Below, one piece after another: positions 1-64,000 of a stretch of 64,000 nucleotides of DNA. Both the position numbers and the translations under genes were made by a program. A model generated the notes under the pieces. The model saw only the letters and a program-made list of their open reading frames with translations. It ran no database searches and was not told where the DNA came from. This DNA is from Methanofollis sp. W23 (GTDB lineage: Archaea; Halobacteriota; Methanomicrobia; Methanomicrobiales; Methanofollaceae). Numbering within the stretch: the stretch's first letter is position 1; each line of letters opens with the position of its first letter. The DNA is taken from positions 2,252,140 through 2,316,139 of the forward strand of contig NZ_JAGGMN010000001.1 of assembly GCF_017875325.1 (NCBI RefSeq), read 5' to 3'.

Positions 1-638
1 AACTCTGATCTCTGTAGAATCCCCCATGAAGTGAACGCCCGCCTCAAAGATATAGGATGAAAGCGAGTGGAGGTCTCCTGGTCGTGCACTGATCCATGCT
101 GAGGGCGGCCATTCTGATCGGCATGCCTTCTCACATCATCCTGCCAGGGGCGAGTGCCGCCTGATCCCCGGGATGAAGAGGGGGCCGCAAAGCAGAACAA
201 GCAACTGTGACGAGAGTGCTGCCGTCCACGGCCTATCATGTCGCGGGGGCCCAGGAGGCGGCCAGCCCCCCGGCACGAGATAGGGGAGAAGATCCGACAA
301 TTGAGGGTGGCCGACCACTCCGAGGAAATTTCTTTCCCTCGCGTATCAGCCTCAATAGGATTTGATAAATTCAGGCCCTGTAGAAAATCTCACCCTTTAA
401 AGGTGCAGGCGTGATACTCCCGCCTTCCCTCATGAATCGCGCCGGGGGCGCTGCCCCCGGACCCCCGGGATGAAGAATGGGCCGGGAAGACACATCCGAA
501 ATCCCTGAAGAGGGAGTGCCGCCCTCGTCATGGTCCCTGGGGGGCCAGGGAGTCATGTTCACACCAGGGACCGATGAGGGTTTACTATGAGCATATCCCA
601 CACATTTCCTTGGCACGATCAATCATCAGAGAGAACAT
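1..638. repeat. Intergenic repeat tract
   Basis: No convincing gene lies here. The tract holds R2-type motifs starting CTGTAGAA (about 11-26 and 377-398), a diverged R1 element (about 124-198), an R5 piece (about 280-312), a well-preserved R1 element (422-490, GCCTTCCC to GGGAAGAC around GGGGGCGCTGCCCCCGG), and an R4-like piece near 591-612. The R1-R5 families are described in the findings. ORFs here translate the repeats and are not supported as genes. Confidence 0.7.
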
Positions 639-1349
639 TCATTCCCGACGCACCGTCCCGGCATCCTTCTGTGACCGCCTGATCCGGCGGGTGGCCAGAG
701 TGGCCAGGAAGACCGCGAGGATCCCGGTGAGAAAAATCCCGTCAAAGACTCCGGCACCGCCGATGGAAAGCATCGCAGTTTCACCACCAGCGATCGTCTC
801 GATCGTCCCTGGCGTTGCAAGGTTGAGGAAGTCGGCCCCGATGAGGGTGCCCACCGTCCCACCGATATAGGCGGCACCCGCCGCAGAAGGGCCCGCCCAG
901 GTAAAGAGGATCCCTGCGGCCGCCCCCACAAGCGGGGCGACATAGAATGGCATCAGGATCCCCTGGCCCTCGACCGGGAAGGAGAAGAGGTACGAGGCCA
1001 CGCTCACCACCGCCACCGAGAGGACGGCCGGCATGAGGTTCATCCTCCGCTTGACCAGGATCTCGGCAGAGAGCACGACCGGGATAAGACATCCCCCGAC
1101 ATTCACCGCAAGGGTCACCCCGTCTATCGTCGCCAGCGGGATATCGATGAAACTCCCGATAAGGGCGCCGAAGGTCATAAAGAACGCGTGGGAGATCTTA
1201 ATGCCCGCGAGTTCGAAGGCCTCCTCGCTGACGAGGATGAAGAGGTAGAGGAGGAGGACCGGCACCATGACCACCGCGAGGAGCATGATCTCGTCTGCCG
1301 AGAGTATCGGGATGAGGGCGACGCCCGGAACCCTGCTCAGGATCATCAC
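639..1349 (-). CDS. DUF1614 family integral membrane protein
   Basis: A 236-residue, strongly hydrophobic protein with about seven predicted membrane segments and glycine-rich stretches such as IGGTVGTLIGADFLNL and MLSIGGAGVFDGIFLTG. Length, topology and these motifs match the archaeal/bacterial DUF1614 family, whose function is unknown. It ends in a short basic cytoplasmic tail (RRIRRSQKD). The gene stands alone between two repeat tracts with no operon partner, so context says nothing about its job. The start is the first of two consecutive ATG codons; the second is equally possible. Confidence 0.7.
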   Translation of the reverse strand: MMILSRVPGVALIPILSADEIMLLAVVMVPVLLLYLFILVSEEAFELAGIKISHAFFMTFGALIGSFIDIPLATIDGVTLAVNVGGCLIPVVLSAEILVKRRMNLMPAVLSVAVVSVASYLFSFPVEGQGILMPFYVAPLVGAAAGILFTWAGPSAAGAAYIGGTVGTLIGADFLNLATPGTIETIAGGETAMLSIGGAGVFDGIFLTGILAVFLATLATRRIRRSQKDAGTVRRE

Positions 1350-2276
1350 CGTCTCCTGCCCCCCAGAGGTGATAATACCTCGCCCTCATGTGAACGCATT
1401 TCAGGAGACCCTCATCAGGACCATGCCGCCCCCTTTCCGCTTTAATCAGACCCACTGAGACCTGGTGGACGCAAGCAAGAATGGAGACAAGACGATGGAC
1501 GATGAAGGTCTTTCAATTGAGGGCGGCACCTCTGATCGGCTGTACCTTCCCTCATCTTCACGTCCAGGACTCTTCGATTGCCTGTGGTCTCAAGCTCAGT
1601 ATCACCCCCACCTCAAAGATCATAGATCGTCTCCAACCCACAGAGTGCGCATAAGATGACCGAAGATCTCAGGAAGACAGTGGCCTGCAGGATCTACCTC
1701 TCCTGGGGGATTACCATGAAAATTTCCAGAAAATTGTCTGTCCATGTTTGTACGAGAATTTGATCCCACCACGCACGCCTGTGACTGATACACAGATGAA
1801 AGAGGTCTGTAGAATCAGCTCTGTAGAAACCCTCTGGATCTCTCTCTGTGGCAGGGGGCTGGCCACCCCCGAAACCCCCACGTGAAGATAAGCGTTGGAC
1901 GGCATTACGCTCTTCATGGCGATTGAGTGTGCCTTCCCGGCCCAATCAACGTTCTTGAAGAGGGTAATACAGTCTTCGAATAATCGTGTGGTGGGGGTCC
2001 AGGGGTGCAACCCCCGGCGCGAGATTACAGGGAATATTCTACGATCTGGGGCGGCACACCCGATCATCACGCCTTCCCACATCTTCAGGCCCGGGGCGTG
2101 CCGCCCCCAACACAAGGAGATGAGAAGGTAAGTGATCAGACGTGCCGCCCTCAATCATATCTTGCCATGGGGGAAGGCGGAGTATGTCATGCCTACATCC
2201 CCCTCCAGCCGCGATCGCAGAGGGCATACGCTCGCGCCATGAACACGATCTTTCAACCGAAAAAAGAAGAGAGGAT
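1350..2276. repeat. Intergenic repeat tract
   Basis: No gene is supported in this 0.9-kb gap. The left part (1350-1800) is low-information sequence with fragments of R5 (near 1512-1535). A clear R2 copy lies at about 1820-1865 (CTGTAGAAACCCTCTGGAT through TGGCAGGGGGCTGGCC), an R5 copy at about 2010-2050 and a partial R1 at about 2070-2115. ORFs up to 217 codons across this area read repeats or the antisense of the next gene. Confidence 0.6.
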
Positions 2277-2747
2277 CTATTCCTGTCCCGGGCGATGGGG
2301 CTCAGGGCCCCCATTCGAACCCTGCAAATCACAGGAGAGGCAGGCATCAGCCGGCGCCTCGTCGTCCATCACCCGGTAGGCATCGGCAAGGACCGAAGCA
2401 TTGGACGCAAGGCCGGCGATGAGGATCGCCTCAAGGATCTCGTCACGACTCGCACCCTTGGTCCTGGCTGCCTGAATATGATACTCCACGCAATGACGGC
2501 ATTTGAGGGCGGCGCCGACGGCAAGACTGATCAACTCGATGCACTTTGGGTCCAGGTGGCTGGTCTCAAAGACCGAGTTCTTATACAGGAGATGAGAGAG
2601 GAGCACTTCAGGCCGTTCCCCCATCCTTTTGAGGATCAGGGGGGCCCTGCCGAACTCCCCTTCAATCTCAGAAAGCCAGCGCGATGCAGTCTCTTCGGTG
2701 CCTTCCTCGAGGATGGCGGCGAGTTTCTCTTCGTAATCCATCGTCAC
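2277..2747 (-). CDS. Carboxymuconolactone decarboxylase/AhpD-like protein
   Basis: A 156-residue protein of the AhpD-like CMD family. The signature CRHCVEYHIQAA (about residues 82-93) carries the CxxCxxxH redox/proton-relay motif of alkylhydroperoxidase-type members, so a disulfide reductase or peroxidase-like role is more likely than decarboxylation. It is the last gene of the methanogenesis-marker run: its GTG start overlaps the mmp7 stop by 4 nt (GTGA). An ATG two codons later (2741) is an alternative start. The C-terminus has two extra cysteines (CLSCDLQG). Known: family fold and motif. Inferred: a redox-protection role linked to the oxygen-sensitive MCR activation machinery. Confidence 0.8.
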   Translation of the reverse strand: MTMDYEEKLAAILEEGTEETASRWLSEIEGEFGRAPLILKRMGERPEVLLSHLLYKNSVFETSHLDPKCIELISLAVGAALKCRHCVEYHIQAARTKGASRDEILEAILIAGLASNASVLADAYRVMDDEAPADACLSCDLQGSNGGPEPHRPGQE

Positions 2748-3682
2748 ACCATGAGATTGGTTTCTGAGAAGGGTTTAATCCTGAGCCATATGTAGTTGCG
2801 CATCCGTGACGGGAACACCTCCGCGACGTCCCCGACGGTGACCCCCTCCTCAATCTCAATCTCCTGGAGTGACTCTGCATATTCCTCGTACGGGAGTTTG
2901 ACCCTGAGCCCCGCGATCTGGACCGTGACCGGCGTCGGGTGCGTGACCATATGGATCTCAGGCATCTTCTCCATGATCACGTCCATCAACCTCGCCGGCG
3001 AGACCGAGAGCGGATCCTTCGCGATCGCCTCGCGCCGCTCGTCGAGCGCCCTTGAGACCTCATCGACCATCTCGTCCAGGGTCGCCAGCTCTTCAGGCTT
3101 CTTGGTCCGGTGCATGCACCGCCCAAGGCCCCCGACATATCCTTCCACCGGCGGGTCGACAACCGCCTTCAACCGCTCCGCGTCAGGAGCGCCGGTCACG
3201 ACGATCGGGACCGTGATCCCCTGGCGCAGGGCCGGGAACTTCCTCTCGATACACGCCTCAAAGGACCCGAGCACATAGACCGCCAGGTCGTGCTCATTGA
3301 TCACGTCCCGCTCCTCGGTGTTGAGGTTCGCGATCCGCTTCCCAAACCCGCGGGCCAGCCCGACCATATTGGTCTTCGCCCCGGCCCGGCGGAGATACTC
3401 GGCCACGTCGCAGGAGACATGGGGGAGGTGATGGATCTCAAGACTCGGCGAGACGACGGCGATCTCGGTGCCCACCAGCGGGGCGACGATCACCTCGCCC
3501 CCAAGGGGTTTGCCCACTTCCCTGATCAGGTCGACGTCTTCTCGCGGGACCAGGCACTGGAGGACGACCTCCTGGGCGATCATGTGCTTCTGGACAATGT
3601 AGCCGCCCAGGTCTTCGATGAGGTCGACGACCTCGTCATGGCGATAGACCCCGCCCTTGTAGGTGATCGGGACAAAGATCAT
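2744..3682 (-). CDS. mmp7: Methanogenesis marker protein 7
   Basis: A 312-residue protein recognised as methanogenesis marker 7, a family found in methanogens. It starts MIFVPITYKGGVYRHDEVVDLI and carries conserved cysteines (HVSCDVAEYLRR near 128, ACIERK near 160, LGRCMHR near 200) that could hold a metal cluster. Work on methanococci has connected Mmp7 with the ATP-driven complex that activates methyl-coenzyme M reductase. The start codon overlaps the mmp17 stop (ATGA), and its own stop overlaps the next gene, so it is translationally coupled on both sides. Molecular role within the complex is not deducible from sequence alone. Confidence 0.9.
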   Translation of the reverse strand: MIFVPITYKGGVYRHDEVVDLIEDLGGYIVQKHMIAQEVVLQCLVPREDVDLIREVGKPLGGEVIVAPLVGTEIAVVSPSLEIHHLPHVSCDVAEYLRRAGAKTNMVGLARGFGKRIANLNTEERDVINEHDLAVYVLGSFEACIERKFPALRQGITVPIVVTGAPDAERLKAVVDPPVEGYVGGLGRCMHRTKKPEELATLDEMVDEVSRALDERREAIAKDPLSVSPARLMDVIMEKMPEIHMVTHPTPVTVQIAGLRVKLPYEEYAESLQEIEIEEGVTVGDVAEVFPSRMRNYIWLRIKPFSETNLMV

Positions 3683-4266
3683 AGCACCACCCCGATCTTC
3701 TTCAACTGCTCGGCGACGACGGTCTCGACCACCTCTACAGGAAGGGTGTCCTCGCTTGCCACATAATAAAAGACCCCCTCCTTGTGGTACTGCCGGCGGA
3801 CCTTGAAGCCCTCCGGAGCGATGATCTGGAGAGCATAGACCAGGTCCTTATACACCCCTTCCTCAGGATCGGCGATGACGATCTCCTCGATCCCGCGCGG
3901 GTCCTCGCCGGCGGGCACCGAGACCAGCACCGAGAACCGGTCAGGCTGGTCGACATGCTCCTTGCCGTAGCGTTCCCAGAGGGCCTTGAGCATCGGGGCA
4001 AGATACCCCTCGTCCCCGACCGAGAGGATTGCCCGACCGTCCTCGTCCACGTTCACATCGGCAGCGTCACGGACCCGGATAAGGCTCCCGATCGGGTGGG
4101 TGGTCCCCACCGCCACGAAAAGCGGCACCCCGGGGTCGACGAAGATATGGATCTTCTGCACGATCCTGACCAGGTCGTGGTCGAGGAGGACATCGTTGGC
4201 GACCTCCTCGTAGGCCTGCTTCCCCCTCTCCTCTGGAGACTCGACCACGAAGTACTCGATTGCCAT
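3679..4266 (-). CDS. mmp17: Methanogenesis marker protein 17
   Basis: A 195-residue soluble protein starting MAIEYFVVESPEERGKQAYE, recognised as methanogenesis marker 17. No cysteines are seen, so it is unlikely to bind a cluster by itself. Family members are confined to methanogens and relatives, and Mmp17 has been linked with Mmp7 and component A2 in activation of methyl-coenzyme M reductase. It begins at the base after the mmp15 stop, with GGGGAGAG just upstream as ribosome binding site, and overlaps mmp7 by 4 nt. Its position between mmp15 and mmp7 matches the usual marker-gene cluster. Confidence 0.9.
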   Translation of the reverse strand: MAIEYFVVESPEERGKQAYEEVANDVLLDHDLVRIVQKIHIFVDPGVPLFVAVGTTHPIGSLIRVRDAADVNVDEDGRAILSVGDEGYLAPMLKALWERYGKEHVDQPDRFSVLVSVPAGEDPRGIEEIVIADPEEGVYKDLVYALQIIAPEGFKVRRQYHKEGVFYYVASEDTLPVEVVETVVAEQLKKIGVVL

Positions 4267-5505
4267 CTACTCTCCCCTGATAAACCCGGACGCAAGGAGC
4301 GCGCTCCCGACCGACCCGATGTATTGGGAATACGGCGGGACGACGATCTCGGTCTGGAGGAGTTCGCCCATCGCACGGACCAGTCCCTGAATAAGCGAGG
4401 TCCCTCCAACCATGATCACCGGCTCCTTGATGTCCACCTCCTGGAGTTGCTGCTCAAAGACCTGCTCGGCCACTGAGTGGCAAGCCGCCGCGGCGACGTC
4501 TTCGCGGGCGCTCCCCTCGGCAAGGGCGTTGACCAGGCTCTGCGTCCCAAAGACGATACAGTACGAGTTCATCGGGACCGTGTCGCCCATCCCTTTCATC
4601 GCGAGAGGACCGAGTTCGGTGATGTCGACCCCGAGCCGCTTTGCGGTCATCTCAAGGAACCGCCCCGACGCCCCGGCGCAGATCCCGCCCATCGTAAAGG
4701 TGCCCGGGATCCCGTCCTGGACCGTGATGGCCTTGTTGTCCATCCCGCCGATATCGATGACCGTCGCCGACCCGTGCTGACGATCAGCGAGGTAAACCGC
4801 GCCCTTCGAGTTGACGGTCAGTTCTTCCTGGATCAGTTGGGCATTGAACTTCTTCCCGATGAGATAACGCCCGTAGCCGGTCGTGCCGATGGCCTCGATG
4901 TCCTCGAACCTGATCCCGGCCTCCTGGAGCGCGAGGTCGACGACCCCCTCGGCGCTCTTCAGCACCTCGGTGGTCGGGAGCCACCCGGTCCCGACGATCT
5001 CGTTGTCCTTCATTATCACCGCCTTGGTGGTCGAGGACCCTGAGTCGATCCCGAGGGTGATCCCCTCCTGCTCCTCGCGGGCGAGCAGGGCCCGCCGGCG
5101 TGCGATGGTGGTGAGGGCCTCCATCCTGGTGAGGAGCGTGCCCGAGGTAGTCCGTTCGGTGAAGGAATACGAGACCACCGGGAGAGTCGAGTTCTCGTGG
5201 ATATACCGGCGCAGTTCGTTCCTGACGATCGCCGCCTCCGCACACCTGAAGCAGGTGGCGATGAAGACGGCGTCGGCATCGATCCGTCCCTCGACCAGGG
5301 CCTTTGCCCTGGCGATCGCGAGCTTGAGGTCAGGACTCCTCACGTCGAGCCCGAACTCTGAGAATCCCTGCTGCACGTCGGCAAGGGCGATGTCAGGGAA
5401 GAAGACCTCGGCGTCCACCATCGCGGCGGCGTCATAGATCTCCTTCTGGACCCCTGAATATTCAGGGCCGCAGGAGAGTTGCGCAATCCGTACCTTCTCG
5501 GTCAC
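4267..5505 (-). CDS. mmp15: Methanogenesis marker protein 15 (BadF/HgdC-type ATPase activator)
   Basis: A 412-residue member of the ASKHA ATPases related to 2-hydroxyacyl-CoA dehydratase activators and BadF/BcrA ATPases. Residues 1-150 form a marker-specific N-terminal domain (STCF-like segment [12 protein letters not shown]). The ATPase domain opens with [14 protein letters not shown] near residue 159. The two cysteines that bridge a dimer-interface [4Fe-4S] cluster in the relatives appear as [12 protein letters not shown] and [12 protein letters not shown]. The inferred role is ATP-driven low-potential electron delivery, plausibly for MCR activation. The start is GTG (5505-5503), overlapping the mmp5 stop and preceded by GGAGGG; the longer upstream reading is the mmp5 gene in another frame. 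Confidence 0.9.
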
Positions 5506-5954
5506 GCCGATCCCTCCGTCTTCAGCCCGGTCAGGAACTCCTTGACCGCCGCGACAAACCCGACGCCTTCCTCGTCGCTCGTCGGGTAGTCCAGGTCGAG
5601 GAGCGGGATCCCCTTGTGCCTGAGATGGAACTGGATCAACTCGTTCGTCCTCGCGCATCCCATGCACCCGAAGGCATAGTCGGGATCTTTGATGATGATC
5701 GCCGCCTCGGCCTCCTCGATGAGAGGACCGTACACCGCCATCCGGCCGCGCACCCCTGAGGGCACCTCGACCGCCGCCCATTTCAGCCCCTTCTTCGGTT
5801 CTTCAGGGGTGATCTGGAGCGGGGGGCTCTCGATCCCCGGCGTCTGGATACGTTCTCGTATGCCGATCGCCGATCCTAAGGGCTCGTGCCCGAACCTGGC
5901 GACCATGTCAGAGAGGATGAGGCTTGTCGCCGGATAGATAAACACCTTCACCAT
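5502..5954 (-). CDS. mmp5: Methanogenesis marker protein 5
   Basis: A 150-residue protein starting [22 protein letters not shown], recognised as methanogenesis marker 5. It has a CxxC pair in the conserved segment [15 protein letters not shown] (near 98-112), a plausible metal or cluster site. The ATG at 5954 is chosen because it follows the mmp6 stop by 2 nt, with GGAG upstream, and matches the family N-terminus; an upstream extension only reads mmp6 in another frame. It is coupled to mmp15 by a GTGA overlap. Biochemical function is not established; context ties it to MCR maturation or activation. Confidence 0.9.
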
Positions 5955-5956
5955 TC

Positions 5957-6427
5957 TTAGGGCTCCTCTGCTTCGATCAATTTCTTCAGTCTCCTCAGGT
6001 CGAGCGGGCGTGCCCGCTCGTCCTCTGGCCGTCTGGCTGCGGCCGTATGCATCTCTGTATCGTCCATCCCGGCCAGGCGCGAAAGCCCGTGCGAGATATA
6101 TCTGACCCGCTGCATCTCGAACTCGTGCCCGAGATAGCCTGGCCGTGCTCCCCCCAGGTTGGCCCGGCACCGGCGCTCGTCGCCAGGCGGGAACCCCCGG
6201 TCCTTGATGAAGATATGCGTCGGGTCAAACTCCCTGATCGCCCTGATGAGGGGTTCGACCTCTTCAGGGGTTCCGGTCACCTGGAGCCCAAAACAGGTCT
6301 CCTTGATCATGACCCCGGCAGAGATCTCGTAGGCCTTCACTGCGAGGTCTTTGGGGGTGAGGAGGGGCGATTCGACAAAGACGTACTTCGTGACCGTCCC
6401 CTGATAATCAGGAACGTACTCAGCCAT
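5957..6427 (-). CDS. mmp6: Methanogenesis marker protein 6
   Basis: A 156-residue protein starting MAEYVPDYQGTVTKYVFVES, recognised as methanogenesis marker 6. A central segment reads FDPTHIFIKDRGFPPGDERRCRANLGG and the C-terminus is charged and Arg-rich (RRPEDERARPLDLRRLKKL). Its ATG shares one base with the mmp3 stop (TAATG), showing translational coupling. The family co-occurs with mmp3, 5, 7, 15 and 17 in methanogens; no enzyme activity is known. Only two cysteines are seen (ETCFGL and RRCRAN), so a cluster role would need a partner. Confidence 0.9.
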   Translation of the reverse strand: MAEYVPDYQGTVTKYVFVESPLLTPKDLAVKAYEISAGVMIKETCFGLQVTGTPEEVEPLIRAIREFDPTHIFIKDRGFPPGDERRCRANLGGARPGYLGHEFEMQRVRYISHGLSRLAGMDDTEMHTAAARRPEDERARPLDLRRLKKLIEAEEP

Positions 6428-7959
6428 TACTTCCGCACCTCCTTGATATAGACCTTCTCTCCTTCACGGAACGCCGCCAGTTTCTCCATATCGAGCACCC
6501 GCCCGATGAGGTTCGTGCCGCCGAAGGGTTCTGAGGTCGGCCCGAACTCAGAGTTGTCGCTCGCCCGCACCCCGACCATCCCGGCACCGCGACGCGACTC
6601 GTTGGTCATTGCGAGCAGCCCCGCGGGCACGATGTCCTGCGGGGTGTTCTCAGGGATGATGTTGACCTTCTTTTTGATCGTGGGATTGAAGAGGACGACG
6701 TCCTCGAAGGTGAAGAGCACCGGCATCGACCCGACCGCATGCGTCTTCAGGCCGGTGGCGCGCCTGAAGATGTCGCAGGTCATGGGAGCGGCAATATCGT
6801 CCAGGGTGAGGGAGACGACCGCCTCGGCCGGCATGACCGAGAGGGTCACCGCCCCGGCGGCCAGGGCCTCCAGGGTGGTCCCCGGACTCTGCCCCACGAC
6901 CACCAGGTCGTCGCCCTCGCCGTCCAGGGTGACCGCGATCCCACGCTCCTCCGCGACCGCCATGGCGTCGGCAAGGGAGAGCCCCACCAGGTCGAAACGC
7001 GGCGGGTCGACCGCGACCGCAAAGCGCTGTCCCTTCCCTGCAAGTTTGACCAGTTCGATCCCATGGACGACCTGGCCGACAAGGGTGTGGGCCGGGTGAC
7101 TCGGGATCTCCTCGCGATACATATACACCGCGCCGCGGGACCCGCCCGCGGTCCGCACCGTCACCGCCCCCTCGTGGCGCGGTTTTTTGCGGTCCATCGG
7201 GACGTCCATCGGGGCCATCGTCTCGTCCCTGATATGGGTGCTCGCTGCCCGTCCGACGACAAACGACCCCTCTTCAAGGGAGAGGAGGAGATGTTCGACA
7301 CTCCGTGCGGTCGTGGTGTCGGACCGTCCGTCGGCAAATCCTTCGGCATCGATCTCGACCCGGGTAACGACCTCGGCACCATCCTCAAGAGGGGTCGCCG
7401 GGTCAATGGTCACAAAAGAGGTCGTGCGATCGGCCCAGGAGATGACCCGCTCGACCCCGGTGATCTCGTCGCCCTGGGTCCAGTGGTCGATGACCCCCCG
7501 GCCCGAGACGACCTGGCCGATCACTCCCCCATCGGCGCCAGCGCCAAAGTCAGCCCGGTGATCGGCGCGGCAGAAGAGGATGAGTGACTTTGCCGGGTCA
7601 TAGCCTGCACACCCGAGGACCACGTCCCCACGGGCATAGCGGTGGGACGTGCGGTCAGGGTTCACCCCTGAGACAAACGGCCCGAATGCCGCGGCATAGC
7701 GGTCGCTCCACCGGAGAGACCGCGGCCCGGCCTCGCGCAGGGCCGTACCGTCGCCAAAATATTCAGAATAAAGAGGGGTGATCTCGACCACGACCTCTCC
7801 GGCCGTCGTCAGCACCCGGATATGCTCGGTCCGCGCCGCTTCACGGGTCGCCGGCCTGATCACCGCGACGACATATCCCCAGTCATGGTCGGGGAGAAGA
7901 TCGCCGAGCGTCGCGCTCTCAGGGAGTGCCACCTGCCTGCCGTCGAGCAGGACCTGCAT
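6427..7959 (-). CDS. mmp3: Methanogenesis marker protein 3 (cyclophilin-like domain)
   Basis: A 510-residue protein of the methanogenesis marker 3 family. A small N-terminal ubiquitin-like stretch (VLLDGRQVALPESATLGDLL) is followed by peptidyl-prolyl isomerase/cyclophilin-like segments around GVIGQVVSGRGVIDHW and HTLVGQVVHGIELVKLAGKGQ. The C-terminus has TSEPFGGTNLIGRVLD, typical of the family. Mmp3 has been associated with the MCR activation complex. It lies 15 nt downstream of atwA with a strong GGAGGGAGTGGAG binding site, and its stop overlaps mmp6. Whether it isomerises proline bonds is unknown; the domain may be structural. Confidence 0.9.
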   Translation of the reverse strand: MQVLLDGRQVALPESATLGDLLPDHDWGYVVAVIRPATREAARTEHIRVLTTAGEVVVEITPLYSEYFGDGTALREAGPRSLRWSDRYAAAFGPFVSGVNPDRTSHRYARGDVVLGCAGYDPAKSLILFCRADHRADFGAGADGGVIGQVVSGRGVIDHWTQGDEITGVERVISWADRTTSFVTIDPATPLEDGAEVVTRVEIDAEGFADGRSDTTTARSVEHLLLSLEEGSFVVGRAASTHIRDETMAPMDVPMDRKKPRHEGAVTVRTAGGSRGAVYMYREEIPSHPAHTLVGQVVHGIELVKLAGKGQRFAVAVDPPRFDLVGLSLADAMAVAEERGIAVTLDGEGDDLVVVGQSPGTTLEALAAGAVTLSVMPAEAVVSLTLDDIAAPMTCDIFRRATGLKTHAVGSMPVLFTFEDVVLFNPTIKKKVNIIPENTPQDIVPAGLLAMTNESRRGAGMVGVRASDNSEFGPTSEPFGGTNLIGRVLDMEKLAAFREGEKVYIKEVRK

Positions 7960-7974
7960 ACTCCACTCCCTCCT

Positions 7975-9585
7975 TCAGGCCTCAGGCTTGCCCATGATCT
8001 CGCGTTCTTCGTCGGTCAGCCTGGCGAGCACTTCCTCTGGTTCGCCGAGGGCGATGATCTTCCCGCCCCGCATCAGGGCGATCCGGTCGCAGATATCGTG
8101 CACGAAGTCCATGTCGTGGGAGACCACAATAAAGGTCTCGTCCATCTCTTCACGGGCATGCATGATCGAGTGCTTCACGTCGACCTTGGTGATCGCGTCC
8201 ATCGTCCCGGTCGGTTCGTCCAGGATCACGATCCTCGGTTCTCTGATGAGCACCTGCGCCAGGGCGACGCGGTGCCGCTCGCCTTCCGAAAGTTCGCTCG
8301 GCCTGCGGTCCAGGATCTCCCTGCTCTTCTCCTCAGGGAACCCGGCCATCTTCAGGGTGATGACCGCCTTTCTCACCGCGAGTTCCTTGGGGAACTCAAG
8401 CCCGATGGCGTCGGTGAGGTTGTCGAGGACGGTGCGGTGGGGGTAAAGGTCGTACTCCTGGTGGAGGAGCCCGATATATCCCTTGGCCCGGCCGCGGTAC
8501 TCGATGCCCGGCCTGGTCATGTCGACCCAGCCCTCGCCGATCCGCACATTCATCTCGCCGCCGGTCGGTTCGATGATCCCCGCGATCATCCTGGAGAGCG
8601 TGGTCTTGCCCGCCCCGCTCTTCCCGATGATCCCGAAGACCTCCTTCTCCTTCACGTCAAAAGTGACGCCGTCGACGGCCTTGACCATCCCGCGGTCGAC
8701 CGAGAGGTAGCGCTTGATGACGTCACGCGCCACCAGCACGTTCTCGCCGAGTTCGGCCTCCTCGTAGGTCTCGGTGTCGGAGTAGCCCTCCATGAACCTG
8801 GCGATGACAGCCTCGGGTTCGCCGATGATCTCGATCTCGCCGTCCTTGAGCATGATCGCCCGGTCGGCGACGTCCTCGATGACCTTGGAGAAATGGGAGG
8901 TGACCATCATTCCCATGTCGTTCTTCTCGGCGGCGTCCTTGAGCATCCGGTGGACCAGGGTCGCCGTACCCGGGTCAAGGGTGCCGGTCGGTTCGTCGGC
9001 AAAGAGGGTGAACGGTTCCTTGGCAAGCTGCCTGGCAAGCACCACCCGCTGTTTCTCGCCACCTGAAAGGTCACGGGCGATATGCATCATCCGGTGGGAG
9101 AGACGGACCTCGTCGAGGAGGTCGGCGGCGCGGTTGACCGCCTTGGCTGGCGGGTACTTGATGTCTTCCAGGGCATGAATGACATTCTCGATGACCCGGT
9201 CGTTCCCGTACAGCGCGAACGTCCGCTGGAACATGATCGCGGTCCGCGCCATGACCCGCCTCTTCAAATGTTCATTCTCGGGGTTCCAGAGGTCGACATC
9301 AAGTGGGGCCATCGGCTGCCCGCATTTCGGACATCGCTCTCCGGCCCTGCTCGGGACGTCCACCCATCCGCACCCTTCACAGGCGGCGACATGGTAGACC
9401 ACCTTCCCGTCTGTCGGGGGTTGGTCGACGCCCCTGAGAAGGTGGAGAAGCACCGTCTTCCCCGACCCGCTCCGGCCGATGATGCCGACGATCTCTCCCT
9501 CCTCAACTTCAAAATTGATATTGTTGAGCGCCCTCTTCTCTCCAAAATCCATGCAGAGGTTCTCGACTGTGATCAACGCGGTCAT
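7975..9585 (-). CDS. atwA: Methyl-coenzyme M reductase activation protein, component A2
   Basis: A 536-residue soluble ABC protein with two nucleotide-binding domains and no membrane segments. Domain 1 has Walker A GRSGSGKTVLLHLLRG, signature LSGGEKQRVVLARQLAKE and Walker B TLFADEPTGTLD. Domain 2 has GKSGAGKTTLSRMIAG, LSEGERHRVALAQVL and VILDEPTGTMD. A zinc-ribbon-like insert in domain 1 (ACEGCGWVDV...ERCPKCGQPM, about 67-92) is characteristic of component A2. The family hydrolyses ATP to drive reductive activation of the nickel cofactor F430 in methyl-coenzyme M reductase. AAGGAGTAGAGC precedes the ATG, and a TATA-like box lies at the end of the upstream HAD gene. Confidence 0.95.
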   Translation of the reverse strand: MTALITVENLCMDFGEKRALNNINFEVEEGEIVGIIGRSGSGKTVLLHLLRGVDQPPTDGKVVYHVAACEGCGWVDVPSRAGERCPKCGQPMAPLDVDLWNPENEHLKRRVMARTAIMFQRTFALYGNDRVIENVIHALEDIKYPPAKAVNRAADLLDEVRLSHRMMHIARDLSGGEKQRVVLARQLAKEPFTLFADEPTGTLDPGTATLVHRMLKDAAEKNDMGMMVTSHFSKVIEDVADRAIMLKDGEIEIIGEPEAVIARFMEGYSDTETYEEAELGENVLVARDVIKRYLSVDRGMVKAVDGVTFDVKEKEVFGIIGKSGAGKTTLSRMIAGIIEPTGGEMNVRIGEGWVDMTRPGIEYRGRAKGYIGLLHQEYDLYPHRTVLDNLTDAIGLEFPKELAVRKAVITLKMAGFPEEKSREILDRRPSELSEGERHRVALAQVLIREPRIVILDEPTGTMDAITKVDVKHSIMHAREEMDETFIVVSHDMDFVHDICDRIALMRGGKIIALGEPEEVLARLTDEEREIMGKPEA

Positions 9586-9637
9586 GCTCTACTCCTTTGA
9601 TTCCTCAAACGTACTCTTGAGGTCAGACCATATTATC

Positions 9638-9646
9638 CTTTATATT
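9638..9646 (-). promoter_or_regulatory. Candidate TATA box for atwA-mmp operon
   Basis: The minus strand reads AATATAAAG here, an archaeal TATA-like box preceded by an A-rich BRE-like stretch. A start about 25 nt downstream (near 9615) would leave a roughly 30-nt leader before the atwA ATG at 9585. The box overlaps the stop codon of the upstream HAD gene, so the marker operon could be transcribed independently of it. This is inference from motif and spacing only. Confidence 0.4.
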
Positions 9647-10476
9647 GAGACAATACCATCATCAGAGAGTTCCTGCACAATTGGGACGACTTCCCTGACA
9701 TTTTTGATGGTATATCCTGCTGCTCGTCTCAGTTTCTCGGGCTTGTTTCCTGACTGCTGTTCTGAAAGAATACTCACGTCGGCCCGCCTGAACGCCTTGA
9801 GGTCGTTGATCCCGTCTCCGACCATCACGACAGTCTCGTAGCACTCCTGGAGGTCCTCAACGACCTGGGCCTTGATCGTAGGCGTGGCGATCCCATGGAC
9901 CTGGTCACGCGGGATGCCGAGATGGTCGGCGATCCGTTCCAGTTTGGTGGCCCGGTCGCCCGAGGCGATATAGGTGGCGACTCCCAGGGCATGGAGCGCC
10001 TCGATCGTCTCTTTCGCCCCTTCAAAGGGGCGCCCGCCGGCGGTGACCGTGAACTCGATCCCGCGGTCGGCCAGATTGAGGATCGCACCCGAGTCCATCA
10101 CCACCAGGTCCTCTTCCTTCAAGACTCCCCAGACGTCCCTGATACAGACCTGAAGGTCTTCGACCAGGGCCTTGCGGTCGCCGTACAGCAGGGACGCAAG
10201 GTCTTCATGTGGAGTGACCTGCTGGAGACAGGAGACCCCGAACCCAACGTTCCGTTCACAGAGATACTCGGAGAGGAACTGGTCGTCTGGTGCCCCCATC
10301 ACGTCCCTGCTGTGGGCGTTGAGGGCGATGAGCACCCTGGCGCGGTCGCGGCAGGTAAGCAGGGTCGTCTCAACGTCGGAGAGAACCTCTCCGCTCTCGA
10401 CATCCCGCGCCGTCCGGTAACTCCTCAACAGGGTGCCTGCGCTGTCAAATACCACTGCAATGCTCATGATGTTCAC
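9640..10476 (-). CDS. HAD-family hydrolase with a DxA motif I
   Basis: A 278-residue HAD-superfamily protein resembling the soluble phosphorylation domain of P-type ATPases. Motif I reads VVFDSAGTLL near residue 8: the nucleophile Asp is present but the usual second Asp is Ala, as in phosphonatase-type members. Motif II is ASGDRATK (near 193), and motif IV is VVMVGDGINDLKAFRRAD (near 240). The start is GTG at 10476; an ATG three codons later (10467) is an alternative. It sits upstream of atwA on the same strand, 54 nt away, and diverges from the R15P isomerase gene with only 44 nt between them. Substrate unknown; a phosphatase role near the AMP pathway or MCR activation is speculative. Confidence 0.75.
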   Translation of the reverse strand: MNIMSIAVVFDSAGTLLRSYRTARDVESGEVLSDVETTLLTCRDRARVLIALNAHSRDVMGAPDDQFLSEYLCERNVGFGVSCLQQVTPHEDLASLLYGDRKALVEDLQVCIRDVWGVLKEEDLVVMDSGAILNLADRGIEFTVTAGGRPFEGAKETIEALHALGVATYIASGDRATKLERIADHLGIPRDQVHGIATPTIKAQVVEDLQECYETVVMVGDGINDLKAFRRADVSILSEQQSGNKPEKLRRAAGYTIKNVREVVPIVQELSDDGIVSI

Positions 10477-10520
10477 AGGTTAACCTTATGTGATGGGATA
10501 TTCATCCACTCTCATTAAGT

Positions 10521-11471
10521 ATGTTGCTGAATGAGATCGCCGGTGAGATCAGATCGATGGAAGTCAGGGGCGCGGGGCGGATCGCCCGTACGGCAGCCGC
10601 CGCGCTGAGAGACCATGCAACGGCCTATGAAGGCGCAGACGTCCATCTGTTCAAAGAGTACATGGACGAGGGCGCCGCCACCCTCCTGGCCACCAGGCCG
10701 ACGGCGGTCTCCCTCCCCAATGCCGTCAGATTTGTGATGAACGCGAAGGAAGGGGCGGGCACTGTCCCTGAAGCCCAGGAGGCGATCAGGAAGGCAGCAG
10801 ACTTGTTTATCCTCTCCTCAAAGCATGCGGTCGAGTGGATCGGCGAGATCGGCGCTCGCCATATCTCGGACGGTGATGTCGTCCTCACCCACTGCAACTC
10901 TGAGGCGGCCCTGGCCTGCATCCTCACCGCCCACCGGCAGGGCAAGGACCTGGAGGTCTTTGCGACTGAGGTGCGCCCGAGGAACCAGGGGTTGCTCACG
11001 ATCAGGGCCCTGAACGATGCCGGGGTGAAGACAAACTATATCGTCGACTCGGCGGTCCGCTCCTTCATCAACGACGTCGACCTGGTCGTCACCGGGGCCG
11101 ATGCCGTGACCGCAAACGGGGCGGTGGTGAACAAGATCGGGACCTCCCAGATCGCTCTCGCCGCCCATGAGGCGCGGACGACGATGCTGGTGGCGGCCGA
11201 GACCTACAAGTTCGCCCCGCGGACGCTTCTCGGGGAGCGGATCGAGATCGAGGAGCGCCAGACCGACGAAGTGCTGGACCCGGCGGTGGCGGCGACGCTC
11301 CCCAATGTGCGGGTCAGGAACCCGGCCTTCGATGTCACCCCGGCACGCTATGTGGACGAGATCGTGACCGAGATGGGGGCGATTCCGCCGACGATGGCCT
11401 ATGTCATCATCAGGGATCACCTGGGATGGGGGATCGAGGAGTTCCACAAGAATTTTGAGTTAGACGAATGA
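10521..11471 (+). CDS. Ribose-1,5-bisphosphate isomerase
   Basis: A 316-residue member of the eIF2B-alpha/MtnA-like family, matching archaeal ribose-1,5-bisphosphate isomerase. It converts ribose 1,5-bisphosphate to ribulose 1,5-bisphosphate in the archaeal AMP pathway, feeding RuBisCO. The likely catalytic cysteine is in LTHCNSEAAL (about 134) and the aspartate in VVTGADAVTANGAVVNKIGT (about 195-200), both typical of the family. Its stop lies 17 nt upstream of the chosen RuBisCO start, making a two-gene operon. AMP phosphorylase, the first enzyme of the route, is not in this window. eIF2B alpha or methylthioribose-1-phosphate isomerase are less likely given the RuBisCO neighbour. Confidence 0.93.
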   Translation: MLLNEIAGEIRSMEVRGAGRIARTAAAALRDHATAYEGADVHLFKEYMDEGAATLLATRPTAVSLPNAVRFVMNAKEGAGTVPEAQEAIRKAADLFILSSKHAVEWIGEIGARHISDGDVVLTHCNSEAALACILTAHRQGKDLEVFATEVRPRNQGLLTIRALNDAGVKTNYIVDSAVRSFINDVDLVVTGADAVTANGAVVNKIGTSQIALAAHEARTTMLVAAETYKFAPRTLLGERIEIEERQTDEVLDPAVAATLPNVRVRNPAFDVTPARYVDEIVTEMGAIPPTMAYVIIRDHLGWGIEEFHKNFELDE

Positions 11472-11488
11472 ATGCAGGAGTGAGAACG

Positions 11489-12688
11489 ATGCAAGACGTT
11501 ACCGCAACCTATTATTTCCGCCCGCGGGCCGACACCACGCCCGAAGAGGCGGCGCAGGCGATCGTCGAGGAGGAGACGACCGGAACATGGACCGAGATCA
11601 CGACCACCACCGAGTATGTCCGCCGTCTCGACGGCGAGGTGCTCGCCCTCGAACCGTCAGGCAAGGGGTATGTGACGCAGGTGCGGTACCCGGCCGAGAT
11701 CTTTGAGGCCGGCAATGTCCCGCAGTATCTCTCGGTGGTCGCGGGCAACCTCTTCGGGCTCGGGCGTCTGGAAGCGGTGAGGCTTCTTGACGTCGCCTTC
11801 CCGGCGTCGCTGGTCCCGTTCAAGGGCCCGAAGTTCGGGCTTGAAGGAGTGAGAAAACTTGTCGGGACGACCGAACGCCCGCATGTGGGGACGATCATCA
11901 AGCCAAAGGTCGGCCTCACGCCGAAGGACACCGCCGAGGTGGCCTATCATGCGGCGGTCGGCGGGGTGGACCTGATCAAGGACGACGAGACCCTCACCGA
12001 CCAGACTTTCTGCCCGATCGACGAGCGTCTGCCTGCAGTGATGGCGCGGCTCGACGAGGCGAAGGAGGAGACCGGGCGGCAGGTGCTGTATGCGGTGAAC
12101 ATCTCGGCACGGGCCGACGAGATCGTGGGGCGGGCCGAGCACGCGATCGATCTTGGGGCGAACATGCTGATGATCGACGTGATCACCAGCGGGTTCACCG
12201 CCCTCCAGGCCCTGGCCGAGGCGCCGTCGGTGACGGTGCCGGTCCATGTCCACCGGACGATGCACGGGGCGATCACCCGCAACCCTGAGCACGGGATCGC
12301 GATGCGCCCGATTGCACGGATCGTGCGGATGCTCGGCGGCGACCAGCTCCACACGGGGACGGTCTCGGGCAAGATGAGTCATGACGTCTCCGAACTGAAG
12401 GGCGACAACCTCGCCCTCACCGAAGAGTACTTCGGGATCGCACCCACCTTCCCGGTGGCAAGCGGCGGGCTCCATCCAGGCAAGGTGGCGGCAGAGATCG
12501 AAAATCTCGGGACCGACATCGTCCTCCAGGCGGGCGGCGGGATCCACGGCCACCCTGACGGCACCGAGGCCGGGGCGAGGGCGATGCGCCAGGCGGTCGA
12601 TGCGTTTATGGAGGGGGTCTCTGCAGAGGAGTATGCGAAGGATCACCATGAACTGGCGCGGGCGCTGGAGAGGTGGGGGAACCGGTAA
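11489..12688 (+). CDS. rbcL: Ribulose-1,5-bisphosphate carboxylase, archaeal form III
   Basis: A 399-residue RuBisCO large-subunit homologue. Active-site segments are present: TTGTWTEI, GTIIKPKVGLT (proton-shuttle Lys), GGVDLIKDDETL (carbamylated Lys, Mg-binding Asp and Glu), VHRTMHGAI (His), SGKMSHDV (loop 6 Lys) and ASGGLHPG. With R15P isomerase it turns AMP-derived sugar phosphate plus CO2 into 3-phosphoglycerate. The ATG at 11489 is chosen because GGAGTGA lies 5 nt upstream; an in-frame ATG at 11468 overlaps the previous stop but has no good binding site and would add seven residues. It is shorter than some form III enzymes, with no internal break. Confidence 0.95.
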   Translation: MQDVTATYYFRPRADTTPEEAAQAIVEEETTGTWTEITTTTEYVRRLDGEVLALEPSGKGYVTQVRYPAEIFEAGNVPQYLSVVAGNLFGLGRLEAVRLLDVAFPASLVPFKGPKFGLEGVRKLVGTTERPHVGTIIKPKVGLTPKDTAEVAYHAAVGGVDLIKDDETLTDQTFCPIDERLPAVMARLDEAKEETGRQVLYAVNISARADEIVGRAEHAIDLGANMLMIDVITSGFTALQALAEAPSVTVPVHVHRTMHGAITRNPEHGIAMRPIARIVRMLGGDQLHTGTVSGKMSHDVSELKGDNLALTEEYFGIAPTFPVASGGLHPGKVAAEIENLGTDIVLQAGGGIHGHPDGTEAGARAMRQAVDAFMEGVSAEEYAKDHHELARALERWGNR

Positions 12689-13190
12689 GGACTGGGCGTT
12701 GGGCGTTCGGGGATCTCAGGTCCGAGATATGAGGCCTGACACGACCATAGTCTCTACTGTCGGTGAGAGCCGTGACAGAAACAAGAACCCCTGACAGAAA
12801 AGACCTCATCCTCCTTTTTATGTACTGGGTTTTGTCGTAGAGCATATCCCAAAACTCTCTTGGGGGAAACATCTCCTCGAACTGAAATGCATCCTTCCAG
12901 AAATTCTACACTCTCTCCTCCACCGGGCGGCGTACCGCCCCACGGACCCCCCGCTGATGAAGATTAACGGGGGTTCGCAGCCCATCTCCACGATCATTGC
13001 TCTGCCTTCCCACCCCAATCGCCATCCCCGGGGCCTGGGGGCAGAGCCCCCGACGCGGTGGTGTGGGGAAGCATGAATGCATAGACCCGCAGTGAAAAGG
13101 GGAAGATTTCCTCACCATATCTACTGCTCCCTCCTGGGTGGGGGGAGGTACGGAGAGTTTTGGGATGACCTCGTACTCAACTTCGCGCTT
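12689..13190. repeat. Intergenic repeat tract
   Basis: The gap downstream of RuBisCO holds an R4 element (about 12841-12905, ATATCCCAAAACTCTC to CTTCCAGAAATTCT), an R1 element (about 13004-13075, GGGGGCAGAGCCCCCG core) and an inverted R4 half near 13150-13175 (GAGAGTTTTGGGATGACCTC). ORFs on either strand here are repeat translations. Confidence 0.6.
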
Positions 13191-13303
13191 TATTCTTTCA
13201 GATCTGAGAGCAAGTTTTTCTTCGGAGCGTTCGAGATTCTCGCGATATTCCTGTCTCTCTTCGGCGCCCTCATTTATGGGGATGGTAGCGGCGACAGGGC
13301 CAG

Positions 13304-13546
13304 ATGATCTTTGCCGGCACGCTCTCGTACGCCTCATTCATCCTGACGGCCTTCTTCACCATGGAGGGTGGGAATAGTTTTGAGAACCAGAATTATCTGT
13401 TTCAATTTGCTGGATATCGCCTGCTCCTCCTGTTCATGATCGGGTTGATCGGATTTTTTGCCTCAAACACGCAGAGATCATACCGAATCATCGCACTGGT
13501 GGTGTCGGTTCTGTGGATGCTGGTGTCCATCTCGGGCATCACCTGA
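13304..13546 (+). CDS. Small hypothetical membrane protein, possibly the end of a broken gene
   Basis: An 80-residue reading frame with three hydrophobic segments (FAGTLSYASFILTAFF, RLLLLFMIGLIGFFAS, IIALVVSVLWMLVSIS). Directly upstream in another frame another hydrophobic stretch (EILAIFLSLFGALIY, about 13226-13270) ends at a TGA that overlaps this ATG (ATGA at 13304-13307). This could be two coupled small proteins or one four-helix membrane protein split by a frameshift. No family was recognised, and the upstream part merges into an R4 repeat. Both its existence as a gene and its start are uncertain. Confidence 0.4.
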   Translation: MIFAGTLSYASFILTAFFTMEGGNSFENQNYLFQFAGYRLLLLFMIGLIGFFASNTQRSYRIIALVVSVLWMLVSISGIT

Positions 13547-14480
13547 GGGCGATTGAATAATTCTCTCTTGTGGAGGGCGTGCCGCCTCGGGCGCGATCGA
13601 TGAGAGTAGGCACGCGGATCAGATCAGTCGCCTTCATCACAGAATCTCCACAATCATTTCCGGCCTGAAGGCATCGATTCGAATATAAAGCCCCTGTAGA
13701 GAGTCTCTTGATGAATCTCTCTGGCAGGGGGTAGTCACTCGAAAGCCTCCGGCTTTCTCGACTCCTTCAAGTCGTCCCCCCGAACCCCCCCACCACATGA
13801 GAAGTCGAGGACGGCATTACACTCTGTATGGTCATTTATTCCGCCTCCCCGGCCCTATATTCATCCGGGGGGTCCGGGCGGCACTCGCCCCCGGGGCGAT
13901 TCACAAGGGAAGGCGGGAGAATCATGTTTGCATCCATAAAGGGCAAGGGTTTACCATGAAAATGATCCCGATGATCGCCTCTCCAGGTCTGTATGATGAT
14001 TAACCCCCCCGGCGCAAGGGTATGGGAAGGCATGAGGATCAGTCGTGCCACCCTCAGCACAGACTCTTTCCCGCTGTCTCGCGAGAGGAGAGGCGGGGGT
14101 GGCACGAGGCAAGAGTTCTGGCCGGTCCCCTGTCACTAGGAGAATGACCACAGATCCTTCCACGCCCCGGAACCCTGTGACATGAAATTTTCAATCGCGT
14201 ATGCTTGAACCAGGGGTTCATGCTCGATTCTACAGAGCCAAAATCAAACATTTTCTCTACTCTTTCCACTCGTCCCCACAAGGACGAAGAGACTCGATGG
14301 GCGACACGTTCGATCGATCACGCCCTCCCACATGACCTCCCTCAGGGCAGAAGAGTGGGATGGAAAAGCAGAGGACTGACCACGAAGAGGAGGACACACG
14401 CCGATCCGATATGGAGTGTGAAAAATTCGAGGAAGGATCTCCTGTTATTCCCATCTCTGGCCGTCCCGGGCCCAAAATAG
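13547..14480. repeat. Intergenic repeat tract
   Basis: No gene is supported. The tract has an R2 copy (about 13690-13740, CTGTAGAGAGTCTCTTGAT to TGGCAGGGGGTAG), a nested hairpin (about 13741-13785, CGAAAGCCTCCGGCTTTC then TCGACTCCTTCAAGTCGT), an R1-like copy (about 13838-13915), an R5 piece (about 14045-14085) and an inverted R3 palindrome (about 14181-14238, TTGAACCAGGGGTTCAT). The ORF from 14360 starts in repeat-like sequence and is replaced below by a shorter gene. Confidence 0.6.
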
Positions 14481-14482
14481 AA

Positions 14483-14497
14483 CCTATATATAATAGG
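14483..14497 (+). promoter_or_regulatory. Candidate TATA box upstream of Yip1-like gene
   Basis: CCTATATATAATAGG is the most AT-rich block in the surrounding kilobase and a good archaeal TATA match. It lies 58 nt before the ATG at 14555. Because it falls inside the longest possible reading frame (start 14360), it argues for the shorter protein. Motif-based inference. Confidence 0.4.
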
Positions 14498-14554
14498 CCG
14501 AAGATACCACTGACTATCCAGAGATCTCCGATCTCAATCGATGAAGCGATCCCC

Positions 14555-15115
14555 ATGCCAGGAGATACCCCCGCAAAAAATACCCCCGTCGTCTCGCGGC
14601 GTCTCTTCAACCATCTCCAGATCTCGTCGCTGCAAGAGGATCTCCTCTTCTTTTTCGCTGCCGTGCTCGCGGTCTCGGTTCTCTTTCACCTGGGGATCTT
14701 CGTGACCGGTCCTGGCCACGATCCCGTCGGGTCGCACCTTCTCCTGGGCATGGTCTTTGGGGCATTCGGTATCGTCCAGAGCTTGGTCACCTGGACGGTC
14801 ATACTCCTTGGCGTCAGTCTCATCGAGCACTTTTTCTTGCTCTTCGTCGATGCACACCAGGGGTTTGAGAGGACCATGAAGTCGGTGATCTATGCCCTTC
14901 TCCCGATCGTGCTCTTCTGGTGGGCAGTGGCGGTCATGAAGGTTCCGGCTGCAGGCCCGCTCCTCCTTCTCTGTTTCGCCCTCATCACCTACTTCGGCAT
15001 ATGCGTTTTTCATGACATCTCAAAGGACCGGGCCGCATTCGCCTCCCTTGCAACAAGTGCGGCGGTGCTGGTGCTCTTCTCCAGGTGGATCGTCGGTCCG
15101 GCGTTTGGATTGTAA
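14555..15115 (+). CDS. Yip1-like integral membrane protein
   Basis: A 186-residue protein: a short polar N-terminus (NTPVVSRRLFNHLQISSLQED) followed by about five hydrophobic segments, ending near VLVLFSRWIVGPAFGL. The layout (soluble N-terminus, five helices, polar LFVDAHQGFERTMKSVIYALLP loop) resembles Yip1-domain membrane proteins common in Methanomicrobiales, where function is unknown. An in-frame ATG at 14360 would give 251 residues, but the added part is low-complexity, rich in charged residues and contains a TATA-like box, so the ATG at 14555 is preferred. It is flanked by repeat tracts and has no operon partner. Confidence 0.6.
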   Translation: MPGDTPAKNTPVVSRRLFNHLQISSLQEDLLFFFAAVLAVSVLFHLGIFVTGPGHDPVGSHLLLGMVFGAFGIVQSLVTWTVILLGVSLIEHFFLLFVDAHQGFERTMKSVIYALLPIVLFWWAVAVMKVPAAGPLLLLCFALITYFGICVFHDISKDRAAFASLATSAAVLVLFSRWIVGPAFGL

Positions 15116-15654
15116 TGGGGGCGGATCTCGTGTCGGGGGGACGAGAGAGACATGGAATACACAAACCTGAGGAAAAAGGTTCTGTAGAAACCCTTTCTGA
15201 TGGGTCTCTTTGGCAGGGGGCAGCGCCCCCGGCACGGGGACGAGGTAAGGCAGGCGGCACACGTTTTCCCCACATGATAGGTGAGGGTTTCTACAAACCT
15301 GAGAAAACACTTTGTAGAAATACTCAGAGGTCTGTCAGAGTATCATACTGATCAAGTGCCGCCCCCCAATCTCGTCGAATCTTCACCATCATCTCGCGCC
15401 GGAAGGCTGTGCCCCCGTAACCCCCCCACGATGAGGAGAGGTAGGGGCGGTGAATTGAACACGATCTCCACCGATTCTCCAGTCTTGAAATGAGAGAGAA
15501 ATCACGCGATGAGAATTCTTCATCCCCTATGCGTGAGGTATCCCCTTGCTTCATGCCTGATTCTAATACCTGATTCTACAACGCCATATCCCCACTTCAT
15601 CCACCCCCAAGGCCATGAAAGCACATATCGTCCTCTAGAGAGAGATCACCCTCT
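15116..15654. repeat. Intergenic repeat tract
   Basis: A 0.5-kb gap holding an R2 copy (about 15178-15235, CTGTAGAAACCCTTTCTGAT to TGGCAGGGGGCAGCGCCCCC), a second TTCTACAAACC/TTGTAGAAAT pair forming a loose inverted repeat (about 15287-15325), and an R5-like piece (about 15355-15405). The region just before the next gene (15500-15654) shows no clear promoter. Confidence 0.55.
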
Positions 15655-16941
15655 ATGTCCCTCCACCCGACACCCGCCTTCGACCTCTTCAATGTCTACT
15701 TCGAACGCCTCTACGATCCCACGATGCATCTCGTCCTTACCTTCGACGGGGAGGTCGACGAGGCGGCACTCAAGACCGCCACCCTCCGTCTCCTCGCCGC
15801 CAACCCCTATCTCAGATCGAGATTTTCTGAGGAGGGAGACGGCATGCCCTGCTGGACTGAGATTGCAGAGGAAGAGTGGGCGCGGGCCTTTGTGCTCCTG
15901 CCTGAAGAGGTGAAGCACGACCACCCCCCGGCCCCTCTTGACGTCCGCAGAGGACCGCAGGTCCGGGTGAGTCTCGCACGCACCAGGGACGGCGACCAGA
16001 TCGTCGTCACCTGCCACCACGGGTTCTCTGACGCGAAGGGGATCATCGACCTCGCACATCACCTCCTCGCGACCTACCAGGCGGTCCGGAGAGACCCGGC
16101 ATTCAGGCCTGAACCCCTGGGGTGGTACGACCGCGGGACAGGGAAGGTCCTCACACAGTTCAGCGCGGAAGAGATCAGACGAGCATGGGACGAGGAAGAA
16201 CCCTTCGTCGACAACTGGCGCTTCCCCGCCGAGCGCCAGGGGCGGGGGACACCACGGACCGCCTCCAGGACATTTTCTCCGGCACGACTCAGGCGGGCAA
16301 AGGAGTTTGGCAGACGCCACGGCGCCACCATCAACGACATCATGATCGCCGCCTTCTTCCTCGCCCTCATGAAGGTCAGAGCCGACCCCTCAGATTGCGG
16401 CGCCCCCCGCGCCCTCCTCACCTCGGCAGACCTCCGCCGCCACCTCGACCACCCTGAGGCATGCCCGCCCATGAACCTCTCGGTCGCCTTCGAGGTCACC
16501 CTCACCGCCGGAGAAGGCGACGGCCTGGAGGACATCATCGACCAGGTCACTGCGGTGACGAGACGGCGGAAGGCAGAAGGGTTCGGCATCGGGTGCATCC
16601 TCTATTATGACGAGATCTATGGGAAGGGCATGCCTGGAGTGCAGGCGTTCTTCGACGAGATGATCCAGAAATATGAGGAGAACGGCCTCAAGAACCCGGT
16701 CTTCTCCAACATCGGCGTCCTCGACCCGGCGTGGTTTCTCCCGGCGGACGGGAAAGACGGAAAACCCCTCGACCTCAGGGACGCCAGGTTCCTCCCCTGT
16801 GTCTGCTGGCCGTATGGGTTTCTCATGTCCCTCTCCACCTTCCGTGATCAGATGACGATCATCTCGGCCTACGAGGAGGGGCCGTACTCAGAGGACATGG
16901 TCGAGCGGTTCCTCGACGCGGTGGAAGGGTACCTGCCCTGA
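15655..16941 (+). CDS. Condensation-domain-type acyltransferase (HHxxxD)
   Basis: A 428-residue protein of the CoA-dependent acyltransferase/condensation-domain superfamily. The catalytic motif reads VTCHHGFSDAKGIIDLA near residues 120-136, which is the HHxxxD signature of NRPS condensation domains, wax ester synthases and alcohol acetyltransferases. A second conserved block, GATINDIMIAAFFLALMKV near 223, fits the C-terminal half. No carrier-protein, adenylation or other modular domain is adjacent, so it acts alone, probably joining an acyl donor to an alcohol or amine. Substrate unknown. The ATG has no clear Shine-Dalgarno sequence. Repeat tracts flank it on both sides. Confidence 0.7.
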   Translation: MSLHPTPAFDLFNVYFERLYDPTMHLVLTFDGEVDEAALKTATLRLLAANPYLRSRFSEEGDGMPCWTEIAEEEWARAFVLLPEEVKHDHPPAPLDVRRGPQVRVSLARTRDGDQIVVTCHHGFSDAKGIIDLAHHLLATYQAVRRDPAFRPEPLGWYDRGTGKVLTQFSAEEIRRAWDEEEPFVDNWRFPAERQGRGTPRTASRTFSPARLRRAKEFGRRHGATINDIMIAAFFLALMKVRADPSDCGAPRALLTSADLRRHLDHPEACPPMNLSVAFEVTLTAGEGDGLEDIIDQVTAVTRRRKAEGFGIGCILYYDEIYGKGMPGVQAFFDEMIQKYEENGLKNPVFSNIGVLDPAWFLPADGKDGKPLDLRDARFLPCVCWPYGFLMSLSTFRDQMTIISAYEEGPYSEDMVERFLDAVEGYLP

Positions 16942-17286
16942 ACCGCGTGCATGACTCTCCAGGATGAATCATCCTTTCATTTTTCAGGCTTGCGATGTGA
17001 CCGGAGGAAGTTCCCCACGTACGGCGTCGTTCAAGAGCGGGACGACGACCCACCCCTATCTTCGTTGAGGGGGGGGTCTCCCCCGGCAGAAGAGAATAAG
17101 GAAACGCTCATTTATTCTCGATGTGGGCGGCACGTCGGATCATCATGCCTTCCCACACCCCCGTGCCGGAGGCAGCACCCCCAGACCCCTGGTATGAAGA
17201 TAGGGACGGGAAGGCACAATGGATGAACATGAGGAGGGGGTGCCGTCGTCGCCGCCGACACACCCGGGAACCGAGCTGAGAAAAAT
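16942..17286. repeat. Intergenic repeat tract
   Basis: Contains an intact R1 element (17147-17215, GCCTTCCC to GGGAAGGC, 69 bp), preceded by an R5 fragment (ATGTGGGCGGCACGTCGGATCATC split around 17120-17145) and G-rich sequence near 17070-17095. The repeat runs directly into the truncated gene that follows. Confidence 0.65.
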
Positions 17287-17661
17287 TTGAACATCACCGT
17301 CCATATCGGCCTCCCCCCACCCCAGGCGGTCACGGTCTCAGGACGGGTGACCGACCCTGACGGCACCCCGGTTCCGGGTGCGACGGTGAGGTTTGAGTCG
17401 GCCGTCTCGCTTGAGAACAGACCCCTCTCGGCAACGGCCACGACAGACGATGACGGACACCACCTGATCAAAGACGCAGTCGGGCACAGCAGGAAGGAGG
17501 GGTACCCCCCTCTGCAGCGCGAGATCGTCTTTGAACATCTGACCGACGGACTCGACCTCGACCTGGAGCCCAGGAGTCAGACCATTCCCGGATATGATCT
17601 CCGGACCGGCATCTCTGCACTCCTCGTGGTTTTCCTGGCCCACCTCGCCAGGAGGAGATAG
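17287..17661 (+). pseudogene. 5'-truncated surface protein fragment with regulatory-like fold and C-terminal anchor
   Basis: A 124-codon frame lacking a signal peptide. It holds a carboxypeptidase-regulatory-like beta domain (SGRVTDPDGTPVPGATVRFE, about residues 18-37) and ends in a tripartite anchor: PGYD, a hydrophobic stretch (TGISALLVVFLAHLA) and RRR. That ending looks like a PGF-CTERM/archaeosortase signal with a PGY variant. Such proteins are normally exported and much longer, so the 5' part seems lost, with repeat DNA now adjoining. The only nearby start is a TTG at 17287. It overlaps nothing and ends 7 nt before the next gene. Could also be a short intact protein with an unrecognised start. 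Confidence 0.5.
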
Positions 17662-17668
17662 ACGTACT

Positions 17669-18484
17669 ATGACAGACGAAATCCCCCACCCCATAAAAGT
17701 CCTCGGCTTCATCACGGCACTCCTCGCCCTCTCCGTCCTCTCATTCGGCATGACCCTCTCCGCCGGAGCACCGGTCGAGAGCGGTGATCCGCCGCCAGGA
17801 ATTGTCGAAGATGGGGGGAGGTACCAGGGCGAGTGGACGCCAGAGGCAGCACCCGACGCCACCGTCTCTCTGAACAGCACTCTTAACCGGCAATCGACAT
17901 GGATGGGACCACTCGGAGCCTCGACGGGCGAGTGGTGGCACGGGTTTGGCATCTCCAGTACCGCTTCGGTGCACGCCAGAGACCAGGACGTCTGCACCAT
18001 CACCGAACAGCGCACAGAAATCAGGATCAAGACTGCTCAGCGTGGGTTTTCCATCAACCCCCTACCACTAAAACCACATTACTTCAGTGGCCGTACCGAC
18101 CCTGAGCATGAGATGGTGATCAGGGAGAAGACCGAAACAATTGAAGACGTTGGAAAAAGAGCAGAATGGAATTGGAGATTCACAAAACTCGGCGCCACCG
18201 CATCTTCAGCGTCCCATTATTCCAACTGGGCTCTCCTCATCCCGCCCGACCGCTCCTGCGAGGCCACGCTCACTGAGTCCTTCGAGACCATCTGGGGCGA
18301 GAAGGCCACGCAGCAATGGAAGATGACCATCGATCCCCTCCCTGACCCAGAAGGGATGAGTGAGGAAGAACTGGCAGAGTACGGGATCATAAAAGAGTCC
18401 TGGGGCCAGTACAATGCAGAAGGGGCCGTCCACCCCGTTCCCAGACATCCTTCCGCCATGACCTTTGAAGGGACCAGACGGTGA
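17669..18484 (+). CDS. Hypothetical exported protein
   Basis: A 271-residue protein with an N-terminal signal or anchor helix (VLGFITALLALSVLSFGMTLSAGAP, about residues 10-34) followed by a hydrophilic extracellular domain rich in Trp, Thr and Ser. No family was recognised. The ATG at 17669 is selected because GGAGGAG lies 12 nt upstream at 17651 and the signal segment then begins near the N-terminus; the frame is open further upstream but overlaps the preceding fragment. Single cysteines (DVCTIT, RSCEATL) could form one disulfide. It may be co-transcribed with the fragment before it. Likely a lineage-specific surface protein. Confidence 0.6.
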   Translation: MTDEIPHPIKVLGFITALLALSVLSFGMTLSAGAPVESGDPPPGIVEDGGRYQGEWTPEAAPDATVSLNSTLNRQSTWMGPLGASTGEWWHGFGISSTASVHARDQDVCTITEQRTEIRIKTAQRGFSINPLPLKPHYFSGRTDPEHEMVIREKTETIEDVGKRAEWNWRFTKLGATASSASHYSNWALLIPPDRSCEATLTESFETIWGEKATQQWKMTIDPLPDPEGMSEEELAEYGIIKESWGQYNAEGAVHPVPRHPSAMTFEGTRR

Positions 18485-18641
18485 ACCTTCACCAAAATTG
18501 AAAATAGATGTCCAGACCACCAGAAGAACACACCCAAAAAGATAAATCTCATTGCCATAAAGAAAAGGTCTGGCACATGCCTGCTTCCCTCTCCGGCCCT
18601 GCACAGGCGAGGGGCGCCATGCGTACCCTGCGAGGCGAACT

Positions 18642-19244
18642 GTGATGAAAAAACACTATATTATTGCCTTCCTCGTGGTCTTGTCATTTCTAGTCGCCTC
18701 AGTCGGCCTTTTCCTTGCCGGACAGGACTTCAGGGATTCATCTCCTCCCATGAGTGGAAAGACCGACCCCCTCGACGACGGGACATGGCAGGACGTGATC
18801 GAGAAGATCAGCGCGCGAGAAGAGGTCATCTGCACCTACGGCACCCTCCCTGACCTGGAGAACGAGACCGAGCGGCGGGCCTGGATCGGCATTCTCCAGA
18901 CCTATACCAGGGTCCAGAAAAAAGAGATGAAACCCTACCTCTCTCCAGACGGCCCCATACTCAGCCTCGGGTACGATGTCCAGGGCTACGTGAAGGTCAT
19001 GGTCGAGGACAACCACACCGTCGGGACAAACGAGACCAGGGCCTGGTACCAGATCCTCAGGGAATATGGTGAAAAGACCGGGATCAAGAACATCCCGGTG
19101 AAGGTCGTTGCCGCTTCCGACCCCGCGCCAGAGATCAGCATACCTGTCACCGTCCAGAGATCTCCAGGGACAAGAGAGACCCTGTCCCTCAACGCCTCCT
19201 GTGCATCAATGCCCGACATGAGAAAAACCAGCACAAAGACATAA
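18642..19244 (+). CDS. Hypothetical exported protein, paralogous to the one at 61.1 kb
   Basis: A 200-residue protein with an N-terminal membrane segment (IIAFLVVLSFLVASVGLFLA) and an outside domain. The start is GTG at 18642 immediately followed by ATG; either could serve. The core segment YLSPDGPILSLGYDV, a beta-like VKVMVEDN stretch, then ETRAWYQIL and IPVKVVAA lines up with the 160-residue protein at 61087-61569 (HPDGPIFGHGV, IEIYLHE, ETTDEIYQVI, TPVIFIRA). Both therefore belong to one unnamed family. Function unknown; location should be the outer membrane face. A hairpin plus T-run follows downstream. Confidence 0.6.
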   Translation: MMKKHYIIAFLVVLSFLVASVGLFLAGQDFRDSSPPMSGKTDPLDDGTWQDVIEKISAREEVICTYGTLPDLENETERRAWIGILQTYTRVQKKEMKPYLSPDGPILSLGYDVQGYVKVMVEDNHTVGTNETRAWYQILREYGEKTGIKNIPVKVVAASDPAPEISIPVTVQRSPGTRETLSLNASCASMPDMRKTSTKT

Positions 19245-19285
19245 AAAATAATTTCAAAAACATTATACCTGCTCGATCCTAAACT

Positions 19286-19320
19286 CCAGGATGGAGAGAC
19301 CTGGAACACATTTTTTATTC
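19286..19320 (+). terminator. Hairpin plus T-run terminator
   Basis: CCAGG (19286-19290) pairs with CCTGG (19300-19304) across a 9-nt loop, followed by TTTTTTATTC at 19311. It lies 42 nt after the stop of the exported-protein gene and before the NCS2 gene, as expected for transcription end. Archaeal termination needs mainly the U-run, which is present. Confidence 0.45.
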
Positions 19321-19377
19321 TTTAAAATTCAGTTTTCAGGTCCATTTTGAGATCCGAGGATCTCAGGAGTCACAGAG

Positions 19378-20655
19378 ATGGACTTTACGTATGGAATCGA
19401 TGATAAACCAGATCTAGGAAAACTTCTCCTCTTCGGGCTACAATGGTTGGCCGTCAGTATCCCGGCCATCCTCATCATCGGAGGAGTCGTCGCCGCCTTC
19501 CAGCCCGACGGATCAGTCATCACCTATCTGCAGAAACTCTTCCTGCTCATCGCCCTGGTGCTGCTGGTCCAGGTACTCTGGGGACATAAACTTCCCCTCG
19601 TCGTCGGCCCGGCCACCGTCCTCCTCATCGGCGTCCTCGCCAGTATGAGTCAGGGCGTCGGGGCGATCAACTCGTCCCTGGTGATCGGCGGGGTGGTCCT
19701 TGCCGTACTGGCCGCCACCGGCCTCTTTAAGTACCTGAAACCGCTCTTCACTCCCAGGGTGATCGTGGTCATCCTCATGCTCATCGCCTTCACCCTGGCG
19801 CCGGTGATCCTCGACCTAGTCACCGGGGAAGGTGCAGTCCCGGCCGTCTACAACTTTGTCTTCGCCCTGGTCCTTGCAGTGGTGGTCTTCGTCGCCAACG
19901 GTCTCCTGAAGGGGATCTGGAAGTCGACGCTTGCGATGTGGGCACTTCTCCTTGGCAGCCTTGCCTACTTCGCGCTCTTCGGCACCTTCACCCCCCCGAC
20001 CCCGGAGACGGCAATCCTTGCTCTTCCAGGCGACCTCATCGCGCCGCTTGCGGCACCAGAAGCCAGCGTTCTCATCGCCTTTTTGATCTGTTTCCTGGCA
20101 CTGGCCATCAATGAACTGGGTTCAATCCAGTCGGTGGGCAGTCTCCTGAAGGCCGACGAGATGGACACGCGGGTGAACCGCGGGATGACCGTCACCGGGG
20201 TCGGCAACGCCCTCTCAGGATTTGCCGGCGTGATCGGCCCGGTGGACTTTTCGCTCAGTCCAGGCGTGATCGCTGCCACCGGGTGCGCCTCGCGCTTCGC
20301 CCTGGTCCCTGCCGCCCTTGCCCTGATGGCCGTCGGGCTCTCGCCGCTCCTCATCGGGTACCTTGGCAGCATTCCCTCGCCGGTCATCGGCGTGGTCCTG
20401 ACCTATGTCATGACCGCCCAGATCGCGGCCGGATTCATGCTTGGGGAGGAGAGCAGCGCGTTCAGGTCTTTCGACGACGGCGTGATCATCGGGACGCCCC
20501 TGCTCGTCGGCACAGTGGTGGCCTTCATGCCGGCGGCCCTGGCCTCCCAGTTCTCGGCCGCCACCCGCCCCCTCCTTGCAAATGGGTTTGTCGCCGGGGT
20601 GGTCCTGGTTCTGATCCTGGAACACCTGGTCTACCGCAAGAAAACGCAGCAATGA
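19378..20655 (+). CDS. NCS2-family nucleobase (uracil/xanthine) permease
   Basis: A 425-residue polytopic membrane protein of the nucleobase-cation symporter-2 family. It begins with the family's cytoplasmic lead-in and first helix (LLFGLQWLAVSIPAILII) and has the substrate-binding region AINELGSIQSVGSLLKADEMDTRVNRG and TVTGVGNALSGFAGVIGP around residues 240-290. The family imports uracil, xanthine or uric acid with protons. The substrate cannot be fixed from sequence; uracil-type members most often occur in archaea. AGGAG lies 9 nt upstream of the ATG. It is a single-gene unit behind a terminator and ahead of a repeat tract, with no purine or pyrimidine genes adjacent. Confidence 0.85.
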   Translation: MDFTYGIDDKPDLGKLLLFGLQWLAVSIPAILIIGGVVAAFQPDGSVITYLQKLFLLIALVLLVQVLWGHKLPLVVGPATVLLIGVLASMSQGVGAINSSLVIGGVVLAVLAATGLFKYLKPLFTPRVIVVILMLIAFTLAPVILDLVTGEGAVPAVYNFVFALVLAVVVFVANGLLKGIWKSTLAMWALLLGSLAYFALFGTFTPPTPETAILALPGDLIAPLAAPEASVLIAFLICFLALAINELGSIQSVGSLLKADEMDTRVNRGMTVTGVGNALSGFAGVIGPVDFSLSPGVIAATGCASRFALVPAALALMAVGLSPLLIGYLGSIPSPVIGVVLTYVMTAQIAAGFMLGEESSAFRSFDDGVIIGTPLLVGTVVAFMPAALASQFSAATRPLLANGFVAGVVLVLILEHLVYRKKTQQ

Positions 20656-21522
20656 AGGCATGGTCGGCTTTACAACCTCCCCCCCCTCATCTTTTTCTCT
20701 ACAGATTGTTCAGGACATGAATGAAGCCCCTCAAAGGAGATGATCAGGGCCGGGGAGAGGGCCTGGGACCACACTTCCCCTTCATATTCGTCCATTATGC
20801 CTCTCCGACACGATTGATCCGGGAAATCAACCCTATCGCGCGTGCATCAAGAATCGGCACGAAGCTCTACAGAATAAAAATATTCAGAAAGTTCCTGGGA
20901 TGCGCACTCCCCCCGAACCATCCCAATCTCACCAGATACATAAAATAAAGCCCTGTAGAATTGGGTATGAACCCCGGGTTCAAACATACCTGATGAAAAT
21001 TGTTCTGAGCAGTGTTACGAAGTTTAGGCGGAACCCTCTCAATTTTGACAGTTCATGAAGTCATCCCAGAACTCTCCAGCCTTCCCCCTCCCAGACGAGA
21101 GCAATGGATGATGAGAGGAGTTTCTCACCTCTCTGTTTCGCACCCATGCATCTATGCCTTCCCCACCCCCATGCCGGGGACGAGTGCCCCCCTGACCCCA
21201 GGGATGGCGATGGGGGCAGGAAGGCAGAGCGATGATCGTGAAGACGGGCTGCGAACCCCCACAAATCTTCATCAGCGTGGGGCCCGGGAGGCGGGCACGC
21301 CCCCTGTTGAAGAGAACCGCCACGATGACTTCTACAAAGCCTTAAATCCTCCCAATCGTTCCTGGTCCGGGGTTGGGGCCACCTCGGTCTTCCATGAGTG
21401 GAGTCCTCCCGCAGAGTGCTCCAGGGCCTGATCATCCCCTCATCCTCAAAAAATCCCGCCACCGCCCTTCCATCTGCAGAGATCAGTTACAGACAAATCC
21501 TGGCGTCGCCCAGTACTCTTCC
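20656..21522. repeat. Intergenic repeat tract
   Basis: No gene is supported in this 0.87-kb gap. It contains an R3 palindrome with its extended right arm (about 20952-21025, GGTATGAACCCCGGGTTCAA, then GATGAAAATTGTTCTGAGCA), an R4 half (about 21058-21110), an intact R1 element (21156-21225) and an inverted R2 end (about 21300-21345). Sequence 21350-21522 leads into dapF without a recognisable promoter. Confidence 0.65.
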
Positions 21523-22344
21523 ATGGAGATCACGTTCACCAAACTCCACGGCAATGGCAACGACTTCATCCTCATCGACGAGATGAACGATCCTGTCATC
21601 CCCGACGAGATGAAAGGGACTTTCGCTGCTCTCTACTGTGACCGGCGCTTCGGGATAGGCGGCGACGGTGTCCTCTTCATCTCCCCCTCCACCTCTGCAG
21701 ACGTGAAGATGCGTCTCTTCCAGCCAGACGAGAGCGAGGCCGAGATGTGCGGGAACGGGATCCGGTGCCTGGCAAAATATGCCCATGATGCCGGGCATGC
21801 CACGGACTCCTGCACCGTCGAGACCCTGGCCGGGGTCATGCCGGTCGAGATGGGCTACGACGACGAAGGCGAGTTCTGGGCGACGATCGAGATGGTCGAC
21901 CCGGGCTTTGAACGTTCGGTCGTCCCTGCGACCGGCAAAGGAGAGTATCACGAAGAGATCAACGGCTTCACGGTCCACGCCGCAAACACCGGCGTCCCCC
22001 ATGCCGTGGTCTTCGTCGACGACCTTGAGACGGTCGAGATCATGGCCGTCGCCCCGGCCATCAGGCACCACCCCTCCTTCCCGAGGGGTGCGAACGTCAA
22101 CTTCGTACAGCGCAACGGCGAAAATTCGCTCAGGATCCGGACCTTCGAGCGGGGGATCGAGGGCGAGACCGAGTCCTGCGGCACCGGCGCCACCGCCTCT
22201 GCGGCCGTCGCCCATCACCTCGGGTTTGTCGGGCCAGAGGTGCGGGTCGAGACCCACGGCGGCCCTCTGGTGATCAGGTGTGGCGAGAAGACCACGATGA
22301 CCGGCCCTGCCGCAACCGTCTTCTCCGGCGTCATCGAGGACTGA
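21523..22344 (+). CDS. dapF: Diaminopimelate epimerase
   Basis: A 273-residue diaminopimelate epimerase, converting LL- to meso-diaminopimelate in lysine synthesis. The two catalytic cysteines sit in the family motifs EMCGNGIRCLAKY (near 72) and ETESCGTGATASA (near 220). Length is normal for the family. The ATG at 21523 gives the conserved start MEITFTKLHGNGNDF; the frame is open for 50 more codons upstream but that part is repeat-derived. Methanogens of this group have no peptidoglycan, so the product serves lysine. The gene is alone between repeat tracts, away from other lysine genes. Confidence 0.95.
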   Translation: MEITFTKLHGNGNDFILIDEMNDPVIPDEMKGTFAALYCDRRFGIGGDGVLFISPSTSADVKMRLFQPDESEAEMCGNGIRCLAKYAHDAGHATDSCTVETLAGVMPVEMGYDDEGEFWATIEMVDPGFERSVVPATGKGEYHEEINGFTVHAANTGVPHAVVFVDDLETVEIMAVAPAIRHHPSFPRGANVNFVQRNGENSLRIRTFERGIEGETESCGTGATASAAVAHHLGFVGPEVRVETHGGPLVIRCGEKTTMTGPAATVFSGVIED

Positions 22345-22955
22345 GTACATACGTCTGAAGGACCGCGGTCTCTCCTTATCCCTCATTTTAGAGGGGCATT
22401 CCTGGGTCACGTGCACGAAAAAATGGTTTTTAGGCTCTGTAGAGGCCCTCTGGATGGTTCTTTTTGGCGGGGGGCTCCTCCCCCCGGTTCCCCCGCCACA
22501 TGATAATAGGTCATGGATGGCAAATCTCTCTTCTGGTCCATCGATTGTGCCTTCCTGACCCAATTTCCGTCCCGGGATCCATGGAGCCGCTCACGATGAG
22601 AAGATGCGGGAAAGCGGGTGCTCGACACGTGTGTGTCCGGAATGGGTGAAAGGTCCTACAACGCCGAAATGAGGGGGCTGTAGAAACCCTCACCTACTTT
22701 TCCCCCATGCTCACGCCGAGGGCTCCACTCGAAGATCAAAGATCTTCACAAACTTGCTCCTGCTCGCAGCCCCCGGATCCCTTGGATGAAACTAGGACCA
22801 GAAAAGCAGAATAGATGAATATGACGCGGGTGCTGCCATCCTCGACCTATCGTGTTCACGAGAGCCCGGGGATGCAACCCCCGGCGCGATCAAGACAGCA
22901 CGCCCCCCGCCAGAGCGTTTCATCCAGAGAGTTTTTACAAAGCCGAAAAGAGCGC
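22345..22955. repeat. Intergenic repeat tract
   Basis: Holds two R2 copies (about 22430-22485 and 22675-22700), a partial R1 (about 22548-22580), a nested palindrome (about 22735-22755, GAAGATCAAAGATCTTC) inside another G/C-rich element, and an inverted R2 (about 22905-22945, CCGCCAGAGCGTTTCATCC to TTTTTACAAAGCC). No gene seen. Confidence 0.6.
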
Positions 22956-22976
22956 AAAAAAAGGCCAGAGGCCTTT
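22956..22976 (-). terminator. Intrinsic-type terminator of the KaiC-like gene
   Basis: On the minus strand AAAGGCC-TCT-GGCCTTT forms a 7-bp stem that runs directly into a T7 tract. The hairpin begins at the last base of the stop codon of the KaiC-like gene, leaving essentially no 3' untranslated region. This is one of the clearest stem-plus-U-run structures in the window. Confidence 0.6.
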
Positions 22977-23572
22977 CAGACCACGCGCTTCGTAGTGGAG
23001 AGTTCGAGGCCGTCTTCCAGGATATTGTACGGCACAAGCTGGTTGGGGAGTTCACTCCCATGCATCTTGAAGATCCCGAGCATCCGCTCGACCTCTGAAC
23101 CGACGACCCGCTGGAGCAGTTCAATATACCCATCGGCAGCCCTGGTCAACCTGATCTCTTCTTCCCTGGTGTGGAGCCCCTTATAGAGAAGGAGGAGGAC
23201 ATTCGATCCCTCTGCGCGCGCCTCTACTCTCAGTGCCTGGACCAGGTCAAGAGCAGCACTGACACCGTCCTTGAGGATGATGGTAGAGAGCGAATCGATG
23301 ACGATCCGTTCGCCCGTGACGAGCGTGGGCAGGTCCTGGTTGTTGACCCCCCGTGCATCGTACATCCCTTCAGACGGTTCATCATCGATCATCAGGTATA
23401 TCCCATTCATGGTGGCCTCTTCTTCTCCACCCCGCCAGAACTGGGCACCAAAGAGGTCGAGGCCATCGGTAGGCGTACCGGCGACGATAATGACGGCCCC
23501 TCTTGGAATACCCCCATTTAAAGCAAGATCAAGCCCCGCAAGCCCGGTGGATCGCAAATTATCCTTATCCAC
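22976..23572 (-). CDS. KaiC/RAD55-like protein with degenerate Walker A
   Basis: A 198-residue RecA-superfamily protein of the KaiC/RAD55-like group common in archaea. The start of the fold is intact (STGLAGLDLALNGGIPRGAVIIVAG), but the P-loop reads AGTPTDGLDLFG instead of GxxGxGKS/T, lacking the lysine. The Walker B-like strand is ERIVIDSLSTIIL. ATP hydrolysis is therefore doubtful; a regulatory or scaffold role is possible. Start chosen: GTG at 23572, with GGAGGAAAGC directly upstream; a TTG start 12 codons earlier (23608) has no binding site. It lies 123 nt downstream of the acyl-CoA ligase on the same strand and may be co-transcribed. Confidence 0.7.
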   Translation of the reverse strand: MDKDNLRSTGLAGLDLALNGGIPRGAVIIVAGTPTDGLDLFGAQFWRGGEEEATMNGIYLMIDDEPSEGMYDARGVNNQDLPTLVTGERIVIDSLSTIILKDGVSAALDLVQALRVEARAEGSNVLLLLYKGLHTREEEIRLTRAADGYIELLQRVVGSEVERMLGIFKMHGSELPNQLVPYNILEDGLELSTTKRVV

Positions 23573-23695
23573 GCTTTCCTCCGCACTAGATGTAGTGATG
23601 TGTTGCAATAAACCTTACGAGATTATCCTGGACGTCCCTTTTTCAATCTTTCTCACCCCCATGATCGAAACCTCGATCACTTCCCAAAATAGAGA

Positions 23696-25240
23696 TTATT
23701 CTGAGGGATTTGCACAATCGTGTTCCCTGAGTGTCCGCCTCAGGAGTTTCCATCCACTTACCCGCGGGAGGTGGTCGAGGACGACCATATCTCGGGGCAC
23801 CTTGTAGCCGGCAAGCCGTTCCCTGCAGTAGCGGTTCAGTTCGTCCATGGTGACCGACTGCCCCGCGTTCATCACGACGGCGGCCACCGGGATCTCGCCC
23901 CGGCGCTCATCAGGCCTGGCAAAGATCGCGACGTCTGCGATCTTGGGGTGGTCGATGATCACGTTCTCCACCTCGGTCGGATAGACCTTCCAGCCAGACA
24001 TGATGATCATGTCCTTCTTCCGGTCGGTGACAAAGAGCACCCCGTCCTCGTCCAGGTAGCCCAGGTCGCCGGTCAAAAACCAGCCATCAGGGAGGAAGAC
24101 CTTCTTGGTCGCCTCGGGCATGCCCCAGTAGCCGCTGGCGACCGACGGGCCGCGGAGGGCGATCTCCCCCACCTCGCCAGGCTGGAGCTCATAGCCGGGG
24201 TCGTCTTCGGCGACGATCTTCACCTCAGCATACCCGGCCGGAACCCCGACCGAGCGATAGCCCTTGTGGAGCCCGGAATTGTCAGGCCTGGTCGCCGTCC
24301 CTGAACCGACGACGATCGTCTCAGAGAGCCCATAGGCGTTCACGATCGGCACCCCGAACCGGCGGTCGAACTCCTCCCAGATGACCGGGAGGAGCGGGCC
24401 TCCTCCGGATATGACTGATCTCGCCTTCTCCAGGGCCTCGTCGGCTTCAGGTCCGGCCCTGATGAGGGAGTGGATCACCGGCGGCATCGAAGCAAGCACG
24501 GTGGCCTGGTATTGCTGCGCAAGGGAAAGATAGGTGTCGAGGTCGAACCGGTCCATACAGACCCAGGTCCCCCCGGCCTTGAGGGTCGCAAGCCCCCACG
24601 AGAGCCCGACATGCCCCATCGGATAGACCCCGAGATAGACATCGTCGGCGGCGAGGTCGAGCAACTCCTCCTGGGTGGCAAGGGCATTCATCCAGTTGCC
24701 CTGCGAGAGCATCGCACCCTTCGGCTTCCCGGTCGTCCCTGAGGTGTACTGGAGCTGGCAAAGGTCGTCTGCCCGGCACCCCATCGCACGCCCGAGCGGG
24801 ACGGAATGGAGGAGATCGTCCCATGCGCACTCTCCCTCTTCTGCCGCGCCGACGACGCAGAGATGTCTGAGAGCAGGGCATGCCCCCTGCACCCCCCGGA
24901 CCGTCGGGGCGTGTTCCTCGTCGGTGATCACCGCCGCGGCCCCGGAGTCGTTGAGGGCATATGCCACCTCTTCCTCGTGATACACGCCATTGGTCGGGAC
25001 CGCGACCGCCCCGATCCGCCAGATCGCCAGGTACGAGAGGAGATATTCTGGAGTGGTGTCAAGGTAGATGCAGACCCGGTCGCCCTTTGTCACGCCAAGG
25101 GCGGTAAGCCCCCCTGCAAGCGCATCTGCGGTGTCACGCAGGTCTGCATAGGTATAAGTCCTCCCATCGTTTGCAAAAATAAATGCCGGCCCCTCGTGGG
25201 TCCTGGCCTGTACGTCAAGGAAGGTGGTGATGTTGTGCAT
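23696..25240 (-). CDS. AMP-forming acyl-CoA ligase
   Basis: A 514-residue member of the adenylate-forming (ANL) superfamily, similar to long-chain or medium-chain acyl-CoA synthetases. The P-loop is YTSGTTGKPKGAM (about 172), motif A5-like NAYGLSET (about 306), the hinge region GWFLTGDLGYLDEDG and VTDRKKDMIIMSGWKVYP. The terminal catalytic lysine block reads RVSGWKLLRRTLRE: the lysine is present, but Trp precedes it where Gly is usual. The ATG at 25240 follows GGAG by 9 nt; the frame opens 11 codons earlier without a binding site. Substrate unknown. Downstream is the KaiC-like gene. CoA-ester formation is inferred from family. Confidence 0.85.
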   Translation of the reverse strand: MHNITTFLDVQARTHEGPAFIFANDGRTYTYADLRDTADALAGGLTALGVTKGDRVCIYLDTTPEYLLSYLAIWRIGAVAVPTNGVYHEEEVAYALNDSGAAAVITDEEHAPTVRGVQGACPALRHLCVVGAAEEGECAWDDLLHSVPLGRAMGCRADDLCQLQYTSGTTGKPKGAMLSQGNWMNALATQEELLDLAADDVYLGVYPMGHVGLSWGLATLKAGGTWVCMDRFDLDTYLSLAQQYQATVLASMPPVIHSLIRAGPEADEALEKARSVISGGGPLLPVIWEEFDRRFGVPIVNAYGLSETIVVGSGTATRPDNSGLHKGYRSVGVPAGYAEVKIVAEDDPGYELQPGEVGEIALRGPSVASGYWGMPEATKKVFLPDGWFLTGDLGYLDEDGVLFVTDRKKDMIIMSGWKVYPTEVENVIIDHPKIADVAIFARPDERRGEIPVAAVVMNAGQSVTMDELNRYCRERLAGYKVPRDMVVLDHLPRVSGWKLLRRTLREHDCANPSE

Positions 25241-25841
25241 GGTCGACTCCGTGTGGCCATATTCTGGCCACAATGAATAGATATGTACATCCTGATATAT
25301 ACCCTATTCCCTCCTGACGCAGGACATGAGGGCATCCCAAGACTCTCCAACTCTCCCCCTCCCAGAAGAAAGCACTGGATGGGGTGAAGAAATCCTCCCC
25401 CTCTTCGTTACCCACCTGTGCCTTCATGCCTTGCCACACCCCCGCCCCGGGGGCGAATGCCGCCTGGACCCCAGGAATGGCGATGAGAACGGGAAGGGAG
25501 AGCGATGATCGTGAAGACGGGAGGCAATCATCCGCCACTCTTCATCAGCGGGGGGAGTGCCGCTCCCCAGTCTCCCCAAGTAAAGATGGGCGGCGGATGG
25601 CATTACACTCTTCATGGCGATTGAGTGTGCCTTCCCGGCCCTATCTTCATCCCGGGGGTCCGGGGGCAGCGCCCCCGGCACCGAGGTTTGGGAAGGCAAG
25701 CGACACACATCTCCCCACAATAGGTGAGGATTTCTACAGAGCCGAAATTTCAGGAACGGTAGACTTCAGTTCAAGATGATGTGCACCTAAAGAGAGTTGT
25801 GGGATATGCTCATGGAAAACAGGAGCGGGGGGATCCCCTAG
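25241..25841. repeat. Intergenic repeat tract
   Basis: Contains an R4 half (about 25325-25375, ATCCCAAGACTCTCCAAC), a diverged R1 (about 25430-25500), an intact R1 (25629-25697, 69 bp, GGGGGCAGCGCCCCCGG core), an inverted R2 end (about 25728-25745, TTTCTACAGAGCCG) and an inverted R4 end (about 25785-25815). No gene seen. Confidence 0.7.
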
Positions 25842-28259
25842 TCACTGGTACTCTGGCGGCTGGACCTGTTCGGGCAGACCCCCCTTGAAGTGCTCGCGCA
25901 CCCGCCCGTAATAATCTTTGATCCGCTCGTTCATCGTTGGGTGCACCTTCTTGGCCGCCGCCTCAAGGTGCTCTTTCGTAACGACCTGACTCTTCTCGCG
26001 CATCGCAAGCATCCCGGCCTCGCGGCAGAGGGCCTCGAGGTCTGAGCCGACATACCCCTCGGTCATTTTGGCGATGGCCCAGACGATCTCGTCACGCACC
26101 TCGTCGGCAAGCGGGGTGCCGCGGGCGACGAGCTGGTCGGTGATGAACCGCCGGCGTGCGCCTGCCGAAAGAGGCTCGCCGGTCCCTTTCTCGACCCCTT
26201 CAAAGGCTTCTCTGAGGGCCACGACCGAGGGCGCTCCCTCCTCTGGCAGGGTCATGATCGTCTCCTCGATCGCCGAGGCGTCGAGCCCCTCGGTCACCGC
26301 CACGGCCTCATTGACCACCGAGCCCTCAAGCGGCATATGGCGCGTATGGATCCCGAGGATCTTTGCCCGGCCCTTCCGGTCTGGCGACCCGATATAGACA
26401 AGCCGATCGAAGCGCCCAGGCCTGAGCAGCGCCGGGTCGACGATGTCGGGGCGGTTTGTCGCCCCCATCACCACGACGTCGCCCCTCTCGGTGAGACCGT
26501 CCATCTCGGTCAGGATCTGGTTGAGCACACTCTCGACCACATGGCTCTCCGCCCCCGCACCCCTGGACGGGGCCAGGGCGTCGAGCTCGTCGAAGAAGAT
26601 GATCGACGGCGCCACCTGCCTGGCCTTCTTGAAGATCTCGCGCACCGCCCGTTCAGACTCGCCGACCCACTTGGAGAGGAGCTGCGGCCCCCTCACCGGG
26701 ATGAAGTTCGCCCCGCTCTCCGAGGCGACGGCCTTGGCGATGAGCGTCTTGCCGGTACCGGGCGGACCGTACAGGAGCACCCCGCGCGGCGGCTCGATCC
26801 CCAGGTCCTCAAACCGCACCCGCTCGGTAAGCGGGTACTCGACGGCCTCGCGAACCTCCTCTTTCTCAGATTCCAGTCCGCCGACATCGTCCCATGAGAC
26901 ATGGGAGACTTCGAGCAGGACCTCGCGCATGGCACTGGGCGAGACGTCACGGAGCGACTCGCGGAAATCGCCGGCCTGCACCTCCATCTGTTCCAGGACT
27001 TCAGGCGGGATCTCGTCCTCTTCGAGATCGATCTGGGGCATGTAACGCCTGAGCGCCCTGATCGCCCCCTCGCGTGCCAGCGCCGCAAGGTCGGCGCCGA
27101 CAAACCCGTGGGTCTGCATGGCCATCTCCTCGATCTTGACGTCGTCGGCAAGCGGCATCCCCCGCGTATGAATCTTGAGGATCTCGGTCCGGTCCCGCTC
27201 GTTCGGGACCGCGATCTCAATCTCCCGGTCGAACCTGCCCGGCCGCCTGAGCGCCGCATCGATGGCGTCAAGACGGTTCGTCGCCCCAATCACGACGACC
27301 TGCCCCCGCTCCTCAAGCCCGTCCATCATGGTAAGGAGCTGGGCGACCACCCGCCGCTCAACCTCGCCGGTGACCTCCTCGCGCTTTGGGGCGATGGAGT
27401 CGAGTTCGTCGATAAAGATGATCGAGGGCGCGTTCTGCCTGGCGTCGTCAAAGACCTCGCGCAGACGCTGTTCTGACTCGCCATAGTACTTCGAGATCAC
27501 CTCTGGCCCCGCGATGGAGATGAAGTGCGCCCCGCTCTCCGAGGCGACGGCTTTCGCAATAAGCGTCTTCCCGGTGCCGGGTGGGCCGTACAGGAGCACT
27601 CCCTTGGGCGGGTCGATCCCGAGTTTCCTGAAGAGCTCGGGGTGACGCATCGGGAGTTCGATCGTCTCACGCACCCGCTGGAGTTCGTCCTTGAGCCCGC
27701 CGATATCCTCGTACGAGAGCTTTTTTGCACCGTCGAACCCGGCGGCCGGTTTTTCCGAGAACTCGACCTTGGTGTTCTTGGTGATGATGATCGCGTCTTC
27801 GGGCTCGACGACGACCGCCTTAAAGGCCACGATCTGGGGCTGCATGAACGGCAGTCCAGCCTGGATCGGGACCGAGTCGTTCTTGGTGATCGGGAAGTCG
27901 ATGAGGTGGTTGACCACGCTCTGGTAGTTGATCGGGAGCTGGCGCGGCAGATCTTCGGGCGGAGCAAGGATAACCCGCTCTGCCTCGATCTCGGTCTCGA
28001 CTTTCCGCACGAGGACCTTGTCCCCGACCGCGACCCCCGAGTTCTCCCTGGTAAACTTGTCGATCCGCATCTTGCCCTGCTGCCAGTCAGAGACCATCGC
28101 CCTCCAGACCTTGGCGATGGTCTGGCGTTTCCCGACGACCTCAACGAGATCGCCGGGCGAGAGTCGCATCTGGAGCATGGTGTCAGGATCCAGGCGCGCC
28201 TTCCCCCCGCCCTGGTCCTCTGGATATGCCCTGTCGACTTTCAGATACATTTCAGGCAT
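25842..28259 (-). CDS. Cdc48/VAT-type AAA+ ATPase
   Basis: An 805-residue protein of the archaeal Cdc48/VAT family. An N-terminal substrate-binding domain (about 1-185, double-psi barrel beginning [14 protein letters not shown]) is followed by two AAA+ modules. D1 has Walker [19 protein letters not shown] and Walker [15 protein letters not shown]2 repeats [18 protein letters not shown] and has [17 protein letters not shown]. It forms hexamers that unfold or extract proteins, often feeding the proteasome. The C-terminal tail ([17 protein letters not shown]) is of the type that can dock to the proteasome, by family knowledge. It is transcribed divergently from larC across a 44-nt gap. Confidence 0.95.
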
Positions 28260-28282
28260 TCGTTAGAATCATATACGCCCTG

Positions 28283-28290
28283 ATTTATAA
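28283..28290 (+). promoter_or_regulatory. TATA box of larC-radB
   Basis: ATTTATAA lies 14 nt before the larC ATG, so the predicted start is at or just after the ATG, pointing to a leaderless transcript. On the opposite strand, GTATATGATT (about 28268-28277) could serve the Cdc48 gene, giving a compact divergent promoter pair in 44 bp. Inference from spacing. Confidence 0.4.
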
Positions 28291-28303
28291 GTACTGCCAC
28301 AGT

Positions 28304-29488
28304 ATGCGTATTCTTCTCTTTGACCCTTTTCATGGTGCAGCAGGGGACATGACCATCGGGGCGCTCCTGGCCGCCGGTGCGGACGAAACGGTTGTCAAAC
28401 GGGCGATGACCTCGGTCGTGGCCGAACCACTCTTTTCCCGCGTGAAACGGTGCGGGATCTCGGCAATAAAGGTGGAGACCCATGCCGGCCCGGCACACCG
28501 AGATCTCCACCAGGTGCTTGAGATCGTGGGAAGTGCCGATGCCCCGCCAGCGGCAATCGAGCAGGCAAAGAGAGTATTCCAGAGGATCGCAAGAGCAGAA
28601 GAGAGTATCCACGGAGAACATGCCCATTTCCACGAGGTCGGTGCCGACGACGCGATCGCCGACGTGCTCGGAGCATGCACCGCCCTGGAGACGCTTGCCG
28701 TCGACGGGGTCGCGGTGATGCCCATCGCCCTGGGAGCGGGGAAGGTGCGGGCGGCCCACGGGCTGATCCCGGTCCCGGCCCCCGCGACCCTGGCAGTCCT
28801 TGCGGCCTCGGGGCTTGAGGCCAGGTTCGGCGGAGGGGAGGGCGAACTCTGCACCCCGACCGGTGCCGCACTCATGGCCGAGTGGGCAAGTCTCAGTCCC
28901 GCCGACCTCGGGCCGGCGAGAGTGATGGATATCGGCTATGGCGCCGGGACGCGGGATCCCGAGGATACCCCCAACGTGCTCAGGGCGGTGCTCCTCGAGG
29001 TGGGGGGCACGGCCCTCGCCGACGAGGTGGACGTCCTCGAGACGAACGTGGACGACGTGACCGGCGAGGTGCTCGGCCACTGCATGGACCTCCTCTTTGC
29101 GGCCGGGGCGCGGGATGTCTCGGTGATCCCGGCGGTGATGAAGAAGGGGCGGGCCGGTCACCTGGTCAGGGTGGTCTGCAGTCCGGCCGATAGCCCGGGC
29201 CTCACCGGGATCCTTGCCCGCGAACTCGGGACGCTCGGAGTGCGGTGCCTCCCCTCGGTCCACCGGCGCGTGCTTGAGCGCCGGGAGATACCGGTCGAGG
29301 CCGAGGTCAGGGGCGAGCGCCGGACCGTCCACGTGAAAGTCGGGTATCTCGGCGGCGTGGCGTCCTCGGTGAAGGCAGAGTCAGACGAGGTGCGGGCCTG
29401 GGCTTCGGCCCTGGGCGTCCCGGTCAGGATGGTCGCACGCCTTGTCGAGGAAGAGGCCTGGGAGCAACTCCGAGGGGGGGGTGCATGA
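28304..29488 (+). CDS. larC: LarC-type nickel-pincer cofactor protein (UPF0272)
   Basis: A 394-residue LarC-family protein with the opening MRILLFDPFHGAAGDM and the family segments HAHFHEVGADDAIADVLG (His-rich, about residues 105-122), TPTGAALMAEW and VLETNVDDVTGEVLG. In lactobacilli LarC inserts nickel into the pyridinium dithiocarboxylate cofactor. LarB and LarE are not in this window, so in this methanogen the metal-insertion role is inferred and the target unknown. The ATG at 28304 fits the conserved N-terminus and the TATA box; an earlier in-frame start overlaps the neighbouring gene. The stop overlaps radB (ATGA), making a two-gene operon. Confidence 0.9.
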   Translation: MRILLFDPFHGAAGDMTIGALLAAGADETVVKRAMTSVVAEPLFSRVKRCGISAIKVETHAGPAHRDLHQVLEIVGSADAPPAAIEQAKRVFQRIARAEESIHGEHAHFHEVGADDAIADVLGACTALETLAVDGVAVMPIALGAGKVRAAHGLIPVPAPATLAVLAASGLEARFGGGEGELCTPTGAALMAEWASLSPADLGPARVMDIGYGAGTRDPEDTPNVLRAVLLEVGGTALADEVDVLETNVDDVTGEVLGHCMDLLFAAGARDVSVIPAVMKKGRAGHLVRVVCSPADSPGLTGILARELGTLGVRCLPSVHRRVLERREIPVEAEVRGERRTVHVKVGYLGGVASSVKAESDEVRAWASALGVPVRMVARLVEEEAWEQLRGGGA

Positions 29489-30162
29489 AGGACTCGAAGA
29501 TGAGCACCGGTTCGGCGCCCCTCGACGACCTTCTCGGCGGCGGGTTGGAGCGGCGGACGATCACCCAGGTCTACGGTGAACCTGGATCAGGTAAGTCGAC
29601 GCTGGCCGTGATGGCGGCGGTCGCCTGCCTGCGGGGGAGAGAGGCGGTGGTGTACCTCGACACCGAGGGGTTTTCTGCCGAGCGGTTCGCGCAAGTCGCC
29701 GGCGATGAGGCAAACACCCTGGCCGAACGGCTGTACCTCTATGAACCGGTCGACTTCACGCAGGAAGGGTTGATGATCCACGAGTGTGAGGCGCTCCTGC
29801 GGGCGCGGAAGGTGGGGCTGATCGTGATGGACTCCGCGACCGCCCTGTACCGTTCAGAACTCGGGAAGTCACGAGACGGGCTCAGGACCCTGTCCAGGCA
29901 CATGGTCGTCCTTCTCGGGTATGCGAAGCGCTACGAGGTGCCGGTGCTGATCACCAACCAGGTCTACCAGGACATCGACACCGACGTATATTTCGGGCTT
30001 GGGGGGACGGCGCTCGGTCATCTCTCCAAGGCGATCCTGCGGATCGAGAAGCGTCCCGGCGGGGTCAGGCGAGTGGTGCTCGAGAAGCACCGCTCACGCC
30101 CTGCCGATATCTGTTTTGACTATGTGATCACCGACGAAGGGATCCGGAAGGTCGAGCGGTGA
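29485..30162 (+). CDS. radB: DNA repair and recombination protein RadB
   Basis: A 225-residue RecA/RadA-family protein lacking the N-terminal helix-hairpin-helix domain of RadA, as expected for RadB. Walker A is GEPGSGKSTLAVMA (about residues 31-44), and Walker B is VGLIVMDSATAL. The segment ITNQVYQDIDTDVYFGLGGTAL and the C-terminal LEKHRSRPADICFDYVITDEGI match euryarchaeal RadB. It is thought to act as a mediator for RadA in recombination and replication-fork repair. Translationally coupled to larC by a 4-nt overlap, a pairing that need not be functional. Confidence 0.93.
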   Translation: MKDSKMSTGSAPLDDLLGGGLERRTITQVYGEPGSGKSTLAVMAAVACLRGREAVVYLDTEGFSAERFAQVAGDEANTLAERLYLYEPVDFTQEGLMIHECEALLRARKVGLIVMDSATALYRSELGKSRDGLRTLSRHMVVLLGYAKRYEVPVLITNQVYQDIDTDVYFGLGGTALGHLSKAILRIEKRPGGVRRVVLEKHRSRPADICFDYVITDEGIRKVER

Positions 30163-30859
30163 AGGACCGGTCTCGCGGTCCCCCTGAGTTCATGGATAAA
30201 ATAGGTGCCAAGATTTTTTGAGGAGAAAGGGCCCTGTAAAAATCCTTACCTATACCCCCGTCCCATAGGTTCCCCGCGGGGGCACCACCCCCAAAACTCC
30301 AGAAATAAAGATTGGACCCGGATGGTGGAATCAAAGGTCATGAAAATGGTTTTTGTAGATTCTGGCATGAACCTCCTGGTTCACGCATCCAGGATGAAAA
30401 TTTCTTGTCACGTGGTCTCTCTTTTTCAAGACTGAAGAGCAGGTGAGGATCGTGTTCACTCGCCGCTCCCCGGCGCAAGATGACAGGAAAAACTCTACGA
30501 TGAGGGCGGCACGTCGGATCATCACGCCTTCCCATAGCCTCCCGCCGGGGGCGCTGCCGCGCTGCCCCCGGACCCCCCGGGATAGCGATGGGGGCGGGAA
30601 GGCAGAGACCCGATCATTTAGGGAATGTCTCTGCTTTCCCTATCTTCATCCTGGAGGTCAGGCGGGCAATGAGGCGGCGGTCTCACATAGCGTCCTGCTC
30701 TGAAAGGCGGGGCACGGGTCCAGACACCCAGGAGACCCATACGAATTCTCATCAGATCTGTCTGAGCCCAGGGGTTCATGTCTGATTCCCCAGGACCAAA
30801 AAAAGAGGAAGGCCGCGCCCGCGCCCATGCCCGCACCACCCAGAAAAATCTGCGTCGCC
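30163..30859. repeat. Intergenic repeat tract
   Basis: A convergent-gene spacer with an R2-like start (about 30229-30260), an R3 palindrome (30352-30410, GGCATGAACCTCCTGGTTCA), an R5 copy (about 30485-30520), an expanded R1 (30526-30603, with a duplicated GCGCTGCC core), another R1 fragment (about 30625-30670) and an inverted R3 (about 30735-30795). An A7 run at 30798-30804 gives a minus-strand U-run 56 nt past the methionine synthase stop, a possible terminator. Confidence 0.65.
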
Positions 30860-31762
30860 TTAATGTTCGTATTCAGGCCTGAGACGGTCGGCCGCACCGG
30901 TCATGGCCTGGAGTTTCTGGAAGGCGACGTCGCGCTCAAGCATCCGCATCCCGCAGTCCGGGTCGACGAGCATATTCTCGGCACCGAAGAGGTCGATCCC
31001 CTTCTGGAGACGCTTCTCGACGGTCTCGATACTCTCGACCCCGGGGTCTGCCGAGGCGATACACCCGTATCCTATCGGGCGCCCCTTGAGATCCTTGTCA
31101 GAGAGGATCTCACAATTTTCCTGGTTCTCAGAGAACTCGAAGTCGAAGAGCGAGACCTGAGTCGTGAGCACCTCGTCGACGACCTCCCCGAGGTTGCCGC
31201 AGACATGGAGACAGGACGGGATCCTGAGGACCGAGGCGATGAGGTTGACGCCCTGCACCCCGACCGAGAGGTCGGCCGCCCCGGTCGAGAAGATCGGTTC
31301 GTCGATCTGGACCATCGTCACGCCAGCGGCCTGGAGAGACCGTGCCTCGGTCGCGAGCGCCTGGGCCAGGTCGAGGACCAGTTCGTCCTTGCCACGATAA
31401 TTCGGGGTCTCGATCCGCAGTCCATGGGCAAGAGTGGAAGGCCCGGTGATGATCCCCTTCACCTTGGGATGCTTCGAGAGTGCATATTTCGTATCGGCGA
31501 CCGTGAGCGGGTGCGCCGGTGACTGGACCCGCCCCACCACGCTCTGACCCCTGATGCCGGGGAGACGCGAGACAAAGGCAGTGATCATGTCCCCCCGCAC
31601 CTGCCCGTCAGAGATGATGTCCACCCCGGCCCTGACCTGGTCGGCGACCGCTGTCTCGACCGCCCCCTTGAGGGGGTCGAGGAGCGAGCGCAGACCCCCG
31701 GTCTTGACGACCGGGTAACTTCCGACGACCGTCGTCGGCAGGACCTTGGTGATAAAGTTCAT
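30860..31762 (-). CDS. Cobalamin-independent-type methionine synthase (archaeal core)
   Basis: A 300-residue protein corresponding to the catalytic C-terminal half of MetE, the short archaeal form. It opens with LPTTVVGSYPVVKTGGL. Probable zinc ligands lie in CLHVCGNLGE (His and Cys, about 203-212) and DPDCGMR (about 273-279). Short archaeal members transfer a methyl group from a corrinoid protein, rather than folate, to homocysteine to give methionine; here that is inference from the length and host. The start overlaps the aspS stop (ATGA), so the two are co-transcribed. Confidence 0.88.
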   Translation of the reverse strand: MNFITKVLPTTVVGSYPVVKTGGLRSLLDPLKGAVETAVADQVRAGVDIISDGQVRGDMITAFVSRLPGIRGQSVVGRVQSPAHPLTVADTKYALSKHPKVKGIITGPSTLAHGLRIETPNYRGKDELVLDLAQALATEARSLQAAGVTMVQIDEPIFSTGAADLSVGVQGVNLIASVLRIPSCLHVCGNLGEVVDEVLTTQVSLFDFEFSENQENCEILSDKDLKGRPIGYGCIASADPGVESIETVEKRLQKGIDLFGAENMLVDPDCGMRMLERDVAFQKLQAMTGAADRLRPEYEH

Positions 31763-33048
31763 GGCACGACTCTATGCCTGTCACGCGGGAAGAGCACAGC
31801 TTCCCTGATGTTCTTGAGACCGAGCATCGTCATGAGGAACCGCTCCATGCCCATGCCCCATCCTGCGTGCGGGGGCATCCCGTACTCGAATGGTTTGAGA
31901 TAGAACTCGAAGCTCTCCGGGCTTAATCCCTTCGCTTTGATCTGCTCGACGAGCAGGTCGTGCTGATGGATACGCTGGGCACCAGAGGAGAGTTCCATCC
32001 TGGGGTGCATCATATCAAAGGCCTTACAGATCGAGGGGTCGTCTTCGCATGGCATCGCATAGTACGGCCTGATGGACGTCGGCCAGTCGACGATAAAGTA
32101 GTGCTGACCCATCTCCTCGCCGATCGCCCGCTCGGCGGCGGTCGAGAGGTCGTCCCCGTACTTGATCGGTTCGTCGATCTTTGCGGCGGCGATCTCGATC
32201 GCTTCGGCGTACGGGAGCCGCGGGAAGGGCGTCTCCGGGACTTCGAGCTCGACCCCGAGGGTCGCAAGGGCGTCAGCACACTCCTCGGCGACCGTGGCGT
32301 AGAGGTGGGCGACCAGGTCTTCGAGAAGGACCATGACGTCCTTATCGTCGGCGAATGAGACCTCGACATCGATGGAGGTGGCCTCGTTGAGATGCCTGAG
32401 GGTGTTGTGCTCCTCGGCCCTGAAGATCGGTCCGACCTCGAAGACCTTCTCGAACCCGCCAGCCATCATCATCTGCTTGTAGAGCTGGGGGCTCTGGTTA
32501 AGGAAGGCCTCCTTCTCGAAGTAGGCGATCGGGAAGAGTTCGGTCCCACCTTCGGTCGCAGCGGCGACGACCTTGGGGGAGGTGATGTTGTAGAACCCGC
32601 GCTGGTGGAAGAAGTCGTAGACTGCGGTGGTGACGGTGCTGCGGATCTTGAAGATCGCGGCGACCCTCGGCTTCCTCACGTCAAGGAACCTGGCGTCGAG
32701 CCTGGTGTCCAGGTCGGCCGGCACCTTCTCCACGACGTCGAGGGGGAGAGGGGAGGCACAGGGGGAGACGACCTCGAAGATTTCAGGGGAGATCTCTCTG
32801 CCGCCCGGGGCCTTGGCGATCGCCTTGACCGGCCCGGCGACACGGACCACCGATTCTCTGGAGACTTCCTTCGCGGCCTGGAGGACCGCCTCTGACGCCT
32901 TCTTCTTGACAACCGTCGTCTGGACGATCCCGGTCCTGTCGCGGATGAGGAAGAAGGTGAGGCCGCCGAGGTCACGGATCTCATGGACCCATCCCATGAC
33001 CTCTGCATGCTCGGTTTCTGGTGTTACCTCGCTGATTGGGACGCGCAT
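31759..33048 (-). CDS. aspS: Aspartyl-tRNA synthetase, archaeal type
   Basis: A 429-residue class IIb synthetase: an N-terminal OB-fold anticodon domain ([22 protein letters not shown]), motif 2 [14 protein letters not shown], and motif 3 [18 protein letters not shown]. Archaeal enzymes of this length lack the bacterial GAD insert and are often non-discriminating, also charging tRNA-Asn for transamidation; that cannot be settled by reading. The ATG at 33048 is preferred: it gives the family start MRVPISEV and has an AT-rich AATAAATAC box about 20 nt upstream, indicating a leaderless message. The longer frame (33117) lacks support. Followed by the methionine synthase with a 4-nt overlap. Confidence 0.95.
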
Positions 33049-33103
33049 GTATAATCCAGTATTTATTGGGTCGGGGGGGATATGGTCTTTATCCTGGCAG
33101 GGG

Positions 33104-33445
33104 TCACTCCCCCTCAAGGAACGAGAGCGCCCTGCCAGCTGCGGGGGTGAGCGAGTAAATGATCCAGGTGCCCTGCGGTTCGCCTGCGATCAACCCGGCC
33201 TTCTTGAGCACGTTGAGGTGATAGGAAAGGCGGGAGTCGGCGATCCCGAGTGTCTCCCTGATCACGCAGACACAGAGGGGGCCTGGAGCAAGGAGGATGA
33301 GGATCTTCAGACGCATCGGGTCGGCCAGGGCCTTGAACCGGCCAGAGAAAACTTCGAGCGTTTCATCATCAGGGAAGAGAGATCGAAGTCCTTCGATGCC
33401 GCCGATTGTTGCGAGGTCGTCTTCAAGAGGGTCAGGTATTGCCAT
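33104..33445 (-). CDS. ArsR-family metal/metalloid-responsive repressor
   Basis: A 113-residue winged-helix regulator of the ArsR/SmtB family. The core is FKALADPMRLKILILLAPGPLCVCVI, in which LCVC corresponds to the CxC metalloid-sensing element of ArsR; the recognition helix is in DSRLSYHLNVLKKAGLI, and the wing in GTWIIYSL. It is transcribed away from the Cys-rich peptide and permease genes, and the 95-bp spacer has two copies of ATTTCA-N8-TGAAA, one on each side of a CTATATAG box. It therefore probably represses itself and the permease operon, releasing DNA on binding As(III), Sb(III) or another thiophilic ligand. Ligand identity is inference. Confidence 0.9.
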   Translation of the reverse strand: MAIPDPLEDDLATIGGIEGLRSLFPDDETLEVFSGRFKALADPMRLKILILLAPGPLCVCVIRETLGIADSRLSYHLNVLKKAGLIAGEPQGTWIIYSLTPAAGRALSFLEGE

Positions 33446-33450
33446 GATCT

Positions 33451-33523
33451 ATTTCAAAATGATATGAAATGGTTACCTCTATATAGGTTCGGGCCATGAC
33501 AGTATTTCAACAATTGTTGAAAC
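33451..33523. promoter_or_regulatory. Divergent ArsR promoter-operator region
   Basis: The centre is CTATATAG (33479-33486), a palindromic TATA box able to drive transcription both ways. Left of it, 33451-33470 reads ATTTCA-N8-TGAAAT; right of it, 33504-33523 reads ATTTCA-N8-TGAAAC, within which TTTCAACAATTGTTGAAA is a perfect 18-bp palindrome. Each operator falls near the expected transcription start of its gene (about 25 nt from the TATA box), so bound repressor would block both. Equal half-site sequence and equal N8 spacing in the two copies make a chance match unlikely. Confidence 0.8.
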
Positions 33524-33540
33524 AACAGGAGTAGCGTATC

Positions 33541-33687
33541 ATGGACACACCAGAAAAGAAAGAGAAGAAATGCGGCATCATGGGAAAGATCATGGGAGCA
33601 CTGAAGTCCGAAGGGAGCGGCGGGTGCTGCTGTTGCGGGACGAAGATCGTGCCGAAGAGTGAGAAATCAGAAGAGAAGAACGAGTAA
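33541..33687 (+). CDS. Small cysteine-rich putative metal-binding peptide
   Basis: A 48-residue reading frame starting MDTPEKKEKKCGIMGKIMG, with a central GGCCCCGTKIV and a lysine/glutamate-rich tail. AGGAG lies at 33527-33531, 9 nt before the ATG, and the gene is first in the ArsR-controlled operon, 18 nt before a permease. Five cysteines in 48 residues, four consecutive, suggest a soft-metal or metalloid carrier or buffer that hands cargo to the permeases. Small Cys-cluster proteins of this kind occur beside permease genes in other methanogens, but no characterised homologue is known to me. Gene reality is supported by binding site, promoter and position. Confidence 0.75.
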   Translation: MDTPEKKEKKCGIMGKIMGALKSEGSGGCCCCGTKIVPKSEKSEEKNE

Positions 33688-33705
33688 CGGCACTGGAGCG
33701 GGAGC

Positions 33706-34629
33706 GTGGACTTCACATCAGCCATCACGACGGCCGCAGGGTTCTTCGCCGTCATCACTGCAGAACTCGTCCTTCTCTTCATCGGGATCTCCTTCCTGGT
33801 CGGACTCATCCATGAGTACGTCCCTGAAGAGCGGATGCGGCGGGTGCTTGCAGGCCGCGGCCACGGTGCAGGCAATTTCATCGGCGCGGGCTTCGGGGCA
33901 CTCACCCCCTTCTGCTCGTGTTCCACGATCCCGATCCTCCTCGGCCTCCTGGACGCGTGCATCCCCTTCGGGGTGTGCATGTCCTTCCTCATCGCCTCGC
34001 CCCTCCTCAACCCGGTCATCCTCTCCCTCCTCGTGGCTCTGGTCGGCGTCGCCCCGACCGCCATCTACGCCGGGATCACCTTCCTGGCGGCGGCCGTGCT
34101 CGGCGCCCTCCTCGGGAAACTTGGGTACGAGCGGCATGTCAAAGACGTGATGGTGGAGCGGGACGGGGAGGAGGCATGCGCCTGCGCAACAGGGAACGGC
34201 CATGGCCCCAGGGTCAGGCGGGCACTCACCTTCTCGCTCTCACTCTTCCGCCATGTCCTCCCGTACCTCGTCCTTGGCGCCGGGATCGGGGCGTTCATCT
34301 ACGGGTTCGTCCCCGAAGACCTCATCGTCAACCTCGCCGGCCCTGAGAATCCCCTCGCCATCCCGGCCGCGGCCCTCATCGGGATCCCGATGTACATCAG
34401 GGCCGAGACGATCATCCCGATCTCGGCCGTGCTCCTGACAAAGGGGATGGGTATCGGGGCGGTGATGGCCCTGATCATCGGTGGGGCCGGGGCAAGCATC
34501 CCTGAGGTGACCCTGCTCTCGGCGATCTTCGAACGGCGCCTGGTCGGCGTCTTCGTCGGGGTAATCCTCACCGTCGCCATCGTCACCGGTATCGGCTTCT
34601 CCTTCCTCGCGGCAGGAGGAGTGTTCTAA
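33706..34629 (+). CDS. ArsP-type permease (DUF318), first copy
   Basis: A 307-residue polytopic protein of the predicted permease family that includes the organoarsenical exporter ArsP. About eight to ten membrane segments; the diagnostic motif TPFCSCSTIPILLGLL (about residues 66-81) has the CSC group, and a second half repeat contains PMYIRAETIIPISAVLLTKG. A cytosolic loop between halves carries ACACATGNGHG, another possible thiol ligand. It starts at GTG (33706), with GGAG just upstream. Second gene of the ArsR-controlled operon; the next permease follows after 34 nt. Transport of trivalent or methylated arsenic, or of a metal-thiol adduct, is inferred from family and repressor. Confidence 0.85.
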   Translation: MDFTSAITTAAGFFAVITAELVLLFIGISFLVGLIHEYVPEERMRRVLAGRGHGAGNFIGAGFGALTPFCSCSTIPILLGLLDACIPFGVCMSFLIASPLLNPVILSLLVALVGVAPTAIYAGITFLAAAVLGALLGKLGYERHVKDVMVERDGEEACACATGNGHGPRVRRALTFSLSLFRHVLPYLVLGAGIGAFIYGFVPEDLIVNLAGPENPLAIPAAALIGIPMYIRAETIIPISAVLLTKGMGIGAVMALIIGGAGASIPEVTLLSAIFERRLVGVFVGVILTVAIVTGIGFSFLAAGGVF

Positions 34630-34663
34630 AAAAACAGAGACAGAACCAGGAGAGAAAACAGTC

Positions 34664-35731
34664 ATGATAGACCCCATTACGGGCGCCCTCCTTGCAGGCG
34701 CCGACACGCTTATCGGTTATCTTGCAGAGCACGTCATCACCTGTCTGATCCCAGCCTTCTTCATCGCGGGGGCGATCGCCGCCTTCGTGAAGAAGGACGC
34801 GATCCTGAAGTACTTCAGTCCTGACGCCAAGAAGAGCGTCAGTTACGGGATCGCATCGGTCTCAGGGACGGTGCTCGCCGTCTGCTCGTGTACGATCCTC
34901 CCGATGTTCGCCGGGATATACAAGAAAGGGAGTGGCATCGGCCCGGCGGTCACCTTCCTGTACGCCGGCCCGGCGATCAACGTGCTGGCGATCATCTACA
35001 CCGCAAAAGTGCTCGGCTTCGATCTCGGCCTTGCCAGGGCGGTCTCGGCCGTGCTCCTTGCCATCGTCATCGGCCTCATCATGGCGGCGATCTTCAGGAG
35101 GCACGACGAGAACGTGAGGGCGACGGCACCGGCACGGTCCTACGGGAACGGCGATGACGAGCGGCCGCGCTGGGCGACCCTCGGGTTCTTCGCCGCACTC
35201 GTCGGCATCCTCATCGTCGGGGCCTCGCAACTTCCCTGGACGATCAAGTTCCCGGTGGTGTACCTCCTCACTCTCGCCGTCGCCGTCCTGCTCATCTACT
35301 TCTTCGAGCGCGACGAGGTGACCGACTGGGGCTACGAGACCTGGGACCTGGCAAAGAAGATCTTTCCCATCCTGCTGATCGGTACCTTTGCCCTGGGGAT
35401 GCTCGCCTACTTCCTCCCGCCCGAGACCTTTGCCCCGTACTTCGGGGAGACCTCGATCTACTCGACCCTGCTGGCGGCCCTGGTCGGCGGGATCCTGTAC
35501 ATGCCCACCCTCCTGGAGGTGCCGATCATCGGCACGACCTTCGGCTACACCTCAGGCGTGATGGCCGGCGGTCCCGCGCTCGCCCTCCTCCTTGCCGGAC
35601 CGAGCGTGAGTCTGCCCTCGCTGATGGTCATCTACCGGGTGATGGGGGCGAAGAAGACGGCGGTGTACGCCGTGCTCGTCATCCTCTTCTCGGCCCTGGC
35701 CGGGTTGGTGTACGGGACCATCGTGGGGTGA
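34664..35731 (+). CDS. ArsP-type permease (DUF318), second copy
   Basis: A 355-residue permease of the same family as the gene before it but diverged: the motif is LAVCSCTILPMFAGIYKKG (about residues 67-85), and a second half carries PTLLEVPIIGTTFGYTSGVMAGGPA. A charged loop (RRHDENVRATAPARSYGNGDDERPR) separates the halves. AGGAGAG lies 11 nt before the ATG. The two permeases may work as separate transporters or as a heteromer; tandem pairs of this type are seen in other methanogens. Last gene of the ArsR-controlled unit, ending at a repeat tract. Confidence 0.85.
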   Translation: MIDPITGALLAGADTLIGYLAEHVITCLIPAFFIAGAIAAFVKKDAILKYFSPDAKKSVSYGIASVSGTVLAVCSCTILPMFAGIYKKGSGIGPAVTFLYAGPAINVLAIIYTAKVLGFDLGLARAVSAVLLAIVIGLIMAAIFRRHDENVRATAPARSYGNGDDERPRWATLGFFAALVGILIVGASQLPWTIKFPVVYLLTLAVAVLLIYFFERDEVTDWGYETWDLAKKIFPILLIGTFALGMLAYFLPPETFAPYFGETSIYSTLLAALVGGILYMPTLLEVPIIGTTFGYTSGVMAGGPALALLLAGPSVSLPSLMVIYRVMGAKKTAVYAVLVILFSALAGLVYGTIVG

Positions 35732-36111
35732 AGAGATGATGAAGGCATTCCAGAACGCTCAGAGGTCTGACCAACCGCTCGACCGGGGCGCTTCCTCCAA
35801 GGAATTAAGGACAGATATCTCCCGTCTGGGGGGCGAGTGCCCCGATCATCACGCCTTCCCTCACCACCACGCCGCGGGCGCTGCCCCCGGACCCCTGGGA
35901 TTACGATGAGGTCGGGAAGGCAGAATGGATGATCATGATGGGTGTGTTGCAGTCCTCGGCCGATCGTGTGGTGGGGGGACCGGGGGGCGGCCAGCCCCCC
36001 CGGAGGAGAGGGCCATCAAGAGGAATTCTTCAGAGCCATGCGATTAGAATTCCTGGAAGGAAACGCTTCAGGTGCAAGGCAGTAACCTCAGATCATTTGG
36101 GGAGATGTTCT
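35732..36111. repeat. Intergenic repeat tract within the permease/thiol-protein region
   Basis: An intact R1 element (35853-35921, 69 bp), an inverted R2-type piece (about 35995-36040) and an R4 half (about 36048-36080, AGAATTCCTGGAAGGAAACGCTTCAGGTGCAAG split over that span). It separates the two permease genes from the three thiol-protein genes, which otherwise look like one functional group. No TATA-like box is obvious before the next gene. Confidence 0.65.
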
Positions 36112-36381
36112 ATGAAAGAAGACAAACCATGCTGTGCAGCAGAGGCCCTCAGACGCATCAGACAGGTGGACGTCGGGGGGATCGTCGTCGGGCTCTCGAT
36201 GCTTGACACGGTGATCGCGGACGTGAAAGCGCTCGGGATCACCGCGGAGTCCAGACTCACCGAAGAACTGGTGACGCGGGCGAAGATCTACAACTATATC
36301 CCGAAGAGCGCGGAGACGATATATGGCGAAGCGCTCCTCGAAATCTATCAGAAAGAGGTGAAGAACCATGGTAACAATTGA
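36112..36381 (+). CDS. Small conserved protein with N-terminal CC, unknown function
   Basis: An 89-residue protein starting MKEDKPCCAAEALRRIRQVD. The CC pair near the N-terminus is followed by a predominantly helical region (VGLSMLDTVIADVKALG, LTEELVTRAKIYNYIPKSAETIYGEALLEIY). I recognise it as a type of small methanogen protein that accompanies thioredoxin and permease genes, but know no function for it. The ATG at 36112 has GGGGAG 8 nt upstream; the frame is open further upstream only through repeats. The gene overlaps the thioredoxin start by 14 nt. A metal/thiol sensor or carrier is a guess. Confidence 0.75.
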   Translation: MKEDKPCCAAEALRRIRQVDVGGIVVGLSMLDTVIADVKALGITAESRLTEELVTRAKIYNYIPKSAETIYGEALLEIYQKEVKNHGNN

Positions 36382-36610
36382 AGTGTTTGGCACAGGCTGT
36401 GCAAAGTGCAAGCGGACGGCAAAGAATGTGGAGAAAGCGGTGGCCGAGATGGGGATCGAGGCCGAGGTGGTCAAGATCGAGGAGATCAACGCGATCACCG
36501 ACCGCGGCGTCCTCCTCACCCCGGCGCTTGCGGTCAACGGCGAGATGAAGGTCGAGGGCCGTGTCCCGACCGTCGACGAGGTCAAGGAGATCCTCTCGGA
36601 GGCGGCCTGA
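36368..36610 (+). CDS. Thioredoxin-fold small disulfide protein
   Basis: An 80-residue, minimal thioredoxin-like protein with active-site motif TGCAKCKRTAKNVEKAV (CxxC at about residues 11-14) and a cis-proline position in LLTPALAVNGEMKVEG. It matches the short archaeal redox-active disulfide proteins (MTH895-like) rather than full-length thioredoxin. Its start lies inside the preceding gene (14-nt overlap), and its stop overlaps the next ATG (TGATG), so the three genes are coupled. Likely reduces a partner disulfide or carries a thiol-bound ligand. Thioredoxin-dependent ArsC lies 3 kb away and could be a client, though this is speculation. Confidence 0.85.
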   Translation: MVTIEVFGTGCAKCKRTAKNVEKAVAEMGIEAEVVKIEEINAITDRGVLLTPALAVNGEMKVEGRVPTVDEVKEILSEAA

Positions 36611-37080
36611 TGGCAGAGTGCGGGTGCGCCTGCGGCGGCGGCGAGGGCGAGGGGCCGAAGCGGATCATCTTCCCCTGCGCCGGCGCCGCCAATGTCGGGC
36701 AGATCACCAACCTCGCCGCGATCCAACTCGCGGCTGAGGGGTTCGGCAGTCCGGCCTGCACGGCGCAGCTCGCCACCGGCGCGGGCCCGGTGAAGACGAA
36801 GTGTACAGAGGCCGACGAGGTCGTTGTCCTCGACGGGTGCCCGGCCGCCTGCGCCTCGAAGATCGCCGAGGCCCAGGGGGTCGCGGTCGACCAGACGGTC
36901 ATCGTCACCGAAGAAGGGGTCGCCAAATCCCATGACCTCAATATCGCGGATGATGAGATCGAGTGCATTGTCTCCGCCGTCTGGGAGGGGAAGGGCAAAC
37001 AAGGAAAAGAAGAGAAGAAAGACCCCGACGCCCAGGCAGGGCCCTGTGGATGCGGGTGTGGGTGCGGCGACGAAGAGTGA
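36610..37080 (+). CDS. DGC-type putative zinc-binding protein
   Basis: A 156-residue cysteine-rich protein. The N-terminus is ECGCACGGGEGEG; the core contains RIIFPCAGAANVGQITNLAAI, TKCTEADEVVVLDGCPAAC and IECIVSAVW, features of the DGC-domain family (named for an Asp-Gly-Cys motif, here LDGCPAAC), annotated as putative zinc-binding. The C-terminal tail adds GPCGCGCGCGDEE, unusual in its density of cysteine and clearly a possible metal tether. More than a dozen cysteines in total. Last gene of the coupled three-gene unit. A role in binding the same thiophilic cargo as the neighbouring permeases is inference. Confidence 0.8.
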   Translation: MAECGCACGGGEGEGPKRIIFPCAGAANVGQITNLAAIQLAAEGFGSPACTAQLATGAGPVKTKCTEADEVVVLDGCPAACASKIAEAQGVAVDQTVIVTEEGVAKSHDLNIADDEIECIVSAVWEGKGKQGKEEKKDPDAQAGPCGCGCGCGDEE

Positions 37081-38147
37081 GAGCGAGAGTGAGCCTCGAA
37101 GGCCGCGACGATACCTGGGAGAGAAGAAAAATCGCCTCGGTAGGACTCTTCAGGATGGAGATCTCTGATGGGGGTGTGCCGTCTCGATCGCGCCGGGGGT
37201 GCAGCCCGCAAGCACGATAGATCGAGGATGGCAGCACTCTTGTCACAGTTGCCCATAATGTCTTCTCGCCTCTATCTTCCTCTCGGGGTTCCAGGCGGCA
37301 CTCGCCCCCGGCGGGAGGCTATGAGAAGGCGGATGACACGCATTCTCTCCACACATGGGTGAGGGTTTACCATGGGCATATCTCAAAACTCCCTGTGGCT
37401 TGAACATCGTCTTGAACCGAAGTCATCACTTTCTGGAGTTCTAAGCCCAATCCTCGACCGGGGGGCTCGCCGCCCCCCGAAACCCCCGCTGATGAAGAGT
37501 GGCGGGGGTTCGCATCCCGTCGTCACGATCATCACTCTGCCTTCCTGTCCCAATTACCATGCCGGGATCTGAGGGCAGAGTCTCCGGCACGCATGGTATG
37601 AGGAATGGAGCTTCTTTGTGTGACGAAGAGGCGAAGACCGCCCCACTGTCTCTACTGATATATTCTGGGAAAGGGAGGGCTGGAGAATTTTGGGATGATC
37701 TCCATAAAAATGATCCTGACGTTCAATTCTGGAGTTATAGATGAGAATTCGAAGATACAGATCCCCCTTATAACTGATATGCAGAGAATAAAACCGTCCT
37801 CAGAACGATCAGGCTCTCTGCCTTCCCATCCCTATCTTCGTCTCAGGGGTCCGGGTCCGGGGGCAGAGCCCTCGGCGAGAAGATGGAGGAAGGCGTGATT
37901 ATCAGGCGTGCCGCCTTCAATCGTAGAATTCCTGCTCCGAAGAGGAAGCAAGGATCCACTCACCAGAGACCAACAAGAATTTTCATCGCGTATGCGTGAA
38001 ACGCAGGTTCATGGTGAATTCTACATGGTCGAAAAGTCGGCTCTGTAGATCCTCTCACATATTCTTGGGGTGACCGTGCCTTGCCTGCCGTCCCAGGCCC
38101 CCTCACCAGGGGCAGGTTGATACCCGCGGGGACCCACATCCCCGGGC
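37081..38147. repeat. Intergenic repeat tract, 1.07 kb
   Basis: The longest gene-free stretch. It holds an R4 (about 37375-37440, ATATCTCAAAACTCCC to CTTTCTGGAGTTCT), a partial R1 (about 37538-37595), an inverted R4 half (about 37675-37700), an R1 with a duplicated GGTCCGG (about 37815-37895), an R5 end (about 37910-37930) and an inverted R3 (about 37985-38035, TGAAACGCAGGTTCATGG). ORFs across it are repeat translations. No promoter for the next gene was identified. Confidence 0.65.
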
Positions 38148-39041
38148 ATGCCGTTCAGGAAGGGCGACGAACGAGCGGCCCTGAAGGTCGCCGTCGTCCT
38201 CACCACCGGGTTTCTCGTGGTCGAGGCGGTGGCCGGGGTGCTCTCGGGCTCGCTCGCTCTCATCGGAGACGCCGGACACATGTTCAGGGACGTCCTCGCC
38301 CTCCTCCTCTCCCTGGGTGCGGTGGTCATCGCCGAACGTCTGCCCACCAGGAGGCGGACCTGGGGGTATCACCGGGTCGAAGTCTTTGTCGCCCTCGTCA
38401 ACGGAACTCTTCTCATCGTCCTCGCGGGCACGGTCATCTGGGAGGCGTTCAGGCGCCTTGCCGATCCGGTCCCGGTCGCCGGTCCCCTGATGGCCGCAGT
38501 GGGGGTGGTCGGGCTTGTGGTGAACCTTTATGTCGCCTGGAGACTCCACGGGGCAGAGGACCTCAATGTCCGCAGCGCCTATCTCCATGTCGTCGGCGAC
38601 ACCCTCTCCTCGGTGGCGGTCGTCGTGGCCGCCGCCTGGATCGCGGTGACCGATCAGACGATCGTCGACCCCCTCCTCAGCATCGGGATCGCCCTTGTGA
38701 TCCTTGCCGGGTCGGTCTCGCTCCTGCGAGAGACCGTAGGGATCCTTCTCCAGTTCGTGCCCAGAGGGATCGACTTCGACGAGGTGGTGATGGCGATGGA
38801 GTCTGTGGACGGCGTCGAGGAGGTCCATAACATCCACCTCTGGGCCCTTTGCTCGCACATCAATGTTCTCGACGCCCATGTCGTCGCCTGTACCGATGAG
38901 ATCGCAAAGATCGAGGAGATCAAGGCGGAGATCAAACAGAGGTTGAGAGAGTTTGATGTCCAGTACAGCATCCTTGAGTTCGAGCAAGAACCCTGTCCTG
39001 AATCTGCGCTGCTTCGGAGGGTGAAGGGGAAGGGGGAGTGA
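38148..39041 (+). CDS. Cation diffusion facilitator (CDF) metal exporter
   Basis: A 297-residue CDF-family transporter with six predicted helices and a C-terminal cytoplasmic metallochaperone-like domain (VDGVEEVHNIHLWALCSH, about 222-239). Metal-site residues sit in helix 2, LIGDAGHMFRDVLAL (HxxxD), and helix 5, AYLHVVGDTLSSV (HxxxD), a pattern typical of Zn/Co/Cd exporters, although the helix 2 motif begins with Gly rather than Ser. It exports divalent metal in exchange for protons. Upstream is a repeat tract with no good binding site at this ATG, so the exact start is tentative. It lies between the thiol-protein operon and arsC. Confidence 0.88.
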   Translation: MPFRKGDERAALKVAVVLTTGFLVVEAVAGVLSGSLALIGDAGHMFRDVLALLLSLGAVVIAERLPTRRRTWGYHRVEVFVALVNGTLLIVLAGTVIWEAFRRLADPVPVAGPLMAAVGVVGLVVNLYVAWRLHGAEDLNVRSAYLHVVGDTLSSVAVVVAAAWIAVTDQTIVDPLLSIGIALVILAGSVSLLRETVGILLQFVPRGIDFDEVVMAMESVDGVEEVHNIHLWALCSHINVLDAHVVACTDEIAKIEEIKAEIKQRLREFDVQYSILEFEQEPCPESALLRRVKGKGE

Positions 39042-39520
39042 GGAGTGGTGACAGGGGCGAAGCTCTCGGGTGCGAGGATGTGGGATGGCGTGTGTTCTGA
39101 AGCCTTGAGCGGGGGGAGGTGAGAGATCAGAGGGCCGCCCCATTGAAAGATTTTCACTGTCGTCTCGCGCCGGGGGGCGAGTGCCCCCCGGAGCCCCCCA
39201 CGGGGAGAGGGGAGGCGGGGGCGGCAATGGGCGTGTTCTTCATTTGCTGTTCTGTTGTGATGTGAGTGATCGGGATCTTCGATGTGGCCTTCCCACCCCA
39301 ATCGCAATCCTTGGGGTCCGGGGGCAGAGCCCCCGGCGCGATTGATTGAGGAAGGCGCACGGTTCACGTTCAAAACAGGAAAAAGCATGGGATCAAAAAG
39401 GTCGCCCCCACCGCAGGAGAGGGATACTGCTCTCTTCCCCCGGGAAGGCGGCGCGGGTTGATGTTCTCTTCAGGATCGTTTGCTCAGGAACGGTACCCCC
39501 GCCTCTTCCGGCGCACCGAC
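39042..39520. repeat. Intergenic repeat tract
   Basis: An R5 piece with inverted G-rich stretch (about 39125-39205) and an intact R1 (39287-39356, 70 bp, GGGGGCAGAGCCCCCGGCGCG core). It separates the convergent CDF and arsC genes. No gene seen. Confidence 0.65.
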
Positions 39521-39925
39521 TCACCCGAACCGCCCGTCGATCCACCTCGTGATCTCGTCTCTCACCCCCCTGAACCCGTCGAGCACCTCCTCCTCGTTCC
39601 TGGTAAAGGCCCGCGGGTCAGGGAACGCCTCATGGATGACGGTCTTTGCCCAGGGGAACATCGGGCAAATCCCACCCTCGCAGACGGTCACGACGGTGTC
39701 CATCTCCTGCTGAAAATAGACCGAGAGAGGCTTCGTCTCCTGGCCCGAGAGGTCGACCCCGATCTCGGCCATCACCGCCACGGCCCTGGGATCGACCTCC
39801 TCGGCCGTGGCGGTGCCGGCAGAATAGACCTCGTAGCGTTCGCCATACCGCGCCCTCAGATACCCTTCGGCCATCTGGGAGCGGGCGGCATTGTGGGTGC
39901 AGATGAAGAGCACCTTCTCTTTCAT
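39521..39925 (-). CDS. arsC: Arsenate reductase, thioredoxin-coupled LMW-phosphatase type
   Basis: A 134-residue protein with the low-molecular-weight phosphatase loop LFICTHNAARSQMAEG: catalytic Cys near residue 9, NAARS replacing the usual NxCRS. The resolving cysteines appear in VVTVCEGGICPMF (about 80-92), as in Staphylococcus-type ArsC, so thioredoxin is the expected reductant. It reduces arsenate to arsenite for export. The arsenite sensor-type ArsR and ArsP-type permeases lie 5-6 kb upstream on the other strand, supporting a scattered arsenic-response region. The ATG has GGGGTG upstream. A tyrosine phosphatase role is possible but the second cysteine pair argues against it. Confidence 0.9.
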   Translation of the reverse strand: MKEKVLFICTHNAARSQMAEGYLRARYGERYEVYSAGTATAEEVDPRAVAVMAEIGVDLSGQETKPLSVYFQQEMDTVVTVCEGGICPMFPWAKTVIHEAFPDPRAFTRNEEEVLDGFRGVRDEITRWIDGRFG

Positions 39926-40794
39926 GCACCCCGCGTGTCCGGGCCCTGATATAAAGGCTGTGGAGAAATGTCCTGAAGAAGATCATTTGCAATCCCCAGG
40001 ATCGTAAGAGAACAAAAAAAGAGAGGGACGGGGAAGGACGGTCCCCCTCACCTCCCCCACGCTGGATGAACTGGTTCTGTAGAGTTCAGCATGAACCTCG
40101 CTCGGGCTTACGCATACCGAAAGAAAATTCGTGGTGGTCTCTGATGAGTGGATCCTTGTCCCCTCTTTGAGCAGGACACCCCATGGGACCACTAATTCAT
40201 TGCCGCTCCAGCCTCTCCTCACCCTGAGGGGACGACCAGAAGGAGTTTGAGAACAGAGGGAACTGAAGATTCCAGATGATAGGAAGATCGGCCCTGTAGA
40301 AACCCTTACCAATTCTCGGTGCGAGCGCTATCCATCCGCCTTCCCCTATCTTCTCGCCGGGGGCGCTGCCCCCGGACCCCCTGGATTGAAGATAGGGCTG
40401 GGAAGGCACATTCGTTGAACATGAAGTGAGTATTGCCATCCCCCGCCTCTCGAATCGCGCCGGGGGACCGGGGGCGGCACGCCCCCCGCAGAGATAATCA
40501 TCAAGAACATTTCTACAAAGCCGGAAGATCTTTGATCTTCCGTGGATCTCTGATTTTCGAGTTCCGAGGGGTCGCCCCCGGTGCGAGATTACGGGAATGG
40601 TTCTACGATAAGAGCAGCACATCTTCCCACACGTTTACGCCGGGGGACGATAGGGTCGGGAAGGTAGAATAGATGACCATGACGGGTATGGTGCCGTCCT
40701 CGTCCTCTCGTACGGCGGGGGTCCGGGGGGCGGAAAGCCCCCTGCCAGAGAGATTCATCAAGCGGATTTCAACAGAACCAATAAACCCTTATTT
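39926..40794. repeat. Intergenic repeat tract
   Basis: Densely packed: an R3 (40076-40135, AGCATGAACCTCGCTCGGGCTT), an R2 start (about 40291-40310), an intact R1 (40338-40407, 70 bp), two inverted R2 copies (about 40480-40525 and 40738-40775), a nested palindrome (about 40524-40545, CGGAAGATCTTTGATCTTCCG) and an R5-like piece (about 40580-40620). No gene seen in 0.87 kb. Confidence 0.7.
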
Positions 40795-41961
40795 CTACGA
40801 CGTCGCGACCGTCACGCACTCCTCGAGGGTGCCGATCCTGGCCACCGCCCCGCACATCGTCGGGACATACGCGAGGGCCTTGCCTGAGTTGACCATGATC
40901 CGGTCGTAGCGGTCGAGGGCCGGGGAGACGACGACGCAGGTATCGGCATAGACCTTCGCCCCGCTCCGCTCGATCGTTACGACCGCCTGGGGGTGGTCGG
41001 CGATGACCCCGCGGGCCGCGAAGACGAAGAACGGCTTTGTCACCTTCTTGCCAGCGAGGAGGTCGCCGAGAGATTCGAGTTCGGCCGGGGAGAGGTGCGG
41101 GCACCCGACTGCGACAGCGTCAACGTCCATCGAAGAGAAGACCTCGCGCACCTCGGCCATGCTCACCTCGATCGTCTCTGGGACGTCCTTCTTGAAAGTC
41201 GGGAAGCGGGTCTCAGGGGTGATGGTGTCCACATGGAAAAGGGCCACCGCCCCGCTCGCCGCCATCGCCGCACCCATCGCCTTGAGCTGGTCGCGGTTGG
41301 GCCTGATCCCGGTGAAGAACGGGATCCTGTTCCCGATGCTCTTTCCGGCCACGTACCCGAGGGCCCCGAAGTCCGCGGCGTCCTTCAGTTCCGAAGGATC
41401 GTCGATGACAACTCCGACGTCTGGGAGACGGTTCTTGAAGATGTGCAACCCGTAGAAAGGAGTCTTCCCGATGATCGCCGCGGCCAGGGCCGCCGGCCCG
41501 CCCTCGCGGTTGGTCCGCGCCCCGATGACCGAGTTGGCATAACAGACCGCGGAAGACTCGGCCCATGCCAGGTGCTCGCCGAACTGCGTGATGGAGAGAT
41601 AATAGGGAGTGCAGGTGCACTCGAGTTCGATCCCGAGTTTCTTGTAGGCCTCGACCACCTCGTTCTGCTTCTTCGCGAAGTCCTCAGGGATCCCCATCTC
41701 CTTCCAGCGCAGGCGGTCCATCCCGATCGGGTTGAGGACCGTCGGGACCACGACCTTGGCGTCCATCTTGCGCAGCCACTCGAGCCCCCACTCCCCGATG
41801 GTCTTGTACGAGGCCCCACTCACCTGGGCGCTCGTGATCGGGATGAGTTCCTCGGCCCCGAAGACCTTGCCCAGGCCGACCAGGAGCTCCATCATCTTCT
41901 GGCGGGTCTCGCCATATTCGCCATTCAGAATCTGTTCATCTTCTGGTTCCAGTTGCATCAT
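40795..41961 (-). CDS. Aconitase X catalytic subunit (phosphomevalonate dehydratase large subunit)
   Basis: A 388-residue aconitase X family protein. Family segments include ITSAQVSGASYKTIGEWGL, VIGARTNREGGPAALAAAI (about residues 145-163) and CPHLSPAEL (about 289-297). In archaea lacking phosphomevalonate kinase, aconitase X dehydrates 5-phosphomevalonate to trans-anhydromevalonate phosphate for isoprenoid lipids. The preceding UbiD and UbiX genes are the next steps, which strongly supports this role over hydroxyproline metabolism. The small swivel-domain subunit (DUF126) that normally completes the enzyme is not seen next to it or elsewhere in the window. Start overlaps the ubiD stop; the second Met is an alternative. 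Confidence 0.87.
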   Translation of the reverse strand: MMQLEPEDEQILNGEYGETRQKMMELLVGLGKVFGAEELIPITSAQVSGASYKTIGEWGLEWLRKMDAKVVVPTVLNPIGMDRLRWKEMGIPEDFAKKQNEVVEAYKKLGIELECTCTPYYLSITQFGEHLAWAESSAVCYANSVIGARTNREGGPAALAAAIIGKTPFYGLHIFKNRLPDVGVVIDDPSELKDAADFGALGYVAGKSIGNRIPFFTGIRPNRDQLKAMGAAMAASGAVALFHVDTITPETRFPTFKKDVPETIEVSMAEVREVFSSMDVDAVAVGCPHLSPAELESLGDLLAGKKVTKPFFVFAARGVIADHPQAVVTIERSGAKVYADTCVVVSPALDRYDRIMVNSGKALAYVPTMCGAVARIGTLEECVTVATS

Positions 41962-43205
41962 TCATCCCATCCTGCACGTACAAATTTCTCTTCTTCTCCC
42001 AGGGTCATGGTGGCGTCGACCCCGATCTTCACGTTCGTCCCGTCGCCCTCACGGCACGGGTCAAGGGAAGAGCCCCGCACCCCGGTGACCACCAGGAGGT
42101 CGCGGTCGCCCCGCACCCTGGTGGCGATGGCGTACTCCACGTCCGCAGGGTCGAAAGGATCGATGTCCTCGTCGACGACGACCACATGCTTGAGAGAAGT
42201 GTGCGCCGCGAAGGCCGCCATGATCGCGTTCTTCCCATCGCCCTGGGTGTTCTTGCGGACCTGGACGATCCCGTGGAGGTAGCCGCACCCCCCGGTGGTG
42301 AGGACGACGTTCCTGACCGTCGTCACCCCGCCCACCGCCCGGTAGATCTTTGGCTCGTACGGGACCCCCATCAGGAGACGGTGCTCGCTCCCGCCAGGGA
42401 AGATGGAGTGGTAGACAGGGTCTTCCTTCGTCCACATCCCGGTGAACTCGATGACCGGCTGGATCCGTTCGAAGTCGTAGGTGCCGGTGATGTCGACGAA
42501 GGGCCCCTCCTCGGTGGTCTTGTTGCCGATGTAGCCTTCAAGGACGATCTCGGCCTCAGGGACCAGAACCCCGTTCGAACATTCCCAGACCGGGAGATCG
42601 CCGCCGAGAAGTTCTGCGGCAAACTGGAGTTCCCGCCCTTCAGGCACACGGGTGCAGCTCGCAAAAGTCACCGCCGGGTGCGCCCCGATCACCACTGCGA
42701 CCGGCAGGCGCTCGCCGCGTGCCAGGGCCTCTCTGTGCATCACATAGGTGTGCCGCCCTTCCACCAGGCGTGCGGCCACCTGGTCCTTGCCGGTGACCAT
42801 CATCCGGTGGATGGAGGCGTTCTCCACGCCGTCGAGGCAGGAGAAGACGATCCCCGCGGTGATGTACGGCCCCCCGTCCTTTGGATAGAAGGTCATCACC
42901 GGGAGCTCAGAGAAGTCGGCCGGGCGCATCTCGAGTGTGCCCATCGGTTTCAGGCGTCCGTCATAGGTCGCCCCTGCGAGCCGCCGGATCAGCCCCTTCT
43001 CGTCGGCACCAAGGGCCGCGGCCAGGGCCTTCCTGTCGGCGGTGAGGTTCATCACCGCCCGCTTTCCGTCGCAGTCATGGAAGTAGAGAACCCGGTCGGT
43101 CTTTGCCGCCATCTGCGCCGCCTCGAACCTGTTCGAGACCGGCCGCTCGATCTCGTCGACCAGTCCGTGCGCACGCATCTCGTCGATAAATTTACGCATC
43201 ATCAT
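41958..43205 (-). CDS. UbiD-family decarboxylase (anhydromevalonate phosphate decarboxylase)
   Basis: A 415-residue UbiD-family prenylated-FMN decarboxylase. Recognisable segments are FHDCDGKRAVMNLTADRKAL, GIVFSCLDGVENASIHRMMV, the ligand and metal region VVIGAHPAVTFASCTRVPEG and FVDITGTYDFERIQPVIEF. Next to aconitase X and UbiX, it should decarboxylate trans-anhydromevalonate phosphate to isopentenyl phosphate. Three successive ATGs begin the gene (43205, 43202, 43199); GGAG is 5, 8 or 11 nt away respectively. It overlaps the ubiX end by 14 nt. Menaquinone-type UbiD activity is less likely in a methanogen. Confidence 0.88.
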   Translation of the reverse strand: MMMRKFIDEMRAHGLVDEIERPVSNRFEAAQMAAKTDRVLYFHDCDGKRAVMNLTADRKALAAALGADEKGLIRRLAGATYDGRLKPMGTLEMRPADFSELPVMTFYPKDGGPYITAGIVFSCLDGVENASIHRMMVTGKDQVAARLVEGRHTYVMHREALARGERLPVAVVIGAHPAVTFASCTRVPEGRELQFAAELLGGDLPVWECSNGVLVPEAEIVLEGYIGNKTTEEGPFVDITGTYDFERIQPVIEFTGMWTKEDPVYHSIFPGGSEHRLLMGVPYEPKIYRAVGGVTTVRNVVLTTGGCGYLHGIVQVRKNTQGDGKNAIMAAFAAHTSLKHVVVVDEDIDPFDPADVEYAIATRVRGDRDLLVVTGVRGSSLDPCREGDGTNVKIGVDATMTLGEEEKFVRAGWDE

Positions 43206-43749
43206 ATCCGCTCCATCGCGCCCCTATATCGTGTTCGACGCCCAGGTGGTCGAGGATCCGCGCCACCACCATGTCCACCAGGTCGTCGATCGTCTGTGGT
43301 CTCCCATAGAATGGGGGGCTTGCCACCATCACCGTTGCGCCGGCCTCATCGACGGCGAGCATGTTCTTGAGATGGACCCTGGAGAGCGGCATCTCGCGCA
43401 TGACCAGGATGCACCGGCGCCGTTCCTTGAGGCAGACGTCGGCGGCGCGGGCGATGAGAGTGCTGGAAAGCCCGGTGCTGACCGAGGCCAGGGTCTTCAT
43501 CGAGCACGGGACGATGACCATCCCGTCGTATTTGAACGACCCGCTCGCGATCTCGGCGGCCAGGTTATGGTTGTCCTCCCTGATCACCGGCAGGTCTGAG
43601 AGGTCGGTCCCTTCATGGCGGGCGATCTCCTCTGCAATTTCAGAAACTACAAGATACACCGTCGCCTGCTCGCTGAGCACCTCGAGGAGCCGACGGGCAT
43701 AGACGATCCCGCTTGCCCCGGTCACCCCGACAACATACCTCTTCTTCAT
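43192..43749 (-). CDS. ubiX: Flavin prenyltransferase UbiX
   Basis: A 185-residue UbiX-family flavoprotein with GVTGASGIVYARRLLEVL at the N-terminus, the FMN-binding VIVPCSMKTLASVSTGLSSTLIARAADVCLKERR region (about residues 83-116) split here into PCSMKTLASV and ADVCLKERRR, and LVMREMPLSRVHLKNML. It makes prenylated FMN from FMN and dimethylallyl phosphate, the cofactor of the adjacent UbiD. The ATG at 43749 gives the family length; an upstream in-frame extension reads the HD gene. It starts 14 nt after the HD-protein stop, with GGAGAGAAG upstream. Confidence 0.95.
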   Translation of the reverse strand: MKKRYVVGVTGASGIVYARRLLEVLSEQATVYLVVSEIAEEIARHEGTDLSDLPVIREDNHNLAAEIASGSFKYDGMVIVPCSMKTLASVSTGLSSTLIARAADVCLKERRRCILVMREMPLSRVHLKNMLAVDEAGATVMVASPPFYGRPQTIDDLVDMVVARILDHLGVEHDIGARWSGYDDA

Positions 43750-43763
43750 CTCTTCTTCTCTCC

Positions 43764-44966
43764 TCAGATTGGCAGCCTGTCCTGTTGGGTCGGCCTCTTG
43801 ATATGGAGCACCTCGGTCGCCGCCTGCTCCACCATGTCCCGCTGCTCCCCGGTGGTGTAGACCCCGAGCCGCCACTGCTGCCGGCGAGTCTCGTTGAGGG
43901 TGGTGAGCAGGGGCGAGACCTCCTCGAGCCCGACCAGGGCATGGCGGTTGCGCACCCGCACCTCCATCGACATGTCGGTCGGGAAGGCCGGGATATCGAC
44001 GAGCACGGTCCAGGGTGCGACCCCGGCGGCCTCCGCGATCGCCGCCGCGATCTGCCGCCGGTCCTGCATCGAGGTCTGGCCCTGCACGGCGGCGGCATTC
44101 ACCCGGTCCCGTCCAACATAGACCGCCCGCTTATAGAGCCTCCTCGTGTACAGTCGCCCCGCGAGGTCGGCGGCCACCGGATCTGGCGAGCCGAGGAGGC
44201 GGGTGAAGAGGAGGGCGTCGTCTTTGCGCATCAGGGCGCCCACGTCCTCGCTGGTCCCCTTCAGATGGGAAAGGAGGGCGAGATGGAACATGCTGGTGGC
44301 GATCCTGGAGACATGATGGTAATAGACCACCGGACGCATCAGGGTCCTCGCGATGAGCAGCGACTCGGCGGCATTGATCCCGCTGGAGTCAAGGGCCACG
44401 CCGTTCTCGGTGAGCACCGTCGACCTGATGAGCCGCCCGGTGTCGACGAGCCCGTACGGGACGCCGGTATAGTGGGCGTCCCGCAGAAGATAGTCCATCC
44501 TGTCCACGTCCAGGTCGCCGTGGATCAGTCCCGCATACTGGTGGCGCCCATTGATCACCGCGGCCACCTCGGCCGGGTCGAGCCCGCAGGCGTCGAGGAG
44601 ATCGGCGGTCTCCCCGGTGGCCAGGAGCCCTTCCACTTCCTCGTGGCCCCACCCGAGGAGTTCGACCATGAATGCCTCGGTCACATGGGAGAAGGGGCCG
44701 TGCCCGATGTCGTGGAGGAGGGCGGCGGCGGTGACCAGGTCGGTCTCGTCAGGGGGGAGGTCGAGGTGACGGGAGAGGGCGGCCGCCAGATGCATCGTCC
44801 CGAGCGAGTGCTCAAAGCGCGTATGGTTGGCGCCAGGATAGACGAGGTGGGCGAAGCCGAGTTGCCTGATATGGCGGAGACGCTGGAGCACCGGGGAGTC
44901 CAGGAGGGTGAGCGCGGTCTCTCCCACTTCCACGTCACCGTGCACCGGGTCTTTGACGATCTTCAT
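43764..44966 (-). CDS. HD-domain phosphohydrolase (SAMHD1/dGTPase-like)
   Basis: A 400-residue HD-superfamily protein. Metal ligands are visible in [18 protein letters not shown] (His), [18 protein letters not shown] (HD, about residues 83-100) and [15 protein letters not shown] (Asp). The arrangement resembles dNTP triphosphohydrolases of the SAMHD1/YdhJ type, although the substrate of archaeal members is generally unknown. It heads the HD - ubiX - ubiD - aconitase X run with a 14-nt gap to ubiX, so co-transcription is likely, but a metabolic link with isoprenoid synthesis is not obvious. It is divergent from cofD across 49 nt. Confidence 0.85.
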
Positions 44967-45015
44967 CAGGCGTTCTGTTAAAAATCTTCATGTATGGACA
45001 ATTAAACTATTCTCT

Positions 45016-45933
45016 ATGATTACGTTCCTTTCAGGGGGGACCGGGACCCCAAAACTCCTGCGCGGGATGCGCAATCTCGTCGACGACGATCAGATCGCGG
45101 TCATCGTCAATACCGCCGAGGACATGTGGATCTCTGGCAACCACATGTCCCCTGACATCGACACCGTGCTCTACCTCTTCTCCGGGCTCCTGAACACCGA
45201 CACCTGGTGGGGAATCAGGGGCGACACCTTCTCGACCCACAAGTTCCTGGAGCAGTTCACCGATGCCGAGTTCATCGGGATCGGCGACAAGGACCGGGCG
45301 GTCCATATCGCGCGGGCGCGGATGCTCTGGGACGGCGCCACCCTCACCGAGGCGACGGCGGCCCTGGCCGAGGCCCTGGGGGTGCAGGCCCGCGTCCTCC
45401 CGATGACCGACGCCGAGGTGACGACCTATGTGGAGACGCCTGAGGGGCCGATGCACTTCCAGCACTACTGGGTGGGGCACCGGGGCGAGGTCCCGATCGA
45501 GGGCGTGGTCAGGAAGGGGGAGGCCGCCCCTGCGGCGACGCCCGAGGTCCTGGCCGCGATCAAGGAGGCCGACGCCGTCATCCTCGGGCCGTCCAACCCG
45601 GTGACAAGCATCTCGCCTATCCTGGAGTGTGCCGGGGTGAGGGAGGCGCTGAAGGAGCAGTTCGTCATCGCCGTCTCTCCGTTCATCGGGGACCGCCCGG
45701 TCTCAGGCCCTGCCGCCGCCCTGATGGAGGCGTGGGGGATGGAGCCCTCGTCGGCAGGGACCTACGACCTCTACAAGGACTTCGTGGACGTCTTTGTCCA
45801 GGACCGGCGGGACGAGACCGAGGTGCCCGGGGCGATGCGCCTCGATACCCTGATGTCCAATGAAGGGAAGGCCGAGGCCCTTGCCTGGGACCTGATGGCG
45901 GTGGTCAGGAGCGCGGCCCGAAGGAGAGCCTGA
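45016..45933 (+). CDS. cofD: 2-phospho-L-lactate transferase, coenzyme F420 biosynthesis
   Basis: A 305-residue CofD. It opens with the nucleotide-binding [19 protein letters not shown], then [22 protein letters not shown] (about residues 29-50) and [15 protein letters not shown] (about 194-208), all typical of CofD. It joins a phospholactate- or phosphoenolpyruvate-derived GMP ester to the deazaflavin Fo, an essential step for F420, the hydride carrier of methanogenesis. The ATG at 45016 gives the conserved start [10 protein letters not shown]; an earlier in-frame start lies in the HD gene on the opposite strand. Its 3' end overlaps the convergent MBL gene by 29 nt. Confidence 0.95.
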
Positions 45934-46726
45934 GCCCGACCCCGGTCTCGCAGACCTTCGCCACCCTGGCGAGGGCGAGGGTCGCAGGGAGCCCGGTGCA
46001 GTGACAGGGGTGGATCTGGTCGGCGCCGAGATCCCCGAAATACCGGCAGGTCGCCTCGATCTGCGCGGGCGATGCATCGAGAAGGTGGAACCCCCCGATG
46101 ACGTCCGCCACCTTTTCTTCGCCTGAGACCTCCCGTGCATACTCGACCGTCGCGCAGATCCCGGCATGGGCGCACCCGGTCACGACCACCAGGCCGTCGT
46201 CGGTGCGGCAGGCAAGGGCGGTGTCGTCTGGCACCAGGTCAGGCACGCCCTCCGACGTTCCGATGGCGGTCCTCCCCTCGAAGCAGAACCGCCGCGGGAT
46301 CTCGCCGAGGAAGACGATCTCGTCGGTGATCTCGACGGGCGTGTGCGAAAGCCGCACCGTGCCGTACCTGGCAAGCGTCTCCTCTGAGGCGACCATCCCG
46401 ATCTCGTCGCCGTCGAACTGCACGCTCCTGAAGAGCGCGGGGTGGCCGAGGAACTCGGGTTTCTTTTTGCTCCATGTGGTGACGTGGTGGCGGAGGAGGG
46501 GCCCGAGCCCCCAGGTGTGGTCGAGGTGGCAGTGGGAGAAGACGACATACTCGGCGTCACAGGGTGCGATCCCCATCGCCAGGGCGTTCCTGAGAAAGAC
46601 GTCCGAATACCCGAGGTCGAAGAGCACCTCAGTCTCCTGATCTTTGATATGGACTGAAAGCCCGGGTTCGCCGAGATAATAGTGATCGGTAAGCACGGTG
46701 TTGTCGCAGAGGAGGGTGATGTCCAT
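45905..46726 (-). CDS. Metallo-beta-lactamase-fold hydrolase
   Basis: A 273-residue MBL-fold protein with the metal motif [19 protein letters not shown] (HxHxDH, about residues 63-81), a second site [15 protein letters not shown] (about 183-197) and a C-terminal HPCHCTG. This CAHAG form matches the COG1237 group, which includes a methanogen enzyme tied to tetrahydromethanopterin synthesis (ribofuranosylaminobenzene 5'-phosphate chemistry). That assignment is from family resemblance and is not certain; members are used broadly. No strong Shine-Dalgarno sequence precedes the ATG, so a leaderless message is possible. Convergent with cofD, with a 29-nt overlap. Confidence 0.8.
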
Positions 46727-47129
46727 GCGGATGATGGGGGCCAGGGCGAGAAAGAGGTTGTGAAAGAGGAAGTGAGGGCCGGGAACATACAGACCGCCCC
46801 AGAGATAAACAAAGAATTTCTGGCTCTGGAAAAACCCTCACCTCTTCCAGGCACAGGGGTGAACCAATCGGCTTCCCAGATCAAACGCACCAGGGGCTCA
46901 CCCACAGCGCGGGGATGAAGGCGGGCATGAGGACCAGAAATCACAGAGGAGGTCGGCCTCCTTGTGGTGTCCAGGCCGTCGGAAACAGACCCCATAACCT
47001 GCGGCCCCTCCCCCTTTCCGTCTCCCTTCCTCTCTCGTCCCAATCCGATGTACCCAGCCGAGAGACGGGAAGACCGTCTGACCGGAGATAGGATTATGGA
47101 TGCAGGGGAGGAGGATCTCGCCGCCGCCC
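46727..47129. other. Gene-free stretch without clear repeats
   Basis: This 0.4-kb gap upstream of the MBL gene has no supported gene. Unlike most gaps it lacks a recognisable R1-R5 copy; only a weak AAAACCCTCACC piece near 46832-46843 resembles R2. The promoter of the MBL gene should lie in its left part but no clear TATA box was found. Confidence 0.4.
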
Positions 47130-47471
47130 CTATCGCAGGAGGACCTTCACATATGCCTGCGGGCAGAGGACGCAGGCACAGTAGGCCTCCCGCTCGCCGA
47201 CGCCGACGACCTCGGTTTTTCGACCTCCGTACCTCTCCATGAACCCAGGCTCCATGCTCTCCATGTACTGAAGAAACCGGCGCAGTTCGAGAAAAGGCCT
47301 GGCAGGCTCGGCGACGAACTCGAAGGCCTGCAGGTCTGCCTCGATGGAAGAGCCGCGGGCAAGATCTTCGTCGAAGTAGACCCAGACCTCGATCTCGTCG
47401 CGCTCCTTCATCGCCTTGAGACCGGCGAGATCGATGGTGTCGCCAGGGATGGGATCCTGTCCTGGATGCAT
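47130..47471 (-). CDS. Hypothetical protein with CxCxxC near the C-terminus
   Basis: A 113-residue reading frame of normal composition: acidic and hydrophobic alternation in EVWVYFDEDLARGSSIEAD, a helical stretch (RPFLELRRFLQYMESMEPGF), and the C-terminal EREAYCACVLCPQAYVKVLL, whose three cysteines could bind metal. No family was recognised. Starts at the ATG at 47471 or at 47411 (MKERDEIEVWVY), neither with a strong binding site. Codon use and the absence of repeats favour a real gene. It stands alone, upstream of the MBL gene on the same strand. Confidence 0.55.
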   Translation of the reverse strand: MHPGQDPIPGDTIDLAGLKAMKERDEIEVWVYFDEDLARGSSIEADLQAFEFVAEPARPFLELRRFLQYMESMEPGFMERYGGRKTEVVGVGEREAYCACVLCPQAYVKVLLR

Positions 47472-47843
47472 TGGAAAGAGAATGTCGTGATCGCTGATGA
47501 ACGATCTGGTGCGACCGACAGGAGGAAGGCATGATAACCAGACATACTGTCCTATTTCCGCCAGGGACGGTATGAATCAAAGATTCTCTGGCCCTGGAGA
47601 GATCCTCATAGATCTGTCAGAGTAGCCCTCTGATCACATGGGTTCCCGTCTCGATCATGCCGGGGATGCACCTCCCGTCCCCCTCGCCATCGCTCTCATC
47701 GTTGAGGTGGAGAAAAGCCGGAGAGTTCTGGGACGACCTCAGAAAATAGATCCAGAAAAATCACACGACAGCACAGGACCAGCGGCACCCCTCCCGTCCC
47801 GCAGCCAGAAGAGACAGAAGGGGCCTTTCGCCACTGCTCCATC
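47472..47843. repeat. Gap with weak repeat traces
   Basis: No gene is supported between the hypothetical protein and the end of the EF-2 gene. There is a piece resembling the R2/CTGTCAGAGTA region of other tracts (about 47595-47625) and an inverted R4 half (about 47705-47735, CGGAGAGTTCTGGGACGACC). Confidence 0.45.
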
Positions 47844-47851
47844 AAAAAAAA
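47844..47851 (-). terminator. U-run terminator of the str operon
   Basis: An A8 run on the plus strand gives U8 in the transcript 17 nt after the EF-2 stop codon. No strong hairpin is needed for archaeal termination, and none is obvious. Placement right after the last gene of the ribosomal operon supports a terminator. Confidence 0.5.
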
Positions 47852-47867
47852 TTTCTGGTGAGGGTAT

Positions 47868-50060
47868 TCACGCCAGATAGTCGTCAGGCCGCGGGATCTG
47901 TTCCTTCAGACCCTTGCGCTTCCTGATGCTCATCACGACCTCGTTGAGGAGACTGGTGGGCACCATCTCGAACCCTGCGAACTCGGTGGACCACATCGCA
48001 CGTCCCTCGGTCGCCGACCTGAGGTCGCCTGCGAACCCGAAGAGTTCGGCCACCGGCGCCTTGCCGACCACCGTGATCGTGTCGCCGATGCTCTGCATGT
48101 CAAAGACCTGCCCGCGCCGGCCCTGGATCTGGCCGGTCGCCGCACCCATCTGTTCCATCGGGACCGTGATCTGGATCTTCTGCGTCGGTTCCAGGAGGGT
48201 GTCGCCTGCCAGCAGCAGCCCTGCCTTGACCGCCGACCTGACCGCAGGAATAACCTGGGCGGGGCCACGGTGGATGGCGTCCTCGTGGAGCTTCACATCG
48301 ACCAGGCGGATCTTGAGGTTCTGGACCTCTTCTTCCGCGAGCGGGCCGCCGGCCAGCGCCTCGCGCCAGCCCTCGAAGACCAGTTCCATTGTCTCGTTGA
48401 GGTACTGGATACCCTTGGTCATGTCGAAGAAGGCGTTCGTGCCCTCGATGGCCTTGATATTCTTGGCCTCGTCCTTGTCCACGCCGGCGTTCATCAGGAT
48501 CTCACGGCGCTCAAGTTCGGGCAGGTTCATCGAGAGTTCGCCGCTCTTGATCAGGTCGACGACCTGCGGGTTCATCGGCTCGAGCTCGATATAGAACCTG
48601 TTGTGGCGGTTCGGGGACTTCCCTTCGACCGGCCCGGCCTTCTGGGCTACAGTTTCACGGTAGACGACGATCGGCGGGGAGGTGACGATCTCGACACCCT
48701 TGTCCCTCGCGATCCTCCCGGTGATGATCTCCAGGTGGAGCTCGCCCATCCCTGAGATGAGGTGCTCGCCGGTCTCCTCGTTGATGGTGACCCTGACCGT
48801 CGGGTCTTCCTTGGCGACCTGGCGGAGCACGGTGACGAGCTTGGGGAGATCCTTCATGTTCTTTGCCTCGACGGCGACCGTCATGACCGGCTCAGAGTAG
48901 TGCTGGAGCGACTCGAACGGCGCCATATCCATCATCGAGGTGACCGTGGACCCGACGATAGCGTCCTTGAGACCGGTGACCGCCGCAATGTTGCCGGCAC
49001 AGAGGTTATCGACCTCGATCCGCTCAGGACCCATGAAGATCCCGACCTGCTGGAGACGGTTGGCCTTGCCGCCCGTACCAGAGATATAGAGTTCGTCGCC
49101 GCGGCTGAGCGTCCCTGAGAAGAGCCGCCCGGTGGCGACCTCGCCCGCGTGCGGGTCGAAGGAGATGTCGGTGACCATCATGGCGACCGGCCCCTTCGGG
49201 TCACAGTCGATCATGGCCTTCCCGACCTTGGACTCATAGTCCCCGTGCCAGATGATGTGGACACGCCGGTCCTGGGCCTCGATCGGGTTAGGCAGGTGCT
49301 TGACCACCATATCGAGGAGCACGTCGTGGAGCGGGCTCTTCTTTGCGAGGGTCTTCATGTCCTCGGCGCGGCAGCGCTCAAAGACCTCGCCGAAGTTCAC
49401 GCCCGACATCTTCATGTACGGGACCGAGACCGCCCAGTTGTACAGCGCAGACCCGAACGCCACGGTGCCCTGTGCGGCATCGAGCTTCCAGCCATCGTTG
49501 TACATCTTCTCATTCATGCCCTTGATGAGCTTGTTCACCTTGTCGATGACCCGGCCGAGACGGATCTGCATCTCGGTGGCATCGACCTGGAGCTCATTGA
49601 TCAGCCGGTCGACCTTGTTGACGAAGAGCACCGGCTTGACGCCCTCCTTGAGGGCCTGGCGCAACACCGTCTCAGTCTGGGGCATGGTCCCCTCTACGGC
49701 GTCCACGACAACGACCGCACCGTCCACCGCGCGCATCGCACGGGTGACGTCGCCACCAAAGTCGACGTGACCAGGGGTATCGATCATGTTGATGAGGTAC
49801 TGGTTCCCGCCGTACTCGTGGACCATCGAGACGTTGGACGAGTCGATGGTGATCCCGCGGGCCTGCTCCTCCTCGTCAGAGTCCATGAAGAGCTGGTGAC
49901 CGGCAAGTTCTTCGGAGATCATCCCGGCCCCTGCAAGCAGGTTGTCCGAGAGGGTGGTCTTCCCGTGGTCGATATGTGCTACGATACCAATGTTACGGAT
50001 CCGATCGGGCTTGTCCATCAGCTCGGTGACCCGCTCTACCATCTTTTTTCTTCTAGTCAT
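47868..50060 (-). CDS. fusA: Translation elongation factor 2 (aEF-2)
   Basis: A 730-residue archaeal EF-2, the GTPase that drives ribosomal translocation. GTPase motifs are [15 protein letters not shown] (G1), [10 protein letters not shown] (G3) and FVNKVDRLI (G4). Domain IV contains [19 protein letters not shown], whose His in the HRGPAQ motif is the diphthamide site. Length is normal. It begins 31 nt after rpsG, with GAGGCG upstream of the ATG, and a T9 tract lies in that gap. Last gene of the str operon (rpsL - rpsG - fusA), a standard archaeal order. Confidence 0.97.
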
Positions 50061-50077
50061 GGAAACGCCTCAGACAC

Positions 50078-50086
50078 AAAAAAAAA
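50078..50086 (-). terminator. U9 tract between rpsG and EF-2 (possible partial terminator)
   Basis: The plus strand has nine consecutive A residues only 4 nt past the rpsG stop, so the transcript carries U9 inside the operon. In archaea a U-run of this length can terminate without a hairpin. It might act as a partial terminator lowering EF-2 read-through or as an RNA-processing point; EF-2 must then rely on leak-through or its own promoter. Seen directly; function is inference. Confidence 0.4.
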
Positions 50087-50090
50087 GTAT

Positions 50091-50708
50091 TTACCGTGCA
50101 GCCTTGGCAACACGCTCACGTTCCTCTTTTTTCGAAACAGAGAAACACTTAGCGTCGCCCTTGGCTGCGGCGATCAGTTCGTCCGCAAGGACGTCAGAGG
50201 CCGACCGCCTGCTCTTGTGAGAACCATTGTAGGTCGCGGTGGCGAGGAACCCCACGGCGGCGTCCACCCTGCGTTGCGGGGCGGTGTCGACCGACTTGGG
50301 GACATTGATCCCACCGTACTTCAGCCTGACCGTCTCCTCGCGCGGGCCTGCATTGGCGACCGCATCAACGAGGATCTGGATCGGGTTGGTCTTCGTCTTC
50401 TTATAGACCCTTTCGAAAGCCTTCTCGACGATCTTGCTCGCCACCTGCTTCTTGCCAGTGTTGTGCTCGGTCAGCATGATCTTGTTGATCAGGCGCTCGA
50501 CGATGAGCATGTCACTCTTGGCAAACTGCTGCTGCGAGAGCTTCCCGCACGAATGCGGCACGATCATGGAGGTGAGAGTGACGTACCTGGCAAGCCCGGG
50601 GTCGTTGATCTCCACCTCTGCGAGGTCCCACTTGTTGAAAAGGAGCCTCTTTACACCGCTTTCCTGCGGCTGCTCTTCTGCCTGGACAGGAGCTTCTACT
50701 TCCGTCAT
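50091..50708 (-). CDS. rpsG: 30S ribosomal protein S7
   Basis: A 205-residue archaeal S7 (uS7), a 16S rRNA assembly protein of the small-subunit head. Archaeal-type features are the acidic N-terminal extension ([15 protein letters not shown]), [12 protein letters not shown]-like [16 protein letters not shown], and [21 protein letters not shown]. The ATG at 50708 is selected over an in-frame GTG at 50717 because AGGTGATC lies 4-5 nt before it. It follows rpsL with 5 nt between the rpsL stop and this start, and precedes EF-2. Confidence 0.95.
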
Positions 50709-50713
50709 CACGA

Positions 50714-51142
50714 TCACCTGCGCGGCTTCTCCTTACGGCCAAGCACCATCTCCGGGAGGGAGACGTCGTTGACCTTGGTCACTGCAAAACGGACCCCTGG
50801 AATATCACCCTTGGACCGGCCGAGACGGCCGCCGATACCCTCGATGGTCACTTCGTCGTGCTCGTCGATGAAGTTGATCGCCCCGTCGCCGACGGCAAAG
50901 GCCGTGACCTGGCGACCGTTCTTGATCAGCTGCACGCGCACGCACTTCCTGATTGCCGAGTTCGGCTGTTTTGCCTCGACGCCGACCTTTTCGAGCACGA
51001 TGCCGCGGGCCTGCGGGGCGCCCTCGAGCGGGTCAGACTTGATATCGAGCATCAGTTCACGGCGTGCATAGTTGACATCGCTCCAACGAGTCTTGTTGGC
51101 CTCACGCTTCAGTTTTCTGGCTGCGAATTTACCCTTTCCCAT
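50714..51142 (-). CDS. rpsL: 30S ribosomal protein S12
   Basis: A 142-residue archaeal S12 (uS12), which sits at the decoding centre. The conserved [19 protein letters not shown] (about residues 72-90) and [19 protein letters not shown] (about 110-128) segments are intact, including the PNSA loop near the decoding site. First gene of the str operon, with GAGGG upstream of the ATG and a TATA-like box about 50 nt upstream. Divergent from queD across 163 nt. Confidence 0.97.
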
Positions 51143-51191
51143 TGAATACCCTCTCTGGAGTTGAATTCCTGGATGTGGATACTCCTCACTG

Positions 51192-51203
51192 TGGTATATA
51201 CCA
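51192..51203 (-). promoter_or_regulatory. TATA box of the str operon
   Basis: TGGTATATACCA is a palindromic TATA element about 50 nt upstream of the rpsL ATG, predicting a start near 51170 and a leader of about 30 nt that would include the GAGGG ribosome binding site. No repeat lies in this divergent spacer. Confidence 0.45.
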
Positions 51204-51279
51204 ACGTGTGGATTGAATTTATGTATTGTCCATCATCCTGAAATCTGGTAGTATTCATGGGACGCACACTATAATAATC

Positions 51280-51287
51280 TTATATCC
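51280..51287 (+). promoter_or_regulatory. TATA box of the queDEC operon
   Basis: TTATATCC in an AT-rich stretch (ATAATAATCTTATATCC) lies about 20 nt before the queD ATG, placing the transcription start at or close to the start codon and indicating a leaderless or very short leader mRNA. Motif inference only. Confidence 0.4.
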
Positions 51288-51305
51288 CCACCCGCCGAAT
51301 GATAC

Positions 51306-51722
51306 ATGATGGTCACCTGTATCTACAAGGACACGCACTTTGACGCGAGTCACCGCCTGCTCCATTATAAGGGCAAATGCAACCGGCTCCACGGCCACCG
51401 GTGGCGGGTGGAGGTCTGGGTGGAGGGGACGCCAGACCCTCAGACCGGGATTCTCATCGACTTCAATACCATAAAAGAGGTGGTGGACCGGTTCGACCAC
51501 CAGGTGATCCTCAACGAGGACGACCCCATGGCCGGATGCCTGCAGCATTTCCAGGAGGTCGTGACCACCCGCGGCGACCCGACAAGCGAGGTGCTCGCCG
51601 AGGTTATCACCGCCCTCATCAATGAGGCGTGCGCCGGCGAGGGGGGCGACGCGAAGGTGACGAAGATCAGGGTCTGGGAGGCCGAGACCTGCTACGCGGA
51701 GATCGAGTATGCAGGTCTGTGA
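51306..51722 (+). CDS. queD: 6-carboxytetrahydropterin synthase (QueD)
   Basis: A 138-residue QueD/PTPS-family enzyme. Zinc-binding histidines are visible in HFDASHRLLHY (about residues 12-22) and RLHGHRWRVEV (about 30-40), and the C-terminal ETCYAEIEY is typical. It makes 6-carboxy-5,6,7,8-tetrahydropterin from dihydroneopterin triphosphate, the first dedicated step to 7-cyano-7-deazaguanine for archaeosine in tRNA. The gene overlaps queE by 14 nt and heads a queD-queE-queC-nudix run. The first of two adjacent ATG codons is used. Confidence 0.92.
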   Translation: MMVTCIYKDTHFDASHRLLHYKGKCNRLHGHRWRVEVWVEGTPDPQTGILIDFNTIKEVVDRFDHQVILNEDDPMAGCLQHFQEVVTTRGDPTSEVLAEVITALINEACAGEGGDAKVTKIRVWEAETCYAEIEYAGL

Positions 51723-52323
51723 GATCTTCGGGTCCCTCCAGGGGGAAGGGAGATCCCAGGGGCGCCCCACCACGTTTGTCCGTCTTGCCGGGTGCAACCT
51801 GCGGTGCCGGTGGTGCGACACCCCGGGCGCGCAGGACCCGGAGGACGGCGAAGAGGTCAGCGTCGATGTCGTCCTCGACCAGGTCTGGCGGATGCGCCGG
51901 CGGCACGTCTGTATCACCGGCGGCGAACCCCTGCTCCAGGTCGAGGAGGTGGCCGAGATGTGCCGCCGCCTCCACCGGATGGACTACTCAGTCGAGATCG
52001 AGACGAACGGGACCGTCGACTTCCGCCCGGTGCAGCCGTTTGCCTCGGTCTGCATGGACGTCAAGTGCCCGTCTTCAGGAGAGAAGAGCGACCTTGGTCT
52101 CCTTTCACATATCAACTCCCGCGACTCGGTGAAGTTCGTGGTCGGCGACGCCCGCGACCTCTCGTATGCCGAGGAGGTGATCACCCGCTGCCCGGTGAAG
52201 GGCGAGATCTTCGTCTCGCCGGTCTACGGCACCGACGAGCGCGGGATCGCCGCATGGGTGCTCAACTCGGGTCTGCCGGTGCGCTTCCAGATACAGCTCC
52301 ATAAACACCTGGAGATGAGATAA
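51709..52323 (+). CDS. queE: 7-carboxy-7-deazaguanine synthase (QueE)
   Basis: A 204-residue radical-SAM enzyme with the short QueE-type cluster motif LAGCNLRCRWCDTPGA (CxxxCxxC, about residues 28-43) and CITGGEPLLQVEEVAEM (about 66-82). It rearranges carboxytetrahydropterin into 7-carboxy-7-deazaguanine using S-adenosylmethionine and magnesium. It overlaps queD by 14 nt and is 3 nt from queC, showing tight coupling within the archaeosine precursor pathway. Confidence 0.93.
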   Translation: MQVCEIFGSLQGEGRSQGRPTTFVRLAGCNLRCRWCDTPGAQDPEDGEEVSVDVVLDQVWRMRRRHVCITGGEPLLQVEEVAEMCRRLHRMDYSVEIETNGTVDFRPVQPFASVCMDVKCPSSGEKSDLGLLSHINSRDSVKFVVGDARDLSYAEEVITRCPVKGEIFVSPVYGTDERGIAAWVLNSGLPVRFQIQLHKHLEMR

Positions 52324-52326
52324 CAC

Positions 52327-52998
52327 ATGCGAGCAGTATGTCTGCTGTCAGGCGGGATGGACTCGACCACCCTCGCTTATGTGGCGCAGGAGATGGGCTA
52401 CGAGATCCTGGCCCTCCACCTCACCTACGGCCAGTTGACCGAGGAGAAGGAACGGGCCTGTGCAGAGAGGGTCGCCGGACTCCTCGGCGCCGAAGAGTTC
52501 TGCGAGGTGGACGTCGGCTACTTCAGCCAGTTCGGGGCAAGCGCCCTCGTCGACCCGGACATCCCGGTGAACGACTTCAGGGACGAGCACGAAGGCGTCC
52601 CAAAGACCTATGTCCCGTTCAGGAACGGGAATCTTCTGGCGATGGCGGTCAGTTATGCCGAGTCGCGCGACGCCGACGCCGTCTTTATCGGGGTCCAGAC
52701 CTCCGACTACTCAGGGTATCCTGACTGCAGACTCGAGTTCATCCAGGCGTTCCAGCGCGCGGTGGACCTGGGGACGGCACGGGAAAAACCGATCAGGCTG
52801 ATGACCCCCTTTGTCCAGATGAACAAGACCGAGATCCTCAGGAAGGGCCTGGCCCTCGACGTCCCGTACGAGCATACCTGGTCCTGCTACCAGAGTTCTG
52901 ACGCCGCCTGCGGGGTCTGCGAGTCCTGTCATTTCAGGCTCGAGGCCTTCAGGGCGCTGGGGATCGAGGACCCGATACCATACAGGAAGAGACCATGA
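52327..52998 (+). CDS. queC: 7-cyano-7-deazaguanine synthase (QueC)
   Basis: A 223-residue PP-loop ATPase of the QueC family. The PP-loop is [16 protein letters not shown] (about residues 6-21), and the C-terminal zinc site is [19 protein letters not shown] (four Cys, about 187-205). It converts 7-carboxy-7-deazaguanine plus ammonia and ATP to the nitrile preQ0, the base inserted into archaeal tRNA by ArcTGT. That transglycosylase is not in this window. The stop overlaps the nudix start (ATGA). Confidence 0.95.
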
Positions 52999-53492
52999 CC
53001 GAGATCTATACAGGAAAACGACTGAAAGTAGAACTGAACCGGTTCACCCTCCCGGACGGGAGGGAGAAGGAGCGCGTCGTCGTGAAGCCTGGCAACGCCG
53101 CGGTGATGCTCCCGATCGAGGGCGACCACTGTTACCTGATCAGGCAGTACCGGTTTGCGATCGGGGAGTACATCTATGAGGCCCCGGCCGGCACCCTCGA
53201 AGAGGGCGAAGCGCCGGTCGAGACCGCCCACCGCGAGCTGATCGAGGAGTGCGGGTATGCGGCAGAGGAGATGATCCCCCACGGGTTCATCTACACCACC
53301 CCCGGGTTCTCAGACGAGCAGGTCTACCTCTTCGAGGCGCGCGGCCTGACCCCGTCGCACGAGTTCGAACCTGACGACGACGAGATCATCAGGGTGGTCC
53401 AGGTGCCGCTCACCGACCTGAAGGCGATGTGCATGGACGGCCGGATCGCCGACGCCAAGACGATCGCGATCGTCTGCCGGTGCCTCAGATGA
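52995..53492 (+). CDS. NUDIX hydrolase (ADP-ribose pyrophosphatase-like)
   Basis: A 165-residue NUDIX protein. The Nudix box [23 protein letters not shown] (about residues 58-80) conforms to Gx5Ex7REUxEExGU, here abbreviated as the GTLEEGE and RELIEECG parts, with YEAPAG before it as in ADP-ribose pyrophosphatases. It probably hydrolyses ADP-ribose or a similar dinucleotide sugar. Its coupling to queC by a 4-nt overlap may be convenience or may clean up a damaged nucleotide; substrate is inferred from family. Confidence 0.88.
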
Positions 53493-53573
53493 GGCCCCTG
53501 ACGCCGGAACGCGCGTAATTTATCTGATATTGAAGAGAACATATACTAGCTTTGAAGATTGGTGAACGAAGAG

Positions 53574-54845
53574 ATGACGGAAAACGTGGAGATGGACAGT
53601 GCGAGGCTACGCTACGAGTTCAAAAAGATGCTCGAGCGATTGCAATCAAAGCAGGGAAGCGGGACCGAGTTGATCTCGCTCTATATTCCCCCAGACAAAC
53701 AGATCTATGATGTCACGGCCCAGCTGAGAGACGAGTTCGGGCAGTGCGCGAACATCAAGAGCAAGCAGACCAGAACCAATGTCCAGAGCGCCATCTCTTC
53801 CATCCTCTCCAGGCTCAAGTACTTCAAGACGCCGCCCGAGAACGGCATGGCGATCTTCTGCGGGACGGTCAACACGGTCGGCGACCGCACCGATCTGGCG
53901 TGCGAGATCGTCCACCCCCCTGAACCGCTGAACCTCTATATGTACCGGTGCTCGTCCTCCTTCGAGCTCGAACCCCTTCTTGACATGCTCGAGGAGAAGG
54001 CGGTCTATGGGCTCCTGGTCATCGACCGGCGAGAGGCCTACTGGGGGTTCCTGCGGGGCAACCGGATCGAACCGGTCGGCGGGGCGACCTCGATGGTCCC
54101 TGGCAAACAGCGAAAAGGTGGTCAGTCTTCGGCCCGTTTCCAGCGGCTCCGGCTCATCGCGATCAACGAGTTCTACAAGAAGGTCGGCGACCGCTCAAGC
54201 GAGGCCTTCCTGGCCGAAAACGAGTTCTTCGAGCGGTTCAAGGGGTTGCTCATCGGCGGGCCCTCCCCGACGAAGGAGGAGTTTGAAGAGGGCGGGTATC
54301 TCCACCACGAGGTCCAGAAACGGGTGCTCGGGCTCTTCGACGTGGCCTACACCAACGAGAGCGGGCTCTCCGAACTGGTCGACAATGCCCAGGACGCCCT
54401 CAAGGGGATGGAGGTGATCCAGGAGAAGCAGGTGATGGACCGGTTCCTGAAAGAACTGGTCAAGGACGACGGGGTCGCCGCTTATGGCGAGGAGAGCGTG
54501 CGGCGCAACCTGGAGATGGGGGCGGTCGACACTCTCATCCTCTCAGAAAGCCTGCGCCAGACCCGCCTCAAGATCGCCTGCGGGAACTGCGGCTACTCGA
54601 AGGAAGAGACGATTCGAAACGAACCTGGCAAGACGGCCAAGGACCTCGACCTCGGGATCTGCCCGAAGTGCAGTTCGCCTCTTTTTATCGAAGAAGAGAC
54701 CGACATCATCGACGAACTGACCGGCCTGGCCGACCAGAGCGCCACGAACGTCGAGATCATATCAGACGAATTTGAAGAGGGATCGATGCTCTTCTCCGCC
54801 TTCGGCGGGATTGCAGCGATCCTCAGATACAGGACGGGATACTGA
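53574..54845 (+). CDS. prf1: Peptide chain release factor 1 (aRF1)
   Basis: A 423-residue archaeal/eukaryal class 1 release factor. The codon-recognition motif NIKS appears in QCANIKSKQTRT (about residues 58-69), and the catalytic GGQ in KQRKGGQSSARFQRL (about 178-192). A C-terminal zinc-binding-like part has CGNCGYSKEET and CPKCSSPLF. It ends translation at all three stop codons. The ATG at 53574 is chosen because GGTGA precedes it by 8 nt; TTG and GTG alternatives lie 12-15 nt upstream. It shares its last base with the argS start (TGATG). Confidence 0.95.
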   Translation: MTENVEMDSARLRYEFKKMLERLQSKQGSGTELISLYIPPDKQIYDVTAQLRDEFGQCANIKSKQTRTNVQSAISSILSRLKYFKTPPENGMAIFCGTVNTVGDRTDLACEIVHPPEPLNLYMYRCSSSFELEPLLDMLEEKAVYGLLVIDRREAYWGFLRGNRIEPVGGATSMVPGKQRKGGQSSARFQRLRLIAINEFYKKVGDRSSEAFLAENEFFERFKGLLIGGPSPTKEEFEEGGYLHHEVQKRVLGLFDVAYTNESGLSELVDNAQDALKGMEVIQEKQVMDRFLKELVKDDGVAAYGEESVRRNLEMGAVDTLILSESLRQTRLKIACGNCGYSKEETIRNEPGKTAKDLDLGICPKCSSPLFIEEETDIIDELTGLADQSATNVEIISDEFEEGSMLFSAFGGIAAILRYRTGY

Positions 54846-56509
54846 TGTTCCTCGAAACACGCAAAAAAATTGAGGAGGCTCTCCGGGCATGCACCGGAGA
54901 GGAGGAGGTCGACGTCGTCGACGGGGGTGAACACGCCGACTTTGCCACGACGATCGCCTTTACCCTGGCAAAGAAACAGCGCAAGTCGCCGGTGATCATC
55001 GCCGGCGAACTGGCCGCAGAACTGAAAGCGCGGCTCGCCCCCTCCGGGGTCATCGTCGAGTCGACAGGGCCGTACATCAACTTCACGGTCGGCGAGGCAT
55101 ATATCCAGGAGGCCCTCAGGGCCGCCCTGGAACCGGGCTTTGGAGCGCTCCCGGCACAGACCGAGCGGGTGCTCCTCGAACACACGAGCGCCAACCCCAA
55201 CGGCCCCCTCCATGTCGGGCATATCAGGAACTCGATCCTCGGCGACACCCTGGCGCGGACCTTCAGGAAGGCGGGGTATCCCCTCGAGGTCCAGTATTAT
55301 GTGAACGACATGGGGCGCCAGATCGCCATCGTCTCGTGGGGGTTTGATCATCTCGAGATCCCGGCCCATGAGGACGAGAAGGAAGACCACCACATCGCGA
55401 GGGTCTATGTGGCGGCGAACCGGGCGATCGAGGAGCACCCCGAGATCAAGGCCGAGATCGACCACCGGATGCAGCTCATCGAGGAGGGCGACCCCGAAAC
55501 GAGCAGGAAGTTCAGGGAAGTCGTCTCCCATTGTCTCGAAGGGTTCAAGACGACGATGAAGAAGCTCAATGTCGTCCACGACCGGTTTGTCTGGGAGTCT
55601 GACTTCATCCGCAACGGGGACATGGACCAGGTCATCGAACGGATCGAGCGGATGCCGCAGGCACGGCACGACGGCACCCTGGCCCTCGACCTGACCGAGT
55701 GTGGGTTCGAGAAGGACTACGTGATCAGGCGTTCTGACGGCACCTCGGTCTATGCGGCCCGCGACCTCGCCTATCACACCTGGAAGGGGCGCAATTTCAG
55801 CCGGAACATCGATATCCTGGGCGCCGACCACAAGCTCATCGGGGCGCAGCTCCAGTGCACCCTGAAACTTCTCGGCGAGAAGGCGCCCGAGATCGTTACT
55901 TTCGAGTTCGTCTCCCTGCCAGAGGGCTCGATGTCGACGCGGGCCGGGAAGTTCATCTCGGCCGACGAACTCATCGCCCAGGTGACGAACAAGGCCTTCG
56001 CCGAGGTCTCTGAACGCCGGCCCGAGCTTCCCGAGTGCGACCGCGAGCAGATCGCACGTTCGGTCGCCCTCGCCGCGATCAGGTACGACATCATCAAGAT
56101 CTCGCCAGAGAAGTCGACGGTCTTTGACTGGGAGGAGGCCCTCAACTTCGAGCGGCAGAGCGGACCGTACGTCCAGTACTCCCATGCCCGCGCCAGTTCG
56201 ATCCTGGAGAAGGCCGGGGAGTTCGAACCGGCCTTCGTCTTCACCGACGAGCACGAGGTCGCCCTGGCAAAAGAGATCGCACGGTTCCCGGCGGTCATCG
56301 ACCAGGTGGTCTCTGACCTGCGCCCGCACATCCTGGCGGCATATGCCCGCGACCTCGCCGACCTCTTCAACACCTTCTACCGGTATGTGCCGGTGCTGAA
56401 GAGCGAGGGGACGACCAGGCAGAGCAGGCTGACCCTGGTGAAGGCGGCGCAGAACACCCTCAAGGAAGCCCTGGAGACACTTGGTATCGATGCGATCACG
56501 ACGATGTGA
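54845..56509 (+). CDS. argS: Arginyl-tRNA synthetase
   Basis: A 554-residue class Ia synthetase. The N-terminal Add1-type domain precedes the HIGH-like sequence NGPLHVGHIRNSILGD (about residues 119-134); the KMSKS-like loop is GSMSTRAGKFIS. The C-terminal DALR anticodon domain contains YVQYSHARASSILEK. It charges tRNA-Arg. Translation is coupled to prf1 by a one-base overlap, and the taw1 frame begins within its last codons. Confidence 0.96.
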   Translation: MFLETRKKIEEALRACTGEEEVDVVDGGEHADFATTIAFTLAKKQRKSPVIIAGELAAELKARLAPSGVIVESTGPYINFTVGEAYIQEALRAALEPGFGALPAQTERVLLEHTSANPNGPLHVGHIRNSILGDTLARTFRKAGYPLEVQYYVNDMGRQIAIVSWGFDHLEIPAHEDEKEDHHIARVYVAANRAIEEHPEIKAEIDHRMQLIEEGDPETSRKFREVVSHCLEGFKTTMKKLNVVHDRFVWESDFIRNGDMDQVIERIERMPQARHDGTLALDLTECGFEKDYVIRRSDGTSVYAARDLAYHTWKGRNFSRNIDILGADHKLIGAQLQCTLKLLGEKAPEIVTFEFVSLPEGSMSTRAGKFISADELIAQVTNKAFAEVSERRPELPECDREQIARSVALAAIRYDIIKISPEKSTVFDWEEALNFERQSGPYVQYSHARASSILEKAGEFEPAFVFTDEHEVALAKEIARFPAVIDQVVSDLRPHILAAYARDLADLFNTFYRYVPVLKSEGTTRQSRLTLVKAAQNTLKEALETLGIDAITTM

Positions 56510-57401
56510 TGACGGGAGTCCGAGGGGCGCCCTGAAAAAACAGGGTTACCAATTTTTTTCTCCTGAGTCCACGGCGGCGGTCAAACCGTGCCTGTGGAAC
56601 AAGCGTGCCCTGCGGGGGGGCGAGATGTGCTACAAGCACCAGTTCTACGGGATCAGCAGTCACCGGTGCGTGCAGATGACTCCGACGCTGAAGTGCAACC
56701 AGCGCTGTCTCTTCTGCTGGCGCTCGTTCGAGTACGAGGTCGAGGAGACCGAGGAGTACCCGCCCGAGGAGATCGTGGCCAACCTGAGGCGTCTCCAGAA
56801 GCGGGCGCTCTCCGGCTACAAGGTCTCGCCGTACGTGACCCAGGAGCGGTTCAAGGAGGCGCTCGAGCCCGACATGGTCGCGATCTCGCTCTCAGGCGAG
56901 CCGACCTGCTACTCACGCCTGCCCGAGTTGATCGACCTTCTCAATGCCGAGGGCTACACGACGTTCCTGGTCTCGAACGGGACGCACCCTGAGATGATCA
57001 GGCGGTGCCACCCCTATCAGACCTACATCTCCCTGGACGCCCCAGACCGCGAGACCTATCTTGGGCTCTGCAACCCGGTCGAAGACTTCTGGGATAAAAT
57101 CCAGGAGAGTCTTGGGGAACTTGCCTCCAGGCGGTCGGCGATCAGGACGACGATCGTCAAAGGGATCAACGATATCGACCCGGCAGGGTATGCGGCGATC
57201 TATGATGCGGCAAGGCCGACCTATATCGAGATAAAAGGATACATGTATCTCGGATACAGTCGTAACCGTCTGTCACGAGAGCATATGCCCGAACACGCCG
57301 AGGTCCGCCGGTTTGCCGAGGCGGTCGCCGAACATTGTGAATATGAGATCACGGACGAGTCCCCGATTTCAAGGGTCGTCCTGTTGGAGAGAGTGGAATG
57401 A
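56490..57401 (+). CDS. taw1: tRNA 4-demethylwyosine synthase (Taw1/TYW1)
   Basis: A 303-residue radical-SAM enzyme. The SAM cluster motif is [16 protein letters not shown] (CxxxCxxC, about residues 71-86); a second cluster is expected from upstream cysteines in [18 protein letters not shown] and HRCVQMTP. It uses pyruvate and SAM on N1-methylguanosine-37 of tRNA-Phe to form the tricyclic wyosine core. The start is uncertain: ATG at 56490 overlaps argS by 20 nt without a near binding site, whereas a CTG at 56532 has GAGGGG 4 nt upstream and gives a start like [10 protein letters not shown] hairpin plus T7 falls just after that CTG. Confidence 0.9.
56530..56559 (+). terminator. Terminator-like hairpin at the taw1 5' end
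   Basis: CCCTG-A6-CAGGG (56530-56545) forms a clean 5-bp stem with an A6 loop, followed after 7 nt by T7 (56553-56559). It sits 21 nt after the argS stop codon but inside the conserved N-terminal coding part of taw1, so it may be a coincidental or attenuating structure rather than a full terminator. Confidence 0.3.
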
Positions 57402-58981
57402 GATTTGATCCAGAAGAATGGAAGGAACGTGCACGCAAGGACTTCGAGGCGGCATGGCATGAGGGGCCGCAGACCCTGAGCCCGCCAGGGATGGCAGGGA
57501 CGTACCCGCGGAAATTTTACCCGCGGGCACGCCCGCACCCGATCGCCGAGACGATCCAGCGCCTGCGCGAGGTCTACCTGGGCATGGGGTTCTCCGAGGC
57601 GCGGGTCCCGCTCTTCATCGAGGAGCAGGATGTCTACAAGCAGTTCGGGCCTGAGGCGAGCGCGGTCCTGGACCGGGTCTTTTATCTGGGCGGTCTGCCG
57701 CGCCCGAACGTGGGGATCGGCAAGAAGCGTCTGGAGGAGATCGGGGCGATCCTGGAGCGCGAGGTCACGGACGTAGAGGAAGAAAAACTCCGCGAGACCC
57801 TGCATGCCTACAAGAAGGGGACGGTTGACGGGGACGAGTTGACTCACGAACTTGCAGAGGTGCTCTCGTGCGACGACGGGCTGGTGGTCAGGATCATGGA
57901 CGAGGTCTTCCCTGAGTTCAGGGAACTTGCCCCCGAGTCCTCGCGCACGACCCTGCGTTCGCACATGACTTCGGGATGGTTCCTCACCCTGGGGGCGATG
58001 TGGGAGAAGGCGCCCCTGCCGGTCAGGATGTTCTCGATTGACCGGTGTTTCCGCCGCGAGCAGGAGGAGGGGCCGACCAGGTTGATGACCTATCACTCGG
58101 CTTCCTGCATCGTGGCCGGGGAGGACGTGACGATCGAGGACGGGAAGGCGGTTTCAGAGGCGCTTCTCTCGGCTTTCGGGTTCACCGACTTCGAGTTCCG
58201 TCCCGACGAGAAGCGGTCCAAATATTATATCCCCGACACCCAGACCGAGGTCTATGCGAAGCACCCTGAGATCGGGTGGGTCGAGGTGGCCACTTTCGGG
58301 ATGTATTCCCCGGCGGCCCTGGCGCAGTACGGCGTCGGGGTGCCGGTGATGAACCTGGGCCTCGGGGTCGAGCGTCTGGCGATGATCGAGTATCAGGCCG
58401 ACGATATCAGGGCGCTCACCTACCCGCAGTTCTTCCCGCAGCATTTCACCGACCTGGATATCGCACGGGCGATCTGGATGCGGGAGGAGCCGCAGACCGC
58501 CACGGGGCGAGAGATCGCACGGGCGGTCGTCGCCACGGCGACCGAGCATGCGGCCGCCCCCTCGCCCTGCGCCTTCACCGCGTGGGAGGGCGACCTCTTC
58601 GGCCGGAAGGTCCGCGTCTCGGTCGTGGAGGACGAGGAGGACTCGAAGCTCTGCGGTCCTGCGACCTTCAACGAGGTCTATGTGCAGGACGGCAAGGTGC
58701 TCGGCGTCCCCAACACCCCGCAGTTCGGGAAGGTCAGGAAGAAGGGCACCCCGGCGCATATCTCGTATGTGCAGACGGTGGCGGCGCTGGCGGCGGCGAG
58801 GATCGAGGAGGGCGTCCGCTGCGGCGAGGAAGCGAGCGTGCAGGTGAAGATGGCGAAGGTGCCGTCTGACGTGAACCTCAGGATCGCGGGGCACGCGATG
58901 CGCTACCTGACTGATAATAATAAGAAGATCGATCTCCGCGGCCCGGTGTTTGTGACCGTGCGGGCGGAGATTGTGGAATAA
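57398..58981 (+). CDS. sepS: O-phosphoseryl-tRNA(Cys) synthetase
   Basis: A 527-residue class II synthetase of the SepRS type. Recognisable parts are the N-terminal [20 protein letters not shown], motif 2 with [15 protein letters not shown] (about residues 210-224), the phosphoserine-pocket [14 protein letters not shown] (about 188-201) and motif 3 [12 protein letters not shown]. It charges tRNA-Cys with O-phosphoserine, later converted to cysteine by SepCysS (not in window), the tRNA-dependent cysteine route of methanogens. Overlaps the taw1 stop by 4 nt (ATGA) and ends the prf1-argS-taw1-sepS run before a long T tract. Confidence 0.96.
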
Positions 58982-58997
58982 TTTTTTTTCTTTTTTT
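58982..58997 (+). terminator. U-rich terminator after sepS
   Basis: Immediately after the sepS stop comes T8, C, T7. Archaeal RNA polymerase terminates at such U-runs without needing a hairpin, and this marks the end of the prf1-argS-taw1-sepS transcription unit. Confidence 0.6.
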
Positions 58998-59530
58998 GGA
59001 TCTGAAGAAATTCTCTTGATTTCTTGATAACTCTCTTCGCCGGGAGGCTTGGCCGCCCTCCAGTGCGAGCATGAAGGAAGGCGGTTGGATCATACTCGAA
59101 CCAGGAGAAGTGAGGTTTTACCATGAAACGGCATGAGGCGAGAAGACGCCTCATGCTGAACCAATGAAAATCTACCTGTTGAATGCTATTTCTGATTTTA
59201 ATGGGGTTTTCACGGAAAAATGATCTCGAAGATCCTCCCTATGAGCTTGAATGACGATTTTATCACACCGGAACTCCTCATGACTGATATGCAGAGGACA
59301 GAGACATCTTCTGAATGATCAGCCCTCCGCCTTCCCGACCCTATCTTCATCCCAGGGGTCCGGGGGCAGAGCCCCCGGCACCGGGTTTGGGAAGGCGTGA
59401 TGATCAGAACGTGCCGCCTTCATCGCAGAATCTTTCCCGCCGTCTCGCGCCGGGGGTTGCACCCCCGGACCCCCCACCACACGCTGAAAAAAGGGAAGCG
59501 AGTGCCGTGATCACTCCAAAAAACGTGCCC
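58998..59530. repeat. Intergenic repeat tract
   Basis: Contains R-family fragments near 59035-59100 (G/C-rich GCCGGGAGGCTTGGCCGCCC), an intact R1 (59329-59396, 68 bp, GGGGGCAGAGCCCCCGG core), and an R5 copy with a second G/C hairpin (about 59410-59475, GTGCCGCCTTCATCGCAGAA then GCCGGGGGTTGCACCCCCGG). No gene seen. Confidence 0.65.
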
Positions 59531-60412
59531 TCACCCTTTCCAATACGAGAAGAAGTAATAACTCCCCTTATATTCCACGACATTCCCCCTATATCTCTCC
59601 ACTATGATCCCTTCTTCATCGAATGGCAGTTCAGCACCGATCTCTCCGGTCTGGATCGATCGATTTACTGTCGGGAGGTCTTTGAGGTCGGTGTCATCGA
59701 TCCTGATGATCTCAAGACCCGCACGAATGAAGTCGTCCTCTGTGCTGTCGGCAGGGAGGTCGCGATATTCCGCATCCCCGTTGCTGATATTGATCACGTC
59801 AAGATAGATCCCTCCCAGATTACCAGGCGGCCCTTCAGGGACTACATCATCGGAGCAGTACGCATAATGGAGGACCCTCTCAGGGTATTTGGTGTCATTG
59901 ACCGCGGTGCTCTCGATAAAGTACTCGGTAAAATCGATCCAGACCCGACAGAGTAGCACCCGGTCACTGACCGTCAGCACGACCTCGCTCTTCTCGACAT
60001 CAAGGAGCGTGCCGGTAAATGAATGGATCCCGATGCTCCGAGCTTCGGTGTCAGTGGTATGCTCTCTTACATCGGTCGTGAAGACCTGGCCGTCGAGAGA
60101 GAGCGTCAGGGGTTCGCCACGGAGCAGCACCTCTTTGATCTCTTTGGTGTCAAAGACCATGACATCGTACCTCGTGATCGATCCAGGGATGTCGAGTTCC
60201 TCGCACTCCTCTGGAGAGAGGTCGCGTCTCTCGGTCATCGAATCGATATAGACCACCGTCTCGGGGGATGGATCCCCCGTCTCATTCACTCCATCGATCG
60301 CTACTGCTGTGGGAGCGGTGGCACCCTCGCCCGCGACCATGAGCATGATCGCCACCACTGCGATTACTCCGACCAGGACCACGGCGAACAGGAGAGATTT
60401 TTTTGGGAACAT
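59531..60412 (-). CDS. Hypothetical membrane-anchored exported protein
   Basis: A 293-residue protein with one N-terminal hydrophobic segment (SLLFAVVLVGVIAVVAIMLMVAG, about residues 6-28) then an acidic extracellular part with beta-rich stretches (SLDGQVFTTDVREHT, VVLTVSDRVLLCRVWIDFTEYFI). No family was recognised. The ATG at 60412 follows GAGGGTGAT and puts the membrane segment at the N-terminus; an earlier in-frame start adds ten residues without a better binding site. Isolated from operons; probably a lineage-specific surface protein. Confidence 0.65.
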   Translation of the reverse strand: MFPKKSLLFAVVLVGVIAVVAIMLMVAGEGATAPTAVAIDGVNETGDPSPETVVYIDSMTERRDLSPEECEELDIPGSITRYDVMVFDTKEIKEVLLRGEPLTLSLDGQVFTTDVREHTTDTEARSIGIHSFTGTLLDVEKSEVVLTVSDRVLLCRVWIDFTEYFIESTAVNDTKYPERVLHYAYCSDDVVPEGPPGNLGGIYLDVINISNGDAEYRDLPADSTEDDFIRAGLEIIRIDDTDLKDLPTVNRSIQTGEIGAELPFDEEGIIVERYRGNVVEYKGSYYFFSYWKG

Positions 60413-60438
60413 ATTATCACCCTCAAGTACTACGAGTC

Positions 60439-60627
60439 TCACAGTTCTTCCACAGGAAAGAACTCATCCTTCTCCAGAACACGATTCCACCGCCGGTCCC
60501 GCGATCCGACCCCCCACTCCTCAATCAACCGCGTGAGAATCTGCTCATCGCTCTCACCCTCATATCCCATCTCCCTCAGCAGGGCCTGCGTCCCCTCAGA
60601 GAGAGTGATCTGTACCGCGGCAGTCAT
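60439..60627 (-). CDS. Orphan antitoxin-like small protein
   Basis: A 62-residue protein: an N-terminal AVQITLSEGTQALLREMGYEG segment like ribbon-helix or short DNA-binding antitoxins, a helix SDEQILTRLIEEWG, and a tail RWNRVLEKDEFFPVEEL. The tail, with W/N then an acidic EFxPxEEL end, resembles antitoxins that precede RelE/ParE-type toxins in methanogens. No toxin follows: 26 nt downstream on the same strand the exported-protein gene starts. It may be a relic or a solitary antitoxin. The ATG at 60627 is chosen because the open frame before it lacks family-like sequence. Confidence 0.55.
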   Translation of the reverse strand: MTAAVQITLSEGTQALLREMGYEGESDEQILTRLIEEWGVGSRDRRWNRVLEKDEFFPVEEL

Positions 60628-60807
60628 CAAAGAGAGGATCACAGGTAGCGGAAGATAAGGGTTTCGAGTTCTGTTGAGACCTCCATGCTTTTTTCGGTAC
60701 CTCCCCGATTCCACACCTCGCTGTGGGAGCAATTACCGACAACAGCATACCAGACGCAAAGATTGATACTACATCCCCCAACCATGAGCATAAAGAGGAG
60801 GTGGACC

Positions 60808-60999
60808 ATGACCGGCATCAAAACAGACATCAAAAAGATCAAGGAACGCACAGAAGTGCTCACCGAAACGATCGACGAACTCTTCCATGAGAAAGAGACG
60901 ACGGCGATGATGAAACTCTCAGAGCAGTCGGTCTCTGCGTTCCTGGAGGATGAACCCGACCTCTATACGGTCAGAGATGTCAGGGTTGCGTATCGATGA
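60808..60999 (+). CDS. Antitoxin-like small helical protein
   Basis: A 63-residue charged protein, MTGIKTDIKKIKERTEVLT at the start, mostly helical, ending DEPDLYTVRDVRVAYR. AGGAGGTG lies 4-5 nt upstream of the ATG, the best ribosome binding site in the region. The next reading frame overlaps its stop (ATGA) and begins like a PemK/MazF toxin, the usual order of an antitoxin-toxin pair. Function as antitoxin is inferred from size, charge and this context; no named family was recognised. Confidence 0.6.
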   Translation: MTGIKTDIKKIKERTEVLTETIDELFHEKETTAMMKLSEQSVSAFLEDEPDLYTVRDVRVAYR

Positions 61000-61109
61000 A
61001 GGGGAAGATTGTTCTGATGGCTTGGCCCTCCACAAAAAACGGCAGTGCAAACCCCACCACGATCGCATTCTGCATCCTTCGCCCCATTACGTGCCATCCA
61101 GATTTATGA
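60996..61109 (+). pseudogene. Truncated PemK/MazF-like toxin remnant
   Basis: A 37-codon frame overlapping the antitoxin stop by 4 nt, with start MKGKIVLMAWPSTKNGSANP. The opening KGKIVL, a following W/P/S-T segment and the K/R-x-P position resemble the first beta strand and loop of PemK/MazF mRNA interferases (typically KGDIVLxPFPFTDLSGSKxRPA), but the frame stops after 37 residues, where a full toxin has about 110. It also runs into the end of the convergent gene at 61087. It is therefore read as a degraded toxin; the resemblance is by eye only. Confidence 0.45.
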
Positions 61110-61569
61110 GACCGGCACGGATGAAGATCACCGGCGTGTCGTTCGTCCCAGGCGGGCGGGCATGCGACTCGATGACCTGATAGATCTCATCAGTGGTCTC
61201 ATCGGTCACCGGGAACTCTTCATGGAGATAAATCTCGATACAATCCAGGTAATTGACGCCGTGGCCGAAGATCGGACCGTCCGGATGGTAGAGATGTTTC
61301 TCTTCAAATCCTTCGGATGCCGAATCGAGAATGGCCATAAGATCCTGATTTTTCTGGACCTGTCCGTAGGCGGCATAGATGTTCCTGGACATGAGGTACT
61401 CCATGTCCCGCTCATCGATATCAGGGATGACCTCACTGATGGCCTCCCTCTGCTCCTCGGTCCTGGCCTTTTCGTGCTGGTTCACGAGAACGATGCCGGC
61501 GATACAGACGACCACGATGAGTCCCGCCGCCAGAAAAAATCTTATTCTCTTTGAATTGGTGTTCTCCAT
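61087..61569 (-). CDS. Hypothetical exported protein, paralogous to the one at 18.6 kb
   Basis: A 160-residue protein with an N-terminal membrane segment (IRFFLAAGLIVVVCIAGIVLV, about residues 9-29). The outside part contains HLYHPDGPIFGHGVNYLDC, IEIYLHEEFPVTDETTDEIY and TPVIFIRAGL, matching the 18642-19244 protein at PDGPI, the G two to four residues later, the strand before V/T-x-ET and the ending P-V strand. No named family. AGGAGAAGGTGAACC precedes the ATG, and a TATA-like AATATATAAA is at about 61704-61713. Its 3' end overlaps the convergent toxin remnant. Confidence 0.65.
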   Translation of the reverse strand: MENTNSKRIRFFLAAGLIVVVCIAGIVLVNQHEKARTEEQREAISEVIPDIDERDMEYLMSRNIYAAYGQVQKNQDLMAILDSASEGFEEKHLYHPDGPIFGHGVNYLDCIEIYLHEEFPVTDETTDEIYQVIESHARPPGTNDTPVIFIRAGLINLDGT

Positions 61570-62282
61570 GGTTCACCTTCTCCTCTCATCATGTAAGGGG
61601 GATATGCCAGGAGTGTCGCGGGGTTCTTTCGATCTCTTGACAGTGCAGCAGAACCCTGCCGGGGAATCATTCCAGCCCTCACACCGCGAAGTATCATTTT
61701 TGTTTTATATATTCGTTATGAACGCTCCCTCTCCATGTCAGATCCTGCTCGGGAAATCTTTCGCTGATCAGCGCTCGCACATCGCACAAAAATATGTTAA
61801 ATAATATGTGAGGTCATCCCAAAACTCTCCGGCCCTCATCCTCACCGATGATAGCGCGATGGATGACAATGAAGAGATCCCAGCTTTTTCATCGCGCACC
61901 CATGCATTCGTCGCCTTCCCCCTCGCCCACGCCGGGGGCGATGCCCCCGGACAGCGAAGATCATAGATCTTCTCGACTACCTCAGGTCGTCCCTGGGGAT
62001 AGCGATGGGGACGGGAAGGCAGAGTAAAGATCATGAAGATGGGACGCAACCCTCCGTCAATCTTCATCGGCGGGGGGGGTCCGGGAGGCGGCACGCTCCC
62101 CGGTGGAGGAGAGGGTTCAGAATTTCTGGAAGGAAGCACTTCAGATCAAGGAGATCTTCACCCCTGGAGAGTTTTGGGATATACTCTGTGATAAAAAAAG
62201 AACGCGGCAATCAGACACCATACTCCACCCAACGTATAATTTAATCTCATTATGTTCTTGTCACCGATCACCCGATCGAATC
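61570..62282. repeat. Intergenic repeat tract
   Basis: The first 150 bp carry the promoter region of the exported-protein gene. Then come an R4 half (about 61806-61860, GTCATCCCAAAACTCTCCGG), an R1 (61913-62020) whose second arm is split by a 38-bp insertion with its own hairpin (GAAGATCATAGATCTTC), and an inverted R4 (about 62110-62180, AGAATTTCTGGAAGGAAGC to GGAGAGTTTTGGGATATA). No gene seen. Confidence 0.65.
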
Positions 62283-62555
62283 CTATCCTCGATCACCGTC
62301 CATGCGCCGACTCGCATACAGCGCAATGCACGCGATCAGAACTGAGAGAGGACCGCCGTACCGGATGATCGCGCTCAAAGCACCTTCTCCGGTCGTGAGA
62401 TAATAAGAGAGATCAGAGTCGAGGAGAAGAGCACCCACGATCAGACCGATCTTCCAGATCCATATCAGGTCGTTTTTGATCTCCACGACCGAAAATATAT
62501 TTTTGGAACATATATGCTCTCTGAGCAGATCGTTTCTAGGTCGCGTCGATCTCAT
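62283..62555 (-). CDS. Small hypothetical membrane protein
   Basis: A 90-residue frame with two hydrophobic segments (IWIWKIGLIVGALLL, about residues 37-51, and PLSVLIACIALYAS, about 70-83), a topology common for small archaeal membrane proteins. No family and no clear ribosome binding site. The ATG at 62555 gives the compact form; the frame is open upstream through repeat-like sequence. Treated as tentative. Confidence 0.35.
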   Translation of the reverse strand: MRSTRPRNDLLREHICSKNIFSVVEIKNDLIWIWKIGLIVGALLLDSDLSYYLTTGEGALSAIIRYGGPLSVLIACIALYASRRMDGDRG

Positions 62556-62847
62556 TGGACCAAGAAGATGATGAAAACCCAATCTGGCAACTCCAGAAAA
62601 ACGTGAAGCATTTTTTTCAACTTTGAAGAAAACCTCCTGATGATGCTCTTCAATGGGGGGTGTGCCGCCTCTCGTGCCGTCACTGTCGAGGGTGATACCC
62701 TCAGGGATATGCACCGGTACAAAAAACAGACGAGAGAGATCCACAAGATCCCCATCTTCGTCCAGGGCGATTCTACCCACCTCACACAAACCTATTTCAA
62801 TCCCCACTTCCTCTCACCAGATTGATCCAACAGGAGAGGAGAAGGAA

Positions 62848-63081
62848 ATGCGCCGCGTCAGTTACCGCATTCTTCTGCGAAAAGAGTCGGAAGGAGGCTA
62901 CACCGTCACGGTACCGACACTCCCGGGCTGCGCCACCTGTGGGGGTACGATCGAGGAGACGATCGCCATGGCAAAAGAGTCGATCGAGACCTACCTGGAA
63001 GATCTGGCTGAAAGAGGAGAAGAGATCCCGACCGAGGAGGACACCCTTGAATATACGCTGACCATCGAAGCACATGCCTGA
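62848..63081 (+). CDS. hicB: HicB-family antitoxin
   Basis: A 77-residue HicB-type protein with the partial RNase H-like fold signature YRILLRKESEGGYTVTVPTLPGCATCGGTIEETIAMAKESI (residues 6-46, given here only as the YTVTVPTLPGCAT and EETIAMAKESIETYLED parts). It lacks a long C-terminal DNA-binding domain, as in many short HicB proteins. GGAGAGGAGAAGG lies just upstream. The toxin frame overlaps its end by 8 nt, so the pair is translationally linked. It should bind and neutralise HicA, which here is frameshifted. Confidence 0.88.
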   Translation: MRRVSYRILLRKESEGGYTVTVPTLPGCATCGGTIEETIAMAKESIETYLEDLAERGEEIPTEEDTLEYTLTIEAHA

Positions 63082-63297
63082 AATCCCTGTCCTCTCCCGC
63101 AAAAAGTCATCATAATCCTTGAGAGGAAAGGGTTTGTCCTGGTACGAACACGGGTCAGCCACCACCTTTACCGTCACCCGGAGACTGGACGGCGCGTGAC
63201 GGTCCCGGACCAGGCAAAGGATCCACCCACGGGCACTCTTCTTGAAATTCTCCGACAGGCAGGGATCAAAAGAGAAGATCTCGAAGACCTCACATGA
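63074..63297 (+). pseudogene. hicA: HicA toxin, frameshifted at an A5 tract
   Basis: The ATG at 63074 starts MPEIPVLSRKK and hits a TAA at 63113. Shifting by one base at the A5 run (63101-63105) restores a full HicA: KVIIILERKGFVLVRTR, then SHHLYRHPETGRRVTVPD with the HicA catalytic-type histidine, then GTLLEILRQAGIKREDL, ending at TGA 63297. One more A would join both halves. So the gene is inactive, phase-variable, or affected by a sequencing/assembly error in the homopolymer. HicA is an mRNA-cleaving, dsRBD-fold toxin. Overlap with hicB and intact downstream coding argue for recent loss or an error rather than old decay. Confidence 0.8.
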
Positions 63298-63626
63298 TCC
63301 GTCCCCTGCCCCCGCCAGCATCATCCGCATTCTTCAAAATGACAATTTCAGACTCTGAAGAATTTGGCATGAACCCCGTGCTCAAGCATACGCGGTTGAA
63401 CATTGTTCTGAGCAGCGCTTCTGAGTTTGAAGGGATCCCTCTCCTTTCGATGGGGAGGCGGGCGCGAACACTTCACCATCGCCGCCCCCAGGCGCGAGAC
63501 GACGGAGAAGATTCTCCAATTGAGGGCGGCACATCTGATCCTCACGCCTTCCCATACCCTTACACCGGGGGGTGGCCAGCACCCCGCAAAAAAAGTCACC
63601 CGGAGCACTTCTACAAAGCCCGGCGT
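63298..63626. repeat. Intergenic repeat tract
   Basis: An R3 with long right arm (about 63350-63425, GGCATGAACCCCGTGCTCAA, then GAACATTGTTCTGAGCAGC), an R5 (about 63495-63525), an R1 left arm (about 63546-63580) and an inverted R2 (about 63590-63622, CTTCTACAAAGCCCGG). No gene seen. Confidence 0.6.
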
Positions 63627-64000
63627 TCACTCTCCTCTCATTTTTCGCCGGAGAAGTGCCGCTGCTCCAGGGCCGATGAGTATACCTGCATACCCGAGCG
63701 GTGAGGCGGTTGCTTCAGGCATCGGCGTTGTTTCTTCAGCGGCAGATCCCGATCCCGGATCTCCCGGTGTAAGGGGAACGTCAGGTGTCGTCTGTTCTCC
63801 GGCAACCGGCGTGTCAACGGCCACACCGCCCAGAGCGATCCACCCGGTGCCCGGACAGGTCGCCTCACACATGACTCCCCGGGTGTCATCGCCGGTGATC
63901 TCTGCAGCATACTCTGTCCACATTCCTGCGGGTGCATCATACCGCCACAGTGACGGCAGGGCGTTTCGTGCGGCAAGCCAGTCTCTCGGGATGCTGAATG
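63627..64000 (-). CDS. C-terminal end of an anchored surface protein (PGF-pre-PGF type), partial
   Basis: The reading frame is open to the window edge, so only about the last 124 residues are seen. The visible part includes FSIPRDWLAARNALPSLWRY, then MWTEYAAEITGDDTRG and MCEATCPGTGWIALGG, matching the PGF-pre-PGF domain of methanogen surface proteins. It continues with a Thr/Pro/Glu-rich stalk and an anchor: LGYAGILIGPGAAALL and a basic RRKMRGE end. Such proteins are exported and processed by archaeosortase, with a lipid anchor replacing the tail. The N-terminal domains lie beyond the window. Confidence 0.8.
   Translation of the reverse strand, partial: FSIPRDWLAARNALPSLWRYDAPAGMWTEYAAEITGDDTRGVMCEATCPGTGWIALGGVAVDTPVAGEQTTPDVPLTPGDPGSGSAAEETTPMPEATASPLGYAGILIGPGAAALLRRKMRGE

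Follow-up and report, generated by a model that had tools for sequence, protein, structure and literature searches.

A predicted ArsR-controlled arsenical-resistance operon conserved across the Methanomicrobiales

Seven genes in the window (the whole 64-kb stretch of DNA analyzed here) form the core of an operon that is conserved across the order Methanomicrobiales, physically linked to genes for ACR3, ArsC, ArsF/ArsG and ferredoxin:thioredoxin reductase (FTR), and marked by a palindromic operator common to its loci. We regard it as fairly probable that this is an arsenical-resistance operon of methanogenic archaea under ArsR control, and that its permeases export arsenic in a trivalent, perhaps methylated, form. 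The permeases, the repressor and the mini-thioredoxin fall into families already associated with arsenic. Three cysteine-rich proteins, termed DGC, CC and Cys4, are conserved accessories of the operon and probably represent unstudied, new parts of arsenic handling.

All seven genes and their motifs, as proposed in an earlier note, were verified in the sequence at the positions given below, and each of the small genes is conserved in relatives beyond chance. The gene layout likewise stands, with one correction: the gap between permB and the CC gene measures 380 bp and consists mostly of an inserted dispersed repeat, which is missing from the siblings L053 and L054 and whose core occurs in ~50 copies in the window's genome.

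33104–33445, minus strand: arsR-family repressor (PF01022 and NF033788, both above cut-off), divergent from the operon
33452–33469, no strand: predicted operator copy 1, TTTCAAAATGATATGAAA, of the pattern TTTCAN8TGAAA
33480–33485, no strand: TATATA, a candidate archaeal TATA box lying between both operator copies, found by eye
33505–33522, no strand: predicted operator copy 2, TTTCAACAATTGTTGAAA, a perfect palindrome 18 bp upstream of the Cys4 start
33541–33687, plus strand: Cys4 peptide, 48 aa, GGCCCCGTKIVPK, carrying GGCCCCGTK
33706–34629, plus strand: permA, ArsP_1 permease (PF03773), 307 aa, GTG start, CSC motif C70/C72
34664–35731, plus strand: permB, ArsP_1 permease (PF03773), 355 aa, CSC motif C74/C76
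35744–36111, no strand: dispersed-repeat insertion, 368 bp, between permB and CC, with a possible 5-bp duplication (ATGAA)
36112–36381, plus strand: CC protein, 89 aa, with KPCCAAEA (PCCAA motif)
36368–36610, plus strand: mini-thioredoxin with CAKC, MTH895/ArsE family (TIGR00412), overlapping CC by 14 bp
36610–37080, plus strand: DGC-domain protein (PF08859), N-terminal CxCxC and Cys-rich C-terminal tail
38148–39041, plus strand: CDF cation exporter (TIGR01297), within an inverted block
39521–39925, minus strand: ArsC-like arsenate reductase of the LMWP fold, with C9, C82 and C87; nearest solved relative 1JL3

Most Methanomicrobiales sampled carry the operon, with a conserved synteny computed as ArsR / [Cys4–permA] permB–CC–Trx–DGC. 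For the 76 copies of the CC gene, the mini-thioredoxin gene lies close downstream in 70 and the DGC gene in 64 cases, and an ArsP-type permease gene is located ≤300 bp upstream in 62. At 80 named loci, where representatives of each counted gene family were checked, the core genes comprise Trx (78 loci), permB (69), CC (69) and ArsR (64), and the linked genes ACR3 (41), ArsG-type (32), ArsF-type (31), FTR (28) and ArsC (24). The Cys4 peptide could be recognized at 19 of the 39 mapped loci; its gene sits in 18 of these 19 directly before permA, or with the FTR gene alone in between. The seven genes are not one indivisible unit: permB–CC–Trx–DGC is the core and Cys4–permA an optional cassette. 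A role of the permease pair as an ACR3 substitute was considered and dropped, there being no association (17/28 vs. 28/45, p = 1). Synteny in relatives bears out the proposal of one conserved system; its two halves (33.1–35.7 and 36.1–37.1 kb), whose rare co-occurrence the earlier note had named as grounds for abandoning it, do co-occur, so that this check leaves the system unrefuted.

The repressor belongs to the ArsR/SmtB family (HTH_5, 50.2 bits vs. a cut-off of 22) and carries a CxC metal-site motif. Its only two cysteines, C58 and C60, lie in PLCVCVIR (LCVC motif) and are invariant in 41/41 relatives, a make-up that, judged from sequence, is compatible with arsenic sensing. ArsR4, an MAs(III)-responsive inducer of arsP, also has two conserved cysteines only (PMC9213503). 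The predicted 18-bp operator, TTTCA-N8-TGAAA, is new; it occurs twice in the 64 kb (0.00 expected), both times within the arsR/operon promoter. Across 39 loci, 50 of the 62 sites with this pattern adjoin arsR, and the motif is arsR-adjacent in most related loci.

Genes of arsenic resistance recur around the operon. The arsenite exporter ACR3 is encoded within 5 kb, downstream and on the same strand, at 39 of 76 CC loci, vs. ~0.4% expected per CC copy under random placement; at 37 of the 76 copies there is no ACR3 within 5 kb. ArsC, ArsF, ArsG and FTR are likewise recurrent at these loci. The earlier note had treated the pathway as uncharacterized; the loci instead place it in an arsenic-resistance island, as indicated by ACR3, by ArsF/ArsG (~31–32 of 80 loci), by an ArsE-family thioredoxin and by the LCVC motif of ArsR. 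Its broader theme of thiol and metalloid chemistry holds, as does the inclusion of ArsC and the CDF exporter in the neighborhood: in four same-genus siblings both directly follow the DGC genes, CDF coming after ArsC. The window's copy is rearranged, with the repeat between permB and CC, an inverted ArsC–CDF block, a lost second DGC gene and no ACR3 match anywhere in the 99.7%-complete genome, though ArsC and ArsR are present. The cysteines C9, C82 and C87 of ArsC align with those of the arsenate reductase 1JL3, and among 23 relatives C9 and C87 are kept in all and C82 in 20. ArsC scores below the NCBIfam ArsC cut-offs, including that of the thioredoxin-type (pI258) model TIGR02691 (98.2 vs. 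174.3 bits); the catalytic Cys and later Cys pair of that type are present.

Both permeases match ArsP_1 (PF03773) over nearly the full profile (permA 172.9 and permB 243.2 bits vs. 32.3). The CSC motif is strictly conserved (23/23 permA, 35/35 permB), and permB keeps C27, C74 and C76 in 35/35. Among named exporter models, only SaoE and SO_0444 match the permeases, at 88.9–97.4 bits, below NCBIfam cut-offs of 300–325, so homology does not fix the permease substrate. These matches, the CDF metal exporter adjacent in the window and its siblings, and the current annotation of DGC proteins as 'putative zinc-binding protein' could together suggest an operon for exporting thiophilic metals in general (Cu, Zn, Cd, Hg), one that shares an arsenic island by chance, with SO_0444-like Cu/Zn exporters and DGC as a zinc protein. 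We consider this unlikely, as the permease scores lie far under both cut-offs and CDF genes are rare (7/39 mapped and 3/80 named loci), whereas ACR3, ArsC and ArsF/G are frequent.

For characterized ArsP, the exported compounds include MAs(III) and trivalent roxarsone but not arsenite, and in the C. jejuni ars operon ACR3 and ArsP stand side by side (PMC6205960). Because ACR3 is often in the same operon, the permeases described here probably take a non-ACR3 substrate. An operon for the export of arsenite (As(III)), with the ArsP-type pair as a replacement or backup for ACR3, would suit the window's genome, where ACR3 is missing despite ArsC and ArsR, as well as other genomes in which the cluster occurs without ACR3. 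However, permA–permB pairs are equally common with and without ACR3, and inorganic arsenite is not exported by the characterized ArsP, making this reading improbable as well.

The mini-thioredoxin falls into the MTH895/ArsE family (TIGR00412; 100.8 bits vs. a cut-off of 62), retains C11 and C14 of its CxxC in 39/39 relatives and has MtH895 (1ILO) as a solved relative. The DGC protein matches PF08859 (98.8 bits vs. 27), with the conserved cysteines including DGCxxxC; C23, C77 and C81 of its core are invariant in 130/130 relatives and C50 is kept in 80%. An AF2 model of this core, built on 125 sequences (the 130-sequence alignment minus five plasmid-record rows) and replacing an earlier 16-sequence model of pLDDT 40, is a confident alpha/beta domain (pLDDT 96.7). 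Foldseek returned no significant match for the model (best E 0.17 in the PDB and 0.16 among viral models), so no function can be read from the fold; a DGC profile search against PDB sequences gave no match either, and no relatives were found in viral contigs. In beta-proteobacteria, DGC relatives adjoin genes for hemerythrin, NnrS and YtfE (nitrosative stress), and some archaeal DGC genes have no ars genes nearby; the DGC family is thus not arsenic-specific. Such neighbors, along with the FTR and thioredoxin linkage, could fit a thiol-redox or reactive-species repair operon, in which Trx, DGC and CC mend protein thiols damaged by oxidation or nitrosation and the permeases serve to transport sulfur compounds. 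With an ArsR-type regulator and shared operator, linkage to arsenic genes, and no oxidative- or nitrosative-stress family recognized among recurring neighbors of the mapped methanogen loci, this appears very improbable. As to the CC family, P-C-C-A-A and N-Y-x-P are invariant; neither CC nor the Cys4 peptide matches a Pfam or NCBIfam model, and a CC profile search against PDB sequences gave no match. A CC paralogue, matching positions 15–85 only, is present elsewhere in many methanogens.

In the arsenical-resistance operon that we favor, trivalent arsenic would bind the CxC of ArsR, which would then leave the operators flanking the promoter. Arsenate would be reduced by ArsC, itself re-reduced by the mini-thioredoxin, which FTR would re-reduce in turn; the mini-thioredoxin would also keep thiols and arsenicals reduced. 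DGC, CC and the Cys4 peptide would bind the trivalent arsenical and hand it on, and the CSC-motif permeases would expel it, although this order of capture, reduction and export is conjecture. The cargo is probably what ACR3 leaves, most likely methylarsenite, which arises in methanogens as a methyl-transfer by-product; in the window's genome, without ACR3, the permeases may carry arsenite too. Metalloid methylation is a side reaction of methanogens (PMC6205960). A possible, rather doubtful extension is that DGC, CC and Cys4 are undescribed arsenical binders which, with the ArsE-type thioredoxin, form an archaeal relay passing methanogenesis-made methylarsenite to the CSC permeases, i.e. a methanogen-specific self-detoxification and functional counterpart of bacterial ArsD. 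In methanogens, metalloid methylation is a by-product of energy metabolism, so the way they withstand trivalent organoarsenicals matters for the cycling of arsenic in paddy soils, sediments and digesters. In the operon, three little-known protein families stand together with an ArsR operator, a clear regulatory handle through which the role of these families becomes directly testable.

Among known systems, ArsEFG was reportedly described in Shewanella putrefaciens by Chen, Zhang and Rosen in 2019, a study cited in PMC9144182; ArsE, ArsF and ArsG functions are taken here from NCBIfam names and citations. The window's mini-thioredoxin scores above the cut-off of the MTH895/ArsE family, and ArsF- or ArsG-family genes occur at ~40% of related named loci. 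In contrast, the 64-kb window contains no ArsF/ArsG-type match, its permeases are ArsP_1 rather than ArsG, and DGC, CC and Cys4 fall outside ArsEFG as named. Other ars operons carry 'redox-active disulfide protein 2', thioredoxin and CcdA; co-occurrence of the window's Trx family with CcdA-like proteins and arsC was described there, and arsP is listed in 61 ars operons; DGC, CC, Cys4 or a methanogen-wide operon are not mentioned in the excerpts of that article (Castillo and Saier 2010, PMC2963123).

SAO/Tso selenoprotein operons (PMC13188914) also contain thioredoxin-like and Cys-Cys proteins, SaoE ranks among the two named models closest to the window's permeases, and a functional site of the CxC type is suggested by a selenoprotein version of the SO_0444 exporter, which carries UxC. 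The window's cluster, however, is without selenocysteine and its permeases lie far under the SaoE cut-off; identity with SAO/Tso was dropped, since the seven genes match no other Sao or Tso family, TsoR being a sub-threshold match of ArsR only. With C. jejuni ArsP (PMC6205960) the window's permeases share PF03773 and a place in ars operons with ArsR, ACR3 being near in relatives; unlike it, they have a predicted substrate and form two divergent tandem paralogues whose genes are tied to those for Trx, DGC and CC.

All genes listed in an earlier note, which had drawn attention to a seven-gene cluster at 33104-37080, were found at their positions in the window. The ArsR/SmtB regulator, the two ArsP_1 permeases (permA and permB), the mini-thioredoxin (Trx) of the MTH895/ArsE family, and the DGC-domain protein each scored above their curated cut-offs; the small CC protein and the Cys-rich Cys4 peptide matched no model in either Pfam or NCBIfam. 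A CSC motif is invariant in the relatives of both permeases. The nearby ArsC scored below the curated ArsC models, aligned best with the arsenate reductase 1JL3, and retains C9, C82, and C87.

Going by named relatives of its DGC protein, the window belongs to the order Methanomicrobiales, and its genus is likely Methanofollis. Within Methanomicrobiales, DGC matches were detected in 91, ArsP_1 matches in 97, and mini-thioredoxin matches in 89 of 120 genomes, and CC-type matches in 104, the latter partly representing a paralogue that aligns to positions 15-85 only and does not cover the PCC region. This paralogue lacking the PCC motif is encoded elsewhere in many methanogen genomes; an example, L043:11477-11797(-), was unmatched by any Pfam or NCBIfam model. 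Around the 76 near-full-length CC copies (from 71 genomes), a thioredoxin gene followed within 300 bp downstream in at least 70 (median gap 6 bp), an ArsP_1 permease gene preceded within 300 bp in at least 62, and a DGC gene lay within 2.5 kb downstream in at least 64.

Maps of 39 loci revealed permB-CC-Trx-DGC with a divergent ArsR as the core arrangement, frequently accompanied by a further Trx or DGC gene. An optional cassette, Cys4-permA, can lie between ArsR and permB; it sometimes includes a ferredoxin:thioredoxin reductase (FTR) gene and is at times found elsewhere, with its own ArsR alongside or adjoining ACR3. At L035, L036, L037, L060, L063, and L070, Cys4 is separated from the permease gene by one for an FTR beta chain, which hints at a dedicated supply of electrons. 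In a set of 80 loci gathered by DGC similarity, which overlaps in species with the CC-copy set, Trx was present at 78, permB and CC at 69 each, and ArsR at 64. Beyond Methanomicrobiales, other archaeal members of the phylum also carry permB-Trx-DGC; CC is less common there.

The cluster's neighbourhood is an arsenic island. The arsenite exporter ACR3 (representative: 448.6 bits vs. a TIGR00832 cut-off of 282.8) was encoded within 5 kb of CC in 39 of the 76 copies, every time downstream on the same strand. Also recurrent at related loci were ArsC, a CcdA-like protein whose representative exceeded the ArsG cut-off, and a thioredoxin-like lipoprotein whose representatives exceeded that of ArsF. 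Across the 80 loci, ACR3 was found at 41, ArsG-type proteins at 32, ArsF-type at 31, FTR at 28, and ArsC at 24. Presence of permA-permB was independent of ACR3 absence in an association test over loci. Related islands also contain genes for DUF2703, DUF169, and DUF166 proteins of unassigned function (L059:8847-9230, L063:12455-13222, and L068:8178-8873, respectively).

Compared to its sibling loci L053 and L054, the window's copy is rearranged:

35744-36111: insertion of a dispersed repeat (368 bp) between permB and CC
about 38104-39957: ArsC-CDF block, in reversed orientation
37940-37997 and 40110-40167: inverted repeat of 58 nt flanking the ArsC-CDF block

Because of the insertion, no permease gene lies within 300 bp upstream of CC here. 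The core of the inserted repeat occurs in ~50 copies (69-89% identity) in the genome, and ATGAA at the insertion is possibly a target duplication. The second DGC gene of the siblings (111 aa) is absent. The genome (2.9 Mb, 99.7% complete) yielded no ACR3 match and two FTR matches elsewhere, one with a stop codon within the matched frame.

C23, C77, and C81 are conserved without exception across 130 DGC sequences from archaea and bacteria, 80% of which also have C50. The core domain was modelled with high confidence as an alpha/beta fold (pLDDT 96.7), in which C23 and C77 are predicted to immediately follow strands; the model had no significant structural match in the PDB. Bacterial relatives adjoin genes for NnrS, hemerythrin, and YtfE, and the fold therefore has uses elsewhere too. 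Plasmid-borne DGC proteins were seen in Klebsiella, Cupriavidus, Ideonella, and Halarchaeum (L211-L215). Hemerythrin and U32 peptidase genes are near DGC on both Cupriavidus pHG1 (nosZ nearby) and the Ideonella plasmid (NnrS, YtfE, and NorR nearby), neighbours that suggest a role in nitrosative stress.

Most likely, the operon functions in arsenical sensing, reduction, binding, and export. Cysteine content and gene order mark DGC, CC, and Cys4 as putative carriers. ArsP exports trivalent organoarsenicals, not arsenite, C. jejuni splitting this labour between ACR3 and ArsP, and metalloid methylation is a side reaction in methanogens (PMC6205960). A search of the open-access literature turned up no account linking DGC, CC, or the Cys4 peptide to arsenic resistance. 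ArsP within ars operons and the link of the mini-thioredoxin's family to such operons are already published (PMC2963123).

As for regulation, TTTCAN8TGAAA occurs twice in the arsR/Cys4 intergenic region, at a spacing of 53 bp and with TATATA in between; these are the only such sites in the whole 64 kb (0.00 expected from shuffles). Over the 39 loci (597 kb), 50 of 62 sites adjoin arsR, and several of the others lie immediately 5' of Cys4 or permB. We propose the motif as a candidate ArsR operator. The window's ArsR has two cysteines only, both invariant in 41 relatives, and in this make-up recalls ArsR4, a two-Cys, MAs(III)-responsive regulator controlling arsP (PMC9213503), the likeness being one of cysteine number.
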